Source: a virus
Virus record (IMG/VR): IMGVR_UViG_3300020442_004525
Coordinates: 1-57,997 of that record
Reading direction: 5' to 3' (one strand)
Length of the DNA: 57,997 nt
Below, in pieces: positions 1-57,997 of this stretch (position 1 is its first letter; each line of letters opens with the position of its first letter). Below the pieces are notes generated by a model. The model ran no database searches and was not told where the DNA came from. It saw only the letters and a list, made by a program, of their open reading frames with translations. A program made the position numbers and the translations under genes.

Positions 1-447
1 ACTGTTACTGCAAATGGAATTAATTTAGCAACACAAGAAAATTATGATATACAATTAATATCTGCTAATTATTCTATAGTAGCAAAAAGAAAATATAATT
101 ATAGTATAAGAGCTAATGAACATCCTATTAATCAGTTTGTTCCTGGTGCTATGATGCCTTATAGAGTGTCTTTGTCTGAAGTAGAAGTTAATTGTAATAT
201 ATCATCTAATAAAATTATACCTAATATGAATGAAAGCGGTTATCTTCAAAACTCTTTTGAGAGCTTAAACCTTAGGGAGTTGGAAGTTCAGCTTAGTTTG
301 TTTGAGGCTAGGAATTTTAGTACTGGTAGTGAATCTAATAATTTAGCTAATTTTAGTTGCATTGGTAATGTGACTAGTCAAAATCTTGAAGTGTCTGACG
401 GCTCGTATTTGGTTGGGTCTTTTAATGTAATGCAGGTATTGAAATGA
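1..447 (+). CDS. C-terminal part of a putative tail protein (5' end outside window)
   Basis: The frame is open from base 1 to the TGA at 445-447, so this is the last 148 residues of a longer gene. An in-frame ATG at 151 exists, but the open frame before it argues that the gene starts outside the window. The visible part has no motif I recognise; it is polar and Asn/Ser-rich, which would suit a beta-rich virion protein. Its TGA overlaps the next gene's ATG (ATGA at 444-447), which points to translational coupling with the M-like tail gene. In lambda-type tail operons the genes just before M are tape-measure or minor tail genes, so a minor tail role is likely from context only. Confidence 0.6.
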   Translation, partial: TVTANGINLATQENYDIQLISANYSIVAKRKYNYSIRANEHPINQFVPGAMMPYRVSLSEVEVNCNISSNKIIPNMNESGYLQNSFESLNLRELEVQLSLFEARNFSTGSESNNLANFSCIGNVTSQNLEVSDGSYLVGSFNVMQVLK

Positions 448-3400
448 GTGTAAAATATAGAGGTTTTTGGGATCCATCTGAATTATATGAAACAGGGGAT
501 ATTGTCGAATATTATAGCAGTTCGGTGGCTGATGCAAGTAAGCCTTATGCTGGAATTTCATCTTATACATATACTAGCGCTGGGTCTACTGTAGGAATAT
601 GCCCTTTAAAAAACTTTACCAACCCTCGCAGTTTATCCACCGCGTCCGCGCCGATAGAAATAAGTCTCTCTAGAGACGTTTTAAGATCTTTTGTTTCCGC
701 CCAGGGAATCTGGAATAGTTATAAATATTATAATCCAGGTGAATGGGAGGGTCCACATGGGGTAACCAAGGCTGGTGGAAAACTTGAAGATGTTAATAGT
801 GAATATTGGGCGGAAGGCGTGGCTACCGAGCAGGCTGAGTGGGGAGATTTAACCAAGTACGACGCATCCCATCAGGAGTATGGATCATCTTCCCAGAAAA
901 CATTATCCAAAGGCAAATATGACACACCTAACGAAGAATTATCTGAAGAATTTTCAGAAGTTCAGGGTGAAACGGACTCTGATGCATATTATATATCTTC
1001 TGTACAAAATTATAAGAACAATTTTAGTGAGTCCGAAAACTATAAAAAATTTGATATTGTTCGAAGTCCTGTGTCTAGCGCATTTTATTATGCACGGTCC
1101 GATATAACTGGAGTTGATCAAAGTTCAACTTTAACTTTTACAAATATAGAAATCAGAGAGCCATCAGATTATACTTATTCTTCTAATCATATTGCAACAA
1201 TAGAATACCTTGGGACTGCCGATTCAGGCTGGGTTGCTAACGGGGAGAGTATCATAAAAGTCGGTCACACTTTAAACTTTTCAGAATTTACTAACGATTT
1301 AAATAACAGACTGCTGATGGTTATAGGTGTTAGTCCTGATTTAATTTGGTTGGGCTCTTTTGGGAATGACGATAAGGAACTAGCTGTTTACGAAAAGATT
1401 ACTGGGAATATGTCGGTAGAGCTGTCGTCTGGTCAGGTTAATATAACAAGTAATGATGCTGTTTGGTCTAGCGATCAATTCTTTTTTGACCCAGACTATG
1501 GGTCTAGCGTAGAATTTAGCGCTTTCAATAAAAAGTTTGAGCACGGTGACGGTTATTCTTCGGTGTCTCCATTTGGAGTTAACTCTATAAGGATGCGGTT
1601 TGACTTGGAGTTTACTAATAGAAGTAATCGAGAAGCTAATGCTATCCTTCATTTTTTGGAAAATAACCTTGGTCAGCACGAACGCCAAAAACCTAGTACC
1701 CAGCTAGAGTATGACCAGGGGATATCTGGTTTTAGGATGGATGGAGAGAGTTTATTTTTTCCATATAATTCAACGGAAAATTTAACAAGAAGATTTCATT
1801 GCTTTGATTTTTCGCACGAAATTGAAAATGAAGATGTTCATACTGTTCGGGCAAAGATAGAAAATAGTACAGCTTCTACATTAACTTTGGCGCACCAAAT
1901 TTTCGTAAAAGAGGCTGGACTGTGGGACGCTGATAAGACTTATAATCAACATGATGTTGTTTTTTGCCATGATAATTCTAAGTACTATTACTCCAAATCT
2001 GCTCGCCCTCAGTCTGGTAATAGGCCTTGGATTCTTGAAGGAGAAGATGCGACTTCAATCAATAAGAATATATGGACAAGAGAGTTTTATTGGTCTCCCT
2101 CTGTACCTTTTAATGTATCTCACTCACCTAGTATAGAGAAGTTTGGTACAGCTCATGGCCCATATACCCAATATTACCCAGAAAACCAGCAGAATGTAAA
2201 CTTATTAGAATTAGATTTAGAATTCGAAAATAGAAGTGACGAGGAGGCTTACGCTATACTTCATTTTCTTGAAATGCATTTAGGTTATTTGTCGTTCTTG
2301 TTTGTTCCACCCTCTCCATATAATAGGAAAAGGAGGTTTTATTGCGAGAAGTGGAAGCATACTTATGTATTTAAAAACAATCATAAAATTTCTGCTACTT
2401 TCGTTCAGTTCCCCCTGGGGCAGAATACACCTCTTGATGATGACGAAATAGATAAGATAGAGGTTAAGGTAAAAAAGAAGCCTGGCAGGTTGTTAATGTC
2501 CTCCGCCCCATCTATTTCGGTTAATCAAAATTACAAAAAAGATGATAGTTTTTATGTTAAAATTCCAATAACACTAGCAAATGATGGAGAGACTGATATT
2601 TTTATAAAAACAATTTCACCAGATCAAAATACTGTTCATTCTGATGCTAAGTTTAAAACTTTAAAATGGGGTGGCTATAAAGATTCTGTTACTACTGGAT
2701 ATATGATAGGTAGTCAAACCTTGTCTTCTACTTCTGATATAAATATTAATGGGAACGATTCTGATGGTGTTGTTATATACAATACAAATTCTGCGCAATA
2801 TATTCATACTGAAAATGGAGTATTATACAAGCTAGAGGCTGGTTCTGAGCCTGAGTATCTTGAGGTTGCTGAACATAAGGCAGATATAACTGAAGCTCCT
2901 GCAGATAATAAAATTAGTCCAGGTGAGAATTATAAATTATTTTGCCAGTTTGACTCAAGCGAAGTAGTGTCTACTACAAGTAGGTCTGCGGAGCATAAAA
3001 CCGAAGTTAATATTACTTACTGTTATGCTCCTTCGAGTGAGCCCCTGTTTGACCCTAGTTTAGAATATACAAAAGGTAATATAGTTCAGCATGCGGGGGT
3101 TGTGTATCAGGCTAAAGAAGATATTTCCCCTGCAGTTTGGAACGCATCTAAATGGGATGAATATATAATAAGCACTTCTATTCCTATTGATGTTGTCGTT
3201 AATCCAGAATTAAGAGACGGGGTTAAAGATAGTATTTCAATAGAAATTTCTAGATTTGATAGGGATAACTCTACTGTAGTTGATTATGATATTAGAGATA
3301 ATTCTGATGCCGTGATCATGCTTAGTCAGAAGGAGAAAAATTTATTTTTTGATATTGCTGGAAGCGTATCTGGGGAGGGTGGTAGGCTTGCTGTACCTTC

Positions 3401-4670
3401 AAGTCCTTTAGATATTGAAAGAATACTAGAAGTTAGTACGGATATAGAAACCTATGTTTACTTGGGTATAAAATACGACCCAGAGAAAGATCAATACTAT
3501 GATTATTATGACCCAAGTTTCGTTAATGTAAGTCAAGGTAACGAAAATATTATTAGCGAAGAAGAGTATTTTGCCCTAGCTCCTTCCGATAAACAAAATT
3601 ACTCTAGGTCTTCTGTGTTAGATTTTTCTGATGTGCCATTGGATCAAGGGGAGGGCGGGGAATATGTTGCGCTTAATATCAAGACTGGAAGTTTTATGCT
3701 TGTTTCTGAGAACTCTAAAATTGTTGAGGGTCATGTTGTTGAAGATACTGAAAGCTTGTCTAATGGATCTATTAATTTGTCGGACTATATATCTTCTCAT
3801 GAAAAAATTGAAGGGAGAAGTCTTGGCGAACTTCAAGAGATTAATGTAACCCTAAAGGGTATATTTTTATCCGAAGACCCGAGGATTCCCGCTATATCAA
3901 CAGGCGGCGGCTATAGTGATGAGGCTGAGTTGAATCTATATCTTGGCACCTCAGACGAGGCCTGTGAGATTATTGGTCGGGGTGGACAGGGCGGTAACGG
4001 AATGATAAGCGAAGGAATTATTTACGAGAATGGACAACCCACTGAAGTCGATTCAGATCTGAACCCTCCTACCTCGGGCGAAGACGGTGGGGATGCTATA
4101 TATATCGACGACCACGTTGGCACTTCGGGGGTTAATATATACTTGGTTAATTGTTCTATACTTGGTGGCGGCGGTGGTGGCGGTGGCGGTGGCTATCAGT
4201 CTGATTTCAAGAGGATAAAAAACTATAATTTTGTTAATATAGGAGGCGGTGGCGGTGGCGGCGCCGGCCATGCTATAGGAGGTTTTCCGCTTGGCGAAAG
4301 ATCTATATCAACCGATGGTTCTTCAGTTAGGGGTGGTCAGCCTATTAATAATGCAACAGAATACAGAAGCGCCTTAACTAAGGGAGGTGATGGGGGCGGA
4401 TTTGGTGAAGACGGTCAACCTGGGGGCGAAGTTGGAACCGTGTTCGAATACAACAGAGTTGGCGCGGGGGGTTCTGCCGGTAGATCTATTTCCTGGGGTT
4501 CTAATATGGTTCCTAATATATTTTTGGATAACGTAAAAATGGATTATGAGACGCATGGGGGTGTCCTATCTTTTTATGATAGTAGTGACAGATCTATAAA
4601 TAACCTTCCTGAGGATTCTAAAGTGGATGTTGCTGGGGAATGTTTACAAAGAACTCAGTCAGATTTATAA
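444..4670 (+). CDS. Very large minor tail protein, lambda gpM-like, with adhesion modules and Gly-rich region
   Basis: 1408 residues. Two copies of a gpM-type signature are visible. One is near residues 371-479 (LEFTNRSNREA, ILHFLE, then an aromatic/Cys stretch). A better preserved one lies at about 583-659 (LEFENRSDEEA, FVPPSPYNRKRRF, then W-H-T-Y). This matches the phage minor-tail family of lambda gpM, which is only about 110 residues, so here the M fold is duplicated and embedded in a large protein. Several CBM5/12-like modules (W/F-D-x5-Y-x2-G-D-x-V ... Y-x-A/S ... W) occur near residues 4-40, 491-550 and 866-908. From about 1230 the protein is Gly-rich, with runs of 7-10 glycines, as in some phage adhesins. 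It is followed directly by the L-, K- and I/J-like genes, the lambda tail-tip order. The family call is firm for the M-like parts; receptor binding by the other parts is inference. Confidence 0.8.
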   Translation: MSVKYRGFWDPSELYETGDIVEYYSSSVADASKPYAGISSYTYTSAGSTVGICPLKNFTNPRSLSTASAPIEISLSRDVLRSFVSAQGIWNSYKYYNPGEWEGPHGVTKAGGKLEDVNSEYWAEGVATEQAEWGDLTKYDASHQEYGSSSQKTLSKGKYDTPNEELSEEFSEVQGETDSDAYYISSVQNYKNNFSESENYKKFDIVRSPVSSAFYYARSDITGVDQSSTLTFTNIEIREPSDYTYSSNHIATIEYLGTADSGWVANGESIIKVGHTLNFSEFTNDLNNRLLMVIGVSPDLIWLGSFGNDDKELAVYEKITGNMSVELSSGQVNITSNDAVWSSDQFFFDPDYGSSVEFSAFNKKFEHGDGYSSVSPFGVNSIRMRFDLEFTNRSNREANAILHFLENNLGQHERQKPSTQLEYDQGISGFRMDGESLFFPYNSTENLTRRFHCFDFSHEIENEDVHTVRAKIENSTASTLTLAHQIFVKEAGLWDADKTYNQHDVVFCHDNSKYYYSKSARPQSGNRPWILEGEDATSINKNIWTREFYWSPSVPFNVSHSPSIEKFGTAHGPYTQYYPENQQNVNLLELDLEFENRSDEEAYAILHFLEMHLGYLSFLFVPPSPYNRKRRFYCEKWKHTYVFKNNHKISATFVQFPLGQNTPLDDDEIDKIEVKVKKKPGRLLMSSAPSISVNQNYKKDDSFYVKIPITLANDGETDIFIKTISPDQNTVHSDAKFKTLKWGGYKDSVTTGYMIGSQTLSSTSDININGNDSDGVVIYNTNSAQYIHTENGVLYKLEAGSEPEYLEVAEHKADITEAPADNKISPGENYKLFCQFDSSEVVSTTSRSAEHKTEVNITYCYAPSSEPLFDPSLEYTKGNIVQHAGVVYQAKEDISPAVWNASKWDEYIISTSIPIDVVVNPELRDGVKDSISIEISRFDRDNSTVVDYDIRDNSDAVIMLSQKEKNLFFDIAGSVSGEGGRLAVPSSPLDIERILEVSTDIETYVYLGIKYDPEKDQYYDYYDPSFVNVSQGNENIISEEEYFALAPSDKQNYSRSSVLDFSDVPLDQGEGGEYVALNIKTGSFMLVSENSKIVEGHVVEDTESLSNGSINLSDYISSHEKIEGRSLGELQEINVTLKGIFLSEDPRIPAISTGGGYSDEAELNLYLGTSDEACEIIGRGGQGGNGMISEGIIYENGQPTEVDSDLNPPTSGEDGGDAIYIDDHVGTSGVNIYLVNCSILGGGGGGGGGGYQSDFKRIKNYNFVNIGGGGGGGAGHAIGGFPLGERSISTDGSSVRGGQPINNATEYRSALTKGGDGGGFGEDGQPGGEVGTVFEYNRVGAGGSAGRSISWGSNMVPNIFLDNVKMDYETHGGVLSFYDSSDRSINNLPEDSKVDVAGECLQRTQSDL

Positions 4671-4677
4671 TATATAA

Positions 4678-5796
4678 ATGAAAGAAGAAGATCCATCACT
4701 TAAGAAAGTCGCTGTTGAGCTTTTTAAAATGCAGCCTGATGCTCTGGTTGAATTTTTTGAGATAGATTTCTCTAACCTTCAGGAGGATTTTAGGGAATTA
4801 GAAGAAAAATATGGTAAGCCATTGGGTCTTGCTCAAGGTGCAGAGTCTGTATATAGATTTACGTCAAATATAAATGGGTCTAATCCTTTATACTGGCAGG
4901 GTAAAGGTTATCAACCTCTACCTATTGAGACGTCGGACTTCGAGTCGCCTTCTGACGGAAGGCTTCCTCGACCCAAATTGGTTATCGCTAATCCTTCTGG
5001 GCTTTTATCCTCTATAGTTGCTGTTAATCATGACTTTCATGGGTGCAAAGTAACCAGAAAAAGGACTTTTGTTAAATTTTTAGACGACCAAAATTTTCCA
5101 GCAAATAGTTTTCAGTATAAAGATGTTGATGGAAATTTGATTGATGTTGTAAGAAACCGAACGCAGGACGAGTCGGGTAATGCTATACCTGGAACTAATC
5201 CTTTTGGTAAGGCTGACCCTAATGCTCACCTGCCTGACGATATCTATTATATTAATCGTAAGGTTATGGATTCCAAAACCAGCATAGAGTTTGAAATGAC
5301 ATCTATACTGGAAATTGGAGATTTAAAGTTTCCTGACAGGCAAATCCTTGCAGACTACTGTGGTTTTAGATATAGGGATTCTAGGTCTTGCGGTTATAAA
5401 GGTCTACCCGTAAAAGGGCCTAATGGACAAAGGTTTTCTGTATATGGTATTTATGAATTAACTTTCATTAACTCTAAGGGTGTTAGGAGGACGCTAACAG
5501 ATGATACATTAAATACCGTTCCTTTCTGGGACTCTTCCATACAATACCAAAAAGGTGACGTTGTTAGATTACCTATAGGTCGGCACCCTTCTGTGGAGTC
5601 TTATTATGTATGTATAAAAACACCAAAAAATAATGTTCCCTGCCCCTCACCCTCTTCTAGTGAAGAGATTTGGGTTTTAGATGCTTGCCAAAAAGATTTA
5701 TCCAGCTGTATATGCCATTTTGGTAAAGAGGCTGCGAGCAAAAAGGGGATAAATTTTGGAGGATTTCCGTCTACTGAGGGCGCTAGGTTTTCTTAA
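4678..5796 (+). CDS. Minor tail protein L-like, probable Fe-S tail-tip protein
   Basis: 372 residues. The cysteine layout typical of lambda gpL is visible: C228 and C238 (YCGFRYRDSRSCGYKG), then C337 and C344/C346 (ACQKDLSSCICHFG). In lambda gpL the equivalent cysteines bind a [4Fe-4S] cluster in the tail tip. Between the two cysteine pairs sits an extra segment of about 50 residues (roughly 283-335) that looks like a CBM5/12 module (FWDSSIQYQKGDVV ... YYVC ... W), so the cluster domain carries an inserted adhesion-like module. The start is the ATG at 4678, 7 bases after the previous stop. The position between M-like and K-like genes supports the assignment. Cluster binding is inferred from the family, not shown by the sequence alone. 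Confidence 0.85.
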   Translation: MKEEDPSLKKVAVELFKMQPDALVEFFEIDFSNLQEDFRELEEKYGKPLGLAQGAESVYRFTSNINGSNPLYWQGKGYQPLPIETSDFESPSDGRLPRPKLVIANPSGLLSSIVAVNHDFHGCKVTRKRTFVKFLDDQNFPANSFQYKDVDGNLIDVVRNRTQDESGNAIPGTNPFGKADPNAHLPDDIYYINRKVMDSKTSIEFEMTSILEIGDLKFPDRQILADYCGFRYRDSRSCGYKGLPVKGPNGQRFSVYGIYELTFINSKGVRRTLTDDTLNTVPFWDSSIQYQKGDVVRLPIGRHPSVESYYVCIKTPKNNVPCPSPSSSEEIWVLDACQKDLSSCICHFGKEAASKKGINFGGFPSTEGARFS

Positions 5797-5797
5797 T

Positions 5798-6142
5798 ATG
5801 GATGAAGGGCTACTCAAGAATATACTTACTCAGTCTAGGGTTTATTTTTTAAAAAATAGATACCAGGAGTCGTGCGGTGTTGTTTTTAATAAAAAGGTAA
5901 AATTTACACCAATAAAAAATGAGGCACCAAGTGGGTGGACTTTCTCTTTAACTCCAAGACTTCACTTAATAAAGTCTAAAATAAAAATAATCTGCCATTC
6001 TCACCCTTTTGGGGATGCGTATCCATCTGCTCTTGATACTAAAACCGCAATAGATCTCGATACTCCTTTTCTTATATATAGCTGTTTATATGATAATTTT
6101 GTATTTTTTGACCTTGAAAAGTGTAAGCCTTATAAGGTCTAA
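5798..6142 (+). CDS. Tail assembly protein K-like, JAMM/Mov34 metallopeptidase
   Basis: 114 residues from the ATG at 5798. The frame can be extended to a TTG at 5756 inside the L-like gene, but the ATG one base after the L stop is the simpler choice. The JAMM zinc-peptidase signature is complete: Glu24, then H67-S-H69-P, Ser77 and Asp80 (HxHP-x6-S-x2-D). Lambda gpK carries a JAMM domain plus an NlpC/P60 domain. Only JAMM is present here, so no peptidoglycan hydrolase half is visible in this gene. It probably acts in tail-tip assembly or protein processing; the substrate is unknown. Confidence 0.85.
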   Translation: MDEGLLKNILTQSRVYFLKNRYQESCGVVFNKKVKFTPIKNEAPSGWTFSLTPRLHLIKSKIKIICHSHPFGDAYPSALDTKTAIDLDTPFLIYSCLYDNFVFFDLEKCKPYKV

Positions 6143-6148
6143 GGTGTT

Positions 6149-9100
6149 ATGAAAAAGGTATATTTACATGGCGGTTTATCAGATGGCATTCGCTCTGAGT
6201 GGGAGTTGAATGTTAAGACTCCTGCTGAAGCAATACGAGCAATCAATGTAAACTGCCTTGGGGCCTTGCTTGAGAATATTTATAAACTTGCCGATGAGGG
6301 TTCTTGTATCGGATTTGCCTGTTTGTCTTCGGAAGAATCTAAGACTGCTGAGAAAATTAATTCCGAAGAGGATGTCAGTGAACAGGTTATGGTTGAATTT
6401 TTGCAATCCCCTGAAAGGCTTGACATGGAGGGGGATTTTGATGAAATACATATTATGCCCGCTGTGGATGGTAATTTTGTAGTTACCCCCACTTTGACTG
6501 CTGCGTTTATTGCAAAAACAGTATTTATGATGGTCGTAGGAATGCTGATCGCTGGTATTGCTGCAGCTATGTTTCCCCCAGTTAAGGTTACTAACAATAC
6601 TAGAACCACTAAATCCTACTCCTTTGGTGACAGGCCTAATATAAGAAGGCAAGGCGGGCCCATTCCCGTGGGGTATGGCATGTTGAGATTAGGGTCTATA
6701 ACTTCATCTTTTTCTAGAAGAAATAAATTTCTTCCTGGAGGCATAAACAACGGAATGATCGAGTCCTATACCAGCTTCGTAACTCATGATTTAATATCCG
6801 AAGGCCCTATTGAGGGGTTTTGTGATTCTAATGGAATTTCAGTTGCGCCGTATTCCGAAGGTCAGTATAAGAGGTTTGATAAAAACCCTGTTTTAAAGTC
6901 TATATTTATTAATGACGTAAAGCTAATGAATGATCAGGGGCAACTAAATATTATACCCAATGAAGACGCAGGTGCTGGAGAAACACAGCCCATATTTTCT
7001 TTAGGATATAACTCTGACTCAAGAACTCACAAAAACCCAAGCTACGGGATTGATTACGAGAAAAAAGGACAGAGCCCCTTAATTGGTCCAGATAAAAAAA
7101 TAAGCGGCTTTGCTTCAAACGTTAAAAAGTCTGGTGCCAGTGCATTTACATACGCTGTTTCTGACCGAAATGTTGGGATTCTTACCTTGAACATATCTTC
7201 TGAAAGAATGTTTAATAATTGGACGGACAAAAGAGTGCGGCGCAGGCTGTTTGGCACAAGGGTTTCTGTTACACAAGGAACCGATCCAGTAGCAGTGCAG
7301 CTCGCAATTAGAATATTTGATGGAAAGAAGTACGTGAGCCCTATAGACGTTAGGGGTGGCGACAGCTCTTACTCTCAGTTGGAGGATGTTGATAAATCTA
7401 AACAAAATTATACCTCTAATTATACAATGTCTAAATATTTGGGAGAAGGTAATCATAAGCCTCGTATTACGGTTAGTGATTCGCTTTTGGTTAAATATTT
7501 TACATGGACTTTGTTTGAGAGCTTATCAACCAATCAATATCATTTTAGTGGCCCCGCTCATCCTGAGGGCTGGGAATCAACTTTCGTGAGCGTGAGTGAC
7601 TATAATTCTTTGCCCGATAGTCAGCCCTCATCATCAACCACGCCATGGAAGGGATGGTATTTATCTGAGCCATATTCTAAGCCTTTAAAGAGCAAATTAT
7701 TTCATGTCGTGCGCTCTGCTGAAGATTTTGTTCAAAAATTTCAAAGCGCTTATTTATCATCTGCAACATTTGATTTTATGGGGCAAGGGGAAAAGACTTT
7801 GAAAGAAATATTTTCTATGTATTTTGATGATAACAAAAGAATCGAAGAGGGTGTGTTAAAGGATAAATCTAAGTCAAAAATATCTACTGCTGCGGAAGTT
7901 CTGGGTGTGCTGTCTGCTCAAACAAGGTCTGGTGTACGTGCTTCTGATATATTTTTAAATAATTTTCACCTGTGTATGTCTTTAATAAAATCCCACCTTG
8001 ATGAAGATCAAACATTAGGTAATGATGGTAATATTTATGTCACGAGAAGTAAAATGTATTATAGGCATATTGGTAAAACTTATGCTAAAAATATGTGGGA
8101 GGTTCTTGCGCTTGCCAAAAAAGGAAGTAATTGGTCATTTGACAAAAAGAAGCAGAAATGGTTCAAATATAAAAGTAAGCAGTATATTAGCTCACTTCAA
8201 TACAGTACTCGTAATTTAAAATTTCGAAATCAAAATGGTGATCTGGTTAGTAGTCCTTTTAAAGATCAAAGCGATAACCCTTGGGTTAGCGCTGGCAATT
8301 GGAACTTTAACCAAAGTATTATTACGATCAGGGGTATAAGTACGGCTCCTGCATCTATAGATTTTAATATTCAACTTCCTTATATTGGTCAAGGAGAGTC
8401 TCTTACTGTGCAGCTTGTAAGAATTACACCCGAAATCACAGGTGTTCAAGCTCAAGCCGAAACTCAAAAGAGGTTATCCCTTAAGGGTATACGTCAACAT
8501 AAAACAATAGCTGGAAAAAGAATGAGCTTCTCAAGTCCATGTACTGCGTGGATAGCTACGGAATTTGATTCTGTAAATTTTCAGCAAATTCCTGATAGAA
8601 ATTATTTGGTTAAGCTTAAAAAAGTTGCAGTGCCTAGTAATTATAATGTTTACTCTAGATCATGTCTAGGTGCGTGGAACGGTTTGTTTAGGGGACAGCT
8701 TGATGGTGATAGATTTAGTGATATATCTGAAAGCGATTTAGTGTGGACGGAAAACCCCGCCTGGATTTTATTGGATATACTTACTAACACTAGATTCGGC
8801 ATCGGTAAATCTGGATTATCTGCAGAAGATATAGATATATGGAATTTGTATAATGTTTCTAAATTCTGCGATGAGTTGGTTGAGACAGGTTTTCCTAATG
8901 AAAGGCCATATCGAGCTTTTGTTACAGATAATCGAAGTCCAGATGATGTATCCGAGGGTGTTCCCGCTAAAAATTATTTAATAGGTTCTGGCGCTCAGGA
9001 TGCAGAGTATTGGGATCAATTTTCTAAAGCTAAAACTTTCGAGGTTTTGGTGGTGGATGAAAATGGAGAGCTTGTTACTGAGGAAGAATTCTCCAGGGAA

Positions 9101-11560
9101 TTTAATCAAGGTTTCGCTGACGTTGGTAACACTGCCGCTTCTGGTAATAATGGTAAAACCGTGGCATTTTTTATGGAAGACGGCTCTGTTGACAGAAAAA
9201 TCATTTCTTCTATTGACGTTTCTAGGAGGGCCTTGATATTGTACGGCCCTAGTTTTATACTGCACCCCACCACCAAAAACGTTACTTCTCATAGTTTGGT
9301 TGGGGAGGGTCTTGCTTCGGGTCAGGAGTTTCAAATAACAGAGGGTAAGTGTGTTGCGGAAGTTAGTTACCCCTTGGTTGAACCGAGATTTTCAATAAAC
9401 ACCATATATACAGAGCAGGAAAATGCATTAGATGTTGTGCGGGAGTTGACGTCATCCTTTCGAACGGTGTTAAATTACATTAATGGACAAATATCTTTTT
9501 CACCTGAAAATTATCAAGAGCCCGTCATGCTATTCACGGATGCTAATGTTGATAAAAGTGGCTTTGCTTACGCTGGTGCAAGTAAGGCTTCTCGGGTTAC
9601 TGTCGCAAAAGTGACCTATACTGATAGGTTTGATGAATTTAAATCTAAGGTTGAATATTTTGAGGATCCTAGTGGTATAGAAAAATTTGGGTATATAGAA
9701 CAAGATATTATTGGGTTGGGCTGCACTTCAAGAGGGCAGGCTCAGAGGCTCGCCAGGTTTACTGTGGTGGCTCCCCTTCTTGAGGGAGAGATCGTCTCTT
9801 TTAAGTGTGGTCTTGAAGGTTCTATGCTATACCCTGGAGCTATAATTGAAATATCGGACAGTAGGCGCTTCGGCCAGAATGTTAATGGCCGGATAAAAAA
9901 AATAGAGAAGGATTCTCGATCGATTTCTATAGATAAAATAATTTCAAACGTAAAGTTTTATGACCCTGTGACTGATAAAGATAATGATCGGGTGGAATTA
10001 TGTATAGCATCTCCCCAGGGATTTGAGGAGGTTGGTGTTAGGGAGTCTTCCGATGGAGAGCCTACGGGGTTATATAAAAAAATGAAAATTCTTTCTGCCG
10101 CTTCTTCTGAATTTGATGTTGAGGATCAAGAGTCTTTAATTGCCGGATCAAAAAGAAGTCAAATAATATACTTTGATGGATTTCTTTCGTCTAATAAAAG
10201 AAAAATCGTAGAACTTAGGAGGAAGTATAAATTTACCGTAAAGCCTTTATCTAAAAATATAAAAAGCCCATACCATGGATTGGGTTCTGGTGATATTATT
10301 CAATTTATTTCATTTGGAGTTTTGCCTCAAATTTCATATATGGTTGGTAGCGAAGAAACCGTTAGGAAAGTTGAGTCCTTTGATTACTTTAGGGTTAATG
10401 CAGACTATATATCTAATCATAATTTCAAAATAGAATACATCTCAAATTATGGAGGGTCTAATGAAAGTTTTCACGAAGTTACTTTTGAGGATTCAGGTTT
10501 TGTTACAAGGGATGAAGATATTTCTGGGGGAGAGCACTTTTATTATATAGAGAAAAGCGTCAAAAATGTAATTGATGATACCGTATCGTCGCTTGAGCAA
10601 GTTTCTGTTGGTTCTGCTTGGGCAATTAGAGGTTATCGTAGGGAGTTTTTTGGAGAACTAGAAAGACAAGCCCAGAATCTACAGAGCGCTTTAGCTACTA
10701 TTGGTTCGGAGTCTATTAATGATTCTAATAAATATTGGAGTGACCTCTTTGGCGCTTTTACTGTTACTCGATATGATTCTGTGCATAGAAACTTTTTGCA
10801 AATAGATCAATCATCAAACTCTGGAAGTGGTCTTGGGGGATTTTCTATATCAATAGACCCTGCTGGCGATTTTCTTCGACAAGAAAATTCCCTACCATAT
10901 CGAGCTGTTGATCATTTTTTATTTGGGAAAATGAGGTTTTTGAGCTCAATTAGTATCTTGGTGGAATCCGAGAGTCCGACAGGAGAAATTGAATTGTTTC
11001 ATTTTTATCGTCCGAGTTTGGAATATGGAATTTTAAGATGTGAGTCTTCAGCCCTTGCCTCTAGCGGTAGCAAGGTTGACTTTAAGGATGTTGCTAGAGA
11101 TCATATACAGATTAACTCTAATAGATGGAAAGTGTTTAATAGGCAGGAAACTTTTACAACAAAGAGTGGGGAAACGGTTACTAGGCAGTGTAATTATATC
11201 AAGGTAGATGATAAGGTTAATGGGCCAACTTTAGCAGAAGTTGAACTAGCTTTATCTGGTGGAATTGATGATGTTAGTGATGTGTCAGATATAAATATAG
11301 AGATTCAGGTTCCAATAAACTATGATATTAATGATTATAAAAATGTGGGTAGAAGGCAATATAGGATTAACTCTATTTCTGAGGAAAATGGTAGCTACGA
11401 TATTAAAGCTAGCGAATACAACCGAGAGAAATTTGGAATCATTGAAAAGTCGCTTAGTCTTAATCGACCTAGCTTGCCAATTCCCCCTCAGGTTAATATG
11501 TCTATACCTAAGGCGCCGTCGGATATAACAATAAAGGATTTAACATTTAGAAATGAGTAG
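6149..11560 (+). CDS. Tail tip host-specificity protein, fused I-like and J-like domains
   Basis: 1803 residues. Residues 1-115 resemble the lambda gpI tail assembly domain (VYLHGGL start, TPAEAIRAI, EIHIMPAVDG). A hydrophobic, membrane-like segment follows at about 117-141. From about 155 the protein reads like gpJ (IRRQGGPIPVGYG, LRLGS, then VVAPLLEGEIV, LYPGAIIEISD and similar). J is the central tail-tip protein that contacts the receptor and closes the tail tube. In lambda, I and J are separate genes; here one ORF covers both. The start ATG follows a weak AAGGTG ribosome site, 6 bases after the K-like stop. The gene overlaps the following fibre gene by 8 bases. The central hub assignment is strong; exact domain edges are estimates. 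Confidence 0.88.
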   Translation: MKKVYLHGGLSDGIRSEWELNVKTPAEAIRAINVNCLGALLENIYKLADEGSCIGFACLSSEESKTAEKINSEEDVSEQVMVEFLQSPERLDMEGDFDEIHIMPAVDGNFVVTPTLTAAFIAKTVFMMVVGMLIAGIAAAMFPPVKVTNNTRTTKSYSFGDRPNIRRQGGPIPVGYGMLRLGSITSSFSRRNKFLPGGINNGMIESYTSFVTHDLISEGPIEGFCDSNGISVAPYSEGQYKRFDKNPVLKSIFINDVKLMNDQGQLNIIPNEDAGAGETQPIFSLGYNSDSRTHKNPSYGIDYEKKGQSPLIGPDKKISGFASNVKKSGASAFTYAVSDRNVGILTLNISSERMFNNWTDKRVRRRLFGTRVSVTQGTDPVAVQLAIRIFDGKKYVSPIDVRGGDSSYSQLEDVDKSKQNYTSNYTMSKYLGEGNHKPRITVSDSLLVKYFTWTLFESLSTNQYHFSGPAHPEGWESTFVSVSDYNSLPDSQPSSSTTPWKGWYLSEPYSKPLKSKLFHVVRSAEDFVQKFQSAYLSSATFDFMGQGEKTLKEIFSMYFDDNKRIEEGVLKDKSKSKISTAAEVLGVLSAQTRSGVRASDIFLNNFHLCMSLIKSHLDEDQTLGNDGNIYVTRSKMYYRHIGKTYAKNMWEVLALAKKGSNWSFDKKKQKWFKYKSKQYISSLQYSTRNLKFRNQNGDLVSSPFKDQSDNPWVSAGNWNFNQSIITIRGISTAPASIDFNIQLPYIGQGESLTVQLVRITPEITGVQAQAETQKRLSLKGIRQHKTIAGKRMSFSSPCTAWIATEFDSVNFQQIPDRNYLVKLKKVAVPSNYNVYSRSCLGAWNGLFRGQLDGDRFSDISESDLVWTENPAWILLDILTNTRFGIGKSGLSAEDIDIWNLYNVSKFCDELVETGFPNERPYRAFVTDNRSPDDVSEGVPAKNYLIGSGAQDAEYWDQFSKAKTFEVLVVDENGELVTEEEFSREFNQGFADVGNTAASGNNGKTVAFFMEDGSVDRKIISSIDVSRRALILYGPSFILHPTTKNVTSHSLVGEGLASGQEFQITEGKCVAEVSYPLVEPRFSINTIYTEQENALDVVRELTSSFRTVLNYINGQISFSPENYQEPVMLFTDANVDKSGFAYAGASKASRVTVAKVTYTDRFDEFKSKVEYFEDPSGIEKFGYIEQDIIGLGCTSRGQAQRLARFTVVAPLLEGEIVSFKCGLEGSMLYPGAIIEISDSRRFGQNVNGRIKKIEKDSRSISIDKIISNVKFYDPVTDKDNDRVELCIASPQGFEEVGVRESSDGEPTGLYKKMKILSAASSEFDVEDQESLIAGSKRSQIIYFDGFLSSNKRKIVELRRKYKFTVKPLSKNIKSPYHGLGSGDIIQFISFGVLPQISYMVGSEETVRKVESFDYFRVNADYISNHNFKIEYISNYGGSNESFHEVTFEDSGFVTRDEDISGGEHFYYIEKSVKNVIDDTVSSLEQVSVGSAWAIRGYRREFFGELERQAQNLQSALATIGSESINDSNKYWSDLFGAFTVTRYDSVHRNFLQIDQSSNSGSGLGGFSISIDPAGDFLRQENSLPYRAVDHFLFGKMRFLSSISILVESESPTGEIELFHFYRPSLEYGILRCESSALASSGSKVDFKDVARDHIQINSNRWKVFNRQETFTTKSGETVTRQCNYIKVDDKVNGPTLAEVELALSGGIDDVSDVSDINIEIQVPINYDINDYKNVGRRQYRINSISEENGSYDIKASEYNREKFGIIEKSLSLNRPSLPIPPQVNMSIPKAPSDITIKDLTFRNE

Positions 11561-14500
11561 TCGGGTTAATATATTAGTTAGTTTTAAAATCTATAGTAAG
11601 ACTGATACTTACTATCTCGTTGGCTCTTCTAATACGGGTAGTTTTACTCATAAATTAGGCAGGGGTTGGGATGCAGATGGATCTCCCGACTTATATCATA
11701 GTAGAATTGATGTTAGCGAGGTCGCTGATCTTGAGGCTAATGGTTTTCTTGTATCCAAAGTTGTTCCCCTTGGAGAAAAGTACGGAGACTATAGAATGCG
11801 CATGTATGCAGAAAATGAATTAGGAATAAGGTCTGCTTACGTTGAATTAGATAAGGTTATTCCTGCACCTGATATAGATGGTACTTTTAGGTTTAATAGC
11901 ATATATGTTGATAGATTGATCGAAGAAAAGCCATCTGCTTATTCTGTGGTAAAAAAGTCTCCTCGTAGGGCTGCTCCAAGTTTAGAACTAGATAACTCTT
12001 TGGTTGTAGAAAGCGAGTTTATCGGAAGGAGTGCGTTAATTAAATGGGATCTTAAAGCGCCTTATGGTTTTACAGGTTCTCCTAAGGGCACTTTGGTTCA
12101 GCCTTCTAATATAGATTTATTCGAAAGTTTATTTAGTCATTTTGAGGTATATTTTTATAAAGAGAACCCAGAAGAGAGAATATCTACACAAGATGATGTT
12201 AATAGTCCTCCTGCTGGGTCTGCGGTTTTTGATTCTGAGTTGCCTGTATCAGAAGTGGGGCAAATTGTCGATTTAAGCTTTGATAAAAGAGTTGGCGAAA
12301 AGATTATCGATGAGGATAATTTTGAAATTGGTTTTTCTAAAAATTTTATAGAGGATTTAATGGGTGATGGTGAACGTTTTATCTATGTTAAAGTTGTTGG
12401 TAAGGATATATTTTATAATAGCGCAGATGATAAATACATGCACCGCTTTACTGGAGTAATAAAGGTTGAAAATACCCGAAGTCGAATACAGGAAGCATTT
12501 GCGGATTTGTATGGGAATCAAATGACTCTATCTTATGTTAATCGAGATAGAGACTTTCAGGGTGGAAAAGTTGTTTTAAGATCTTTTTCATCTCAAGATA
12601 ATGTTACGTGGACTCATTCTGATTCTGCCGTACTGAATTCCGCTGGAGCATCTAATGTTTTTAAGCAGAAATGGAGTTCCCCTACTAATAGGAATTATTA
12701 TAAATATATTTTAGAAATACATGATTCTTATGGATTTTGCGGATATCATTCTGTGTCTAGCAGGGGAGTGCTTAAGGGATTTTTTACAAAAAAACTAACT
12801 GGAGAAACGCAAGGAGAGGATACCCAGGAGGAAGCTTTAGATGCAGCTATAGTAGATACTCATGCTTGGCAATCCGAAAGAAAAATAGGATCTATATCTA
12901 TAAAAGAAAATGGATCTAGTTTTGACGTGTCATGGAATGTCGTCGATTCTCAAGGTCATTTAATTAGCCCACCCGCCCCAAGTAAGGATGCATCGGGCGT
13001 TCCTATTTTTACAATGGGAGACCGAATAGAAATCGAAGATCTCGCAGGTTTTACAGTTAACTTTGAGTGCCCTGATGAATATATAAATAGTGGGAATTCT
13101 TTTCCTATTAGAGACGCTTTTGATTTAGGCATACTAGGTATTGAGGCAGAAGATCAAAATGGAAACAAAACTTATAAGGCTGGATCTCCTGAGAATGATT
13201 CATTCGGGCAATTAGTTATTCCAGAAACCATCGGTATAACGGACGGGGTTTTGACTGCCGAAAATAAATTATCAATTAATTTAGATACATCAATACAATT
13301 ATCAAAACAAGAAAATGCTGATTTATATAGAAGTTGGTTTAATCATTTAAATTATACTGATGTTCCAGTTGGTAGTGAATTTAGAGTATTGTATGAAGAG
13401 AATAATAATACTGATGTTGGTAGTTATAAAGATAAAGGTTTTTATGCTGTCGATGCCCAAAGGAGAATCAAGCTTGCTGTTTCACTGATTGATAGCGAGG
13501 GTCGGATAATCGACACAAAAATCGGCGAGGGATATAATGCTCCTCCTCGGATATTAGTTAAGCAGGGATTGAGTTCTGATCCATCTTCTGTTTCTTCTGC
13601 GTCAGTTAGGTCGACTGATTTGGTTGAGTTTAAGTTATCGCTAAATGAAAAGACTAATACTGTGGCCGTATTTAGAAGACCCGTTGAGGAGCCTAATAAA
13701 GAAGAGGTGGGTCATCCGGATTTTGAGGATAAGTATTACGGTATTGGTGGAGAGTCTAATGTAGATAAAACCAGAGTAGATGATCCTGATCACGCTAAGC
13801 CTATATCGGTATATAATTTTAAAGACGCAGATTATTTTGCGAAAGATAACCCCACCTCTAAGGATGTTATGCTTTATGGATTTGGTGTTGAGATGGATCG
13901 GTGGGTAAAAGATGACGACCCTGAAGATTTCATTAGTAATGCTGAATATGTTCTTTTACCTGACGACGCTGAAGCTATGGTCGCTGCTGGCGCTAGTAAT
14001 CACAAGAAACAATATGTGCGATTCGAGGTTACTGGTAAAAATATAAGCAACGCAGAAGAAGGTGGGTTCTTTACTGCTTTTATTGATTCCAAGGGTAATA
14101 AAGCCAACTCTGATTCTTTTGGGACTAAAAATTTCTTAGCGGGAGGAAGAGTTATAGGCTCTGATAATAATATAACTATTGTAGATCAACCCCCGCTTAT
14201 TAGAGAGCAAGGGTTACTTAGAAGAAAAGCTCCTGGAACTCAGTATGACTATATGCTTCTTCCTTTTGACTCTTTTGGAACTGGAGAGGCCTGGCTTCCT
14301 GATAGAATAAATTTCTACGGAGGAGTATTGTTTTCTCAAGACGAAAACGGAGCAATTGGTACTGTAGATTTTGACGCCCCTTTTCCGCCAGAAGGACTAC
14401 AAGTAAGAGGTGCAAATAAAACGTTCTTTCTGGAGTGGCAATCCCCCGCTTTTGATGCTGGTGATGTAGATTTTTATAATTTGTATTACATTAATGATTC

Positions 14501-17500
14501 TAGGTCTGAAACTGAACGCCTTGGTCTTGGTGGGTCTGATACTAGGATAGCTGATGGAGATATTTTAAGATTTAATAAAGATGATTATGTGCATGAAGAT
14601 TCAGAATTTCATGCTATAGATTTAGATTTCCAAGCAGAAAATAACAATACATTTGGATCTGTTGTGCCATGGCAGGAGCAAGCCTATAATAAAAATCACT
14701 ATGTAAAATCAAGACCAAGGGGCGATTCTAGCAAAGCATTTAGGTTGTATAAGGCAAATGCTGACACTACGGAAAACGATATTCCGGGAAAATCTGACCT
14801 TTGGGATGAACAGGTGAATGTTCAGCTTTGGGAAAATGGAACTGCAATTCATCGAGATGATGTAAAATTTAACGAGAGATCTTCTCAGCAAGAGAGTGAT
14901 GGTGGAGGTGGAAGTCAGACCTTTGGTTTGATTTTTTATAGCTCATTTAAAAATTATACCCCTGGTCAAATTGCATTCCGTGATAACAAGTGTTATATTT
15001 GCACTGGCGCTACTACTGGAAATTTTAATGCACAAAACTGGTCTTTGGTTGAAGGAGTTTCTATAGAGGAAATAAAAATTCCCGTTACAGAAACCTCTCT
15101 GACTGTGGTTGCTGACACGAATGATAAAGGTTATTTCTTTTTTGAATCTGTCGATAGAATACAAAATAGAAGTAGGCTGCATGTTGATCCAACTAAACCA
15201 GAAAGCGAATCTAATGAATATACTCACCAGTTGGGAAAATCTACACTAAAAGATATAGCTAATTTTGAGCAGGAATTAAGCGCTGAATTTCCTAATGCTA
15301 TAATGTTGAGGCCTTCTGATCCTTTTGAAATTGTTGATAAAACAAACTATGATAATGCGAAAATAAAGTGGAAGGCGCATTATCTTTATAATGATGGATA
15401 TGGTTATTTTATGCCTGCTGGTGAAATATCCCTGAGGTCGGACGCCACTTACATTAAAGATAAAACTATAGATAGCGGACAGTTTATTAGACACATATAT
15501 TGGAACCCTCGATACGGTTATAATACTAACGCCACATCAGACCCGTGGACCGCAAGAATAACAGAGAGCACCACCGTAAGGGAAAACCAACTACCTTACA
15601 GAAAAAAATCAGGACATGATGAAGCTCCAACTAGAATAAGCTCAGAAACTTTCAATGAACTTGCACAAACCAGGTGGGTTGCTAAATCGGACTCTAATGT
15701 TACTGATAGAGAAGTTTTTAGCGATCCTGGTAGTTCTGATTATTATGAGTGGTCAAGCTCTATGTATGAAGAGGTTCCTGCGGCAGAAAGAGATAATGAC
15801 TCTTCTTTGTCTGATAAAGAATCTGATACTAATATAGACTATAGGGCATACTATTCGTTTTCAACGGGAAATCCTGCTTCTCAAATATACAACCGAAGAC
15901 AACAGGGTACCGATCACTGGCTTTCAGATCCAACTAGGTCTAGTACTATCTATGATGAATTAAATAAAGTTACAGATGTTATTCATGAGACTGCTGCTCC
16001 AGTAGGATTTGGGACATTTGGACTACATATCACAAGAAGCGAGTCAATGAAAACAAATAAGTCTCCAGAGAATAATGTTACTGACGGACTGCTTGAGGAT
16101 GGTGGTTTTCAAATATGTAGGATAGATCATATTGGTGGAGAGTATAGTCACACTGTTAATTTTGAAGTTTTTAATAATGCTACTATTGGTCAAGCTAATA
16201 TTTCAAACGCAACCATTACTAGCGCGCAAATAACAGATCTTAGCGCAGATAGAATTACTGCTGGAATAATAGGATCTCATCGAATACAAATTGGTAACGC
16301 ATTGATTCCTGAGGTTACTGATGGATCTCTGGGAGATGCTCAAGATGACTCTCATAATGGAGGGCCTGCAAGCGTTATGCCAGATGGAACTAGTCTGGCC
16401 GCTGGAGCTGATGATGCATATACTAATAGTAAGTATGTCTACGGATCAATAACAAGCCAAGGATTTGATCATACAACGAAAGGGAAGCCAGGGTTTTTTA
16501 TTAGTGGGGATGGACAATTTGGATTTCAGACAACAAACGGTGGAATTTATTTAAGGGGCGGGTTGGATACTGATAGAAATCAAGATAATAGTCCGACTCA
16601 ATTGGTTATTAGGGGAACTTTGATTCAAGAGAATTCTGATCCGTTTGTTAAAATGGAAATGAGTTCGTCTGTTCAAAATTTAAGTTTTAATGAGCATGCC
16701 GAGAATCATTTTTATTACGAAAATAATGGTAAGTATAATATTTACGGAACAGAAGCCACGGTACTTCGACCTTCTAATGGAGAGGTGACTGTATCTTATA
16801 ATATACAAAACGCATATCATACCGACGGCTCTCCATATGATATTAACGAGCTTCAACTAATTATGTATGTTGACGGAGATCCCTCTAGAACAATCGATCA
16901 GAAGGATGTATTTAAATTAATTAAATCGAGCGCTCTTCCGACTTATCAGCAAAGATGGGTTCTCAAAAGCATTTGGCACGGGAGTAGTGTTAATAGGGAT
17001 TCAACGTTACTTCAGCCGGATCAAATACTTACATCTGATCCGAACGATCCTGATCTTTATGAAGAAATTCTTGTTCAAGAAAGTAGTGTTCATGGAGAAT
17101 GTTTAGTTAATGGTTCTGTTGATTCAACTCGTAAAAACAAGACAGCCTGTGAGAATGGCACTCCAGCTGGAGCTTGGGTTCCTGTTGTTAGGGATACTGG
17201 GCCAAACCTTGGTTTAAATGATGTAGATGACCTTAATAAAGGAGGTTCTATTACCTTTGATTTTGTTGGAGGTAGGTATGGGGACACAGCCGAATTAGTT
17301 GACGCCGAACCTTCAATGATATTTTTTACTGGTGCGCCAATCACTGATGTTTCAGAAGTAGTCGAAAGAATAGAGGAGGAGGATTTAAATGATGTCGGAG
17401 AGGATCCTGGTAATACTTTGATTCCGATAGCCGATTCTGTTACAATAGTCTTGAGAATGGTTTCCAGGGCACCTGTATGGAGTTCTACTCAAACTTACCT

Positions 17501-20500
17501 TGCGGGCGAATTAGTTAATCACAGTGGCAAGGTATGGAGGTCAGTTCATAACGGAAGTAATAATAAAGATCAAACTCCATCATCTTCTTCGACTTACTGG
17601 GATGAGGAGCCTGCTGGAGAGGTTGTTGTTGAGGAGAAATCTGTAACTATATTTAGAAAAGATCAACCAACTAACCTAGCTTCAATAGATCTTGTATCTA
17701 CTGGTAGCGGCATAATAAGAAATAGCGATAGTAATGAATCGGTTACTGTTAAGCCCGTATTGACCCATGGCGCTACTCAATATAGTTTAGAACAAACTTC
17801 AGATTTAGAAGATTGGATGAAGACTCTTCGCGGTCAGATGGCAATTTACCAAGGACCACCAAACCTTCTAAAACAAAACAAATATAAACTATTAACCAGC
17901 GGGAAGGATGCAAGTTTTTCTATAACTCTTAAAAACGAAGATGTTCTTGAGGGTAAAACCACATTATATCTTGTTGATACCAAGGATAATTCTAATTGGC
18001 CTGACGCTAGGGACTCCCTGAGTGTCTACAAAGAAGTTGCTACTATAGACGTGATTGATGTTAACGATGGTGTTGATGTCGGACACATAGACTTGGATAA
18101 GGCCGACAAGTTTTATACTAGAGAGTATTTAATAAGGCCAAGTAGTGGTGGCACGGTAGATTACTCTAGCTCGTATAAGCTAGAAGAGATAGATGAAAAA
18201 ACCTTTGATGCAACCATAAGAATAACAAGTCAGGATGGCAGAGAGTTGTCAAAAGAGATTTTTGTCAAAATCAAAAACGTTGCCCTCGGAAAATACATTG
18301 AGAAAAAAGACATCACCATCGAAGATAAGAGTGGAAATACTATATGCTCTTTTGCGTCAAACGCAGAAAACCTCGCTCCTGTAATGGTGCCTTTTACTCT
18401 TGATAACGATAATGAAGTTTCTAAGCAAAGCGAATACGATGTCGTAACGGGAGATAGCGCTGACGACCTTAAAAAAACTGGGGTCGGTCGAGTATATTTT
18501 AGCGTTGATAATAGACAGCATGTAACCGAAATAGTTATCCGATTCGACTTTATTAAAACCCGTGGTAACACTATAGCAGTAATTGGTAGCGATAATGAGA
18601 CAAGCTCTACTCATTATAAAGTTCATCCTTTGGACAGCGTTAAAACTTGGGGTGGTTTTTCGGGCGAAAACTTTACATTTGCTGCTGATATGGTTCCACA
18701 GATCAGTGTCGAAGAAAATATATTAATTAATACTTTAATAAGACCAAATCCATCTTTTCGATTGTCTTTAACAAAACCATATATAACATACAGTAGAAAT
18801 AGTATAAATGATAATAATCAAACAAGTAATCAAAATCTGCTTAGAAGATCTGAAAATATTATACCTATTCAATTATATATGGGTGAAGATAATATTACAG
18901 ATGAAGTTGATAATAAACCTACTGGTGCTGAATTTAGTATGGATATTATTCCTACTTTTGGTTTTGTTGTTTCTTATGAATTTTTAAATGGAACTCATTC
19001 TGATGATAAGTGCTACTGGCCTAAAAATGAAACCGCCGCAAGAAGCGCTATCGATGATTTAAAAAGCGAAGATATTGAAGAAGGTGTTTATTATGATAAA
19101 GCCTCGGGTATATGGAAAATCGCTGATAGCGATGGATCTCATATTGCTGCAGATTCGAATTTCTTGTACTATATACCTCCTAGGCTTTCTGATTTACCAG
19201 GAATGGGTAACTCTAAGATAAAAATTAAAGCAAGTTACACAAGATCAAATGTTCCTGTTGCAAGCTCTGGGTTGAGGGGTGCGAGTAACGGCGCTTTTGC
19301 TACAGATAATTTTACTGATATCGAAACGATTAATGTGGTTGAGACTTTAAACGGCGAGTCTGCGCCGTTTGCTATTCAAACCAATGAAACTGTTGCTGTG
19401 GAGGTTAATCCTGCTGGAAAGATAATCAAGGCGGTTAGCGAAACCACTTTTGACTCTGAGGTTAGAGTTAAGGTTGCTGATGATGATGTAGCTTTACTTA
19501 ATAGTAGTGATCAGTTGCTTGATGGATTTGTTTTATCTTCAGCCTCAACCAGTCCCGCTATCAATAGAATCGTGTTTGAGTCGAGTTCTGCAAAAAGTAT
19601 CGCTCACAACACAACCTTAACCTTTAAGAATAGTGGCGGTTCAGACGTGAAGCTTTATGATTTTGATGACAGCGAAATTAAAATCAAAACTAAAGACGGT
19701 TCCACTGCAAGCGTAAAATATATATCAATGTTTGATGAAAATGATTCTAATCAAACTGGAATGCTTGAGGCTGGGCATACGTTAGCATTCTATGATAACA
19801 GTGGTAAAATTGTTGCGTCTTCTAAAATGCCTAAAATATTTAAACAAGGAATCGCTCTTTTGGTCAACGATAAGTTTACTGACGATATAAACTCTCAGTA
19901 CTTTGCAACTAATCAAGAATGGAAGAAGGTTGCCAGTAATAATAAAAATGATACATATGTGATCAGTGACTTTATGTGGGGTGCTGGTGCTACTGGTTCT
20001 AACCCTACTGGTTCGAAGGAATTGCTCGTAGGCGATACTATCATGAATGATAGTGGTCAAGCTTGGTTTGGGTCAGATGCTAACTCTGCCATCACTGTTC
20101 AGGCGCAAATTGCGTTTTATGCTACATCCAGGACGTGGAGAACTGACGAAGTTGTTTCAACCTCTGTTTCTCGACAGGTAAGGTCTGCAACTCAAGGAGA
20201 AACTGGCGCAACTATCGTTTATAGATCTGGCAGGTGGACTGCTTCAACTCAATACATAGGCACCACAAAACGAAGAGAAGTTGTTAGGCATGAAGATAAA
20301 TATTATATTACAACGGAAAATGCATCAATATTAGCATTTGGGTTGAATTCGCTGGCAGAATTAGAAAGCACAGGAGATCTTTCTTTTGATGCTTTGTATC
20401 AAGGCGAAAATGATAGCTCCGATGCTAACACTCTGAGCAAGTGGAAGCAAGCATTTCAAGGCCAGACATTATCAGACCAAGAAATTACTGAGAGGAGATT

Positions 20501-23500
20501 AAAGCCAGGGTTCGCAGGAGACAATGTCAATAACGTTGCCCCAATATGGGAAGAATTTGGCGTTCAGGTGGAGTCTGTCGCAACAAACCTTCTTTTAGCC
20601 CATGATGTAAGAGTTCAGCGAGGTATTGTGGCTGGATTGGATGACGCTACAGAGGGATTTTTTGCTTCGCAAATTGATATCACACACTTGGATGCTAATG
20701 GAGATTATAAATACGGATATGATGCAAGGCCAGGAGAACGTGCTGTTAGTATAAAAATTCCAGACAATCCTATAGCTATCGGGAAATTTGCTGATAGAGA
20801 ATTTAAGAACGAAAATGGAGTCTCGGTGACACTCGCAGAGTATCAAAATCTTACTGCCGAAGAAAAAGACCGATATTCTCAATTTGATAAAACAGGCACT
20901 GAACACGCTAATTCTCCAGAGGTTGCATATCTACTTGGCGATAGTGATTATGATGCTGGGCATCCGTTTAATCCAACGTTAACAACCACATGGAAAGTTC
21001 CTTTTACTAATGTGCCTGGTTTCTTTATAGGTTATCATAGATTGGCTTATGATCTGTCTAGTGATGCCGATCCTTTTCTTCGAAAGGATTATAGTGAGCA
21101 GGCTGATTTTCAAAACACCTTTAATTCTCACCTGCCCATGATGGAATTCAGGAGTCACACTGGAAACTTTTTAAGATGGGACGGATTGAGATTGGAAATG
21201 TACGGTTCCGTGATAAACGGATCGGTTAACCCAAGTAATATCAGTATATCTTTAGGGGTTTCTGATTCTATTCGAGTATTTTCAGATCAAACTTTATATT
21301 CTGGTCAAATTTTCTGCGGCGGAGGCTTTAATAATTATCTTCCAGATTCTTTAGAATCCTTGGGCTCTGCAATAGTTGGAGGCGGAGCCAATAGAATCTA
21401 CGGAAAGTTTTCTGCTATTGCTGGCGGCTATGGTAATTCTATTCATGGATCATTTTCCTTCATAGGGTCTGGGTTTGGTAATGTTATAAATACTGGATCT
21501 ACTGGGCTGCTAGGTTACAGTTCGAAAGTTGCTGGTGCTGAAGATATGAATAAAAAATTCAGTGAAGTTCCTGCGAATAGCATGGATAATATGGTCAAAG
21601 GATTTTATCAAGAAATATTTAATAGGGATGGATCACAGGCTGAGCATACTTATTGGAAAAATAGCGCCATCAATAATAATTGGACAATTTCTCAATTGTA
21701 CGGAACGATAACTAATTCAGATGAATACTGGGAAAATGGAATGCGGAACAAGGTAGACGTCGGATGGGGTTCTAGTTATGGCGGAGAAAAAATAGAAGGC
21801 AATAGCATATCTAATCCTTTTAATGCTATTGTTACTGGTAAGGGTAATAGTATTATAGATTCTAAATATAGTATCATTGGTTCTGGTTTTGGTAATCTAA
21901 TTGATAATAGTCAATATTCCTCGATTCTTAATGGCCAAGGAAATTCGATAACGCATCGTGATAGCGGTGCAAGGAGAGACTCTAACGTAACTGATTCAGG
22001 TATATACATAACTAACGAGGGCACAACTAACGCTAAGTTAGGAGACGGTACTAATGCTATGATAGCGGCAAGTAGTAGTAGTAGATCTAGTGAAACTATG
22101 TATCAGGGTTTATCTGTTTTTAATAATTTAAAGAAGAAAGAGGGGGATGATAACGAAAATTGGTATATAGTTAATAAAGTCAATGTTAATAAGGAAGATG
22201 GCGATTTTGACGCAATAGATGATGATGATATTGATGTCTCTTCCTTGATGATTTATGATAATACTGACGGCTGGTATTTCATGGCTAGCGAAAGAAGATT
22301 TAATGCGTGGGTTGATGGTGGTAGAGACCCCAATCTTAAATTCGGTAGGTGGGCTTATATCCCCGCTGTTGCAGGACCTTACTTCTGGTGCCCCGTGACC
22401 CTACAATACTACTCTCTTAAAACTGGACCGAGCGATATACTTCTTACTGCTTCTCAGGCCGTCGCTCAAGCGGGAGTCACTGGAGATGGCCAGTTTGAAT
22501 GGTCATGGGTTGTTTTAAGCGAGGATAATCTGGATTATCACACTATCAGTGAGACAACTATTAGGAGCCAAAAGCCAGGCTTCCTTCCAGATTTGGAGTT
22601 GCTTAATTTTATAGACATGTCTCTTCCTGTAGATGCTAAAAATGGAAGCGGTAGATTTGGATATAATACAATTGCTGGGGGAAGTCGGAATTTAATTAAT
22701 CGGAGTTCTAATTCAGCCCTGATTGGTTCTGCTAATAGTTATGTATCTGATTTAAAAAATGCAGTAGTCGGCGGTATGACTAATCGAATTTTTGGTTCCG
22801 CTGTTAAGGTTGACGGTAGTGGAGCTACAGTAAGTCGTATGGCTAAAGACTTGCAAAAGGGTGTTACTGTATTTGGTTCAGAAAATATATTTGATGTTAG
22901 AGATGTTAATTGGGCTTATGACGATCTTATGTCTGCTATCGTTGGTTCTCAAAATACAATCATAGGTTGTAGAAAATCTGTTATTTTGGGCACTGGTAAT
23001 CAATTAAAGGGAGGTAATAAACCAATTACCCCTAGTGGGACTGCGGGTCTGAATTCTTCAGGATGGAGTACTCTCTATGGAGCAACTACCCCCTCATATT
23101 ATAGTATATCTGGAACAGAAGTAAATATCCTGGGAACAAATAACGTAATCAGAGGTAGTAACCTGTTCGCTCGAAACTTGTCTATATTTGGATCTAATTT
23201 CGTACTAACTTCACAAGAGCAAATCGTAAACTCTTATTATATAGGCAACCCGTTTCCTGCTGGCGGACTTCTAACGAGACTGTTTGTTGCTGCTGATGGT
23301 GGAGCGTACTTTACTGGAGACGTGGTCTCTTTCGCCTTGTCTGACGAGAAATATAAGGATAACATTCAACTAATCTCAGACCCTATCGATAAAATAAAGG
23401 GAATAAGAGGCGTTAGTTTTGATTGGAACGACCAGCAAGAAGTTTATCAAGGTCATGATGTAGGCGTGATTGCGCAAGAGGTTGAGTCCGTATTTCCTGA

Positions 23501-23660
23501 AGTTGTTGAAACAAGAAAGACGGGTAAGGCGGTTAAATATGAAAAGCTTACGCCCCTGTTAATTGAAGCCGTAAAAAGTCAGCAAGAACAAATTGAGTCT
23601 CTTAAGAAATGTGTTGAAGAATTAACATCAACCATTAACAAGCTTAAGCAGGACTCTTGA
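11553..23660 (+). CDS. Giant tail fibre with YadA-like beta-roll, DUF4214-like module and C-terminal S74 intramolecular chaperone
   Basis: 4035 residues, one of the largest phage proteins one meets. The N-terminal half looks like repeated fibronectin-type or beta-sandwich material. CBM5/12-like modules sit near residues 1125-1167 and 1973-2020. A segment near 1543-1585 (NATIGQANISNATI, LSADRITAG) matches the region that links J-type proteins to fibres. From about 3255 there are YadA-like head repeats (GGGANRIYGKFS, AGGYGNSI, GSGFGN), resumed near 3423, 3703 and 3795. They are interrupted at about 3331-3400 by a DUF4214-like helical module (FYQEIFNRDGSQAEHTYWK). Residues 3930-4035 are a Peptidase_S74 / ICA domain with the Ser3930-Lys3935 pair (SDEKYK) and VIAQEVESVFPEVV, followed by a coiled coil. 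In this family the domain trimerises the fibre and then cuts itself off. Confidence 0.88.
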   Translation: MSSRVNILVSFKIYSKTDTYYLVGSSNTGSFTHKLGRGWDADGSPDLYHSRIDVSEVADLEANGFLVSKVVPLGEKYGDYRMRMYAENELGIRSAYVELDKVIPAPDIDGTFRFNSIYVDRLIEEKPSAYSVVKKSPRRAAPSLELDNSLVVESEFIGRSALIKWDLKAPYGFTGSPKGTLVQPSNIDLFESLFSHFEVYFYKENPEERISTQDDVNSPPAGSAVFDSELPVSEVGQIVDLSFDKRVGEKIIDEDNFEIGFSKNFIEDLMGDGERFIYVKVVGKDIFYNSADDKYMHRFTGVIKVENTRSRIQEAFADLYGNQMTLSYVNRDRDFQGGKVVLRSFSSQDNVTWTHSDSAVLNSAGASNVFKQKWSSPTNRNYYKYILEIHDSYGFCGYHSVSSRGVLKGFFTKKLTGETQGEDTQEEALDAAIVDTHAWQSERKIGSISIKENGSSFDVSWNVVDSQGHLISPPAPSKDASGVPIFTMGDRIEIEDLAGFTVNFECPDEYINSGNSFPIRDAFDLGILGIEAEDQNGNKTYKAGSPENDSFGQLVIPETIGITDGVLTAENKLSINLDTSIQLSKQENADLYRSWFNHLNYTDVPVGSEFRVLYEENNNTDVGSYKDKGFYAVDAQRRIKLAVSLIDSEGRIIDTKIGEGYNAPPRILVKQGLSSDPSSVSSASVRSTDLVEFKLSLNEKTNTVAVFRRPVEEPNKEEVGHPDFEDKYYGIGGESNVDKTRVDDPDHAKPISVYNFKDADYFAKDNPTSKDVMLYGFGVEMDRWVKDDDPEDFISNAEYVLLPDDAEAMVAAGASNHKKQYVRFEVTGKNISNAEEGGFFTAFIDSKGNKANSDSFGTKNFLAGGRVIGSDNNITIVDQPPLIREQGLLRRKAPGTQYDYMLLPFDSFGTGEAWLPDRINFYGGVLFSQDENGAIGTVDFDAPFPPEGLQVRGANKTFFLEWQSPAFDAGDVDFYNLYYINDSRSETERLGLGGSDTRIADGDILRFNKDDYVHEDSEFHAIDLDFQAENNNTFGSVVPWQEQAYNKNHYVKSRPRGDSSKAFRLYKANADTTENDIPGKSDLWDEQVNVQLWENGTAIHRDDVKFNERSSQQESDGGGGSQTFGLIFYSSFKNYTPGQIAFRDNKCYICTGATTGNFNAQNWSLVEGVSIEEIKIPVTETSLTVVADTNDKGYFFFESVDRIQNRSRLHVDPTKPESESNEYTHQLGKSTLKDIANFEQELSAEFPNAIMLRPSDPFEIVDKTNYDNAKIKWKAHYLYNDGYGYFMPAGEISLRSDATYIKDKTIDSGQFIRHIYWNPRYGYNTNATSDPWTARITESTTVRENQLPYRKKSGHDEAPTRISSETFNELAQTRWVAKSDSNVTDREVFSDPGSSDYYEWSSSMYEEVPAAERDNDSSLSDKESDTNIDYRAYYSFSTGNPASQIYNRRQQGTDHWLSDPTRSSTIYDELNKVTDVIHETAAPVGFGTFGLHITRSESMKTNKSPENNVTDGLLEDGGFQICRIDHIGGEYSHTVNFEVFNNATIGQANISNATITSAQITDLSADRITAGIIGSHRIQIGNALIPEVTDGSLGDAQDDSHNGGPASVMPDGTSLAAGADDAYTNSKYVYGSITSQGFDHTTKGKPGFFISGDGQFGFQTTNGGIYLRGGLDTDRNQDNSPTQLVIRGTLIQENSDPFVKMEMSSSVQNLSFNEHAENHFYYENNGKYNIYGTEATVLRPSNGEVTVSYNIQNAYHTDGSPYDINELQLIMYVDGDPSRTIDQKDVFKLIKSSALPTYQQRWVLKSIWHGSSVNRDSTLLQPDQILTSDPNDPDLYEEILVQESSVHGECLVNGSVDSTRKNKTACENGTPAGAWVPVVRDTGPNLGLNDVDDLNKGGSITFDFVGGRYGDTAELVDAEPSMIFFTGAPITDVSEVVERIEEEDLNDVGEDPGNTLIPIADSVTIVLRMVSRAPVWSSTQTYLAGELVNHSGKVWRSVHNGSNNKDQTPSSSSTYWDEEPAGEVVVEEKSVTIFRKDQPTNLASIDLVSTGSGIIRNSDSNESVTVKPVLTHGATQYSLEQTSDLEDWMKTLRGQMAIYQGPPNLLKQNKYKLLTSGKDASFSITLKNEDVLEGKTTLYLVDTKDNSNWPDARDSLSVYKEVATIDVIDVNDGVDVGHIDLDKADKFYTREYLIRPSSGGTVDYSSSYKLEEIDEKTFDATIRITSQDGRELSKEIFVKIKNVALGKYIEKKDITIEDKSGNTICSFASNAENLAPVMVPFTLDNDNEVSKQSEYDVVTGDSADDLKKTGVGRVYFSVDNRQHVTEIVIRFDFIKTRGNTIAVIGSDNETSSTHYKVHPLDSVKTWGGFSGENFTFAADMVPQISVEENILINTLIRPNPSFRLSLTKPYITYSRNSINDNNQTSNQNLLRRSENIIPIQLYMGEDNITDEVDNKPTGAEFSMDIIPTFGFVVSYEFLNGTHSDDKCYWPKNETAARSAIDDLKSEDIEEGVYYDKASGIWKIADSDGSHIAADSNFLYYIPPRLSDLPGMGNSKIKIKASYTRSNVPVASSGLRGASNGAFATDNFTDIETINVVETLNGESAPFAIQTNETVAVEVNPAGKIIKAVSETTFDSEVRVKVADDDVALLNSSDQLLDGFVLSSASTSPAINRIVFESSSAKSIAHNTTLTFKNSGGSDVKLYDFDDSEIKIKTKDGSTASVKYISMFDENDSNQTGMLEAGHTLAFYDNSGKIVASSKMPKIFKQGIALLVNDKFTDDINSQYFATNQEWKKVASNNKNDTYVISDFMWGAGATGSNPTGSKELLVGDTIMNDSGQAWFGSDANSAITVQAQIAFYATSRTWRTDEVVSTSVSRQVRSATQGETGATIVYRSGRWTASTQYIGTTKRREVVRHEDKYYITTENASILAFGLNSLAELESTGDLSFDALYQGENDSSDANTLSKWKQAFQGQTLSDQEITERRLKPGFAGDNVNNVAPIWEEFGVQVESVATNLLLAHDVRVQRGIVAGLDDATEGFFASQIDITHLDANGDYKYGYDARPGERAVSIKIPDNPIAIGKFADREFKNENGVSVTLAEYQNLTAEEKDRYSQFDKTGTEHANSPEVAYLLGDSDYDAGHPFNPTLTTTWKVPFTNVPGFFIGYHRLAYDLSSDADPFLRKDYSEQADFQNTFNSHLPMMEFRSHTGNFLRWDGLRLEMYGSVINGSVNPSNISISLGVSDSIRVFSDQTLYSGQIFCGGGFNNYLPDSLESLGSAIVGGGANRIYGKFSAIAGGYGNSIHGSFSFIGSGFGNVINTGSTGLLGYSSKVAGAEDMNKKFSEVPANSMDNMVKGFYQEIFNRDGSQAEHTYWKNSAINNNWTISQLYGTITNSDEYWENGMRNKVDVGWGSSYGGEKIEGNSISNPFNAIVTGKGNSIIDSKYSIIGSGFGNLIDNSQYSSILNGQGNSITHRDSGARRDSNVTDSGIYITNEGTTNAKLGDGTNAMIAASSSSRSSETMYQGLSVFNNLKKKEGDDNENWYIVNKVNVNKEDGDFDAIDDDDIDVSSLMIYDNTDGWYFMASERRFNAWVDGGRDPNLKFGRWAYIPAVAGPYFWCPVTLQYYSLKTGPSDILLTASQAVAQAGVTGDGQFEWSWVVLSEDNLDYHTISETTIRSQKPGFLPDLELLNFIDMSLPVDAKNGSGRFGYNTIAGGSRNLINRSSNSALIGSANSYVSDLKNAVVGGMTNRIFGSAVKVDGSGATVSRMAKDLQKGVTVFGSENIFDVRDVNWAYDDLMSAIVGSQNTIIGCRKSVILGTGNQLKGGNKPITPSGTAGLNSSGWSTLYGATTPSYYSISGTEVNILGTNNVIRGSNLFARNLSIFGSNFVLTSQEQIVNSYYIGNPFPAGGLLTRLFVAADGGAYFTGDVVSFALSDEKYKDNIQLISDPIDKIKGIRGVSFDWNDQQEVYQGHDVGVIAQEVESVFPEVVETRKTGKAVKYEKLTPLLIEAVKSQQEQIESLKKCVEELTSTINKLKQDS

Positions 23661-24395
23661 TTCTGCTGGCGGTATGTCTGTCCAATCTTCCCAAGAGGAT
23701 GCTGCTTCGTGCCTATACTTTCCATCCCTCCACCAGTCTCTTAATACTTGTTTGAAATCTTCAAAAGATGCGCAATTCATTTTATTGGCTGCGTTTGATT
23801 CTAGTATTGACGATGGAGTGATTCCGCTTGGGGATTCTGATTTTTGTAGAGAGCTATTTTTCTTTCCGTTGTTTTTATTTATTTCATCGTCTCCAACGAT
23901 ATGTACGTTTAGGAAATTTCTAACACACCTTACGAAGGCTCTATTGCAGGCTATTGTTTCTAGGAAGATTTGACCAAAGTCACTGGTATTATTGATTGTT
24001 GCATTAGCCATGTCTTCGAAGATTACAGAATTCCCGCTGGTTTCATAGTTACCTGTGAATTTAATAGTGCATATAACCGCAACGTGTTCTTCGCTGCATT
24101 TTTCAACCTTATACCTAACTTCTTCGATACCCCTAAGCCTGGCAAGTTCTTTAATTCCACTTAGTTTAATTAGAAGTTGATGATCTTTGAGTCCTTCAAT
24201 AGAGGATGGGTATTGCATGTTTCTGCTTTTGAACCAGTCTCTGTTTGGGAATAGATGCTCTTCTCCTATCATGGCTCTCCAATTAATCGAGCCATCTTCA
24301 TTGAATGAATAATTGTGATTTGTTAACAGGCCGTTTTCGTCTCTCTTGAAGAGACTTGGGCTTGGCGAGGTTTTTTTAGTTGTTTTAGTTGCCAT
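23628..24395 (-). CDS. Possible single-strand annealing (Rad52/Sak-like) recombination protein
   Basis: 255 residues. The most telling stretch is FLETIACNRAFVRCVRNFLN followed by an acidic VGDDE. It resembles the A-x-NRA-x-R-x-(V/L)-R-x-(F/L) helix found in phage single-strand annealing proteins of the Rad52/Sak type and in related phage DNA-repair proteins. The N-terminus is basic and Ser/Thr-rich. The C-terminus has a small Trp-rich part (FEDFKQVLRDWWRDGKY). It is the last gene of a leftward operon that begins with a protein bearing an SSB-like tip, which fits a recombination role. The stop overlaps the end of the convergent fibre gene by 33 bases, and the start overlaps the upstream GT9 gene by 11 bases. 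The similarity is judged by eye; it could be another DNA-binding protein. Confidence 0.4.
   Translation of the reverse strand: MATKTTKKTSPSPSLFKRDENGLLTNHNYSFNEDGSINWRAMIGEEHLFPNRDWFKSRNMQYPSSIEGLKDHQLLIKLSGIKELARLRGIEEVRYKVEKCSEEHVAVICTIKFTGNYETSGNSVIFEDMANATINNTSDFGQIFLETIACNRAFVRCVRNFLNVHIVGDDEINKNNGKKNSSLQKSESPSGITPSSILESNAANKMNCASFEDFKQVLRDWWRDGKYRHEAASSWEDWTDIPPAESRVLLKLVNG
23647..23667. other. Inverted repeat across convergent gene ends, weak terminator candidate
   Basis: AGCAGGA (23647-23653) pairs with TTCTGCT (23661-23667) over a 7-base loop, with one G-U pair on one strand. It spans the fibre stop codon and lies inside the 33-base overlap of the two convergent genes, where a two-way terminator would be useful. 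There is no clear T-run on either side, so termination is only a possibility. Confidence 0.3.
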
Positions 24396-25548
24396 AATTA
24401 AATATTTTGAAAAATTCTATTTCTTTATAAAACTCGGGCGAGTCTATAACTTTTTCTACATCACTTTTTTCTATACCCTGATCTAGGTAAGCTTTGCATG
24501 AATAAAATTTATTGTCTGATATGATCATTAGTGATGATTTAAAGTAAGAATTATCGCATAAAATAGAAGAATTGTCAAGATCTTTTTTTGTTGTATACTC
24601 TTGCTCTTTTATATTTAATGGAAATAGATCTAATCTTACATCCGATATATTGCTTGATCCTGTATAGTTGATTGCTAAATTTATTCCTGTAGCTTTTAAT
24701 TTTAATACATAATCATTATTAATTCCTTCATGTAATAATAATATTATTTTTTTAATATTCTTTTTATGTTTTCTTAAAATATTTAAATCTACTTCTTTAT
24801 CTATGTATAGAGCAATTTGATGATTCTTTATCCAATATTCTAGAAACTCCGTATTGTCTGTATAGTCTTGTCTTATTGTTAATATTGAGTTCTTTAGAAA
24901 GTTTATGTTTTTATTTGGAAAAAAGTTTGGAACAATATCTGTTACAACTTGACTGTAAGAATCTCCTAGGTGGACTGCCTCTGTTTGATTTATTATTCCA
25001 TCTCCGAGTAGTAGCTTAATTAATTCATACGCTATTTCGTTTGGGAATATTTTATCTATTCTTTTTTCTTCTTCATTAGGGGCGTAAGAAGGTTTGAATT
25101 TTGTATAATCTGGAGAAAAGAATTTATGCTCCCCTTTCCAAAATGGATGGCAGGTGTTTGGGAACGTTGGCCCGAATAATGTTACTAGCGGAACATTATA
25201 AAAACCTGCCACATGAGAAGAAAATGAATCATTGCTTAGGTGCAGCATGGATTTACTGAGTATAAAAAAAGTTTCTCGCAATTTTGTTTTACCTAGAAGG
25301 CTTATTGTGCCGTCTATGTGAGAATCGTGCGTTTCGCCAATCTGTAGGATGCTTATACCCCTCTCATCTAGGACGGGTTTAATTATTGATATTACATCTT
25401 TATAATGACTGTAGTTCTTGGAGTTCATGCCTGAGCCCGCATGAAGGGTAATATACTTATCCGCAGGAGGTGGATAGAATAAGGGTTCTATATGGGGTTT
25501 TGATATTTTGACCCCTGCAGTTAATGCGAAATTTTCAACTAGGTGCAT
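24385..25548 (-). CDS. C-terminal half of a GT9 (heptosyltransferase-like) glycosyltransferase plus unknown C-terminal domain
   Basis: 387 residues. The first about 190 residues carry the sugar-nucleotide half of a GT9 enzyme: YITLHAGSGMNSKNYS at about 32-47, then SKSMLHLSNDSFSSHVAG and VPLVTLFGPT with a following P-x2-C-x-P. GT9 enzymes also need an N-terminal Rossmann half, and that half is found at the end of the upstream ORF in another frame (see 25539-27482). The last about 190 residues are Ile/Lys/Asn-rich and unrecognised. The ATG at 25546-25548 lies inside the upstream reading frame (10-base overlap) with no ribosome site next to it. Expression therefore needs either coupled re-initiation or a -1 frameshift. 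Acceptor and donor sugar are unknown. Confidence 0.7.
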   Translation of the reverse strand: MHLVENFALTAGVKISKPHIEPLFYPPPADKYITLHAGSGMNSKNYSHYKDVISIIKPVLDERGISILQIGETHDSHIDGTISLLGKTKLRETFFILSKSMLHLSNDSFSSHVAGFYNVPLVTLFGPTFPNTCHPFWKGEHKFFSPDYTKFKPSYAPNEEEKRIDKIFPNEIAYELIKLLLGDGIINQTEAVHLGDSYSQVVTDIVPNFFPNKNINFLKNSILTIRQDYTDNTEFLEYWIKNHQIALYIDKEVDLNILRKHKKNIKKIILLLHEGINNDYVLKLKATGINLAINYTGSSNISDVRLDLFPLNIKEQEYTTKKDLDNSSILCDNSYFKSSLMIISDNKFYSCKAYLDQGIEKSDVEKVIDSPEFYKEIEFFKIFNYGN

Positions 25549-27482
25549 AATTCTAGGGAGATTTTATCTTCTCCGTTTCTTGTGTAGTTTAATACTCTTT
25601 GATTGTTTACATTTAATATAATTGCCACATTAAAAAAACTTTCTTGATCTGGCCTGTCGGTCCTATTGCTAAAACCCTCTAGCATTAGGGCATCAGAACA
25701 GAATGGGTCATATGGTATAACCTTATAGAGGTAAGGGTTTCCTTCGAGTATGGGGAAGTATTCTTTATTTGTGATAAAATAAATATCATAATCTTTATAA
25801 GTTTTGGATAAGTCTTCGAATAAACTTGTGGCCATGAAAACATCTCCGATGCTTTTTGGCAGTACAAGTGCAATTCTTTTATTGGGTCTATCAAAGTCAA
25901 TATACTCTCTTATGTCGTACTCTTCGCGAGGTCTGCTTGCAACTTCTTTTTCGTTATTCTTTTTTAAGGCTGATAGTATTTTTTCCCTAGGGGTTCCCGC
26001 CTGAAGTTTATTTAATAAGAATGGCAAGACTTCATCTCTTTCAGATATTTTAAGTTTTAATATTTCATTATATATAAAAAGTATATAATCTTTATCAGAT
26101 AAACCTTGTGGTATTGGCTTGGAGAAATCCGCTTCTAGACTACTTAATTTATAATCCCAAGATATTTCCTTGGGTTCATCTATGAGTTTCATTAATTTTT
26201 TACAATTGTTTTCTATAGAATATTCGTTTAATACGAAATCCCTACCTGTCTTACCCATTCTTTCTCTTTTTTCTTTGCTTAATTTGGAAACTTTTACTAG
26301 TTTAGAGAAAATACTCTCGGGAGAGGTGCTTGCTTTGATGAATTGGGTGTTTGGTTCCCTGTATTCGTTCCATGATAGTGGGAAACTTCCTGTTGATTCA
26401 CTGGAGCAATCCTCTCCGCAGCTATAATTGGTCACTAGGGTTACTAATTCACAAAGCTTAGCTTCTTGTATGGGGATTTCTTGACCACCTGAAGTAAACG
26501 GGTGGCAGTATACATCCATTAAATTATATATTTCATTTAGCTGCTTTTCAGAAGGGCCATTATGAACCGTTATCGTTTTCTGGGAAGCTTTCTCCCCACA
26601 AAACCTACAATCCTGCGGGGTTTGTTTTGATTTTGACTCTCCTTGGAATGGTTTAATTTCATAATTACCACACTCCTTGCAATAGTAAGTTGTTAGTACG
26701 TCACTATTATCAACTTTTTTTTCTTTTAATAAAGAAGGTATATCCCAGCCTTCCTCCCACGAGGTGTGCAGTAAGAGTTTTGCGTTTTTATTTTTCTCTT
26801 TAAATTTTAAGAAGCCATCTACTAAATTGGTGACAGATTTTCTTAACTGATTTCTGAAAACAAAACCTATGATAAAATCATTTTCACTTATACCGAATCT
26901 ATGTCTTAATTCTGATTTATGTTCATTGCTTAATTTAAAAAAGTTTTTAGAGTCTACTGGGCCGTGAATGCATTCTGTATTTTTTACACCTTTCGATTTA
27001 AGTTCTTTTTGTGGGAAATTGGACCAAGTTAAAAAATGGTCTGTATTTCTCGCTGCCTCATATGCTGACTTCAATATCGGGTTTGAATCTAATGTTACCC
27101 ATAGGATTGTTTTAATCTGTCTCCACCATTTGCGCTCCCACAAACCAGAGAAAGCCCAGAGGTCTTCAGCTCCTATATATACGTCAGGTTTTTCTTGCTC
27201 TATGACATCTTCTATCCTTAGGTGTCCATAACCTACTTTATTTTTAAAATTATTATCTGATTTAATTCTTTCTTCTACGGCCTGATCGTCTGGAAAACCT
27301 CCCACAGCTTTCCATGGGAAAGTCTCTAATGCTGGAGAGTTTTCTTTAACGCCATTAGCGAGCTCTACGATATCATATTTTCCGGTTTTGTATAAATAAG
27401 TTAAAACGTTTCTAGCGTTCTTACCGAAACCAGATAATACTTTAGAGCAATTGCTGTGGTATAGAATTTTTTTTTTAGCCAT
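25539..27482 (-). CDS. GT4-like glycosyltransferase with zinc ribbon, fused to the N-terminal half of a GT9 enzyme
   Basis: 647 residues. Residues 1-430 look like a GT-B, family 4-like glycosyltransferase: an N-terminal KILYHSNCSKVLSGFGKN start, ILWVTLDSNP, and a C-terminal VYCHPFTSGGQEIPIQEAK donor site. A zinc ribbon is set into the second Rossmann domain: C268-x2-C271 and C292-x2-C295. From about 537 a second enzyme begins (LPKSIGDVFMATSLFEDL ... ITNKEYFPILEGNPYL), which is the N-terminal half of a GT9 heptosyltransferase-like protein. It stops 111 residues later, just where the next ORF takes up the GT9 C-terminal half. The start codon shares its A with the TGA of the upstream gene (TGATG). 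The glycosyltransferase call is firm; the substrates are unknown. Confidence 0.75.
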   Translation of the reverse strand: MAKKKILYHSNCSKVLSGFGKNARNVLTYLYKTGKYDIVELANGVKENSPALETFPWKAVGGFPDDQAVEERIKSDNNFKNKVGYGHLRIEDVIEQEKPDVYIGAEDLWAFSGLWERKWWRQIKTILWVTLDSNPILKSAYEAARNTDHFLTWSNFPQKELKSKGVKNTECIHGPVDSKNFFKLSNEHKSELRHRFGISENDFIIGFVFRNQLRKSVTNLVDGFLKFKEKNKNAKLLLHTSWEEGWDIPSLLKEKKVDNSDVLTTYYCKECGNYEIKPFQGESKSKQTPQDCRFCGEKASQKTITVHNGPSEKQLNEIYNLMDVYCHPFTSGGQEIPIQEAKLCELVTLVTNYSCGEDCSSESTGSFPLSWNEYREPNTQFIKASTSPESIFSKLVKVSKLSKEKRERMGKTGRDFVLNEYSIENNCKKLMKLIDEPKEISWDYKLSSLEADFSKPIPQGLSDKDYILFIYNEILKLKISERDEVLPFLLNKLQAGTPREKILSALKKNNEKEVASRPREEYDIREYIDFDRPNKRIALVLPKSIGDVFMATSLFEDLSKTYKDYDIYFITNKEYFPILEGNPYLYKVIPYDPFCSDALMLEGFSNRTDRPDQESFFNVAIILNVNNQRVLNYTRNGEDKISLELCT

Positions 27483-28024
27483 CAGAAGGGAGCTTCATCT
27501 TGGTCTAATACGTCACCTTGATTGCTGTCTACTTCTTCTTTAGCTTTACTTTTAAAATTTGAAGCTGTCTCTTCAAAATATACGAAGAGGTACTTTTTCA
27601 TAAAAGATTTTAAGGTTTCAGTTTCCCCTGGTTCAAGTGGGATTCTAAAAGTTTGATTTCCATTCCTTGTTAAAACCATTCCAAATGCGGGTATGGTGTT
27701 ACCCTGCTTAGTTTGCTTGTCCCACGGTGTGAATTTAATTGATGTACTATTATCGTTAAAAGTATGATAAGAGCTGTATTCATACCTATGGTTGAATGCG
27801 GAAATAATTGAGCCAATCTCCCATTCGTTGAATTTAACATTAATATTCTTTTCTGGGTTATCTTTATTCTGGGAAAAGCTAGCTTTCTTAGTTTTGTCAT
27901 TCCAGCTATGTTGTTGAATGGCGCTAACATAAAACGAAGGAGTTCCATTTGGTGATTTTCCTACGCTAAAATTGCAAGCACAACCAGAATTTTTACTATT
28001 TGGTTTGTATAGACTTAGATTCAT
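27482..28024 (-). CDS. Putative single-stranded DNA-binding protein with SSB-type acidic tip
   Basis: 180 residues. The C-terminus is acidic and ends in DQDEAPF. That closely resembles the SSB tail tip (D-D-x-I/V-P-F) that recruits partner proteins, and a second, classical SSB in this window ends in DEVPF. The body has no typical OB-fold SSB motif. It contains a KFNEWEIGSIISAF segment, then SSYHTFNDNSTSIKFTPW and a Glu-rich helix, which recalls the compact PC4/whirly-type ssDNA-binding proteins of phages. It is the first gene behind a consensus sigma70 promoter and heads an operon ending in a possible annealing protein. The role is inferred from the tail and position; the fold is uncertain. 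Confidence 0.5.
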   Translation of the reverse strand: MNLSLYKPNSKNSGCACNFSVGKSPNGTPSFYVSAIQQHSWNDKTKKASFSQNKDNPEKNINVKFNEWEIGSIISAFNHRYEYSSYHTFNDNSTSIKFTPWDKQTKQGNTIPAFGMVLTRNGNQTFRIPLEPGETETLKSFMKKYLFVYFEETASNFKSKAKEEVDSNQGDVLDQDEAPF

Positions 28025-28033
28025 AATTTAATT

Positions 28034-28069
28034 GCTTTAAATTATAGCAAAATAATATCTTTATGTCAA
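28034..28069 (-). promoter_or_regulatory. Consensus sigma70 promoter for the SSB-like/glycosyltransferase operon
   Basis: Reading leftward: TTGACA (28069-28064), a 17-base spacer, then TATAAT (28046-28041). Both boxes are perfect. The expected start of transcription is near 28034, only about 10 bases before the ATG at 28024, and the leader has no Shine-Dalgarno. Confidence 0.85.
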
Positions 28070-28073
28070 GTAA

Positions 28074-30557
28074 TTATTGACAGCTTTCACAAACCTCTCC
28101 ATTTTTCATGGCTTCAATGCTACAAGCTGAAGGTTCGCTAGTTGCTGTTGAGGAGGTTTCGCTTGTGACAGATTTTTCAACTTTTGTTGCTGCCTGATTC
28201 CTTAAATAGTAAGTTGTCTTTAGTCCGTGTTCCCAGCAGCTCATGTAGATATCGTTGAGGTATTTTAGGGAAGACGTACTATTGTAGAGGTTAAAACTTA
28301 CCGCTTGGTCTATCCATTTTTGCCTTACTGCGTTACATTCTATTAGCTTGAACATATCCCTGTCGAAAGCGGTCTTGTACTTTTCTTTAAGATCGTCTGG
28401 AATATTTCCATTAAGAAATTTTAAGTCTCCATCGGCTTGCTTAACTAAACCTGCGATTTCACTATTCCACAAACCTCTCTCTTTCATATCGTTTACGAAA
28501 TGAGGGTTTGTAATGAAGAAGTTTCCGCTTTTATTTTCGTAAACAAAAAGAACTGAGAAGTTGGGCTCTATGCTCTGTTCTATCCCGTTGATATAGCCTA
28601 TTGTTGCTGTTGGAGCTATTGCCATAACATTAGAATTTCTCATTCCGTGTTCTTGAACGTGCATTCTTACTTCTTTCCATTCGTCAAGAGTTTGCCCTTT
28701 GCCTGTTAATGGTTTGCCTGTAACAGACTGTTTAGGGACTTTTTGAACCCCTCTATAAACCATTAAGTTATTATAGGAATCGATTGGAAAGACCCCTTTG
28801 CTCCATAATGAACCTTCATAGGTTTTGTATGCGCCTTTTTCCTTGGCTAGTATAGAACTTGCGTATATCGCCTGCATGGAATAGAACTCAAATAGTTTAT
28901 CGTTGAATTCTACAGCTTCATCACTATCTATATTTATGTTTAGCTTATGCAGGACGTCATGAAGTGCCATCATGCCTAGACCTATAGGCCTGTGTTGCAT
29001 ATTGCTGTTTCTGGCTTCCGGTGTTGGATAAAAATTTAAATCGACTACGCTATCTAGCGCTCTAATCGCTGTATGAATTGTTGTTTTAAGCTTATCATAA
29101 TCAATACCCCCATCTTCTTTTAAATGGTTTAGTAGATTGATTGAGCCTAGATTGCATACCGCTGTTTCTCCAATCTCGGTTTTTTCACCCTTGTCGTATT
29201 TAGAGGCTTTTGTATGAAGTGTAATCTCGGTGCAGAGGTTACTACTGTGTACCACTCCTTCATGTTGATTGGTATACCTGATATTACAGGGGTCTTTAAA
29301 CGTGTTCCATGGATGAGAGGTTTCAAAGAGAACCTTGAGCATTTTTTTCCACAGTTCTTTGGCTGGAGTTTTTCTAAAGTTTTTAATTTCGCCGTATTCT
29401 GCGGCACGGCATGCATCTTCATACCTATCATCAAATTCTTTACCAAAGAAATCATGTAAGGTTCTTCCGTCTTCGTAGGTCATTTCAGAGGGATCGAAAA
29501 AGTACCAGTCTTCTTCGTTCTTGACCCTCCTCATGAATTCATCGGGAATCCATGCCGCCGTATTCATGTCGTGGCACCTTAATCTATCGTCTCCTGTATT
29601 TCTCCTGAGATTAAGAAAGTCTTCAAAGTCTAAATGCCAAGGTTCTAGGTATGCGCAGCCTGCTCCAGGCCTCTTTCCTCCTTGATTAACTGCAACTAGT
29701 AAATCGTTATATATTTTTAACCACGGGACTAAACCGCTAGATATTCCATTCGTGCCTTTAATGTGGGAACCTGTAGACCTGAAGGGTGTAACATCTAGGC
29801 CTAAGCCTCCCGCATACTTACTCTTTCTTGCTTCTTGCCAAGCTCCATCGAAAATACCGTCGATGCTATCATCAAAAGTATTTAAATAGCAAGAGCTTAA
29901 TTGAGATCTAACTGTACCACTATTAAAGAGGGTGGGGGTAGATGATGTATAAAGGAATTGACTGAACATGTCGTAATATTTAATCGCCCACTCCTCTTTG
30001 TTTTCTTCGTTTAAGGCCAAGCCCATGGCAACCCTCATCCAAAAACTCTGAGGAGCTTCCATGATTTTCCCGTCCTCTCTTATAAAATACCTATCTGTTA
30101 GAATCTGAATCCCTAGATATTTAAAGGATAGATCCCTTCTGATTTTTAAAGCTTCTGAAAGTTTCTTTAGGTCATACTCTAGCATTCTTTCGTTTAGCTT
30201 TCCTGATTTAACAAGTTTCTTTACGCCTTGTACGAAGCTCTTTCTGTACTGGAGTTTAAAAATATCTGAATCCACTCCTTCTCTAAATACTTCCTTATAT
30301 AGTGAGTTTAGTAGTAGTCTTGCTGCAGCGAAGGAGTAGTTTGGTTCTTTTTCTATTTTTTGCCTCGCTGAAAATACTAAAGCGCTATCAATTTCTTGGG
30401 TAGTAATTTTGTTAAAAAGACCTATCTGTGCATCTAGTATAACCTCGCTGGCTGAAACACCATCTAGTTCTTCGCATGCTCTTTCTGCACATTTGTTTAT
30501 TTTTTCTACTTTGAAATCTTCTAGTCTTCCGTTTCGTTTCTTTACTTGAATATTCAT
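28074..30557 (-). CDS. nrdA: Class I ribonucleoside-diphosphate reductase, alpha subunit
   Basis: 827 residues. It reduces ribonucleoside diphosphates to deoxy forms for phage DNA synthesis. An N-terminal ATP-cone (residues about 1-95) is present. Catalytic residues are in place: Cys223 (LSSCYL), the active-site trio N440-L-C442-T-E444 (SSNLCTEI), Cys468 (AVCNLGSIN), and the radical-transfer tyrosines Y783-Y784 (TTYYL). The C-terminus ends in a Cys-rich tail (CESCQ) that would accept electrons from thioredoxin or glutaredoxin. It is slightly longer than E. coli NrdA (761 residues), with no intein seen. The beta subunit nrdB is not in this window, so either it lies elsewhere in the phage or the host supplies it. 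Confidence 0.95.
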   Translation of the reverse strand: MNIQVKKRNGRLEDFKVEKINKCAERACEELDGVSASEVILDAQIGLFNKITTQEIDSALVFSARQKIEKEPNYSFAAARLLLNSLYKEVFREGVDSDIFKLQYRKSFVQGVKKLVKSGKLNERMLEYDLKKLSEALKIRRDLSFKYLGIQILTDRYFIREDGKIMEAPQSFWMRVAMGLALNEENKEEWAIKYYDMFSQFLYTSSTPTLFNSGTVRSQLSSCYLNTFDDSIDGIFDGAWQEARKSKYAGGLGLDVTPFRSTGSHIKGTNGISSGLVPWLKIYNDLLVAVNQGGKRPGAGCAYLEPWHLDFEDFLNLRRNTGDDRLRCHDMNTAAWIPDEFMRRVKNEEDWYFFDPSEMTYEDGRTLHDFFGKEFDDRYEDACRAAEYGEIKNFRKTPAKELWKKMLKVLFETSHPWNTFKDPCNIRYTNQHEGVVHSSNLCTEITLHTKASKYDKGEKTEIGETAVCNLGSINLLNHLKEDGGIDYDKLKTTIHTAIRALDSVVDLNFYPTPEARNSNMQHRPIGLGMMALHDVLHKLNINIDSDEAVEFNDKLFEFYSMQAIYASSILAKEKGAYKTYEGSLWSKGVFPIDSYNNLMVYRGVQKVPKQSVTGKPLTGKGQTLDEWKEVRMHVQEHGMRNSNVMAIAPTATIGYINGIEQSIEPNFSVLFVYENKSGNFFITNPHFVNDMKERGLWNSEIAGLVKQADGDLKFLNGNIPDDLKEKYKTAFDRDMFKLIECNAVRQKWIDQAVSFNLYNSTSSLKYLNDIYMSCWEHGLKTTYYLRNQAATKVEKSVTSETSSTATSEPSACSIEAMKNGEVCESCQ

Positions 30558-30565
30558 TTAATGAT

Positions 30566-30601
30566 TGGTTTTATAATAACACTTATTGAATTTAATTGCA
30601 A
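30566..30601 (-). promoter_or_regulatory. Probable nrdA promoter
   Basis: Reading leftward: TTGCAA (30601-30596), a 17-base spacer, then TATTAT (30578-30573). The expected start lies near 30566, about 9 bases before the nrdA ATG. No Shine-Dalgarno is present in between. The -35 box matches only 4 of 6 positions. Confidence 0.5.
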
Positions 30602-30624
30602 TAAAAAACATAAGATGTTAATAA

Positions 30625-31473
30625 TTAAATTTGATTTATGTTCTGCAGCCACCCTGACTCTTGGGATCTGAGTGGTCTGTATCTTCTGTAGCTACATGTC
30701 CAGGTTATTTCGCCCAGTCTGATGATGGGAATAATTCTAAAATTCCTTTTCATCATTTCTTTAGATTTGTGTGTTTTTGAAAGATCTTCACCCTTGTTTT
30801 TTAGGAAAGCTCTGCATATTAATTGCTCTGGAAATTTTACCCCATCTGCAAATGGAGTGTTGCACATATATACTGCCGTTTGGAATGCTCTTAGCATCGT
30901 GCAAGTGGGTGCGCCAATAATGTGGTCTGATATATGAAACTTCTCCTCCTGGTCTTTTCTGAAGAAAATGTCTGAGGTGAAAATCTTGCCATACTCTTTG
31001 AACATTTCCCTTGCGAAAACCTCTAGTTGTGAGTAGATTTCATCTGATCTTACCTTGATCGACATGTTTCCAGTCGCAGCTTCTAGCCCGTTTCTTGTTG
31101 TGAAATTTTGAAAAATCCATGGTGAGGCACCCCTGCTGCCTAATCTTTTTTCATAACGAGGTAGGTCTTCGTATTTATTTAATACTAGAGTGATTGATGG
31201 ATCATCTATTAGGTCTTTAATTATTTCCAAATTGTCATTATCCCAACATGATATAACTAAGTTTCCTAGCATTTTATCTTCTGTCAGTGGGTTTCCTTCT
31301 AATTTTTTTGATAAATATTGCCTGCTTTTAATTAATTTTAAATAAATTGGTATGGACTCCCTCATTCTTTCGTTAATTGGCCCCTGTATAATTATTGAAA
31401 GAGAGTTCTCTAGTGCTTCCATTTTGGGGAGCATTCTTTTTAAGTAAGAAAGATACCAATCATCCATGTTCAT
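30625..31473 (-). CDS. WavE-like surface polysaccharide (LPS) biosynthesis protein
   Basis: 282 residues from the ATG at 31473. The frame extends to a TTG at 31503, but the ATG sits in an ATGA overlap with the upstream stop. Family features of WavE-type LPS proteins are visible: an early SIIIQGPI, an LVISCWDND segment, then SIKVRSDEIY and KFPEQLICRAFLK. WavE proteins are putative glycosyltransferases of the LPS core in Vibrio and relatives. This gene ends the surface-sugar operon that starts with the winged-helix gene. The donor and acceptor cannot be told from the sequence. Confidence 0.65.
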   Translation of the reverse strand: MNMDDWYLSYLKRMLPKMEALENSLSIIIQGPINERMRESIPIYLKLIKSRQYLSKKLEGNPLTEDKMLGNLVISCWDNDNLEIIKDLIDDPSITLVLNKYEDLPRYEKRLGSRGASPWIFQNFTTRNGLEAATGNMSIKVRSDEIYSQLEVFAREMFKEYGKIFTSDIFFRKDQEEKFHISDHIIGAPTCTMLRAFQTAVYMCNTPFADGVKFPEQLICRAFLKNKGEDLSKTHKSKEMMKRNFRIIPIIRLGEITWTCSYRRYRPLRSQESGWLQNINQI

Positions 31474-31892
31474 GATAGATAGTCCGAGCAAACCCCGAAA
31501 CAATTCTGGTACTTTGCGTATTTAGAGTTGTTGCATACTATTATAGATTTCTCGCACACTTTTCTGTGCGGATATGTCCAGATAAACCCTTTTGAGGTTA
31601 ACGTGTACGCATCGTTCTCGTGCCAAAAGACATTGAGTTGATGCATTGATGATAGTAATTCAAGTGATTCTATGTTTTTACAATGAATCCAAAGACTGTC
31701 TCTATATTCTAATAGGAAATCTAGATCTATGTCGTACTGCGCTTGGTCATGCCCTGAGTAAAATCCATCGTGAAACCAAACGTCGATTTCTGCATCAAAG
31801 CCTTTGTTGATTGCATGTACGATGTGATTCGGATTGTTTTCATTTTCTGGATCTTTTCCCGAGGTATTGCCTCTATGCGCTATTAGTTTCAT
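31470..31892 (-). CDS. Short glycerophosphodiesterase-like (GDPD/PI-PLC fold) protein
   Basis: 140 residues. The start MKLIAHRGN, followed by ENNPNHIVHAINKGFDAEIDVW and a later GHDQAQY, matches the GDPD pattern: His-Arg-Gly loop, Glu/Asp metal site and a second catalytic His. Classical GDPD enzymes have about 250 residues, so this is a compact form like those found beside sugar-nucleotide genes in capsule and LPS loci. It overlaps the preceding HAD-nucleotidyltransferase gene by 20 bases and is coupled by ATGA to the WavE-like gene. It could trim or release a phospho-sugar or phosphoglycerol group; this is inference. Confidence 0.6.
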   Translation of the reverse strand: MKLIAHRGNTSGKDPENENNPNHIVHAINKGFDAEIDVWFHDGFYSGHDQAQYDIDLDFLLEYRDSLWIHCKNIESLELLSSMHQLNVFWHENDAYTLTSKGFIWTYPHRKVCEKSIIVCNNSKYAKYQNCFGVCSDYLS

Positions 31893-33258
31893 AATTATTT
31901 ATGAAAAAACTTAAATCCTCAGGAGTTCCCAAGCCCCACATTGAGTCTTTTGGTATTCCGAAAATTTTAATTTTCTCTCCATTTAATATACACTCATTAT
32001 ATACTGGGCAAACGTAAAATTCGTTATTGGTTCTGATATTTTTCTCGATCATTTGCTCCGCAGCTCTGACGTAATTCTCTCCGTGCTTGAAATAATAAAC
32101 CCCCACAGTTGCATGGTTGCTTATGGGTTTTTTCTCTGCGACCTCTTGAACGAACCCATCTTCATCGAGTTTTGCGTATGACCATTTCGGGTGAGAGGAT
32201 TCAAATGTAAGTATACCCCCATCCGTTTCATCTCCTATCATTGAGTACATGAATTGATTACTATCCCAATCTAGAAATTGGTCTGAGTTGGCTATGAGTA
32301 GTGGTTCTTTATTGTTTATAAAACTTTTCGCTAGTAAGGTTGTGCATGCCGCACCTTCTGTTAAGCCTTCTACTTGTATGATTTTGCAGTTTGGGGCTAT
32401 TAGATTTAGGGTATGCTGTAGTGCGTATTTTTCGTAGTGGGATTTCTGTACTATGAATATGTAGTTTGCGTTGATATTTAAACTCTCTACTACGGCTTGT
32501 ATCATCGGCTTTCCTTTTACGTCGATGAGTGGCTTGGGAAAAGTGTAACCCGCCTGCTCGAATCTACTGCCCGCTCCAGCCATTGGTATTAGTACGTTCA
32601 TGCTCCCGCCTTCCCATTTTGTTTTTTCATAAGGTTTGTCTTCGATTTTGTTTATATAATTCATAATTTTATTAAAAGTTAAATCATCAGGATTTTTAAT
32701 GGCTCCTAAGTGGGCTCCAGAATTTAGCACCGCTTCCCTTCCTGTGTTGGAGTCTTCTAATATTAACGTGTGCCTTGAGGGAATACCTGACTGAGTCATG
32801 ATCTTATAATACATTTCAGGGTTAGGTTTAGATCTTAATACGTCTTGATTTGATACTATATGGTCAAAGAAATGCAATATTTTTTTATTATGTAATGATG
32901 TTATTATACTATCTCTTACTGAGTTTGATGCTACTGATAATTTAAAATTTTGATCTTTTAATTTTTGTAGTATTAAGGATAATCTTCTATCCTCTACATA
33001 ATTATTCATTAAGTTTAATGTTATTTCTTGTTTTCTTGCCCAGACTTGGTTGTACATGTCTTTTGGTAGACCTTTGTTTTTGGTTAGTAATTCTAATTTT
33101 TTTGTCGTTGGTAGTCCATCGTAAGTTGATAGATGTTCCTCTTTGGTTATTGCGAAATCTGGGCATATTTCCCTGAGTGCGGCGTCAAATGATTTAAAGT
33201 GTAACTCTCTAGAGTCTATGAGCACACCATCTAGATCGAATATAATTTGTTTTATCAT
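31873..33258 (-). CDS. HAD phosphatase fused to a sugar-phosphate nucleotidyltransferase
   Basis: 461 residues. Residues 1-205 are a HAD-superfamily hydrolase of the phosphoglucomutase/phosphatase type: FDLDGVLIDS with Asp8 and Asp10, then SVASNSVRDS, SKPNPEMY and LILEDSNTG. Residues 220-455 are a nucleotidyltransferase of the sugar-1-phosphate type: LIPMAGAGSRF, then FPKPLIDVKGKPMI, IANSDQF and EFYVCPVYNECI. Together they could make an NDP-sugar donor for the neighbouring transferases. Met220 has a ribosome-site-like GGAAGGCGGGAG just before it (ATG at 32601), so a separate nucleotidyltransferase may also be made. The start is coupled by ATGA to the preceding glycosyltransferase gene. Confidence 0.8.
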   Translation of the reverse strand: MIKQIIFDLDGVLIDSRELHFKSFDAALREICPDFAITKEEHLSTYDGLPTTKKLELLTKNKGLPKDMYNQVWARKQEITLNLMNNYVEDRRLSLILQKLKDQNFKLSVASNSVRDSIITSLHNKKILHFFDHIVSNQDVLRSKPNPEMYYKIMTQSGIPSRHTLILEDSNTGREAVLNSGAHLGAIKNPDDLTFNKIMNYINKIEDKPYEKTKWEGGSMNVLIPMAGAGSRFEQAGYTFPKPLIDVKGKPMIQAVVESLNINANYIFIVQKSHYEKYALQHTLNLIAPNCKIIQVEGLTEGAACTTLLAKSFINNKEPLLIANSDQFLDWDSNQFMYSMIGDETDGGILTFESSHPKWSYAKLDEDGFVQEVAEKKPISNHATVGVYYFKHGENYVRAAEQMIEKNIRTNNEFYVCPVYNECILNGEKIKIFGIPKDSMWGLGTPEDLSFFINNYETNSA

Positions 33259-33998
33259 TTTATAAGTTTTAATAATATATTATTAAAAGAAGAGGATCCT
33301 GTCAACTGTTTGTATTTACATTGCTGAATATTTAGACATATTGTTAATACTGATTCTGGAACTTTAATCATGTATTCTGGGTAACCTTCATTCCATAGCA
33401 TCTGGATTGCTGTAGAAATACTGAATATACTGTTCATATATTTATTCATTTGATCTGGGTGTCCTATCGCAATTTGATCATTAATTTGATTAGGTAAAGA
33501 TGCTTTATCATAGACGAAGCTGAATGCGAATTCTTTCTTTAACTCTTCTTCATGATTATATATATTTGTGCTTTCGAATAGTGGTAGTCTTATATGTTTG
33601 TTTTTTGCGCAATCTTTTAATTCATGTACTTTTATTTGTTCAAGAACCTGTATGTCAGGCCTTAATCTAATTACTAAATCATATTCTTTTTTCTTGAAGG
33701 TCATATGATCCTGTATCATTGTGTTTAGAATTTTAAGTCCTGCTGCCATAGGTATCAAGCCTGCGCCAGGCTCGCATGGTAGTTTGTCTGTAGGCCCTAA
33801 AAAATCCATGGTTTCTTCAAAGTTTAAAATCTTCCTCTTAACAGGATTGTAGACGTTGCAGAAGTCATATGAGGGTTGGTCATCCCAGGTGGTTACGAAT
33901 ATATCTGGCTTCAGTGGCCACACGATATTCTCTAAGATTGACTCCCAGCAATCTTCCCATCGGCCTAATTTGCCACTAAAGCAAAGCGCGACCTTTAT
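33255..33998 (-). CDS. Glycosyltransferase-like surface-sugar protein, probable AUA start
   Basis: 247 residues if translation starts at the ATA at 33998. Reading from there gives IKVALCFSGKLGRW, then PDIFVTTWDD and YDLVIRLRPDIQV. This matches the family of sugar-transfer proteins that begin KVALCFSG and continue with a D-x-F-x-x-T-W-D motif. In this frame a stop lies at 34076-34074, and no ATG, GTG or TTG occurs before the GTG at 33923, which would remove the conserved N-terminus. A perfect AAGGAGG lies 8 bases upstream of the ATA. The ATA overlaps the TAA stop of the upstream gene (ATAA), in the same way as the ATGA overlaps of its neighbours. The acceptor is unknown. Confidence 0.65.
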   Translation of the reverse strand: MKVALCFSGKLGRWEDCWESILENIVWPLKPDIFVTTWDDQPSYDFCNVYNPVKRKILNFEETMDFLGPTDKLPCEPGAGLIPMAAGLKILNTMIQDHMTFKKKEYDLVIRLRPDIQVLEQIKVHELKDCAKNKHIRLPLFESTNIYNHEEELKKEFAFSFVYDKASLPNQINDQIAIGHPDQMNKYMNSIFSISTAIQMLWNEGYPEYMIKVPESVLTICLNIQQCKYKQLTGSSSFNNILLKLIK

Positions 33999-34918
33999 TT
34001 TTCGACCCTCCTTATAACATGCCTGTCTAAATTTTTGCCTTCTAAGTTCGGATTTAAGAAAAAGTTGTTTGATTTAATTAGGTTCATGAGTGCCTCCACC
34101 ATTTTTTCGGCATCATACTCTAGAGGGTAATATAGTTGCGGAAATGTTAGCCACCTAGTTTGGAATGCTAGAGGGCATATGTGTGGGTCTTTACATTCTT
34201 TGGCCCAGGAAAGCGTTGGTATGTTGAACATGTAACCAAAGTACTTTATTCCGGAATCTATAGCAAGTAAACCCGAGCTTGATTTTATCATTGATATGAT
34301 TGTTGGTAGACTGTCTGACACTATCTCTACGTGCCCCTGTTCTTCTATGTTGTCCCTTATGAAGTCTTCGGTTGAAGGTGTTGATAGGATTTTTATGTCA
34401 AACAAAGGCGGTATGTTAGATATGATTTTGTTTATATAGCTTTTGCTCATTCTGTGGTTGTTGCCCATGTTATCTGAAGCTAGATGTAGGACAACATAGG
34501 AGTTGTTTGCATTGTAAGGCAGTATTTTTAAGCTTGGTTTCGGGAAGTGGTAAAAGTAGTTTTGCCAGTGGAAATCGTAGTATATCCATTCCATCCAGTC
34601 TAGGTGGAGATTGTAGAACTTATCGTAATTTAACATTTGAGCTTTTTGCTCGGGGTCTGTGTTGTTGATGTGTGCTGCAAAATTTTCTGAACCAAATTGT
34701 GAGGAGATTCTGTATTCGTCCGATTGTCTTTTGAGTAAAGTTCGACTAGAGTAAAAATCATACAGGCTAAGTAGAGTATCTGACTGGAGGCTTTTGCCTC
34801 CTGTGTCTGAAAATAAATGTATTTCTGCTCCAGGGTACTTATCTAGTATAGCAGGAACGAATCTATTGGCTAGAAGATGGTCTCCTAGTCCTCCTTCCAT
34901 TCTTACTGAAATTTTCAT
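33995..34918 (-). CDS. GT9-like (heptosyltransferase-type) glycosyltransferase
   Basis: 307 residues. The N-terminus has the GT9 glycine loop (GGLGDHLLANRFVPAILDKYP). The C-terminal half has the acceptor/donor features SYVVLHLASDNMG, SSSGLLAIDSGIKYFGYMF and IPTLSW. GT9 enzymes move ADP-heptose or related sugars onto LPS core or other acceptors. Here the loop is GGLGD, as in many phage and environmental relatives. The start is coupled (ATGA) to the winged-helix gene, and its stop overlaps the AUA start of the next gene. The assignment to GT9 is good; the sugar is unknown. Confidence 0.65.
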   Translation of the reverse strand: MKISVRMEGGLGDHLLANRFVPAILDKYPGAEIHLFSDTGGKSLQSDTLLSLYDFYSSRTLLKRQSDEYRISSQFGSENFAAHINNTDPEQKAQMLNYDKFYNLHLDWMEWIYYDFHWQNYFYHFPKPSLKILPYNANNSYVVLHLASDNMGNNHRMSKSYINKIISNIPPLFDIKILSTPSTEDFIRDNIEEQGHVEIVSDSLPTIISMIKSSSGLLAIDSGIKYFGYMFNIPTLSWAKECKDPHICPLAFQTRWLTFPQLYYPLEYDAEKMVEALMNLIKSNNFFLNPNLEGKNLDRHVIRRVEK

Positions 34919-35232
34919 TGAGCGTGAACCCCCCTTATAAATACGTTATTTTTATCTTTTACAAAAGTTAATAACTCGGTTGATGTTGCTCCATTGAGCT
35001 GGCATCGATTTATGTGTCCATTTTCGGATAATCTCTTGAGGCTATCCGATATCCTACTTAAAGATATATTCCCCAAGTCCTTGCACATCTTAACCCTGTT
35101 TATGTAAACGGGTTTACCATGCGCAGCCTTGCTACATAAGTACATGTATATCATGATATCTGAGGGTATCATCCTCTTCGAGATCGTGTCGTTGAAAATT
35201 TCACTAGGTATAGATATGAATTTTTGTCGCAT
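34915..35232 (-). CDS. Small winged-helix DNA-binding protein, possible operon regulator
   Basis: 105 residues. Residues about 20-75 read as a winged helix-turn-helix: helix MIPSDIMIYMYLCSKAA, then VYINRVKMCKDLG, a recognition-helix-like SLSRISDSLKRLSENG, and a wing. This is the pattern of small phage regulators and of replication-initiator N-terminal domains. It is the first gene of the leftward surface-sugar operon and lies next to the divergent control region with an imperfect palindrome, so self-regulation is plausible. The predicted promoter puts the transcript start at or beside its ATG. Confidence 0.5.
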   Translation of the reverse strand: MRQKFISIPSEIFNDTISKRMIPSDIMIYMYLCSKAAHGKPVYINRVKMCKDLGNISLSRISDSLKRLSENGHINRCQLNGATSTELLTFVKDKNNVFIRGVHAQ

Positions 35233-35239
35233 GTTTGAT

Positions 35240-35268
35240 ATATTATTAAAAATTTAAATATAAGTCAA
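35240..35268 (-). promoter_or_regulatory. Leftward promoter for the winged-helix/surface-sugar operon
   Basis: Reading leftward: TTGACT (35268-35263), a 17-base spacer, then TAATAT (35245-35240). Only 7 bases separate the -10 box from the ATG at 35232, so the mRNA would begin at or next to the start codon. No Shine-Dalgarno is present. Confidence 0.6.
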
Positions 35269-35274
35269 GATTGT

Positions 35275-35300
35275 TTTTTCACACGAGGGTGTTTGAAAAA
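35275..35300. promoter_or_regulatory. Imperfect palindrome, operator candidate
   Basis: TTTTTCACAC (35275-35284) is mirrored by GTGTTTGAAAAA (35289-35300), with two extra bases in the right arm and a 4-base centre. It lies directly upstream of the leftward -35 box, a usual place for an operator or activator site. The winged-helix protein encoded next door is the natural candidate to bind it. Confidence 0.4.
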
Positions 35301-35369
35301 TCCTTCATCTATTAATTTACATAAATATTATATATTATACTTAGGTATATATTACTGGATATAACTTTC

Positions 35370-35398
35370 TTGACATCTAGTTGTTGTTATGATATTCT
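35370..35398 (+). promoter_or_regulatory. Rightward promoter for the dNMP kinase/sigma/SSB operon
   Basis: TTGACA (35370-35375), a 17-base spacer, then TATTCT (35393-35398). The -35 is perfect; the -10 matches 4 of 6. The ATG at 35408 follows 9 bases later, giving a leader of about 0-3 bases and no room for a ribosome site. Confidence 0.6.
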
Positions 35399-35407
35399 TA
35401 TAACTTA

Positions 35408-35719
35408 ATGAAAATCATAAAAAGCCAAACATCGTCATCAGTATTTTACTACATCAGTTCGGGTAACTGGAGTTCTGTGGTATCTGCTAGATCCAGGAAG
35501 GATGCCCTAAGGCAGTTATTTAATGATATTATTAAAAATCCTGGAAGATACGGTCCAATAGGTACTGTTATAGTATTAATGGATATTGATGAAGCTATGA
35601 AAGACTTAACGCTGGAAAGCGCTCTTAAATTTATCTCAACAGAGGAAGCTCTTGAGATGGTGGGGGATCCAGATATAAGCGAATCTATTTTAGGGGAGGG
35701 TGATCCAGGTGAATTTTAA
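35408..35719 (+). CDS. Small protein of unknown function, first gene of rightward operon
   Basis: 103 residues, no family recognised. The first half (MKIIKSQTSSSVFYYISSGNWSSVVSARSRKDAL) looks like a small beta-sheet followed by a helix, similar to short phage proteins that pair a YYI-x-SG sheet with an AxxRKDALRQ helix. The second half is acidic with two predicted helices and ends in GEGDPGEF. It is the promoter-proximal gene, probably translated from a leaderless mRNA, and overlaps the dNMP kinase gene by about 11 bases. Confidence 0.7.
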   Translation: MKIIKSQTSSSVFYYISSGNWSSVVSARSRKDALRQLFNDIIKNPGRYGPIGTVIVLMDIDEAMKDLTLESALKFISTEEALEMVGDPDISESILGEGDPGEF

Positions 35720-36269
35720 TGTAATAGGAGTAATGGGTAATGCTAGATCTGGTAAAGATACTGCATACCTGTCGATTAAAGATATATTCTTTGATCTTAA
35801 AGTTCATCGGGTTGCCTTTGCAGATGAATTAAAAAAAGAGTGCGACTCATTCCTTAGAGATAATATAGGAATTTCTGCATTCACCGAATCCCCAGAGGAA
35901 AAAGAGATTATTAGACCCTTCTTAGTTACATATGGAACTCATGTTAGGAGGAAACTAGATCCTAATTGCTGGATCAAGAAAGCGGAAGAATCTATGTGCC
36001 ACGAGGGTGATAGTGTTAATGTCATTACGGACACTAGATACCCAAATGAGGCTAAATGGATCAAACAAAACAAAGGGTTACTAATATTTCTTAGCAGGGA
36101 TGGAATAAAACCAGCAAACGAAGAGGAAGAAATAAACAACCCTATATTACAATCAATGGCGGATGTAGTAATCGAAATGCCAACCTTCCAAAAAGACTAT
36201 TTATCAAGATGCAGACATATAATCCAGAATCAGTTAAACAACTTACAGATACAGAATTGTGTAGCTTAA
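35709..36269 (+). CDS. Deoxynucleoside monophosphate kinase (T4 gp1-like)
   Basis: 186 residues from the GTG at 35709, which has AGGGGAGGG at a suitable distance; a GTG at 35700 is also possible but too close to that site. A P-loop is visible near the start (GVMGNARSGKDTA, with the G-x4-GK-D/T pattern). It is followed by an LID-like basic region, TDTRYPNEAKWI (Walker-B-like Asp with Arg) and LLIFLSRDG. This matches phage dNMP kinases, which turn dNMPs into dNDPs for the replication pool. It fits well with nrdA in the same window. The end overlaps the sigma-factor gene by 61 bases. Confidence 0.8.
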   Translation: MNFNVIGVMGNARSGKDTAYLSIKDIFFDLKVHRVAFADELKKECDSFLRDNIGISAFTESPEEKEIIRPFLVTYGTHVRRKLDPNCWIKKAEESMCHEGDSVNVITDTRYPNEAKWIKQNKGLLIFLSRDGIKPANEEEEINNPILQSMADVVIEMPTFQKDYLSRCRHIIQNQLNNLQIQNCVA

Positions 36270-36823
36270 TTAAACGACATAACTCAAATGAAGCATTAGG
36301 TGAACTAAACAATCGCCACGGAGCTTTAATTGTATCTATAGCAACAAGGTTATCCAAAAAATATGACAATTGGAATATAACCCAAGAGATTATAGATGAT
36401 GCATATTACATCATGTACCTCTCTGCATTAAAGTATAAACCAGATAAAAAAACTAAATTTTCTACTTTCGTTGGCAATGAGACAAAGTGGGCTTACTTAA
36501 ATAAGTGCAATAAATTTAAAAACCTAGTATCAAACATATCAAAACTCGAGTTAATAATGAAGTTCATTCCATCAACCACACAGAACGAGTCATCACAGGA
36601 CGAATTACTAGATTGCGTCTATTCGTTAATAAATACCCACCCAGACGTAAGGATGCATAAAATATTTAAACTAAGATATCAAGTGGGAAAAAATAACAAT
36701 GTAATGCCCTGGCATTTAATAGGTTATAAACTCGGATTAAGTGCGCAAGGTTGTATTAATATACATAACTCGGGAATATCTTATTTGAAAGAAAAACTAA
36801 AAAAGGAAGGAGTATCATGTTAA
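36209..36823 (+). CDS. Phage RNA polymerase sigma factor (sigma70-family)
   Basis: 204 residues. Residues about 29-105 resemble sigma region 2: ALGELNNRHGALIVSIATRL, then IDDAYYIMYLSALKY and TKFSTFVGNETKWAYLNKC. The F-S-T-(F/Y)-x-x-x-x-(T/I) step is typical. Residues about 148-198 resemble region 4: IFKLRYQ, then a helix-turn-helix HLIGYKLGLSAQGCINIHNSGISYLKEKL. Region 1 and most of region 3 are missing, as in T4 gp55 and other phage late sigma factors. It would direct host RNA polymerase to phage promoters in the middle or late phase. It overlaps the dNMP kinase gene by 61 bases and the SSB gene by 7 bases. Confidence 0.75.
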   Translation: MQTYNPESVKQLTDTELCSLIKRHNSNEALGELNNRHGALIVSIATRLSKKYDNWNITQEIIDDAYYIMYLSALKYKPDKKTKFSTFVGNETKWAYLNKCNKFKNLVSNISKLELIMKFIPSTTQNESSQDELLDCVYSLINTHPDVRMHKIFKLRYQVGKNNNVMPWHLIGYKLGLSAQGCINIHNSGISYLKEKLKKEGVSC

Positions 36824-37197
36824 ATAGATTTTCAGCAATAGGGAACTTAACGCAAGACCCGCAATTAAGGCCTGTGTCAGACAAATACAAAGTTTGCAAA
36901 TTCACGATCGCAATCAATAATCCCATCAGGAAAACAGTCTTATTCATGGATGTTGAAACCTGGGGTAAAACCGCAGAGAACTGTCAAAAATTCCTATCAA
37001 AAGGATCATCTGTAGCGGTTGATGGCAGGCTAGATGCCAGTAAGTGGCAAGACAAAAACGGAGTTAACAGAACAAAGATGTTTTGTACAGCAGATAATGT
37101 TCACTTCTTAAAAGGTAAGAGTAACGAAGGGCCACAGCAACCCTCTAGCCAGGAAGAATTTGATGAGGAAGAGGATCCAGATGAAGTACCATTCTGA
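36817..37197 (+). CDS. ssb: Single-stranded DNA-binding protein
   Basis: 126 residues. An OB-fold SSB signature is clear: LNRFSAIGNLTQDPQLR at the start, KVCKFTIAINN, FMDVETWGKTAENC, then FLSKGSSVAVDGRLDASKWQDKNG. The C-terminus is a flexible acidic tail ending in DPDEVPF, the tip by which SSB recruits replication proteins. It coats single-stranded DNA in phage replication. A good Shine-Dalgarno (GGAAGGAG) lies just before the ATG, inside the sigma-factor gene. It ends in a TGATG overlap with the following glycosyltransferase gene. Confidence 0.92.
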   Translation: MLNRFSAIGNLTQDPQLRPVSDKYKVCKFTIAINNPIRKTVLFMDVETWGKTAENCQKFLSKGSSVAVDGRLDASKWQDKNGVNRTKMFCTADNVHFLKGKSNEGPQQPSSQEEFDEEEDPDEVPF

Positions 37198-38288
37198 TGA
37201 ACGAAATTATAATAAAATGCCCAATAAACCACCTCTCTTACGGAAATATATCTTACAATATCTTAAGAGAGTTATTTAAATCAGGTATAAAAACATCCAT
37301 ATTTCCTGTATCAAATAAAATAGATATATCAATTTACGACAAGACAACTAAAGATTTTTCTGACTGGATTCAGGAAGGGGTAAGCCGGAGATACATGCAT
37401 TTAGACAGGGATGCACCATTCTTAAACATATGGCATATAGCGGGAGCAGAAGATAGAATATCAAATAATTCCGTATTATATACATTCCATGAAACTAGCG
37501 AAGTGACAGAACAAGAAAAGAATATATGCAAACTATACAATAAAGTTATTTTTAGTAGTACCTACTCCTCAGATATCTTTAATAACTCAGGCTTAGAGCA
37601 CTGCGGGTACTCAAATCCGGGCTTTGATGAAGATTTATATATAAATAATTCATATAAATTAAAAAATAAAATACACTTCGGCATAATGGGTAAGCTTGAA
37701 AACAGGAAGCATACTATAAAATTAATAAAATTATGGATCAAAAACTTTGGAAATGATCACAATTATCAATTGTCATGCTGTGTAACAAACCCGTTCTTAC
37801 CAAAGGATCATATCGACAAATTAAAAGAAGTAGTATTTGACGGAAGAAACATAACAAATGTAAACTTTCTTGAATTTATGCCAAAAAATTCTCAAGTAAA
37901 TGCTTACCTAAACTCAATAGACATCGATATAGGTGGGATGAGCGGAGCAGAAGGCTGGAACCTACCATCCTTTAATGCTACCTGCCTAGGAAAATGGAGC
38001 ATAGTGTTAAATTGCACGGCGCACAAAGATTGGGCAAACAAACACAACTGCATCTTAGTTGAACCAAACGGACAGGATAGTATAGAAGACGGCGTCTTTT
38101 TCACCAAGGGTTCTGAATTCAATGCTGGAAATAAATACTCATTTAATAATGAAGACTTTGAAAATGCACTACATAAAGCTATAAACAAAGTAAAGAATAA
38201 CATAATAAATGAAGAAGGATTAAAATTAACTAAAATTTTCACATATAAAAATACATTAAAAAATATTATAAAACATTTTGATATATAA
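37197..38288 (+). CDS. GT4-like glycosyltransferase coupled to ssb
   Basis: 363 residues. It has a GT-B layout: N-terminal CPINHLSYGNISYNILREL, VLYTFHETSEV, VIFSSTYSSDIF; then the second domain IHFGIMGKLENRKHTIKLI, NVNFLEFMPKNSQVNAYL and a donor site DIGGMSGAEGWNLPSFNATCLGK. The glycine/glutamate part (SGAEGWNLPS-x2-A) matches GT4 enzymes. It is coupled to ssb by a TGATG overlap, so a sugar transferase is made in step with an SSB. The C-terminal part becomes Lys/Asn-rich. The substrate is unknown. Confidence 0.65.
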   Translation: MNEIIIKCPINHLSYGNISYNILRELFKSGIKTSIFPVSNKIDISIYDKTTKDFSDWIQEGVSRRYMHLDRDAPFLNIWHIAGAEDRISNNSVLYTFHETSEVTEQEKNICKLYNKVIFSSTYSSDIFNNSGLEHCGYSNPGFDEDLYINNSYKLKNKIHFGIMGKLENRKHTIKLIKLWIKNFGNDHNYQLSCCVTNPFLPKDHIDKLKEVVFDGRNITNVNFLEFMPKNSQVNAYLNSIDIDIGGMSGAEGWNLPSFNATCLGKWSIVLNCTAHKDWANKHNCILVEPNGQDSIEDGVFFTKGSEFNAGNKYSFNNEDFENALHKAINKVKNNIINEEGLKLTKIFTYKNTLKNIIKHFDI

Positions 38289-38290
38289 AA

Positions 38291-38316
38291 ATAACAATCA
38301 TATTATATATTGTTAT
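38291..38316. other. Inverted repeat at the start of the FmdB-like gene
   Basis: ATAACAAT (38291-38298) and ATTGTTAT (38309-38316) form a perfect 8-base stem over a 10-base AT loop. The right arm runs into the ATG at 38315. It could hide the start codon in the mRNA or be an operator; it is too AT-rich for a classic terminator. Confidence 0.45.
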
Positions 38317-38653
38317 GCCATTATATGTTTTTCAGCATCCTGAGTCAGGAGAAGTAGTAGAAGTTGTTCTAGGCATGAACGATGATAAGTTTTATATAGA
38401 TGAAAAAGGGACTGAATGGAACCGCGTATTTCTCGCGCCCAATGCAAATATAGACGCTGATATCGACCCATTTTCATCAAGGGGTTTTGTTGATAAAACT
38501 AACACAAAAGGCTCGATGGGAGACCTTATGGAAAGGTCTAAAGAGATGAGCGAGAAGAGAAAAGACAAGCTGGGCTACGACCCTGTTCAACAAAAATATT
38601 TCAAAGAATACTCAAAAAAAAGGCGTGGAATGAAACATACACTAGATAGATAG
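38315..38653 (+). CDS. FmdB-like small protein without zinc ligands
   Basis: 112 residues. The start MPLYVFQHPESGEVVEVVLGM and the following FYIDEKGTEWNRVFLAPN match the N-terminal half of FmdB-type phage proteins, but the usual Cys-x2-Cys pairs are absent. The second half (GSMGDLMERSKEMSEKRKDKLGYDPVQQKYFKEY) is a charged helix also seen in small proteins of cyanophages and marine phages. Its function is unknown. It may be the first gene of the virion group that follows, as the ATG lies in a hairpin-forming sequence 27 bases after the previous stop. Confidence 0.65.
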   Translation: MPLYVFQHPESGEVVEVVLGMNDDKFYIDEKGTEWNRVFLAPNANIDADIDPFSSRGFVDKTNTKGSMGDLMERSKEMSEKRKDKLGYDPVQQKYFKEYSKKRRGMKHTLDR

Positions 38654-38687
38654 ATAAAATATCACAATTCCTGGTGTAATAGTATAC

Positions 38688-40772
38688 ATGCCGGACTATA
38701 AAAAGAACCCTATCTTCCACTCTGATATCAACAGGATTCAGAGTCATGAGCCAAATATAACGTTTGGTTACTCCTGGGATGATGTGTCGGGAAAATGGAT
38801 TCCAACAGCTAAAGATATAACTGTTGACATGCGTTCCACGAACGCAATCCTAGAGGGGATATCTGGCGAGCTGTCAAACATCCACGTCGACGTAGAGATA
38901 GATAGCGACAAAAGGTCTCATGAATTACTGGAGTCTATTTCGGGCTCCCTAGAGGCCGTAGGAATGGTTGATGATGCCAATACGCATAGGTTATTGTCAG
39001 GCATATCTGGCCAGCTTTCAGGCATACATGTAGATGTAGAAATCGATAGCGACACAAGGTCACATGAATTATTAGAAGAAATATCCAACTCCGTATCAAG
39101 TTTAAGTAAGGTAGATGACGAAACGACGCACAGTTTATTATCAGGAATATCCGGCGAGCTATCAGAGATACATGTGGATGTCGCAATAGACCACGATACA
39201 AGGGCTCACGAGTTATTAGAAGAGATATCTAACTCTGTATCCAGCCTAAGTAAAGTAGACGATGAAACGACGCACAGTTTATTATCAGGAATATCTGGTG
39301 AGTTATCAGAAATCCATGTGGACGTTGCAATAGATCACGATACGAGATCACATGAGTTACTGGAATCAATCAAAGATGGGATCTCAAATTTAGGAGATAG
39401 TAATGACGAAACCACTCATGAACTCCTAAGAGAGATATCAGAAGAACTCTCCAAGATTCATGTTGATGTAGAAATCGACCATGATGTAAGGTCTCACGAA
39501 TTACTGGAATCAATTTCGGGTGGTATTGGTAGCCTAGGAGACAGCAGCGACGCAGAAACCCACAGGCTTCTACAAGAAATATCAAATGAATTATCAAATA
39601 TTCATGTGGATGTAGAACTTGACCATGACACGCAAACACACCAACTACTAGACCAGATTAATGAAAACCTAAAATTAATTGACGTAAATATTATAGGCAA
39701 CAACCTATCAGATACAGAGACTCATAGAATATTATCAGGAATTTCTGGACATGACGACTGTCACTACAGACAAAACCAAAGGATGCTTGGAGCAATCAAG
39801 GACGCTTCGGAGAACTTAAACCTCTCAGTAGAAGAGCTTAAAAAAGACTTCAGGGAAGTTACATACCACAAAAAAGTATTCGAGAAGCACGTATTAATGC
39901 CCGAACAGTCCCCGACGCAACCACCACAAGCCCCCCTTTCGTTCGAAGAAAAAATATTTAAACTAAGAAAAGATCGACAAAATAGCGAGTATTTATTCAT
40001 GAAAGAATCCTATGACGGAGTCGATCGAGATAGAGTAGAGGATATGGAAGAGTCTATGGAATTTGCAATCTACGGAGAAAAGTACGTAGGGGACGATGCA
40101 GATTGGCACAGCTTCTTTCCGCTCGCCAAACGACTAGGCAACAGTGATAGGATCAATTTATTTAATAATGATATATACCCCCTAGAAATAAAATTTCAAG
40201 GGGGAGACTCCACGTGGATTGACCCAGGTTATAAAGTTGAAATGTCAAAAGAAGAAGCATCTCAATTATTCATAAGAAATCAATTTGCTATCTCGAAATT
40301 TGAAGTAGAATACTCCTTACAAAGGTTGTACACCCCAGAAGAACAATTCACAAGGAACGACGAACACGAGTATACCCTAGGTCACCAAACCTACGGCAGG
40401 GTTGGCTTAACCTCTATGGCTATAAGTGAAAGTTTCCTTTATGTTAAATATTTAAATAAATGGAAAAGAGTAGCGATAGCTAGTTGGCAAGATATAGATA
40501 CTAGAACCCAACACGCATTCCCAATATCTTACTTTGATGCATATTCAGACGTAAACTATCTTTACCTAAATACGAACGAAGGAGAAAGAAGGGTATTAAT
40601 CGCAGACTGGGAAACTACGGACAAAATACCAATAGATAGCCACAATAAAATCTGGGCAGATAATGACTTTATATATGCAAAGCTACCAAGCAGGCTAGAT
40701 GCTATCTGTGAAGACAGATTAGGACACTCATCCTGGAAAAGATACCCTATAACAATTTTTAGTAAATCATGA
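38688..40772 (+). CDS. Repeat-rich virion fibre/appendage protein
   Basis: 694 residues. Residues 51-360 consist of six units of about 48 residues (the last 54), plus a partial seventh. Each unit carries THxLLxxISGELSxIHVDV followed by a second helix RSHELLExIS. The alternation of a short amphipathic helix with a loop looks like a trimeric coiled-coil fibre shaft. From about 400 the protein changes to a globular beta-rich head (EKHVLMPEQSPTQPP linker, then FYPL/YSLQRLYTPEEQ). It is coupled to the next gene by an ATGA overlap. It is probably a tail or neck fibre. The start ATG has no clear Shine-Dalgarno. Confidence 0.65.
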   Translation: MPDYKKNPIFHSDINRIQSHEPNITFGYSWDDVSGKWIPTAKDITVDMRSTNAILEGISGELSNIHVDVEIDSDKRSHELLESISGSLEAVGMVDDANTHRLLSGISGQLSGIHVDVEIDSDTRSHELLEEISNSVSSLSKVDDETTHSLLSGISGELSEIHVDVAIDHDTRAHELLEEISNSVSSLSKVDDETTHSLLSGISGELSEIHVDVAIDHDTRSHELLESIKDGISNLGDSNDETTHELLREISEELSKIHVDVEIDHDVRSHELLESISGGIGSLGDSSDAETHRLLQEISNELSNIHVDVELDHDTQTHQLLDQINENLKLIDVNIIGNNLSDTETHRILSGISGHDDCHYRQNQRMLGAIKDASENLNLSVEELKKDFREVTYHKKVFEKHVLMPEQSPTQPPQAPLSFEEKIFKLRKDRQNSEYLFMKESYDGVDRDRVEDMEESMEFAIYGEKYVGDDADWHSFFPLAKRLGNSDRINLFNNDIYPLEIKFQGGDSTWIDPGYKVEMSKEEASQLFIRNQFAISKFEVEYSLQRLYTPEEQFTRNDEHEYTLGHQTYGRVGLTSMAISESFLYVKYLNKWKRVAIASWQDIDTRTQHAFPISYFDAYSDVNYLYLNTNEGERRVLIADWETTDKIPIDSHNKIWADNDFIYAKLPSRLDAICEDRLGHSSWKRYPITIFSKS
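38838..39770 (+). repeat. 144-base tandem repeats (48-residue units) in fibre gene
   Basis: Unit starts are seen at 38838, 38982, 39126, 39270, 39414 and 39558, then a longer unit and a partial one from 39720. Units 3 and 4 are nearly identical at DNA level, which points to recent duplication; the outer units have drifted. Confidence 0.85.
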
Positions 40773-41458
40773 AGATAAGTAAGTTTAAAGATATAGACAA
40801 CTACCAAGATAGAAAAGACAAAAAAGAGGTCACAGATCTACTTGAGGGTATAAAAGACTCAGGTGAAACTACTGCGGCGGAAATATCTAACGTATCTTCA
40901 GGACAGCAAGATATAATTGACAGGCTAGAATCAGTTCAAGACAGAATTGAAAAACTACCCTCTAGATCCGACAGAACTAAAATATTCAGCCAAAAAGTAG
41001 AGGAGGATCTTATTATATTAGAAACTCCAGATGAACTATTCTCAATAGAACAAGATTGTGAGGATTTTTTCGACAGGACATCTCAACTACCAGAGGTAAA
41101 TCAGTTTTTTATTTTATCAGAAGAAGCTAGGGATGATAGGTGCGTCAAACGTACTTATAATTTTGACCTGGAACAACCTCTAGCGATAAGACTCGACAGC
41201 TACCTCGGAGATGAGAACGGCTTCATTAACGCCTTCGGGCAACTGGAAAATAAAAGCTCGGATATAACCATAATAAATGATACTTTATATAAACTGAGGC
41301 TAAGGATGGATGACGTAGAGTCGGATATCAGCATTGAAGACGGTTTTTCAGCAACATTCAATGACCTCGAAAATGACAACATCTTATCCTTCAAGAGAGA
41401 TCACACTATATCTGGTTATGTTTTAAACTATGTAGTTGAAGGTAAGATGAACTCATGA
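40769..41458 (+). CDS. Virion-associated protein, probable fibre partner
   Basis: 229 residues, no family recognised. The first 75 residues are a charged coiled-coil-like stretch (DRKDKKEVTDLLEGIKDSGETT, then QQDIIDRLESVQDRIEKLPSR). The rest looks like a beta-rich domain (FFILSEEARDDRCVKRTYNFDLEQPLAIRLD). It lies between two repeat-rich fibre genes, with ATGA overlaps at both ends, so it is very likely part of the same appendage. The alternating helix and sheet content suits a connector between shaft and base. Confidence 0.55.
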   Translation: MKISKFKDIDNYQDRKDKKEVTDLLEGIKDSGETTAAEISNVSSGQQDIIDRLESVQDRIEKLPSRSDRTKIFSQKVEEDLIILETPDELFSIEQDCEDFFDRTSQLPEVNQFFILSEEARDDRCVKRTYNFDLEQPLAIRLDSYLGDENGFINAFGQLENKSSDITIINDTLYKLRLRMDDVESDISIEDGFSATFNDLENDNILSFKRDHTISGYVLNYVVEGKMNS

Positions 41459-42387
41459 AAATTACCCGTCATAAAAGCCTCGTAAGAGAAATTGCTCCAG
41501 GAATTATTGTTGTTGGAAACAACCCCTTTGCTCCAACACTACGACTGGACGAGCTCTCCTCTAGAGCTCAATTAAACAACGAAGACGTACTAGTTAAACC
41601 TGACTTAACTAATATTTCGGGAGATAGCTTAGATTACAAAAACTTGCATTCCATCTCAGGCTCCTTCGAGACGCGTCCTAACGTCAAAGGCTTAGACGTA
41701 ATGCTTTCAGGAGATTTAGATAATCAAATTAACGATTTAATAAACCAAGACCAAAACACCATATCAGAACTAAATATTACAAGTGGCATCTTAAATGAGA
41801 CACTCGAAAATGCAAGCGGAATATTAAACGACAAAATCATATACGAATCTCAAGTCAGATTCACTAAAGACGATGGGCTACAGCACTCAATAGTATTATC
41901 AAGTGGAATTTTAAATGACAAAATAGAAGAAGAATCACTAACAAGAGAGTCTAGCGATCAAGAAATAAATACCAAAATAGATGTATTAAACCAAGAGGTC
42001 AACGATAAAATAACCGTAGCCAGCGGCGACTTACAAAATTCCGTAGATAAAATCAGCGGTCAGCTCGAAGCAGAAACCGATTACAGAACCGCTATGGATA
42101 ATAACTTAAACCTGAGCATTATTGAGATCAGCGGTCAACTCGAAGCAGAAACCGATTCCAGAACCACTGCAGACAATAATTTAAATCTTAAAATAGATGA
42201 AGTCAGCGGACGCTTAGATTCAGAATCTCAAACAAGAGAGGATTCAATTAACTCACTAAATCTCAAGGTTGATAATTTCAGTGGAGAAGTTGACTCCAAG
42301 ATTGAAGACCTTGAGCAAAATGCCCTAGGAATAAGCTACGCTGAGGCCGCAGACCTAGCCAAAAAATGGGCAATAATCCTAGGTTAA
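41455..42387 (+). CDS. Fibre-type virion protein with SG-L repeats
   Basis: 310 residues. After an N-terminal part with HSISGSFETRPNVKGLDVMLSG, which resembles phage fibre base domains, the protein is built of coiled-coil repeats. A 25-residue unit (SGQLEAETDYRTAMDNNLNL plus five residues) occurs three times, with a fourth start. It ends in AADLAKKWAIILG, a short amphipathic cap. It would be a thin trimeric fibre. Its stop codon TAA shares bases with the TAA of the convergent LamG-like gene (TTAA at 42384-42387). Confidence 0.6.
   Translation: MKITRHKSLVREIAPGIIVVGNNPFAPTLRLDELSSRAQLNNEDVLVKPDLTNISGDSLDYKNLHSISGSFETRPNVKGLDVMLSGDLDNQINDLINQDQNTISELNITSGILNETLENASGILNDKIIYESQVRFTKDDGLQHSIVLSSGILNDKIEEESLTRESSDQEINTKIDVLNQEVNDKITVASGDLQNSVDKISGQLEAETDYRTAMDNNLNLSIIEISGQLEAETDSRTTADNNLNLKIDEVSGRLDSESQTREDSINSLNLKVDNFSGEVDSKIEDLEQNALGISYAEAADLAKKWAIILG
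42055..42300 (+). repeat. 75-base tandem repeats in fibre gene
   Basis: Unit starts at 42055, 42130, 42205 and 42280, each beginning AGCGG or AGTGG and encoding SG followed by a charged heptad-like stretch. The first two units are closest. Confidence 0.8.
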
Positions 42388-44099
42388 TCAGGATATCTAT
42401 TTATCTGAACATCTATTTTTAAATCTGCATTTTTTACAGCATCTACATTTAAACCATCAACGCTCAGCATTCCAGTGCTCTTATTTAATCCAAAAGGCAG
42501 ATTTTCTGATTTTTTCGTGGGAGCAGATGGGTCACTAGAATCAGTAACTTCAACTTGTAGATTTGCAGAAGTTAAATCTGAAGTGTGGTAATCGTTAAAA
42601 TAAACATTCAACCCCTTAGATTCGTTGTAAAAATCAATACTCTGAGGATTCAAACTCGTTCCCTCAATATCAGACATAGAACCAACACTAAATTTAATGT
42701 TCGGATTGGCAGAATTTGAAATAATTGTACTTCCGTCTAGTAAGGAGTTCATTAAATCCCCACCTTGCTTGCCCCTTAATCTATTACCACCTGTAGCGCC
42801 CAGGTGATTAAAATGGCCTATTACATAATCACTATTTTGCCAATCCATCCTATTGGTTAAAAAACTACTGTGGTCGAGTGCGAATTCAAAATAATCATTA
42901 GGTTTAGATTGTACAAGTTCAATCAGCTTTTTAAGTGGGACCTCATTAATGTAATGGTAATCCATAAAAACGCGGATCCTAATACTTCCATCTTCTAAAT
43001 CTTCTTGGATATAAATTTCGTTCTTCTTTCTTGTTCCAGTTGCCTCTGGATCATCTACCGAGTGCCACAAGTTATGTTCACCTAAGTAACTAAAGGGCGT
43101 ATACCTTTTATCATAAAAATATACATAAAGATTATTATTTCCTTTGTGCTTCGCCCTTATGCCCAGGTAGGATTCATTAACAAAGTAAACCTCCCCGTAA
43201 GTAGCCCTATCTCCACTAAAATCATATCCATTCACTTCTTCTAGGGATAACTTTTCAGGAAAAACGGGCAATGACATAAAAGGTTTTGGCCTGGAATTAT
43301 CACTCGCTCCCGACCCATCATTAATGGCTAAATTCGACACAGTCATATAGTGATAATCATTAGGTAATCCACTAAAAAATTGCAAGTCTGTAAAATTTTC
43401 AGTAAACTGATGCTCTACAATTAAATCTCCAACCTGAAACTCTAATTTACCATTTTCGTCAAAATAAAAATCAATATTATAACGAGTAGGACTTATGGGT
43501 CTTATATCCCAACTTGCACTAGCGATTACCGTTTGAGTTGTATGATTCTTTATTTTAATACCCAGATCATGGTACGTATCTAGAGAAACGGAATAAAGGT
43601 CTCCCCCAAAGTGAAATCTAAATATGTCTGTAGGTGAATAATAAGTATGACTAGCCCAACATGTCCAATAATTAATAAAAATACCTTTCGAAAACTTGCT
43701 CAAATCAAATTTAAACATTGATTGCTGATTATCACTCCTACCCTGAAAGTGATAGCCATAGTATTGTTTATATTCATCCTCTGAATTAAAAGTATTTAGA
43801 TTTGTCGAAAACCTATTTATTGAACGATTGGTTCCACTCTGGAGTTGCACGACATAAGCACTAAAAAAATCACCCGTCGTTGTCGCCCAGTCTTTATCAT
43901 AAAACTCATGACTTTTATTAACCCCCGTGAAAGGTCCCTCGGTCTGCACCCCATTCAACCTTACGCTACTCATAGCGCCATTTATTAATCCCCCAAACAA
44001 CCTAACCAACCCTTCAGGATTCATAGATTTATGATACAGACCATTATGCCAATAAGGCTTGGAGAAATAACTAAACCCTGTTCTTAATAATTTAGCCAT
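42384..44099 (-). CDS. LamG/ConA-like lectin-fold virion protein (paralogue 2)
   Basis: 571 residues. The first about 290 residues parallel the upstream gene: MAK-x2-RTG start, FDLSKFSKGIFINYWTCWASH, a central body, then LAINDGSGASDNSRP. The NDGSG-x2-DN-x-P step is typical of ConA/LamG-like domains in phage structural proteins. The C-terminal half has further beta-rich parts and a final DGLNVDAVKNADLKIDVQINRYP. It is the last gene of the portal-led operon, starting 2 bases after the upstream stop. It is probably a sugar-binding appendage or decoration protein; binding itself is not shown. Confidence 0.55.
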   Translation of the reverse strand: MAKLLRTGFSYFSKPYWHNGLYHKSMNPEGLVRLFGGLINGAMSSVRLNGVQTEGPFTGVNKSHEFYDKDWATTTGDFFSAYVVQLQSGTNRSINRFSTNLNTFNSEDEYKQYYGYHFQGRSDNQQSMFKFDLSKFSKGIFINYWTCWASHTYYSPTDIFRFHFGGDLYSVSLDTYHDLGIKIKNHTTQTVIASASWDIRPISPTRYNIDFYFDENGKLEFQVGDLIVEHQFTENFTDLQFFSGLPNDYHYMTVSNLAINDGSGASDNSRPKPFMSLPVFPEKLSLEEVNGYDFSGDRATYGEVYFVNESYLGIRAKHKGNNNLYVYFYDKRYTPFSYLGEHNLWHSVDDPEATGTRKKNEIYIQEDLEDGSIRIRVFMDYHYINEVPLKKLIELVQSKPNDYFEFALDHSSFLTNRMDWQNSDYVIGHFNHLGATGGNRLRGKQGGDLMNSLLDGSTIISNSANPNIKFSVGSMSDIEGTSLNPQSIDFYNESKGLNVYFNDYHTSDLTSANLQVEVTDSSDPSAPTKKSENLPFGLNKSTGMLSVDGLNVDAVKNADLKIDVQINRYPD

Positions 44100-44101
44100 A
44101 A

Positions 44102-45397
44102 TCAGGAGTCCAAATATTTTAACCTAAATCTATAATTATCACTAGGACCAAAGGGCCAATTCGAGGGACTAGAGTTATCAAGGGTAAAGTCTCTTATAAA
44201 TTTAGTAGTAGGGCTTAATTGTAAAGCAAAGTCTTCGGATGTTTTATAACTAGGAGTAACTATGTTATGAAACTCAATTCTTCCAAATTGCGATGGAGCA
44301 AATCCCACTAGATCATCAATCCTAACAGGACAGTATTCAATTGCTGTAAAATCATCACGCGACATTGGATTTCCATCTTGATCGAAAGCCCAACTAGAAA
44401 CGTCAGTATCCAAGTCCAATACCAATTCTCCATTCTTTTGAATTTCAATAAATGTTCCATCATCACCATCTGAAAGAGCTTCATCTACAGTTACGCCAGA
44501 ATTATTATTAACCAAAGAACTCTGAGAGTCGTTATAAGCTAAACTTTCAGTAACTCGGTATGATCTTATGCTTCCAGGCATTGAATTATCTACTCCTCCA
44601 GAGCCGTCGTTAACAGCAATATCGTCTAGTGGCTCACCATTCCTTGTTTGTCCGCTCAGAGAAGCCACGGTCCATTGCGAAAAAGCCCCTGAATCCAGGA
44701 TCCATCCTAGGTTTTTCATGTCATACGAAACCTCAACTCCGTCATAAGACGCATAGATTACCCCAACATTATCTACAGAAAACTTTAGATTTATCCAAGT
44801 ATATCTTTCTATCGAAGTGATGTCCGCGCTTTCGGCAAGAATATTGTGATTATTGTCGGTAATGTAAATTCTTCTTTTGAATGGCTCTCCATCTACAATT
44901 CCAATCCAGGCCAATACGCTTCCGTGGTCCGCCCAAACCCTACCAATAATCATACCGTAGGCGTTCGCTCCCCCAGAATCTGGATCAATATAAAAACCAG
45001 TTGCCCTACTCCACCAATTTGCAAAAAAACCTTCAGTAAACTTCGAGGCGTCGAACTGGCCTATTCCATTTTGTCCATTATACCAAACTGCAGTACAACC
45101 CTTACCGTTAGCATTCAGGCTTCTAGCGGACACATTATTAGGATTGCAATACGCATTAGAGGTGGTGCTATAAAAGTTTTCAGCATAAAAGGTATCCTCC
45201 CCATCTAATGGCTGATCAGGAAAAGTCGAAGTATCCGCTCCGTAAAAATTCTTCTCATGATTTGAATTAAAATACGCAAATTTTGTTATCAATTTTTCAC
45301 CAGCGCAAGCATATTGATTAAACTCATTAACGGTTATATATCTTGCGGCATGATTTAGGTTCATAACCTCCCATCCAGTTCTTATTTTTTTAGCCAT
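44102..45397 (-). CDS. LamG/ConA-like lectin-fold virion protein (paralogue 1)
   Basis: 431 residues. It shares its plan with the downstream gene: MAKKIRTGWEVMN start, FDASKFTEGFFANWWSRATG, WINLKFSVDNVGVIYASYDG and IAVNDGSGGVDNSMPG. The pair looks like an old duplication. The middle contains several cysteines (C31, and NAYCNPNN, GKGCTAVW), unlike the paralogue. Seventeen bases separate it from the TSP3-repeat gene; the others in the operon overlap or nearly touch. Its role is likely adhesion or decoration. Confidence 0.55.
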   Translation of the reverse strand: MAKKIRTGWEVMNLNHAARYITVNEFNQYACAGEKLITKFAYFNSNHEKNFYGADTSTFPDQPLDGEDTFYAENFYSTTSNAYCNPNNVSARSLNANGKGCTAVWYNGQNGIGQFDASKFTEGFFANWWSRATGFYIDPDSGGANAYGMIIGRVWADHGSVLAWIGIVDGEPFKRRIYITDNNHNILAESADITSIERYTWINLKFSVDNVGVIYASYDGVEVSYDMKNLGWILDSGAFSQWTVASLSGQTRNGEPLDDIAVNDGSGGVDNSMPGSIRSYRVTESLAYNDSQSSLVNNNSGVTVDEALSDGDDGTFIEIQKNGELVLDLDTDVSSWAFDQDGNPMSRDDFTAIEYCPVRIDDLVGFAPSQFGRIEFHNIVTPSYKTSEDFALQLSPTTKFIRDFTLDNSSPSNWPFGPSDNYRFRLKYLDS

Positions 45398-45414
45398 ATT
45401 ATTTTATACACATT

Positions 45415-48384
45415 TTATGTGCTCTCCTCCATAATTATTTCCAATACAGGGCGACGACCAACCCTAGTTAATTCTGTCTGCAGGCTTTCCTCTGTCACAA
45501 TCAATTCGATATTTGGCTCAGATACAACGTTAAACTTATTTAAATAAGCCACAGGGGTTTCCATAAAAGTAAATTCTGAGTTTATTTTTGAAGTTTTAAT
45601 CAGAAGGTCTCCAGGTTCAAGTATCAACTCCACCGCCATTTCTCCGAATCCTGCCCTGCCATCTCCTTCCATAATCAGCTCCATAGCTATTCCGTCCATG
45701 CTAATATCTGCAAAAGATTTTGTTGGGTCAGAAGGAAAGTCGTCAATATTATCCCCAGTTTGATCGCTATCCGCATCCACAGTTTCACGAGGATCGTTCG
45801 GGAATGCGTCAGCATTGTCTCCGATTCCGTCTGAATCACTATCAGCGCTTTCGGTTGGGTCCTCAGGGAATGCATCTATTTCATCAGGCACCCCATCTCC
45901 ATCAGTATCAGTGTCATAAAGTGGATCATTAGGGAATGCATCTGCATTATCCCCTGTTCCATCTCCGTCGCTATCCGCACTTTCAGTTGGGTCATTCGGG
46001 AATACGTCCGAATTATCACCAACACCATCACCATCACTATCAACGGTTTCCGTAGGGTCATTTGGAAATGCGTCTGTATTATCACCTACTCCATCGCTAT
46101 CGCTATCAGTTGTCTCGGATGGGTCGCTTGGGAAGTCGTCAGCATTGTCACCAACACCATCGCTATCACTATCAACGGTTTCTGTTGGGTCATTTGGAAA
46201 CGCGTCTGTGTTATCCCCAACTCCGTCTCCGTCACTATCAGCGCTTTCAGTTGGGTCATTTGGAAATGCATCAGATATATCAGGATACCTATCCCCGTCG
46301 GTATCTACAGGTATAGAATCAGAATAGAAGCTGGCGATTAAACCTAGGGACGCAGGAGGATACTTGGCGCTTCCATGACCATAATCCTCTCCATCAACTC
46401 CATTCGTTGCGCTATTCGGCATGTAATAAGTTTGACCATTAAGAGTGTGGGTATGAAAATCTGTTAAACCTTGACTGGATAAATATAAGGGCCAATAGAA
46501 ACCGTCTCCCTCAACATAAGTATAAAGAGGATCGTTTGAGGAAATATTAGCGTCATATGGGAATACGTCAGTGTTATCTCCCACGCCATCCCCATCACTA
46601 TCAGCGCTTTCAGATGGGTCAGCAGGAAACGCGTCTGTGTTATCCCCAACTCCGTCTCCGTCACTATCAGCGCTTTCATTTGGGTCACTTGGGAATGCAT
46701 CAGATATATCAGGATATCTATCCCCGTCGGTATCTACAGGTATAGAATCAGAGTAGAAACTGGCAGTTAAACCTAAAGAATCAGGAGGGTACCTGACATC
46801 CCCTTGCCCATAATCTTCTCCATCAACGCCAGTTGATGCATCATTAGGCATGTAATAAGTTTTTCCGTTTAGTACATAAGTTTGAAAATCTGACGCATCT
46901 GGATTTACTCCAGTTAAACCTAAATATAAAGGCCAGTAGAAACCGTCTCCCTCCACATAGGTATAAAGAGCGTCATTTGATGAAATATTAGCGTCATCCG
47001 GGAATTGGTCTGCATTATCGCCTACGCCATCTCCGTCGCTATCGATTGACTCTGTGGGGTCATTAGGGAATACATCGGAATTATCACCAACGCCATCTCC
47101 ATCAGAATCTAAATGTTCCGTAGGATCATTAGGTAAATCATCTGCATGTTCACCGTATCCATCTCCATCCACGTCAGACCAATCCGCACTAAAAGATGAG
47201 ACTTCCAGTACGCCATTAACTCGAAGAAAAGTAAAAATTAACTTAGACCCTCCAGCTGTTTCATACTCACTATCAAAACCCTTAGCGCTAACAGAAGCTG
47301 GGTAATCAACCACTCCATCGGAAGATTTAGCAAAAGTACTCCCCTCGAACAAAGAGTGTTTAGCATTAAAAATCATTCCATTTAAAGAAATGCTTGTAAC
47401 ATTCACCCCGTCCGTAATATAAGAAACCTCAGAAGGCAACTCAATAAGACCCAATTCCGAAACCTTCCTAACAGAAGTTCCCTTGGGATGATAATTTTTT
47501 AAAGCTGTAGTAAACACCAAAGAGCCAAATCCTGCGACAGTTACTTGCTCTTCAGAATTAGTACCTTCCCCAATAATAAGGTTATCACCCAAAGAGAATA
47601 ATGATACATCATCTACTTCGAGTACATTTGTGCCAGATCCAGTATCCTGAGAGACAAACGTAACACCGCTAAATGAAGAGTTATAAGAAGGACTATAGTC
47701 CGCGTCCATTTCGTTAGGTATCCCATCTCCGTCAAGATCGGGGTCGGAATTATCACCTATACCATCTCCATCAGTATCAATAGATTCTCCTGGGTCATTC
47801 GGGAATACATCAGAATTATCACCAACACCATCACCATCCGTATCAGTGGTTTCTGTAGCGTCAAAAGGAAAGGCGTCTTGATTATCAAAAACTCCGTCGC
47901 CGTCACTATCAGGATTAGCATAGGCCTTAGCAAGGATATGAATCTTAAAACCCGAAGACCTTATTTCATCACTAATATAAAAATCAAATTCACTATTCCT
48001 TATATTCGCTACCCCTGTAACATAAAAATTAAAATCCACACCCACAGGAGACTCTAACTGACAAAAAACGGAAACCAAATCACCCACAAGGTTTTTTCCA
48101 AAAGAAAGTGTCGATGAAGTAAAACCTATAGGAAGATCGTAAGAAATAACAGCCTCAGAACCAGAACTTTCCCCAATACTAATTGTATCCCTAATTGCTT
48201 TCCAAAACAAATCCCCATTAGAATTAAAGTCAGCTATATAAAATTGACCAGACTCGCTCGAAGCAACAGCGCCCTCAAAAGGAGGGTCCGTTTCATCCAG
48301 AAAGTCTGTAGAAACCTTCTGAAGCTTTAGTGGCATAGCTGCCAGAATATTACCTAATTGAGCCTGAATATTACTTAAACTCAT
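45415..48384 (-). CDS. Virion-operon protein with thrombospondin type 3 calcium-binding repeats
   Basis: 989 residues. About 18 TSP3-type repeats are present with the pattern D-x-D-x-DG-x-x-D-N-x-D-x-FP-x-DP-x-E (for example DSDGDGVGDNSDVFPNDP). TSP3 repeats bind many calcium ions and are common in bacterial surface proteins, but are unusual in a phage. Two other blocks of about 80 residues (LYTYVEGDGFYWPLYL ... NGKTYYMPN) are near-identical copies. The N-terminus (SLSNIQAQLGNILAAMPLKL) looks like a helical attachment part. A C-terminal beta-rich domain begins near FADISMDGIAMEL. The start overlaps the upstream stop (TAATG). It is probably a rigid, calcium-stiffened fibre or spacer; virion location is inferred from the operon. 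Confidence 0.75.
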   Translation of the reverse strand: MSLSNIQAQLGNILAAMPLKLQKVSTDFLDETDPPFEGAVASSESGQFYIADFNSNGDLFWKAIRDTISIGESSGSEAVISYDLPIGFTSSTLSFGKNLVGDLVSVFCQLESPVGVDFNFYVTGVANIRNSEFDFYISDEIRSSGFKIHILAKAYANPDSDGDGVFDNQDAFPFDATETTDTDGDGVGDNSDVFPNDPGESIDTDGDGIGDNSDPDLDGDGIPNEMDADYSPSYNSSFSGVTFVSQDTGSGTNVLEVDDVSLFSLGDNLIIGEGTNSEEQVTVAGFGSLVFTTALKNYHPKGTSVRKVSELGLIELPSEVSYITDGVNVTSISLNGMIFNAKHSLFEGSTFAKSSDGVVDYPASVSAKGFDSEYETAGGSKLIFTFLRVNGVLEVSSFSADWSDVDGDGYGEHADDLPNDPTEHLDSDGDGVGDNSDVFPNDPTESIDSDGDGVGDNADQFPDDANISSNDALYTYVEGDGFYWPLYLGLTGVNPDASDFQTYVLNGKTYYMPNDASTGVDGEDYGQGDVRYPPDSLGLTASFYSDSIPVDTDGDRYPDISDAFPSDPNESADSDGDGVGDNTDAFPADPSESADSDGDGVGDNTDVFPYDANISSNDPLYTYVEGDGFYWPLYLSSQGLTDFHTHTLNGQTYYMPNSATNGVDGEDYGHGSAKYPPASLGLIASFYSDSIPVDTDGDRYPDISDAFPNDPTESADSDGDGVGDNTDAFPNDPTETVDSDSDGVGDNADDFPSDPSETTDSDSDGVGDNTDAFPNDPTETVDSDGDGVGDNSDVFPNDPTESADSDGDGTGDNADAFPNDPLYDTDTDGDGVPDEIDAFPEDPTESADSDSDGIGDNADAFPNDPRETVDADSDQTGDNIDDFPSDPTKSFADISMDGIAMELIMEGDGRAGFGEMAVELILEPGDLLIKTSKINSEFTFMETPVAYLNKFNVVSEPNIELIVTEESLQTELTRVGRRPVLEIIMEEST
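45725..47910 (-). repeat. TSP3-encoding repeat region with a long direct duplication
   Basis: The D-x-D-x-DG repeats are about 66 bases each and are clustered most tightly at about 45,725-46,300. Two long, closely matching stretches at about 46,260-46,540 and 46,685-46,980 encode the YVEGDGFYWPLYL/YYMPN block. This shows growth by internal duplication and a likely hot spot for recombination. Confidence 0.8.
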
Positions 48385-50651
48385 TAGATACTTTCCTCCA
48401 CGGTTATAAATACATCTTTAACATTCCCAGCGTTTGTGATAACTTGGTTATCTATAACAATTTTATTATTATCTATAACCCCAAAAGCAGCCTCAAGATT
48501 ACTAGTTCCATCTTGTTTTGCGCCATCAATAGCTGAATCATAATTGACAGAAAAAGAATTACCACCTTCAGGCTGAACAGAAACAGTCAATTTTGAAATA
48601 TTATAAATATCAACACCCAACTCGACAGGCTCATAAGCTGTAGCTAAAGCCTTAACAGTGCGCTGATTAAAACCTCTGACAGTTGCAATATCCTCTCCGG
48701 AAAACGTTTCTCCAATCACCTTAGTACCAGTAAAGTTTATAGTAAAAGGCCCCCTGGGAGTTTGATCACTAACAGATAACTGCAAAGAATATCTTTTATC
48801 ATTAACCCTGTTTAAATTTGAAACAGATATATTTGCATCAGATACAGAATCTACAGTTAAATCAGAAACCTCCTCACCCAAGCTAATAGTGATATTATTT
48901 AATACCGCTCCAGAATTTGAAGAACTAAAAGTATTCGGAGAGAAACTTAAAGAAGGTATGGTTCCAAAAGATTGAATCTGAACAGAAGAACTTGAAAAGC
49001 TAGATGTCCGCCCATTAGAAGCTTTCCATAAAGTTACAGACATAGATCCACTGGTTCTATTTGAAGCATTCTCAGCGGAGACAACAAACGGTTCTTGAGT
49101 TAAACCTGTACTTGGGGTTGAAATAAACTTCAATACAGAGCTTTTAGAAAAATTATAATAATCAAAGTTATTAGCTGAAACATTAAAATTAACCCGATCA
49201 GTGGTATTATTTATTATACCTGTGGTATTAGAAACTTGAGTGGTACTGAGGTGGGTTGTCACCTGACTAGTATACATTATGTGGCCATTATCAATTCCAG
49301 ATCCCGCTTGGCCATTATGAGCATGAGATCTACCTGCGGATGCATCAGCAATTGATCCATTAACCCAAGCCACAAACCAACCAACCGTAGGGTTACTTGA
49401 GGAAATCTTTATGGCAAGAGTTTTACCGTCGCCACTTAAGGAAAATTCATTAGAAGACTGACTAAAACTAAGCGTTGCGGATGTTACTCCTAAATAAATC
49501 CCTGTTAAATTAACATAAACATATCTACTGGGCCATCGTCCATGATTAGTGCCTATTCTAATCTGCACTCCAGTCACTACCGTAGTAGGAACTATAGAGA
49601 AAGATAAGCTTCCAGACGGAGATTGATTATTGGTAGTAATTGTATTAGAAGATGTTAATGTTGTAGATTCATTTCCAACTAAATCCCAAGTTTTTGCTGT
49701 AAATGTTTTATCAGAAGGAGAATTTCCTGCTCCAGATATATTTACATTAGCCTCAACAGTAAAAGTTCCGTCACCATTATCAGTAAAGCCACTATAGATA
49801 TATTTTGATGATATCGCTGAACCACTAAGCAATACTCTGTCAGGCTGCTTCCTGACTGTAACCCTAACCCTTGCAGTATCACCATTTTTTGCCTCAGTTT
49901 GCTGAGAAGAAACATTTCCGTCTGTGGCAGAATTAAAAGACGAAGTTCCATAAAAGCTTGATGTGCCCTGTAAATTAATAAACTCCGCACTAACAACCTC
50001 TGGAGGTTGGTCTCTTTCAAGGCTCACGAAAGTCTTCCTGGATCCATTCTTAAAAAAGTAGGTTTTAGGAGTAGAAGAGTCTAACCTAACTGTTGCATTA
50101 AAAGAGTACCCATTTGAGTGAATACTTAAATCTTGATCATCTATTCGTATCGCATTCTCTGAGTCACCACTAACATAATAAAATATTTCAGGTTTATAAG
50201 TTTGAGCATCACCCCGCTCAACCATAAGCTTAACATCGACTTGGTTACTAGCAGTCCTAACCTTTCTCACGATAGCTCCACCATACTCGGATTCTAAAAT
50301 TTCCCTAACTCCGCCAACAGCAGTTACATCTGTCACAAAAACAGGTCCAGTATCTAAACCTCCAGAAGTCTCAGAATCCCCACCTCCCCCAGAAGTCTCT
50401 GCAGCAGTTAGAGATCCAACAACTATCTCATCAAAGAATCCAGTTTGACCTCTGAATACGAACCCGCTAATGTCCCCAGATTCCGTAGTGAAATCAACAA
50501 TCTGAGAAACTCTCATGTCTCCAGAAACCGTCAGGTCTCCCCTAACGGTTACGTCGTTTATGAAATCTTTATGCCCAAATACTTCCTCATCTCCACTTAA
50601 TCTCATGTAGAGTCCAGATATAGGGTCTTCTTTTGGTATAAATCCTGCCAT
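48384..50651 (-). CDS. Large beta-rich fibre-like virion protein
   Basis: 755 residues. The N-terminus carries the short-repeat shaft style of phage fibres (DVTVRGDLTVSGDMRVSQIV, then FRGQTGFFDEIVVGSL). It is followed by a Gly/Ser linker (TSGGGGDSETSGG) and several Ig-like or beta-sandwich domains rich in Ser/Thr (for example VRVTVRKQPDRVLLSGS and ISGAGNSPSDKTFTAKTWD). No enzyme motif is seen. It follows the small virion protein with a TGATG overlap and precedes the TSP3 protein. It is most likely a fibre or whisker joined near the portal/neck, but the attachment site is inference. Confidence 0.55.
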   Translation of the reverse strand: MAGFIPKEDPISGLYMRLSGDEEVFGHKDFINDVTVRGDLTVSGDMRVSQIVDFTTESGDISGFVFRGQTGFFDEIVVGSLTAAETSGGGGDSETSGGLDTGPVFVTDVTAVGGVREILESEYGGAIVRKVRTASNQVDVKLMVERGDAQTYKPEIFYYVSGDSENAIRIDDQDLSIHSNGYSFNATVRLDSSTPKTYFFKNGSRKTFVSLERDQPPEVVSAEFINLQGTSSFYGTSSFNSATDGNVSSQQTEAKNGDTARVRVTVRKQPDRVLLSGSAISSKYIYSGFTDNGDGTFTVEANVNISGAGNSPSDKTFTAKTWDLVGNESTTLTSSNTITTNNQSPSGSLSFSIVPTTVVTGVQIRIGTNHGRWPSRYVYVNLTGIYLGVTSATLSFSQSSNEFSLSGDGKTLAIKISSSNPTVGWFVAWVNGSIADASAGRSHAHNGQAGSGIDNGHIMYTSQVTTHLSTTQVSNTTGIINNTTDRVNFNVSANNFDYYNFSKSSVLKFISTPSTGLTQEPFVVSAENASNRTSGSMSVTLWKASNGRTSSFSSSSVQIQSFGTIPSLSFSPNTFSSSNSGAVLNNITISLGEEVSDLTVDSVSDANISVSNLNRVNDKRYSLQLSVSDQTPRGPFTINFTGTKVIGETFSGEDIATVRGFNQRTVKALATAYEPVELGVDIYNISKLTVSVQPEGGNSFSVNYDSAIDGAKQDGTSNLEAAFGVIDNNKIVIDNQVITNAGNVKDVFITVEESI

Positions 50652-50959
50652 CAGATATCAGTATATGTTACGGTGACAGTTACCCTGCCTCCAACTTGCG
50701 CCTCGACCCATATTGAGTCTCCAGCTTCTAATATAAACTTTTCTTCTAAGGTGAAAGTTTGACTTGGAGGTATATAAAGTTTAGCTAAAACTTTATTCTC
50801 CAAAGATGGTGATTCTCCGTCTTGAACGACATAAAGATCTATAACGTCCGCATGCTTAGTGTCAGCGTTACATAAAAATATACAGAGATTCGCAAGCTTA
50901 GTCTGCCCAGCATTTATTATCTCAGATAACCCGTCTACAGTAAATTTATTCTCAATCAT
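50651..50959 (-). CDS. Small virion structural protein
   Basis: 102 residues. It reads as one compact beta-sandwich: ANLCIFLCNADTKHADVIDLYVVQDG, then AKLYIPPSQTFTLEEKFILEAGDSIWVEAQVGGRVTVTVTYTDI. This pattern (IPPSQTFTLEEKFILEAGDSI) is seen in small phage proteins encoded near neck and tail genes, where they decorate or cap the connector. It has a good Shine-Dalgarno (GGAGG, 7 bases before the ATG), overlaps the portal gene by 8 bases, and its stop overlaps the next start (TGATG). Confidence 0.6.
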   Translation of the reverse strand: MIENKFTVDGLSEIINAGQTKLANLCIFLCNADTKHADVIDLYVVQDGESPSLENKVLAKLYIPPSQTFTLEEKFILEAGDSIWVEAQVGGRVTVTVTYTDI

Positions 50960-52940
50960 TCTCTTGCCTCCGCTTACTGTGATAATATAGAGCTGCAGGA
51001 TATATAGACATTTCTTTGGTTTGACTAATTTCTAAAACATCTTCAATGCAACCCAGACTAGATATTTTATTATTATCATCTATGCAAGCCTTGGCTAGAG
51101 ATTCCCATGATTCTAGTTCTGTAGAACAAATAATGGATTCGCACAAATCTTCTGCGGCTTTGTCTTGGGCTTTATTTAATTTCTTTTTATATTTAGATCT
51201 CAAACCCTTTTTCACAAACTCGCTCAGACTTTCAGCTTTATAGATAATTTGTTGAATATCTTCCCTGGATATTTTATCTCCAGAACTTTCTTGAGGTATG
51301 CCCTTGGTTCCTGCGGGTCTACCAGTCTCTCCACCCCCTGGTGTCACAGGCTGTTCGGAGCCAGCAGGTTCAATCATAGGAACTCCACCTACCAACGGAT
51401 TATAAAGGCCGTCCTCTCTTTCTTTTGAATATTCCTCTTGAGCATTTTTTAAGTCTACGCTCTGAGGGTAAATTCCAGTTTTAATTGCATCAATCCCTTG
51501 TTCAGGAGTAAGAACTCCCAATTCAAGCAATCGCGTGACAACTCTTTGAAATTGTACTTCATCCTTAATATCTATTTCTTCAAATTTAGCCCGAGGATAA
51601 TCCCTAAGGCCTAAATTTTGACACACCATTTTAATTTGAGGCTGAAGAAAATCATTAAGAAAAGCGTTTCTAGCTTCCTTTAGTCTTTCTAAAAATATTT
51701 CTGCTTTAACTTGAGTATTACTATATCTTTCATCTCCTACGATTATATTTTGAAGACCCTCCTTAATATCTTGATTAACTATTTGATATTTATCTGGCCC
51801 AACTACTTTTCTTAAATCTGGTATAACAAAGTCAGCCTTGGTAGTATAATCACTAACAAGAACCCTGCCGACACTTTCGTTCATAAATAGGTGTTGCATA
51901 GCCTCTAGGTTTTTGGGGTTTATCCCGCCTTTATCTGGCTCAGTACCCATTGTGATTAATAAAATTACATTCTCTATAGTTCTACATATAGCCTGATCAA
52001 TTTTCTTTAGCTCAATCTTATAATTAATATCATCTAAGACTGGGTAACCAAAAGGAACAGCGAAGGGCTCATAATCTTGTTTTTTATAAAAGGAATATAT
52101 AAGGCGCTGAGGCTCTAATGGAATCTCAACACCATCCCTAGTAAAAGTTCCGTTTTTAATTTTCTTTTTTAATTCAGCATCTAAACTTTTATAAACTTGT
52201 TCATCATACTCAGTTTTAGGGTCTGCCAATCTTTCCAGATCATACTCAGACAGCACCTTAAAATACGCCCCTTCGGAAAAAGATGTAGACCTTTTGGCTG
52301 TAATATCGTACGGGTTTAAAAATATATATTTTAAAGGAATCATGCCGGGCTTAATGGAAGAACCATAAACCTTAGATATCTTATTAAAGTCTTCTACAGA
52401 AAACTTTCCGTCAACCCTGTATATAAAAATATTACCAGATCTATAATACTCCCTAAAGTATTGATCTCTAATTTTCCATAGACCAATCTTATCAAACCAC
52501 TTTAAGCAAAAATCTCTACCCTTCTGATTTCCACCCTCTAGGATAATTTCTGAATTAGCAAACTCAGACATTACATCTACAGCATTCCTGAAGATTGGTA
52601 TATTAGCGTAAGCCTTCTGGCAAAGTTCTACAGCCTGCCTTATATTTATACCAGTTGAACTAGAGTCGTACGGCAATAGCCCAGATTCAATATTAGAAAA
52701 TTGATTCTTCTTATCAGAATGATGTATCTTATTCTTCCTTTTGGCGTTAGGCAAAGAATTAGACTCAGTCCTACTTGCCAAAGCCTCTATAGCAAAACTA
52801 TGATTAGACTGAGAATAATAATTATCTCCAGCAAAAATTGGCGGCACGGAAACCTCTGGATTAATATTGAGATTACCCGTTGAAGACTTATCAAACTTTT
52901 TCCAATAGTCAGACTTTTTTGTATACTTCCTCTTTTTCAC
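50952..52940 (-). CDS. Portal protein
   Basis: 662 residues. It forms the ring through which DNA enters and leaves the capsid. Portal features include an early AVELCQKAYANIPIFRNAVDVMSEF helix region, GRDFCLKWFDKIGLW, FREYYRSGNIFIYR, then RLIYSFYKKQDYEPFAVPFGYPVLDDI and the long crown-type helices. The N-terminus (about 60 residues) is very basic and the C-terminus carries a Gly/Pro linker and a charged helical tail. The start is a GTG at 52940; an in-frame stop just upstream rules out a longer form. It heads the leftward virion operon; terminase and capsid genes must lie outside this window. Confidence 0.85.
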   Translation of the reverse strand: MKKRKYTKKSDYWKKFDKSSTGNLNINPEVSVPPIFAGDNYYSQSNHSFAIEALASRTESNSLPNAKRKNKIHHSDKKNQFSNIESGLLPYDSSSTGINIRQAVELCQKAYANIPIFRNAVDVMSEFANSEIILEGGNQKGRDFCLKWFDKIGLWKIRDQYFREYYRSGNIFIYRVDGKFSVEDFNKISKVYGSSIKPGMIPLKYIFLNPYDITAKRSTSFSEGAYFKVLSEYDLERLADPKTEYDEQVYKSLDAELKKKIKNGTFTRDGVEIPLEPQRLIYSFYKKQDYEPFAVPFGYPVLDDINYKIELKKIDQAICRTIENVILLITMGTEPDKGGINPKNLEAMQHLFMNESVGRVLVSDYTTKADFVIPDLRKVVGPDKYQIVNQDIKEGLQNIIVGDERYSNTQVKAEIFLERLKEARNAFLNDFLQPQIKMVCQNLGLRDYPRAKFEEIDIKDEVQFQRVVTRLLELGVLTPEQGIDAIKTGIYPQSVDLKNAQEEYSKEREDGLYNPLVGGVPMIEPAGSEQPVTPGGGETGRPAGTKGIPQESSGDKISREDIQQIIYKAESLSEFVKKGLRSKYKKKLNKAQDKAAEDLCESIICSTELESWESLAKACIDDNNKISSLGCIEDVLEISQTKEMSIYPAALYYHSKRRQEND

Positions 52941-52950
52941 TGATTATTTT

Positions 52951-52987
52951 ACACAATATATTATGCAAAAGTCCAAGTAAAGTCCAA
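52951..52987 (-). promoter_or_regulatory. Probable promoter and tandem operator-like repeat for the portal operon
   Basis: Reading leftward: TTGGAC (52987-52982), an 18-base spacer, then TAATAT (52963-52958), with the expected start near 52951, about 11 bases before the GTG. The sequence AAGTCCAA occurs twice with an 11-base spacing (52969-52976 and 52980-52987); one copy covers the -35 box, so it could be an operator placed on one face of the helix. No ribosome site is seen. Confidence 0.45.
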
Positions 52988-53057
52988 AGTTAACTTTTAA
53001 ACATTCATTTTACAGTTTAAACTCTAATATACAAAGCAATCGTGTAATTAAAAAAAC

Positions 53058-54185
53058 ATGAACATAGCCATCGTTTCAAATTTTAGCAAAAGCATCTTCT
53101 CCAACGGCTTAACTCAGAACCTTCTTTATCTACACGGGGTTTTAGATAAAAGCGGATTTAATGTTTTTTTTATAGATTTATCAAGAGAAACTAAATCTAA
53201 AAAAATAGAAAAAACAAACAAAACATTCTTGAAAAACAAGCAAGTTATACCAATGCGAAATTTAAACAAAAGACATAAATGCGACATAATCTTAAACCCA
53301 TCAATGGCAATAATAGAATCTGAAAAAGATTTTATTTTATCTAAAATACAATGCAAACCAAAATATGTCACAATAAAATACGGAAACAATACCATATCAA
53401 GAATGCAAAGATGGTTCTTAAATAAAGCTGAGTCCACCGCCCTACATGAACCAATTAAATCGGAACCGTTTTACGATGCAGCACTACTATCCCCCCACTT
53501 TTACTACGCGCACCAAGCAGAAGGGATTATAAATGAATGTAACATAAAAACAATACCATACCTATGGTCTCCTGAAATTTTCATAAAACAATCTAAACTT
53601 TATGGAATCGATGATCTTTATTATAAAAAAACAAAATCAAGACAAATCGTTGTACCAGAACCAAACCTTGAAATTGCAAAAAATTTCTACATACCCATAT
53701 TGTCACTTATCCACCTACTAAGAACCAATCCGAACCACTTTGATGAAGCGACTATAACAAACAGTATGAATATAATACAAGAAAAAGGTATTAAAAATTT
53801 TATATTATATAATTTAGGATTAAACAAATTTCCAAAGAAAATATTTTTCGATGAGAGGCATGTACTATGCAGCACTTTAAATAAATATAATCCATTAATT
53901 TTAACACATCAGTTATTTTGCGAATTAAATTATGTATTCCTTGAGTCCTTGCATTTTGGTTACCCGCTTGTTCATAACTCAAAAATGATCGAGAACCACG
54001 GCTACTTCTATAAAGATTTCCAATGTATTGACGCGGCAGAAAAAATAAAAGAAGCGTTCGAATCCCATAACGACAAACTTCAGGAATATATAGACTCATC
54101 TCAAGAAGAAACCTGGAAGTACAACCCAGACAACCCCGAGGTGCAACGGAGCTACGAATCACTTATGAATGATTTAATAAAATGA
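53058..54185 (+). CDS. DUF2827-type putative glycosyltransferase, copy 1
   Basis: 375 residues. It belongs with the next two genes to one family: start NIAIVSNFSKSIFSNGLTQN, a central VPEPNLEIAKNFYIPIL, and a C-terminal ELNYVFLESLHFGYPLVHNSKMIENHGYFY. This set matches DUF2827, thought to be a GT-B-like sugar transferase. It is the first gene of the rightward trio and is coupled to copy 2 by ATGA. There is no Shine-Dalgarno before the ATG, and I could not find a convincing promoter in the 117-base gap before it. The sequence is notably Lys/Ile/Asn-rich. Confidence 0.65.
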   Translation: MNIAIVSNFSKSIFSNGLTQNLLYLHGVLDKSGFNVFFIDLSRETKSKKIEKTNKTFLKNKQVIPMRNLNKRHKCDIILNPSMAIIESEKDFILSKIQCKPKYVTIKYGNNTISRMQRWFLNKAESTALHEPIKSEPFYDAALLSPHFYYAHQAEGIINECNIKTIPYLWSPEIFIKQSKLYGIDDLYYKKTKSRQIVVPEPNLEIAKNFYIPILSLIHLLRTNPNHFDEATITNSMNIIQEKGIKNFILYNLGLNKFPKKIFFDERHVLCSTLNKYNPLILTHQLFCELNYVFLESLHFGYPLVHNSKMIENHGYFYKDFQCIDAAEKIKEAFESHNDKLQEYIDSSQEETWKYNPDNPEVQRSYESLMNDLIK

Positions 54186-55291
54186 AAATAGCAATAACAT
54201 CTAAATTCACATCAAGTTTTTTTTCAAACGGTTTAAACCAAAACCTAGTACTATTATATGAATGCTTAGAACAGTGTGGATTTGAAGTTTATTTTCTAGA
54301 TTTTACAAATAAAAATAACAACGAAGTCTTTAATGAGCATTTCTTCCTGCAAAACAAAAACATATTAAACTGGTGGGAATTTCAAGATTCAACACTACAA
54401 ATAGACATGCTATTATGCCCCGGAGTTTCAGCAAATACAGACATCAAAAAATGCTTAAGGCTTAAAAATCCGTCCGTAAAATTCGTAGCAGTTAAGTATG
54501 GCAACAATTTAATAACTGACAGTCATAAATTTTTTCTATCAAACCCTCCTATATATTATTCAATGGATTCAGACAGGGGAATGGATCACGTACTTTACTC
54601 ACCTCACTATAAATTCCAAAGACAGTATTATGAATTCACAGAACGAGCTCCAAGCAGCGAAATACCATACATATGGGATCCAAAATTTATAGAGTTTGAA
54701 AGTAATAACCTATCAATAGACCCAACCTTTAAACCTTGCGAAAAACCAAACATAGCAGTAGTAGAGCCAAATTTAAACATATCAAAAACATCATTCTTAC
54801 CCTTTCTATCCATAGTAAACTTAATCGAAAAGAATAAGTCGAACACGTTCGACCAGGCTTATATTTTTTCAGCCAACAATAATACAGATCACACAAACCT
54901 CGCAGAATACCTCTATAAACATACAATCCTAAAAGAAAACAGGGCAAAGATCTTCTTTGATCAAAGAGAAAAGATGCCAATTATTTTATCAAGAGATAAT
55001 CCAATTATACTATCTCATCAGTTTTACAATGAATTAAATTATGTATACCTAGAAGCAATCTATTACAACTATCCATTAGTTCATAATAGTGAAGCATTTA
55101 AGGATTACGGCTTTTACTACAGTGGCTTCAATATAGAAGATGCATCAAATCAACTATTACTTGCGATAGAAAAAGCTAAAGATTGGCCAAGAGATATCTC
55201 ACACATAGGCTTACATCTAATAGAGAAATACAGTATCAAGAAAAACAAAAACAAAATAAAGAAAATTTTACTAGATATAAAAAATGATTAA
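54182..55291 (+). CDS. DUF2827-type putative glycosyltransferase, copy 2
   Basis: 369 residues. It parallels copy 1 along the whole length: KIAITSKFTSSFFSNGLNQN, FVAVKYGNNLI, VVEPNLNISKTSFLPFLSI and ELNYVYLEAIYYNYPLVHNSEAFKDYGFYY. The shared P-L-(V/I)-H-N-S step is the most constant part and probably belongs to the donor site. It differs from copy 1 mainly in the middle (residues 120-190), where an acceptor would bind. It overlaps copy 3 by 8 bases. Confidence 0.65.
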   Translation: MKIAITSKFTSSFFSNGLNQNLVLLYECLEQCGFEVYFLDFTNKNNNEVFNEHFFLQNKNILNWWEFQDSTLQIDMLLCPGVSANTDIKKCLRLKNPSVKFVAVKYGNNLITDSHKFFLSNPPIYYSMDSDRGMDHVLYSPHYKFQRQYYEFTERAPSSEIPYIWDPKFIEFESNNLSIDPTFKPCEKPNIAVVEPNLNISKTSFLPFLSIVNLIEKNKSNTFDQAYIFSANNNTDHTNLAEYLYKHTILKENRAKIFFDQREKMPIILSRDNPIILSHQFYNELNYVYLEAIYYNYPLVHNSEAFKDYGFYYSGFNIEDASNQLLLAIEKAKDWPRDISHIGLHLIEKYSIKKNKNKIKKILLDIKND

Positions 55292-56360
55292 TATAGGCAT
55301 AACTTGCGAACTATCCAAATCTATTTGGACAGGAAGCTTAAAGCAATCTGCGATATTCTTATATGAATGTTTAGAACGTTGTGGATTCAATCCTTTATAC
55401 CTATCAAACAATAGACAGATTAGCGATTTCAACAAAAACCACAAAGCTTACAACATAAACCAGATACTATACGATAAGTTTCCAAAGCTAGATATAATAA
55501 TCATGCACGGATTCACAATAAACGACGAAGAAATTGACAAAATTAAAAAAATTCATAAAAATTGTAAATTTATTTTATTCTACAATAATCATAGAATATA
55601 TGTTGATCAGCAGAACCTATTGTCTGGTAGAAGTTTTTCAGAAAGGGTAAATAAAGTAGATGAAATTTGGCTATATGGTCACCATTCAGACTGCGCTCAG
55701 TATGTAAAATACTATCACGGCACAGACGCCGCAGTAAGAACTGTACCGTTTCTCTGGTCTCCTTTTTATATAAACCTAGCAAAACGAAAACTAAACTTAG
55801 AATTTAACGAAGAGCTTCAACCTCAAGTTTTAGTTTTAGAACCTAATGAAAATTCCTCAAAAACCTGCTTAATACCACTATTAATATGCGAAAGCTTTAA
55901 TATGAGTTTCGGAAATGCTTGTACAAGCTTTAGCTTATTCAATACGGATAAAATAAAAGTAAACAAAGGTGCCAAGGAGTTAATCTCAACCTTTTCGGCA
56001 TCCCAACAAAACAAAGTTTTTTTAAATAAAAAATGGAAATTTATAGATGCAATAAGCAGACTCGGGCAGTTCGTATTATCTCACAACACGCACAGCGAAA
56101 TCAATAATTTATTTTTAGAAACCCTCCATCTAAACTTACCACTAATCCACAACTCTAAAGTTATTAAAAACTATGGCTATTATTATCAAGACCATGACAT
56201 ACGCACGGCGTCAAATCAAATTTATAATGCCATATGCAACCACTCTGAAAATCTAGAAATATACAACAAGGAAAATCAAAATTTAATTAGAGGCCTTTCC
56301 CCCACGGAATCAAGTAATGTTTTATTTTTTCAAAAAATAATTTCCCATTTACTAAAATAA
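55284..56360 (+). CDS. DUF2827-type putative glycosyltransferase, copy 3
   Basis: 358 residues and the most diverged of the three: INIGITCELSKSIWTGSLKQS, FILFYNNHRIYVD, VLEPNENSSKTCLIPLLIC and EINNLFLETLHLNLPLIHNSKVIKNYGYYYQ. The family core is intact, so it is likely active. Fifteen bases after its stop a repeat-rich fibre-type gene begins. The three copies may act in order on one glycan or on different acceptors; nothing in the sequence settles this. Confidence 0.65.
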   Translation: MINIGITCELSKSIWTGSLKQSAIFLYECLERCGFNPLYLSNNRQISDFNKNHKAYNINQILYDKFPKLDIIIMHGFTINDEEIDKIKKIHKNCKFILFYNNHRIYVDQQNLLSGRSFSERVNKVDEIWLYGHHSDCAQYVKYYHGTDAAVRTVPFLWSPFYINLAKRKLNLEFNEELQPQVLVLEPNENSSKTCLIPLLICESFNMSFGNACTSFSLFNTDKIKVNKGAKELISTFSASQQNKVFLNKKWKFIDAISRLGQFVLSHNTHSEINNLFLETLHLNLPLIHNSKVIKNYGYYYQDHDIRTASNQIYNAICNHSENLEIYNKENQNLIRGLSPTESSNVLFFQKIISHLLK

Positions 56361-56375
56361 TGAGTATATAAGGGC

Positions 56376-57740
56376 ATGCCTAGAAGTACCAACTTCGAGG
56401 AGCTAGTACTAGATGGAATTTCGCTCAAAAAGAGCGCTTCAGATAAACTTGAAGTAAACTCCGTAGTACTTGCCGATGCAGATGATATATCAAGTGTTGA
56501 TTTAAGAATCAATGCGCAAGAAACAAATCGCTCGGACGACGTAGACAGTCTTGATACTCGCGTTTCTCTTGAGGAAAGCACTGAAACCGCTAAGGTTGGA
56601 AGTGTTGACACAAGGGTTGGCGCAGCAGAAGACGATCGCTCTACAGACGTAGACAGTCTTGACACTCGCGTTTCTCTTGAGGAAAGCACTGAAACCGCTA
56701 AGGTTGGAAGTGTTGACACAAGGGTTGGCGCAGCAGAAGACGATCGCTCTACAGATGTGGACAGTCTCGACACCCGAGTTTCTCTTGAGGAAAGCACTGA
56801 AACCGCTAAGGTTGGCAGCGTTGACACAAGGGTTGGGCTTGCAGAAACAAATCGCTCCACGAATGTAGATAGTCTTGACACTAGGGTATCCCTTGAAGAA
56901 AGCACTGAGGCCGCTGAGGTTGTCAGTATTGACACAAGGTTGAGCATTGATGAGGCTGCAGATTCTGGAAAGTTTGACAGTATCGACGACCGCATATCTC
57001 TTGAGGAAAGCACTGAAACCGCTAAGGTTGGCAGTATTGACACAAGAGTCGGCGCAGCAGAAGACGATCGCTCTACAGACGTAGACAGTCTTGATACTCG
57101 CGTTTCTCTTGAGGAAAGCACTGAAACCGCTAAGGTTGGCAGTATTGACACAAGAGTCGGCGCAGCAGAAGACGACCGTTCCACAGACGTAGACAGTCTT
57201 GATACTCGCGTTTCTCTTGAGGAAAGCACTGAAACCGCTAAGGTTGGCAGTATTGACACAAGAGTCGGCGCAGCAGAAGACGACCGTTCTACAGACGTAA
57301 ACAGTCTTGATACTCGTGTCTCTCTTGAGGAAAGCACTGAAACCGCTAAGGTTGGAAGTGTTGACACAAGGGTTGGCGCTCAAGAATCAAAACGTTCGAC
57401 AGACGTAGCAAGTATTGACACAAGACTTGCCGCAGAAGCGAAATCAACACAAATCTCGCTAGACATCCCAATCAGCGGAAATGCATCACATTTAGATGTT
57501 AATTTCTCAAGTGCAGGGTTTGACGCATCAGATACGGTGATTGTATATGGAGCAATTAGAGACGCTGCAGATAGCGCATCTAATCCAATTATAGCATCCC
57601 AGATTTCTGGAGCAAATAGTCATAATAGCGTTACATTTATTTTCTCGGACTCGATCCCAGAAAATACAAGCAGTGCGATACATAACCAAAATAGTGATTA
57701 TGTTATGGACTGCATATTCAAACAAGAAAACCAAAACTAA
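56376..57740 (+). CDS. Repeat protein with 18/36-residue units, probable fibre
   Basis: 454 residues. After a 39-residue start (RSTNFEELVLDGISLKKS), residues 40-330 hold eight 36-residue units plus a partial ninth. Each unit is made of two related 18-residue halves, SVDTRVGAAEDDRSTDVD and SLDTRVSLEESTETAKVG. The constant S-x-DTRV-x3-E step and strong charge pattern suit a trimeric coiled coil. The C-terminus (about 350-454) is a compact beta-rich cap (SAGFDASDTVIVYGAI, then SAIHNQNSDYVMDCIF). The gene has no homology I can name. The next gene carries the same repeat, so both are probably parts of one appendage family. Confidence 0.6.
   Translation: MPRSTNFEELVLDGISLKKSASDKLEVNSVVLADADDISSVDLRINAQETNRSDDVDSLDTRVSLEESTETAKVGSVDTRVGAAEDDRSTDVDSLDTRVSLEESTETAKVGSVDTRVGAAEDDRSTDVDSLDTRVSLEESTETAKVGSVDTRVGLAETNRSTNVDSLDTRVSLEESTEAAEVVSIDTRLSIDEAADSGKFDSIDDRISLEESTETAKVGSIDTRVGAAEDDRSTDVDSLDTRVSLEESTETAKVGSIDTRVGAAEDDRSTDVDSLDTRVSLEESTETAKVGSIDTRVGAAEDDRSTDVNSLDTRVSLEESTETAKVGSVDTRVGAQESKRSTDVASIDTRLAAEAKSTQISLDIPISGNASHLDVNFSSAGFDASDTVIVYGAIRDAADSASNPIIASQISGANSHNSVTFIFSDSIPENTSSAIHNQNSDYVMDCIFKQENQN
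56493..57443 (+). repeat. 108-base tandem repeats encoding 36-residue units
   Basis: Eight full units of 108 bases start at 56493, followed by a partial unit to about 57443. Several units are nearly identical in DNA, including the silent positions, so they were copied recently or are kept alike by gene conversion. The fourth and fifth units have diverged most. Confidence 0.9.
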
Positions 57741-57748
57741 TTTTGGTT
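57729..57748 (+). other. Perfect hairpin overlapping the stop of the repeat-protein gene
   Basis: AACCAAAA (57729-57736) and TTTTGGTT (57741-57748) form a perfect 8-base stem with the 4-base loop CTAA that holds most of the stop codon. It lies 15 bases before the next ATG. There is no T-run, so it may mark an mRNA processing point or weak attenuator rather than a full terminator. Confidence 0.5.
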
Positions 57749-57763
57749 AGAAAGTTATAAAAA

Positions 57764-57997
57764 ATGCCAAATAAAGTAGCATTAGAGCAGATTGCCTTAA
57801 GCAACACTGACGTTGTTATCTCAACAGATAACAAGCTTTTCGTCGGAGGCACCAGGCAAGCTGATAGCATAAATATTGCGAGTGTTGACACTCGTATCTC
57901 TCTTGAAGAAAGCACCGAGACCGCTAAGGTTGGAAGTCTTGACACAAGAGTTGGCGCAGAAGAAGACAATCGTTCTTCAGACGTAGCCAGCATTGAC
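57764..57997 (+). CDS. Second 18/36-residue repeat protein (3' end outside window)
   Basis: 78 residues are visible from the ATG at 57764, and the frame is open to the end of the window. After a 45-residue lead (PNKVALEQIALSNTDVVIS) it enters the same repeat as the preceding gene (SVDTRISLEESTETAKVG, SLDTRVGAEEDNRSSDVA). It thus starts as a diverged copy of the neighbouring gene. Its length and C-terminal cap cannot be seen. The short gap and shared repeat suggest the two are co-expressed parts of one fibre system. Confidence 0.7.
   Translation, partial: MPNKVALEQIALSNTDVVISTDNKLFVGGTRQADSINIASVDTRISLEESTETAKVGSLDTRVGAEEDNRSSDVASID

Follow-up and report, generated by a model that had tools for sequence, protein, structure and literature searches.

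The window analysed here, by which we mean the whole stretch of 57,997 nucleotides of viral DNA, carries on its minus strand a glycosyltransferase-like gene at positions 33255-33998 (247 codons, beginning IKVALCFSGKLGRW..., the TGA at 33257-33255 included). It lies in a series of genes that comprises an HTH gene, the gene immediately upstream (33995-34918, minus strand; 307 aa and no Pfam match), the glycosyltransferase-like gene itself, a gene encoding a fusion of a HAD hydrolase with a nucleotidyltransferase (31873-33258, minus strand), two more genes and a ribonucleotide reductase. The upstream gene has an ATG start at an ATGA overlap and the ATG of the downstream fusion gene overlaps the stop of the glycosyltransferase-like gene. 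The same operon is present, as far as the contigs extend, in the viral loci designated L032, L033, L035/L036, L004, L019 and L020. We take the gene to be part of a sugar-modification operon that is conserved among uncultured phages. The HAD hydrolase/nucleotidyltransferase fusion is also found in cyanophages such as S-CAM9, where it is 57% identical along its length. The window and the loci L003-L024 carry the same sugar-modification genes on viral contigs whose sizes span about 12 to 211 kb, which suggests that the cassette is exchanged among viruses that differ in genome size. Elsewhere on the minus strand, the TTG start at 31503 of the gene at 30625-31503 is probably placed too far upstream, since the alignment with most homologues begins only at residues 8-18, in the vicinity of two ATG codons.

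The beginning of the glycosyltransferase-like gene is unusual. From the in-frame TAA at 34076-34074 down to the GTG at 33923, the reading frame (IKQLFLKSELRRQKFRQACYKEGRK-IKVALCFSGKLGRWEDCWESILENI) contains no ATG, GTG or TTG. This GTG (33921-33923, minus strand) is the earliest canonical start; it is codon 50 when the frame is counted from stop to stop and codon 26 of the gene as delimited above. In the place where a start codon would be expected there is an ATA (33996-33998, minus strand), which forms with the next base a 4-nt overlap, ATAA (33995-33998, minus strand), that includes the TAA of the upstream gene. A perfect Shine-Dalgarno sequence, AAGGAGG (34007-34013, minus strand), is located within the upstream gene, in its C-terminal codons (I-R-R), and is separated from the ATA by a spacer of 8 nt (34006-33999). 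The original prediction had described the in-frame stop, the GTG, the AAGGAGG and the ATA with its overlap, and a base by base check of the frame bears out both the absence of a canonical start before the GTG and the coordinates of the Shine-Dalgarno sequence, the ATA and its overlap with the stop.

Homologues of the gene were found at 34 viral loci in IMG/VR, with identities of 45-76%, together with one remote relative (L044). GenBank phage records yielded no usable homologue, only weak matches with E values of 0.2 and above, and cellular genomes gave a single weak and partial match. The 34 homologues align with the window's protein from residue 1, and when their codons in the start column are tallied, near-duplicate contigs included, 31 of the 34 have ATG, one (L032) has GTG and two (L019 and L004) employ a substitute nearby; none has ATA. 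In L019 (position 906) the start column holds ATC and a GTG without a Shine-Dalgarno sequence is found five codons upstream; in L004 (position 2998) the column holds CCA and an ATG lies four codons upstream, only 2 nt past AAGGAGG. Every homologue therefore starts at the ATA column or at most five codons from it, which gives good support to the original claim that the protein begins at this column. Relatives that begin at the equivalent of the GTG at 33923, which the original prediction had named as a refutation, were also looked for and none was found, so that the start at this column stands unrefuted.

A pattern scan of distinct sequences recovered 30 junctions with ATGA, one with GTGA and a single ATAA, that of the window; the 4-nt overlap of stop and start is thus kept as ATGA or GTGA in all 31 distinct homologous junctions matched by the pattern. 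A separate scan of viral contigs for the window's ATA junction gave no match. Scans that accepted ATG, GTG, TTG, ATA, GTA or TTA as starts showed for this gene ATG or GTG in the relatives and ATA in the window only, and for the upstream gene one ATA, in L013. For the closest homologue in the same operon, L032, a comparison of its sequence, ataaggaggctgcaagaGTGA, with that of the window, ataaggagggtcgaaaaATAA, reveals an identical Shine-Dalgarno sequence at an identical spacing and a GTG in the place of the ATA. Parsimony indicates that the ATA is derived in the lineage of the window's phage and is not a conserved state.

A strong and well-spaced Shine-Dalgarno sequence is expected of genes with AUA starts and it is present here. 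The calculated duplex of the region before the ATA with the 16S tail has an energy of -13.3 kcal/mol, and no other among the 36 gene starts of the window that were compared pairs as strongly; the value for the GTG at 33923, which has no Shine-Dalgarno sequence, is -2.9 kcal/mol. In this comparison most gene starts of the window have little or no Shine-Dalgarno sequence and a few have very strong ones. The heptamer AAGGAGG occurs seven times in the window against an expectation of 8.5, a frequency not above chance, and it matters by its position, not by its abundance.

The segment between the ATA and the GTG is constrained to the same degree as the remainder of the gene. Measured against eleven homologues, pN/pS is 0.13-0.32 for codons 2-25 and 0.20-0.31 for codons 26-247, and the identity to homologues is slightly higher in the first segment (0.70) than in the rest (0.63). 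As the ATA could be of any age, such constraint shows a translated N-terminus for the ancestor only; it could predate the ATA, and for the present phage it amounts to an absence of visible decay. In the structural model (pLDDT 81), residues 3-7 form the first strand and residues 18-29 the first helix. Foldseek aligns this model with GT6-type alpha-1,3-galactosyltransferases in the PDB (E about 5e-7, TM 0.4-0.5) and with glycosyltransferase-like proteins of viruses, unnamed ones from phages and giant viruses, at TM values up to 0.68. The curated sequence families are less generous: nothing in Pfam matches at E 0.1, and the PHROG to which the protein belongs (13607) is of unknown function. The label of glycosyltransferase in the original prediction keeps the support of a predicted GT-A-like fold, on which it rests, and finds none in Pfam.

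Three other readings of the junction would dispense with an AUA start altogether. If the phage employed a genetic code in which AUA specifies methionine, the internal ATA codons should align with methionine; in six genes, however, they face isoleucine in 1086 and methionine in 86 of 1982 homologue cells, while ATG codons, examined for comparison, face methionine in 451 of 1107, and such a code is rejected. A shorter protein that starts at the GTG at 33923 would make use of the first canonical start codon of the frame, but not one of the 34 homologues has an ATG, GTG or TTG there, the Shine-Dalgarno pairing is feeble, and the product would be deprived of its first strand, of part of its first helix and of the near-invariant ALxFSGKLGxW motif; on the basis of the homologues' starts and the weak duplex we reject this start, which we regard as very improbable. 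A further proposal is that the tRNA-Lys slips by -1 on the AAAA that precedes the UAA, with stimulation by the AAGGAGG, and so fuses the upstream protein to the glycosyltransferase. The sequence GAA AAA TAA would permit the slip and there is a Shine-Dalgarno-like sequence upstream of it, but the run of A is not conserved in L032 or L033 and the homologues, with their ATGA or GTGA junctions, encode two separate proteins; this fusion is without support and its probability must be close to negligible.

We consider it likely, from the arrangement of the sequence, that the AUA is a tolerated start of probably low efficiency, which is assisted by the strong Shine-Dalgarno sequence and by translational coupling. 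The start would have mutated from ATG (or GTG) to ATA in the lineage of the window's phage, and because it overlaps the upstream stop as NTGA, a G-to-A change would have converted the TGA into TAA and preserved the overlap without altering the upstream protein. The initiator tRNA would most probably still initiate at the AUA, helped by the perfect AAGGAGG at its 8-nt spacing and, presumably, by ribosomes arriving from the upstream gene, whose translation ends at the UAA of the overlap. Both of these helpers are retained in the window, and for this reason we regard the ATA as a functional but weaker start, with an efficiency below that of AUG and a yield that should be reduced.

The observation that such a change is not confined to one gene bears on this reading. 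We scanned related loci with a total length of 1.2 Mb, in which 699 frames had three or more homologues, for genes whose homology extends upstream of every canonical start. Three real genes were recovered, those of the window, L013 and L011, and in each of them the change is from ATG to ATA; the remaining matches were antisense or ambiguous frames and were discarded. In L013 (IMGVR 3300023109_003756, position 2045), it is the counterpart of the gene at 33995-34918 of the window, its ortholog, that starts with an ATA within an ATAA overlap (acggggggttaggtcATAAAAATTTCAGTAAGAATGG); a single codon separates the in-frame stop from this ATA, and L011, 84% identical, has ATG. The homologues at this junction comprise 8 ATGA, 6 GTGA, 3 TTGA and the one ATAA, and the ATGA-to-ATAA change of L013 is independent of that in the window. 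The ATAA overlap has thus been seen twice in one operon family. At an NTGA overlap the upstream TGA must remain a stop, so that G-to-A, which gives TAA, is the sole third-base change available; this restriction would account for the ATA in both the window and L013. The third gene, a different one in L011 (L011/L113, IMGVR 3300048061_000997; position 6007), reads ctttATAACAATCAAG as opposed to ctttATGACAATAAAG in the 96%-identical L034. It was rejected as another case of overlap, as no upstream gene ends at its ATA, and there is no Shine-Dalgarno sequence; lacking both, this ATA may be a plain loss of the start and the gene possibly a lost one.

The main rival to a working AUA start is an error of assembly or sequencing, or a minority variant, at position 33996, the real phage having ATG. 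The window's ATA is carried by a single metagenome-derived contig, and the nearest homologue in the viral contigs, at 76% identity, is the closest available for comparison; yet the six neighbouring genes are intact, with neither frameshift nor early stop, and all three missing-start genes among the 699 frames show the same ATG-to-ATA substitution, unlike what random errors would produce, even if three is a small number. The intact neighbours and the identical change in L013 make a base error less likely, and we accord it a small though not trivial chance. The ATA could instead be effectively a null allele, the gene being translated barely or not at all and heading for loss. According to PMC12864459, which quotes the reporter survey made in E. 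coli by Hecht 2017, AUA gave up to 1% of AUG, and the ATG-to-ATA change of L011 indeed resembles simple start loss. Nonetheless, the 247 codons of the window's gene are open and without decay, and the Shine-Dalgarno sequence and overlap persist, from which we judge a null allele to be improbable. The original prediction had suggested that the AUA could keep the product low on purpose or sense the level of initiation factors during infection. AUA starts are in principle dependent on IF3, and in S. aureus the AUA starts of infC and ccpN are conserved (PMC13009471); a regulated start, however, would be expected to be conserved in orthologues and among the 34 homologues this is not so. With the ATA confined to the window's virus and ATG or GTG in the homologues, nothing points to a conserved regulatory start, nor does the enzyme itself give any reason for such feedback; the proposal is unsupported and, whether as a sensor or as a low dosage set by selection, seems most unlikely. 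Judged from the literature, a lower output is likely to be a consequence of the AUA rather than a demonstrated purpose.

A more general and speculative suggestion can also be made. At an NTGA overlap the upstream stop allows only first-base changes or the third-base G-to-A, and a mutation of the start is thereby steered toward AUA. It is conceivable, though we would not wager on it, that stop/start overlaps regularly channel start mutations to AUA, that coupled and Shine-Dalgarno-led reinitiation tolerates them, and that they constitute a recurrent and overlooked class in the overlapping genes of phages which gene finders miss. Programs limited to ATG, GTG and TTG would shorten or miss the window's protein and would drop its conserved motif; were ATAA overlaps to recur, the start codons of coupled phage operons would be less constrained than annotation assumes.

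Overlaps of 4 nt are the commonest coupled geometry (PMC12548453), and in 4 of 5 E. coli pairs reinitiation was increased by Shine-Dalgarno sequences situated within the upstream gene (PMC6728339). The window resembles these NTGA (-4 nt) termination-reinitiation pairs in its geometry and in having the Shine-Dalgarno sequence inside the upstream gene; it differs in that its overlap is ATAA and its coupling only presumed. The rpoS allele of E. coli O104:H4 (PMC12864459) also arose by a single G-to-A change in the start codon of a gene that is otherwise intact, and this ATG-to-ATA allele still makes its protein, in amounts up to 5-fold lower; in contrast to the phage gene, it is a mutation of laboratory origin, concerns a cellular regulator and has no stop overlap. 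A further parallel is offered by S. aureus infC, ccpN and citZ, whose AUA starts, provided with strong Shine-Dalgarno sequences, operate at about 10 to 30% of the level of AUG (PMC13009471). The phage gene shares with them the AUA in place of AUG, the long Shine-Dalgarno match and the expectation of low efficiency. The S. aureus starts were demonstrated by ribosome profiling and reporters, and that of ccpN is shared by S. aureus and B. subtilis (PMC13009471), whereas the putative start of the phage gene is private to one lineage and embedded in a stop/start overlap. The window's gene is probably still translated, weakly, from its AUA, and starts of this kind, although rare, have been described before.
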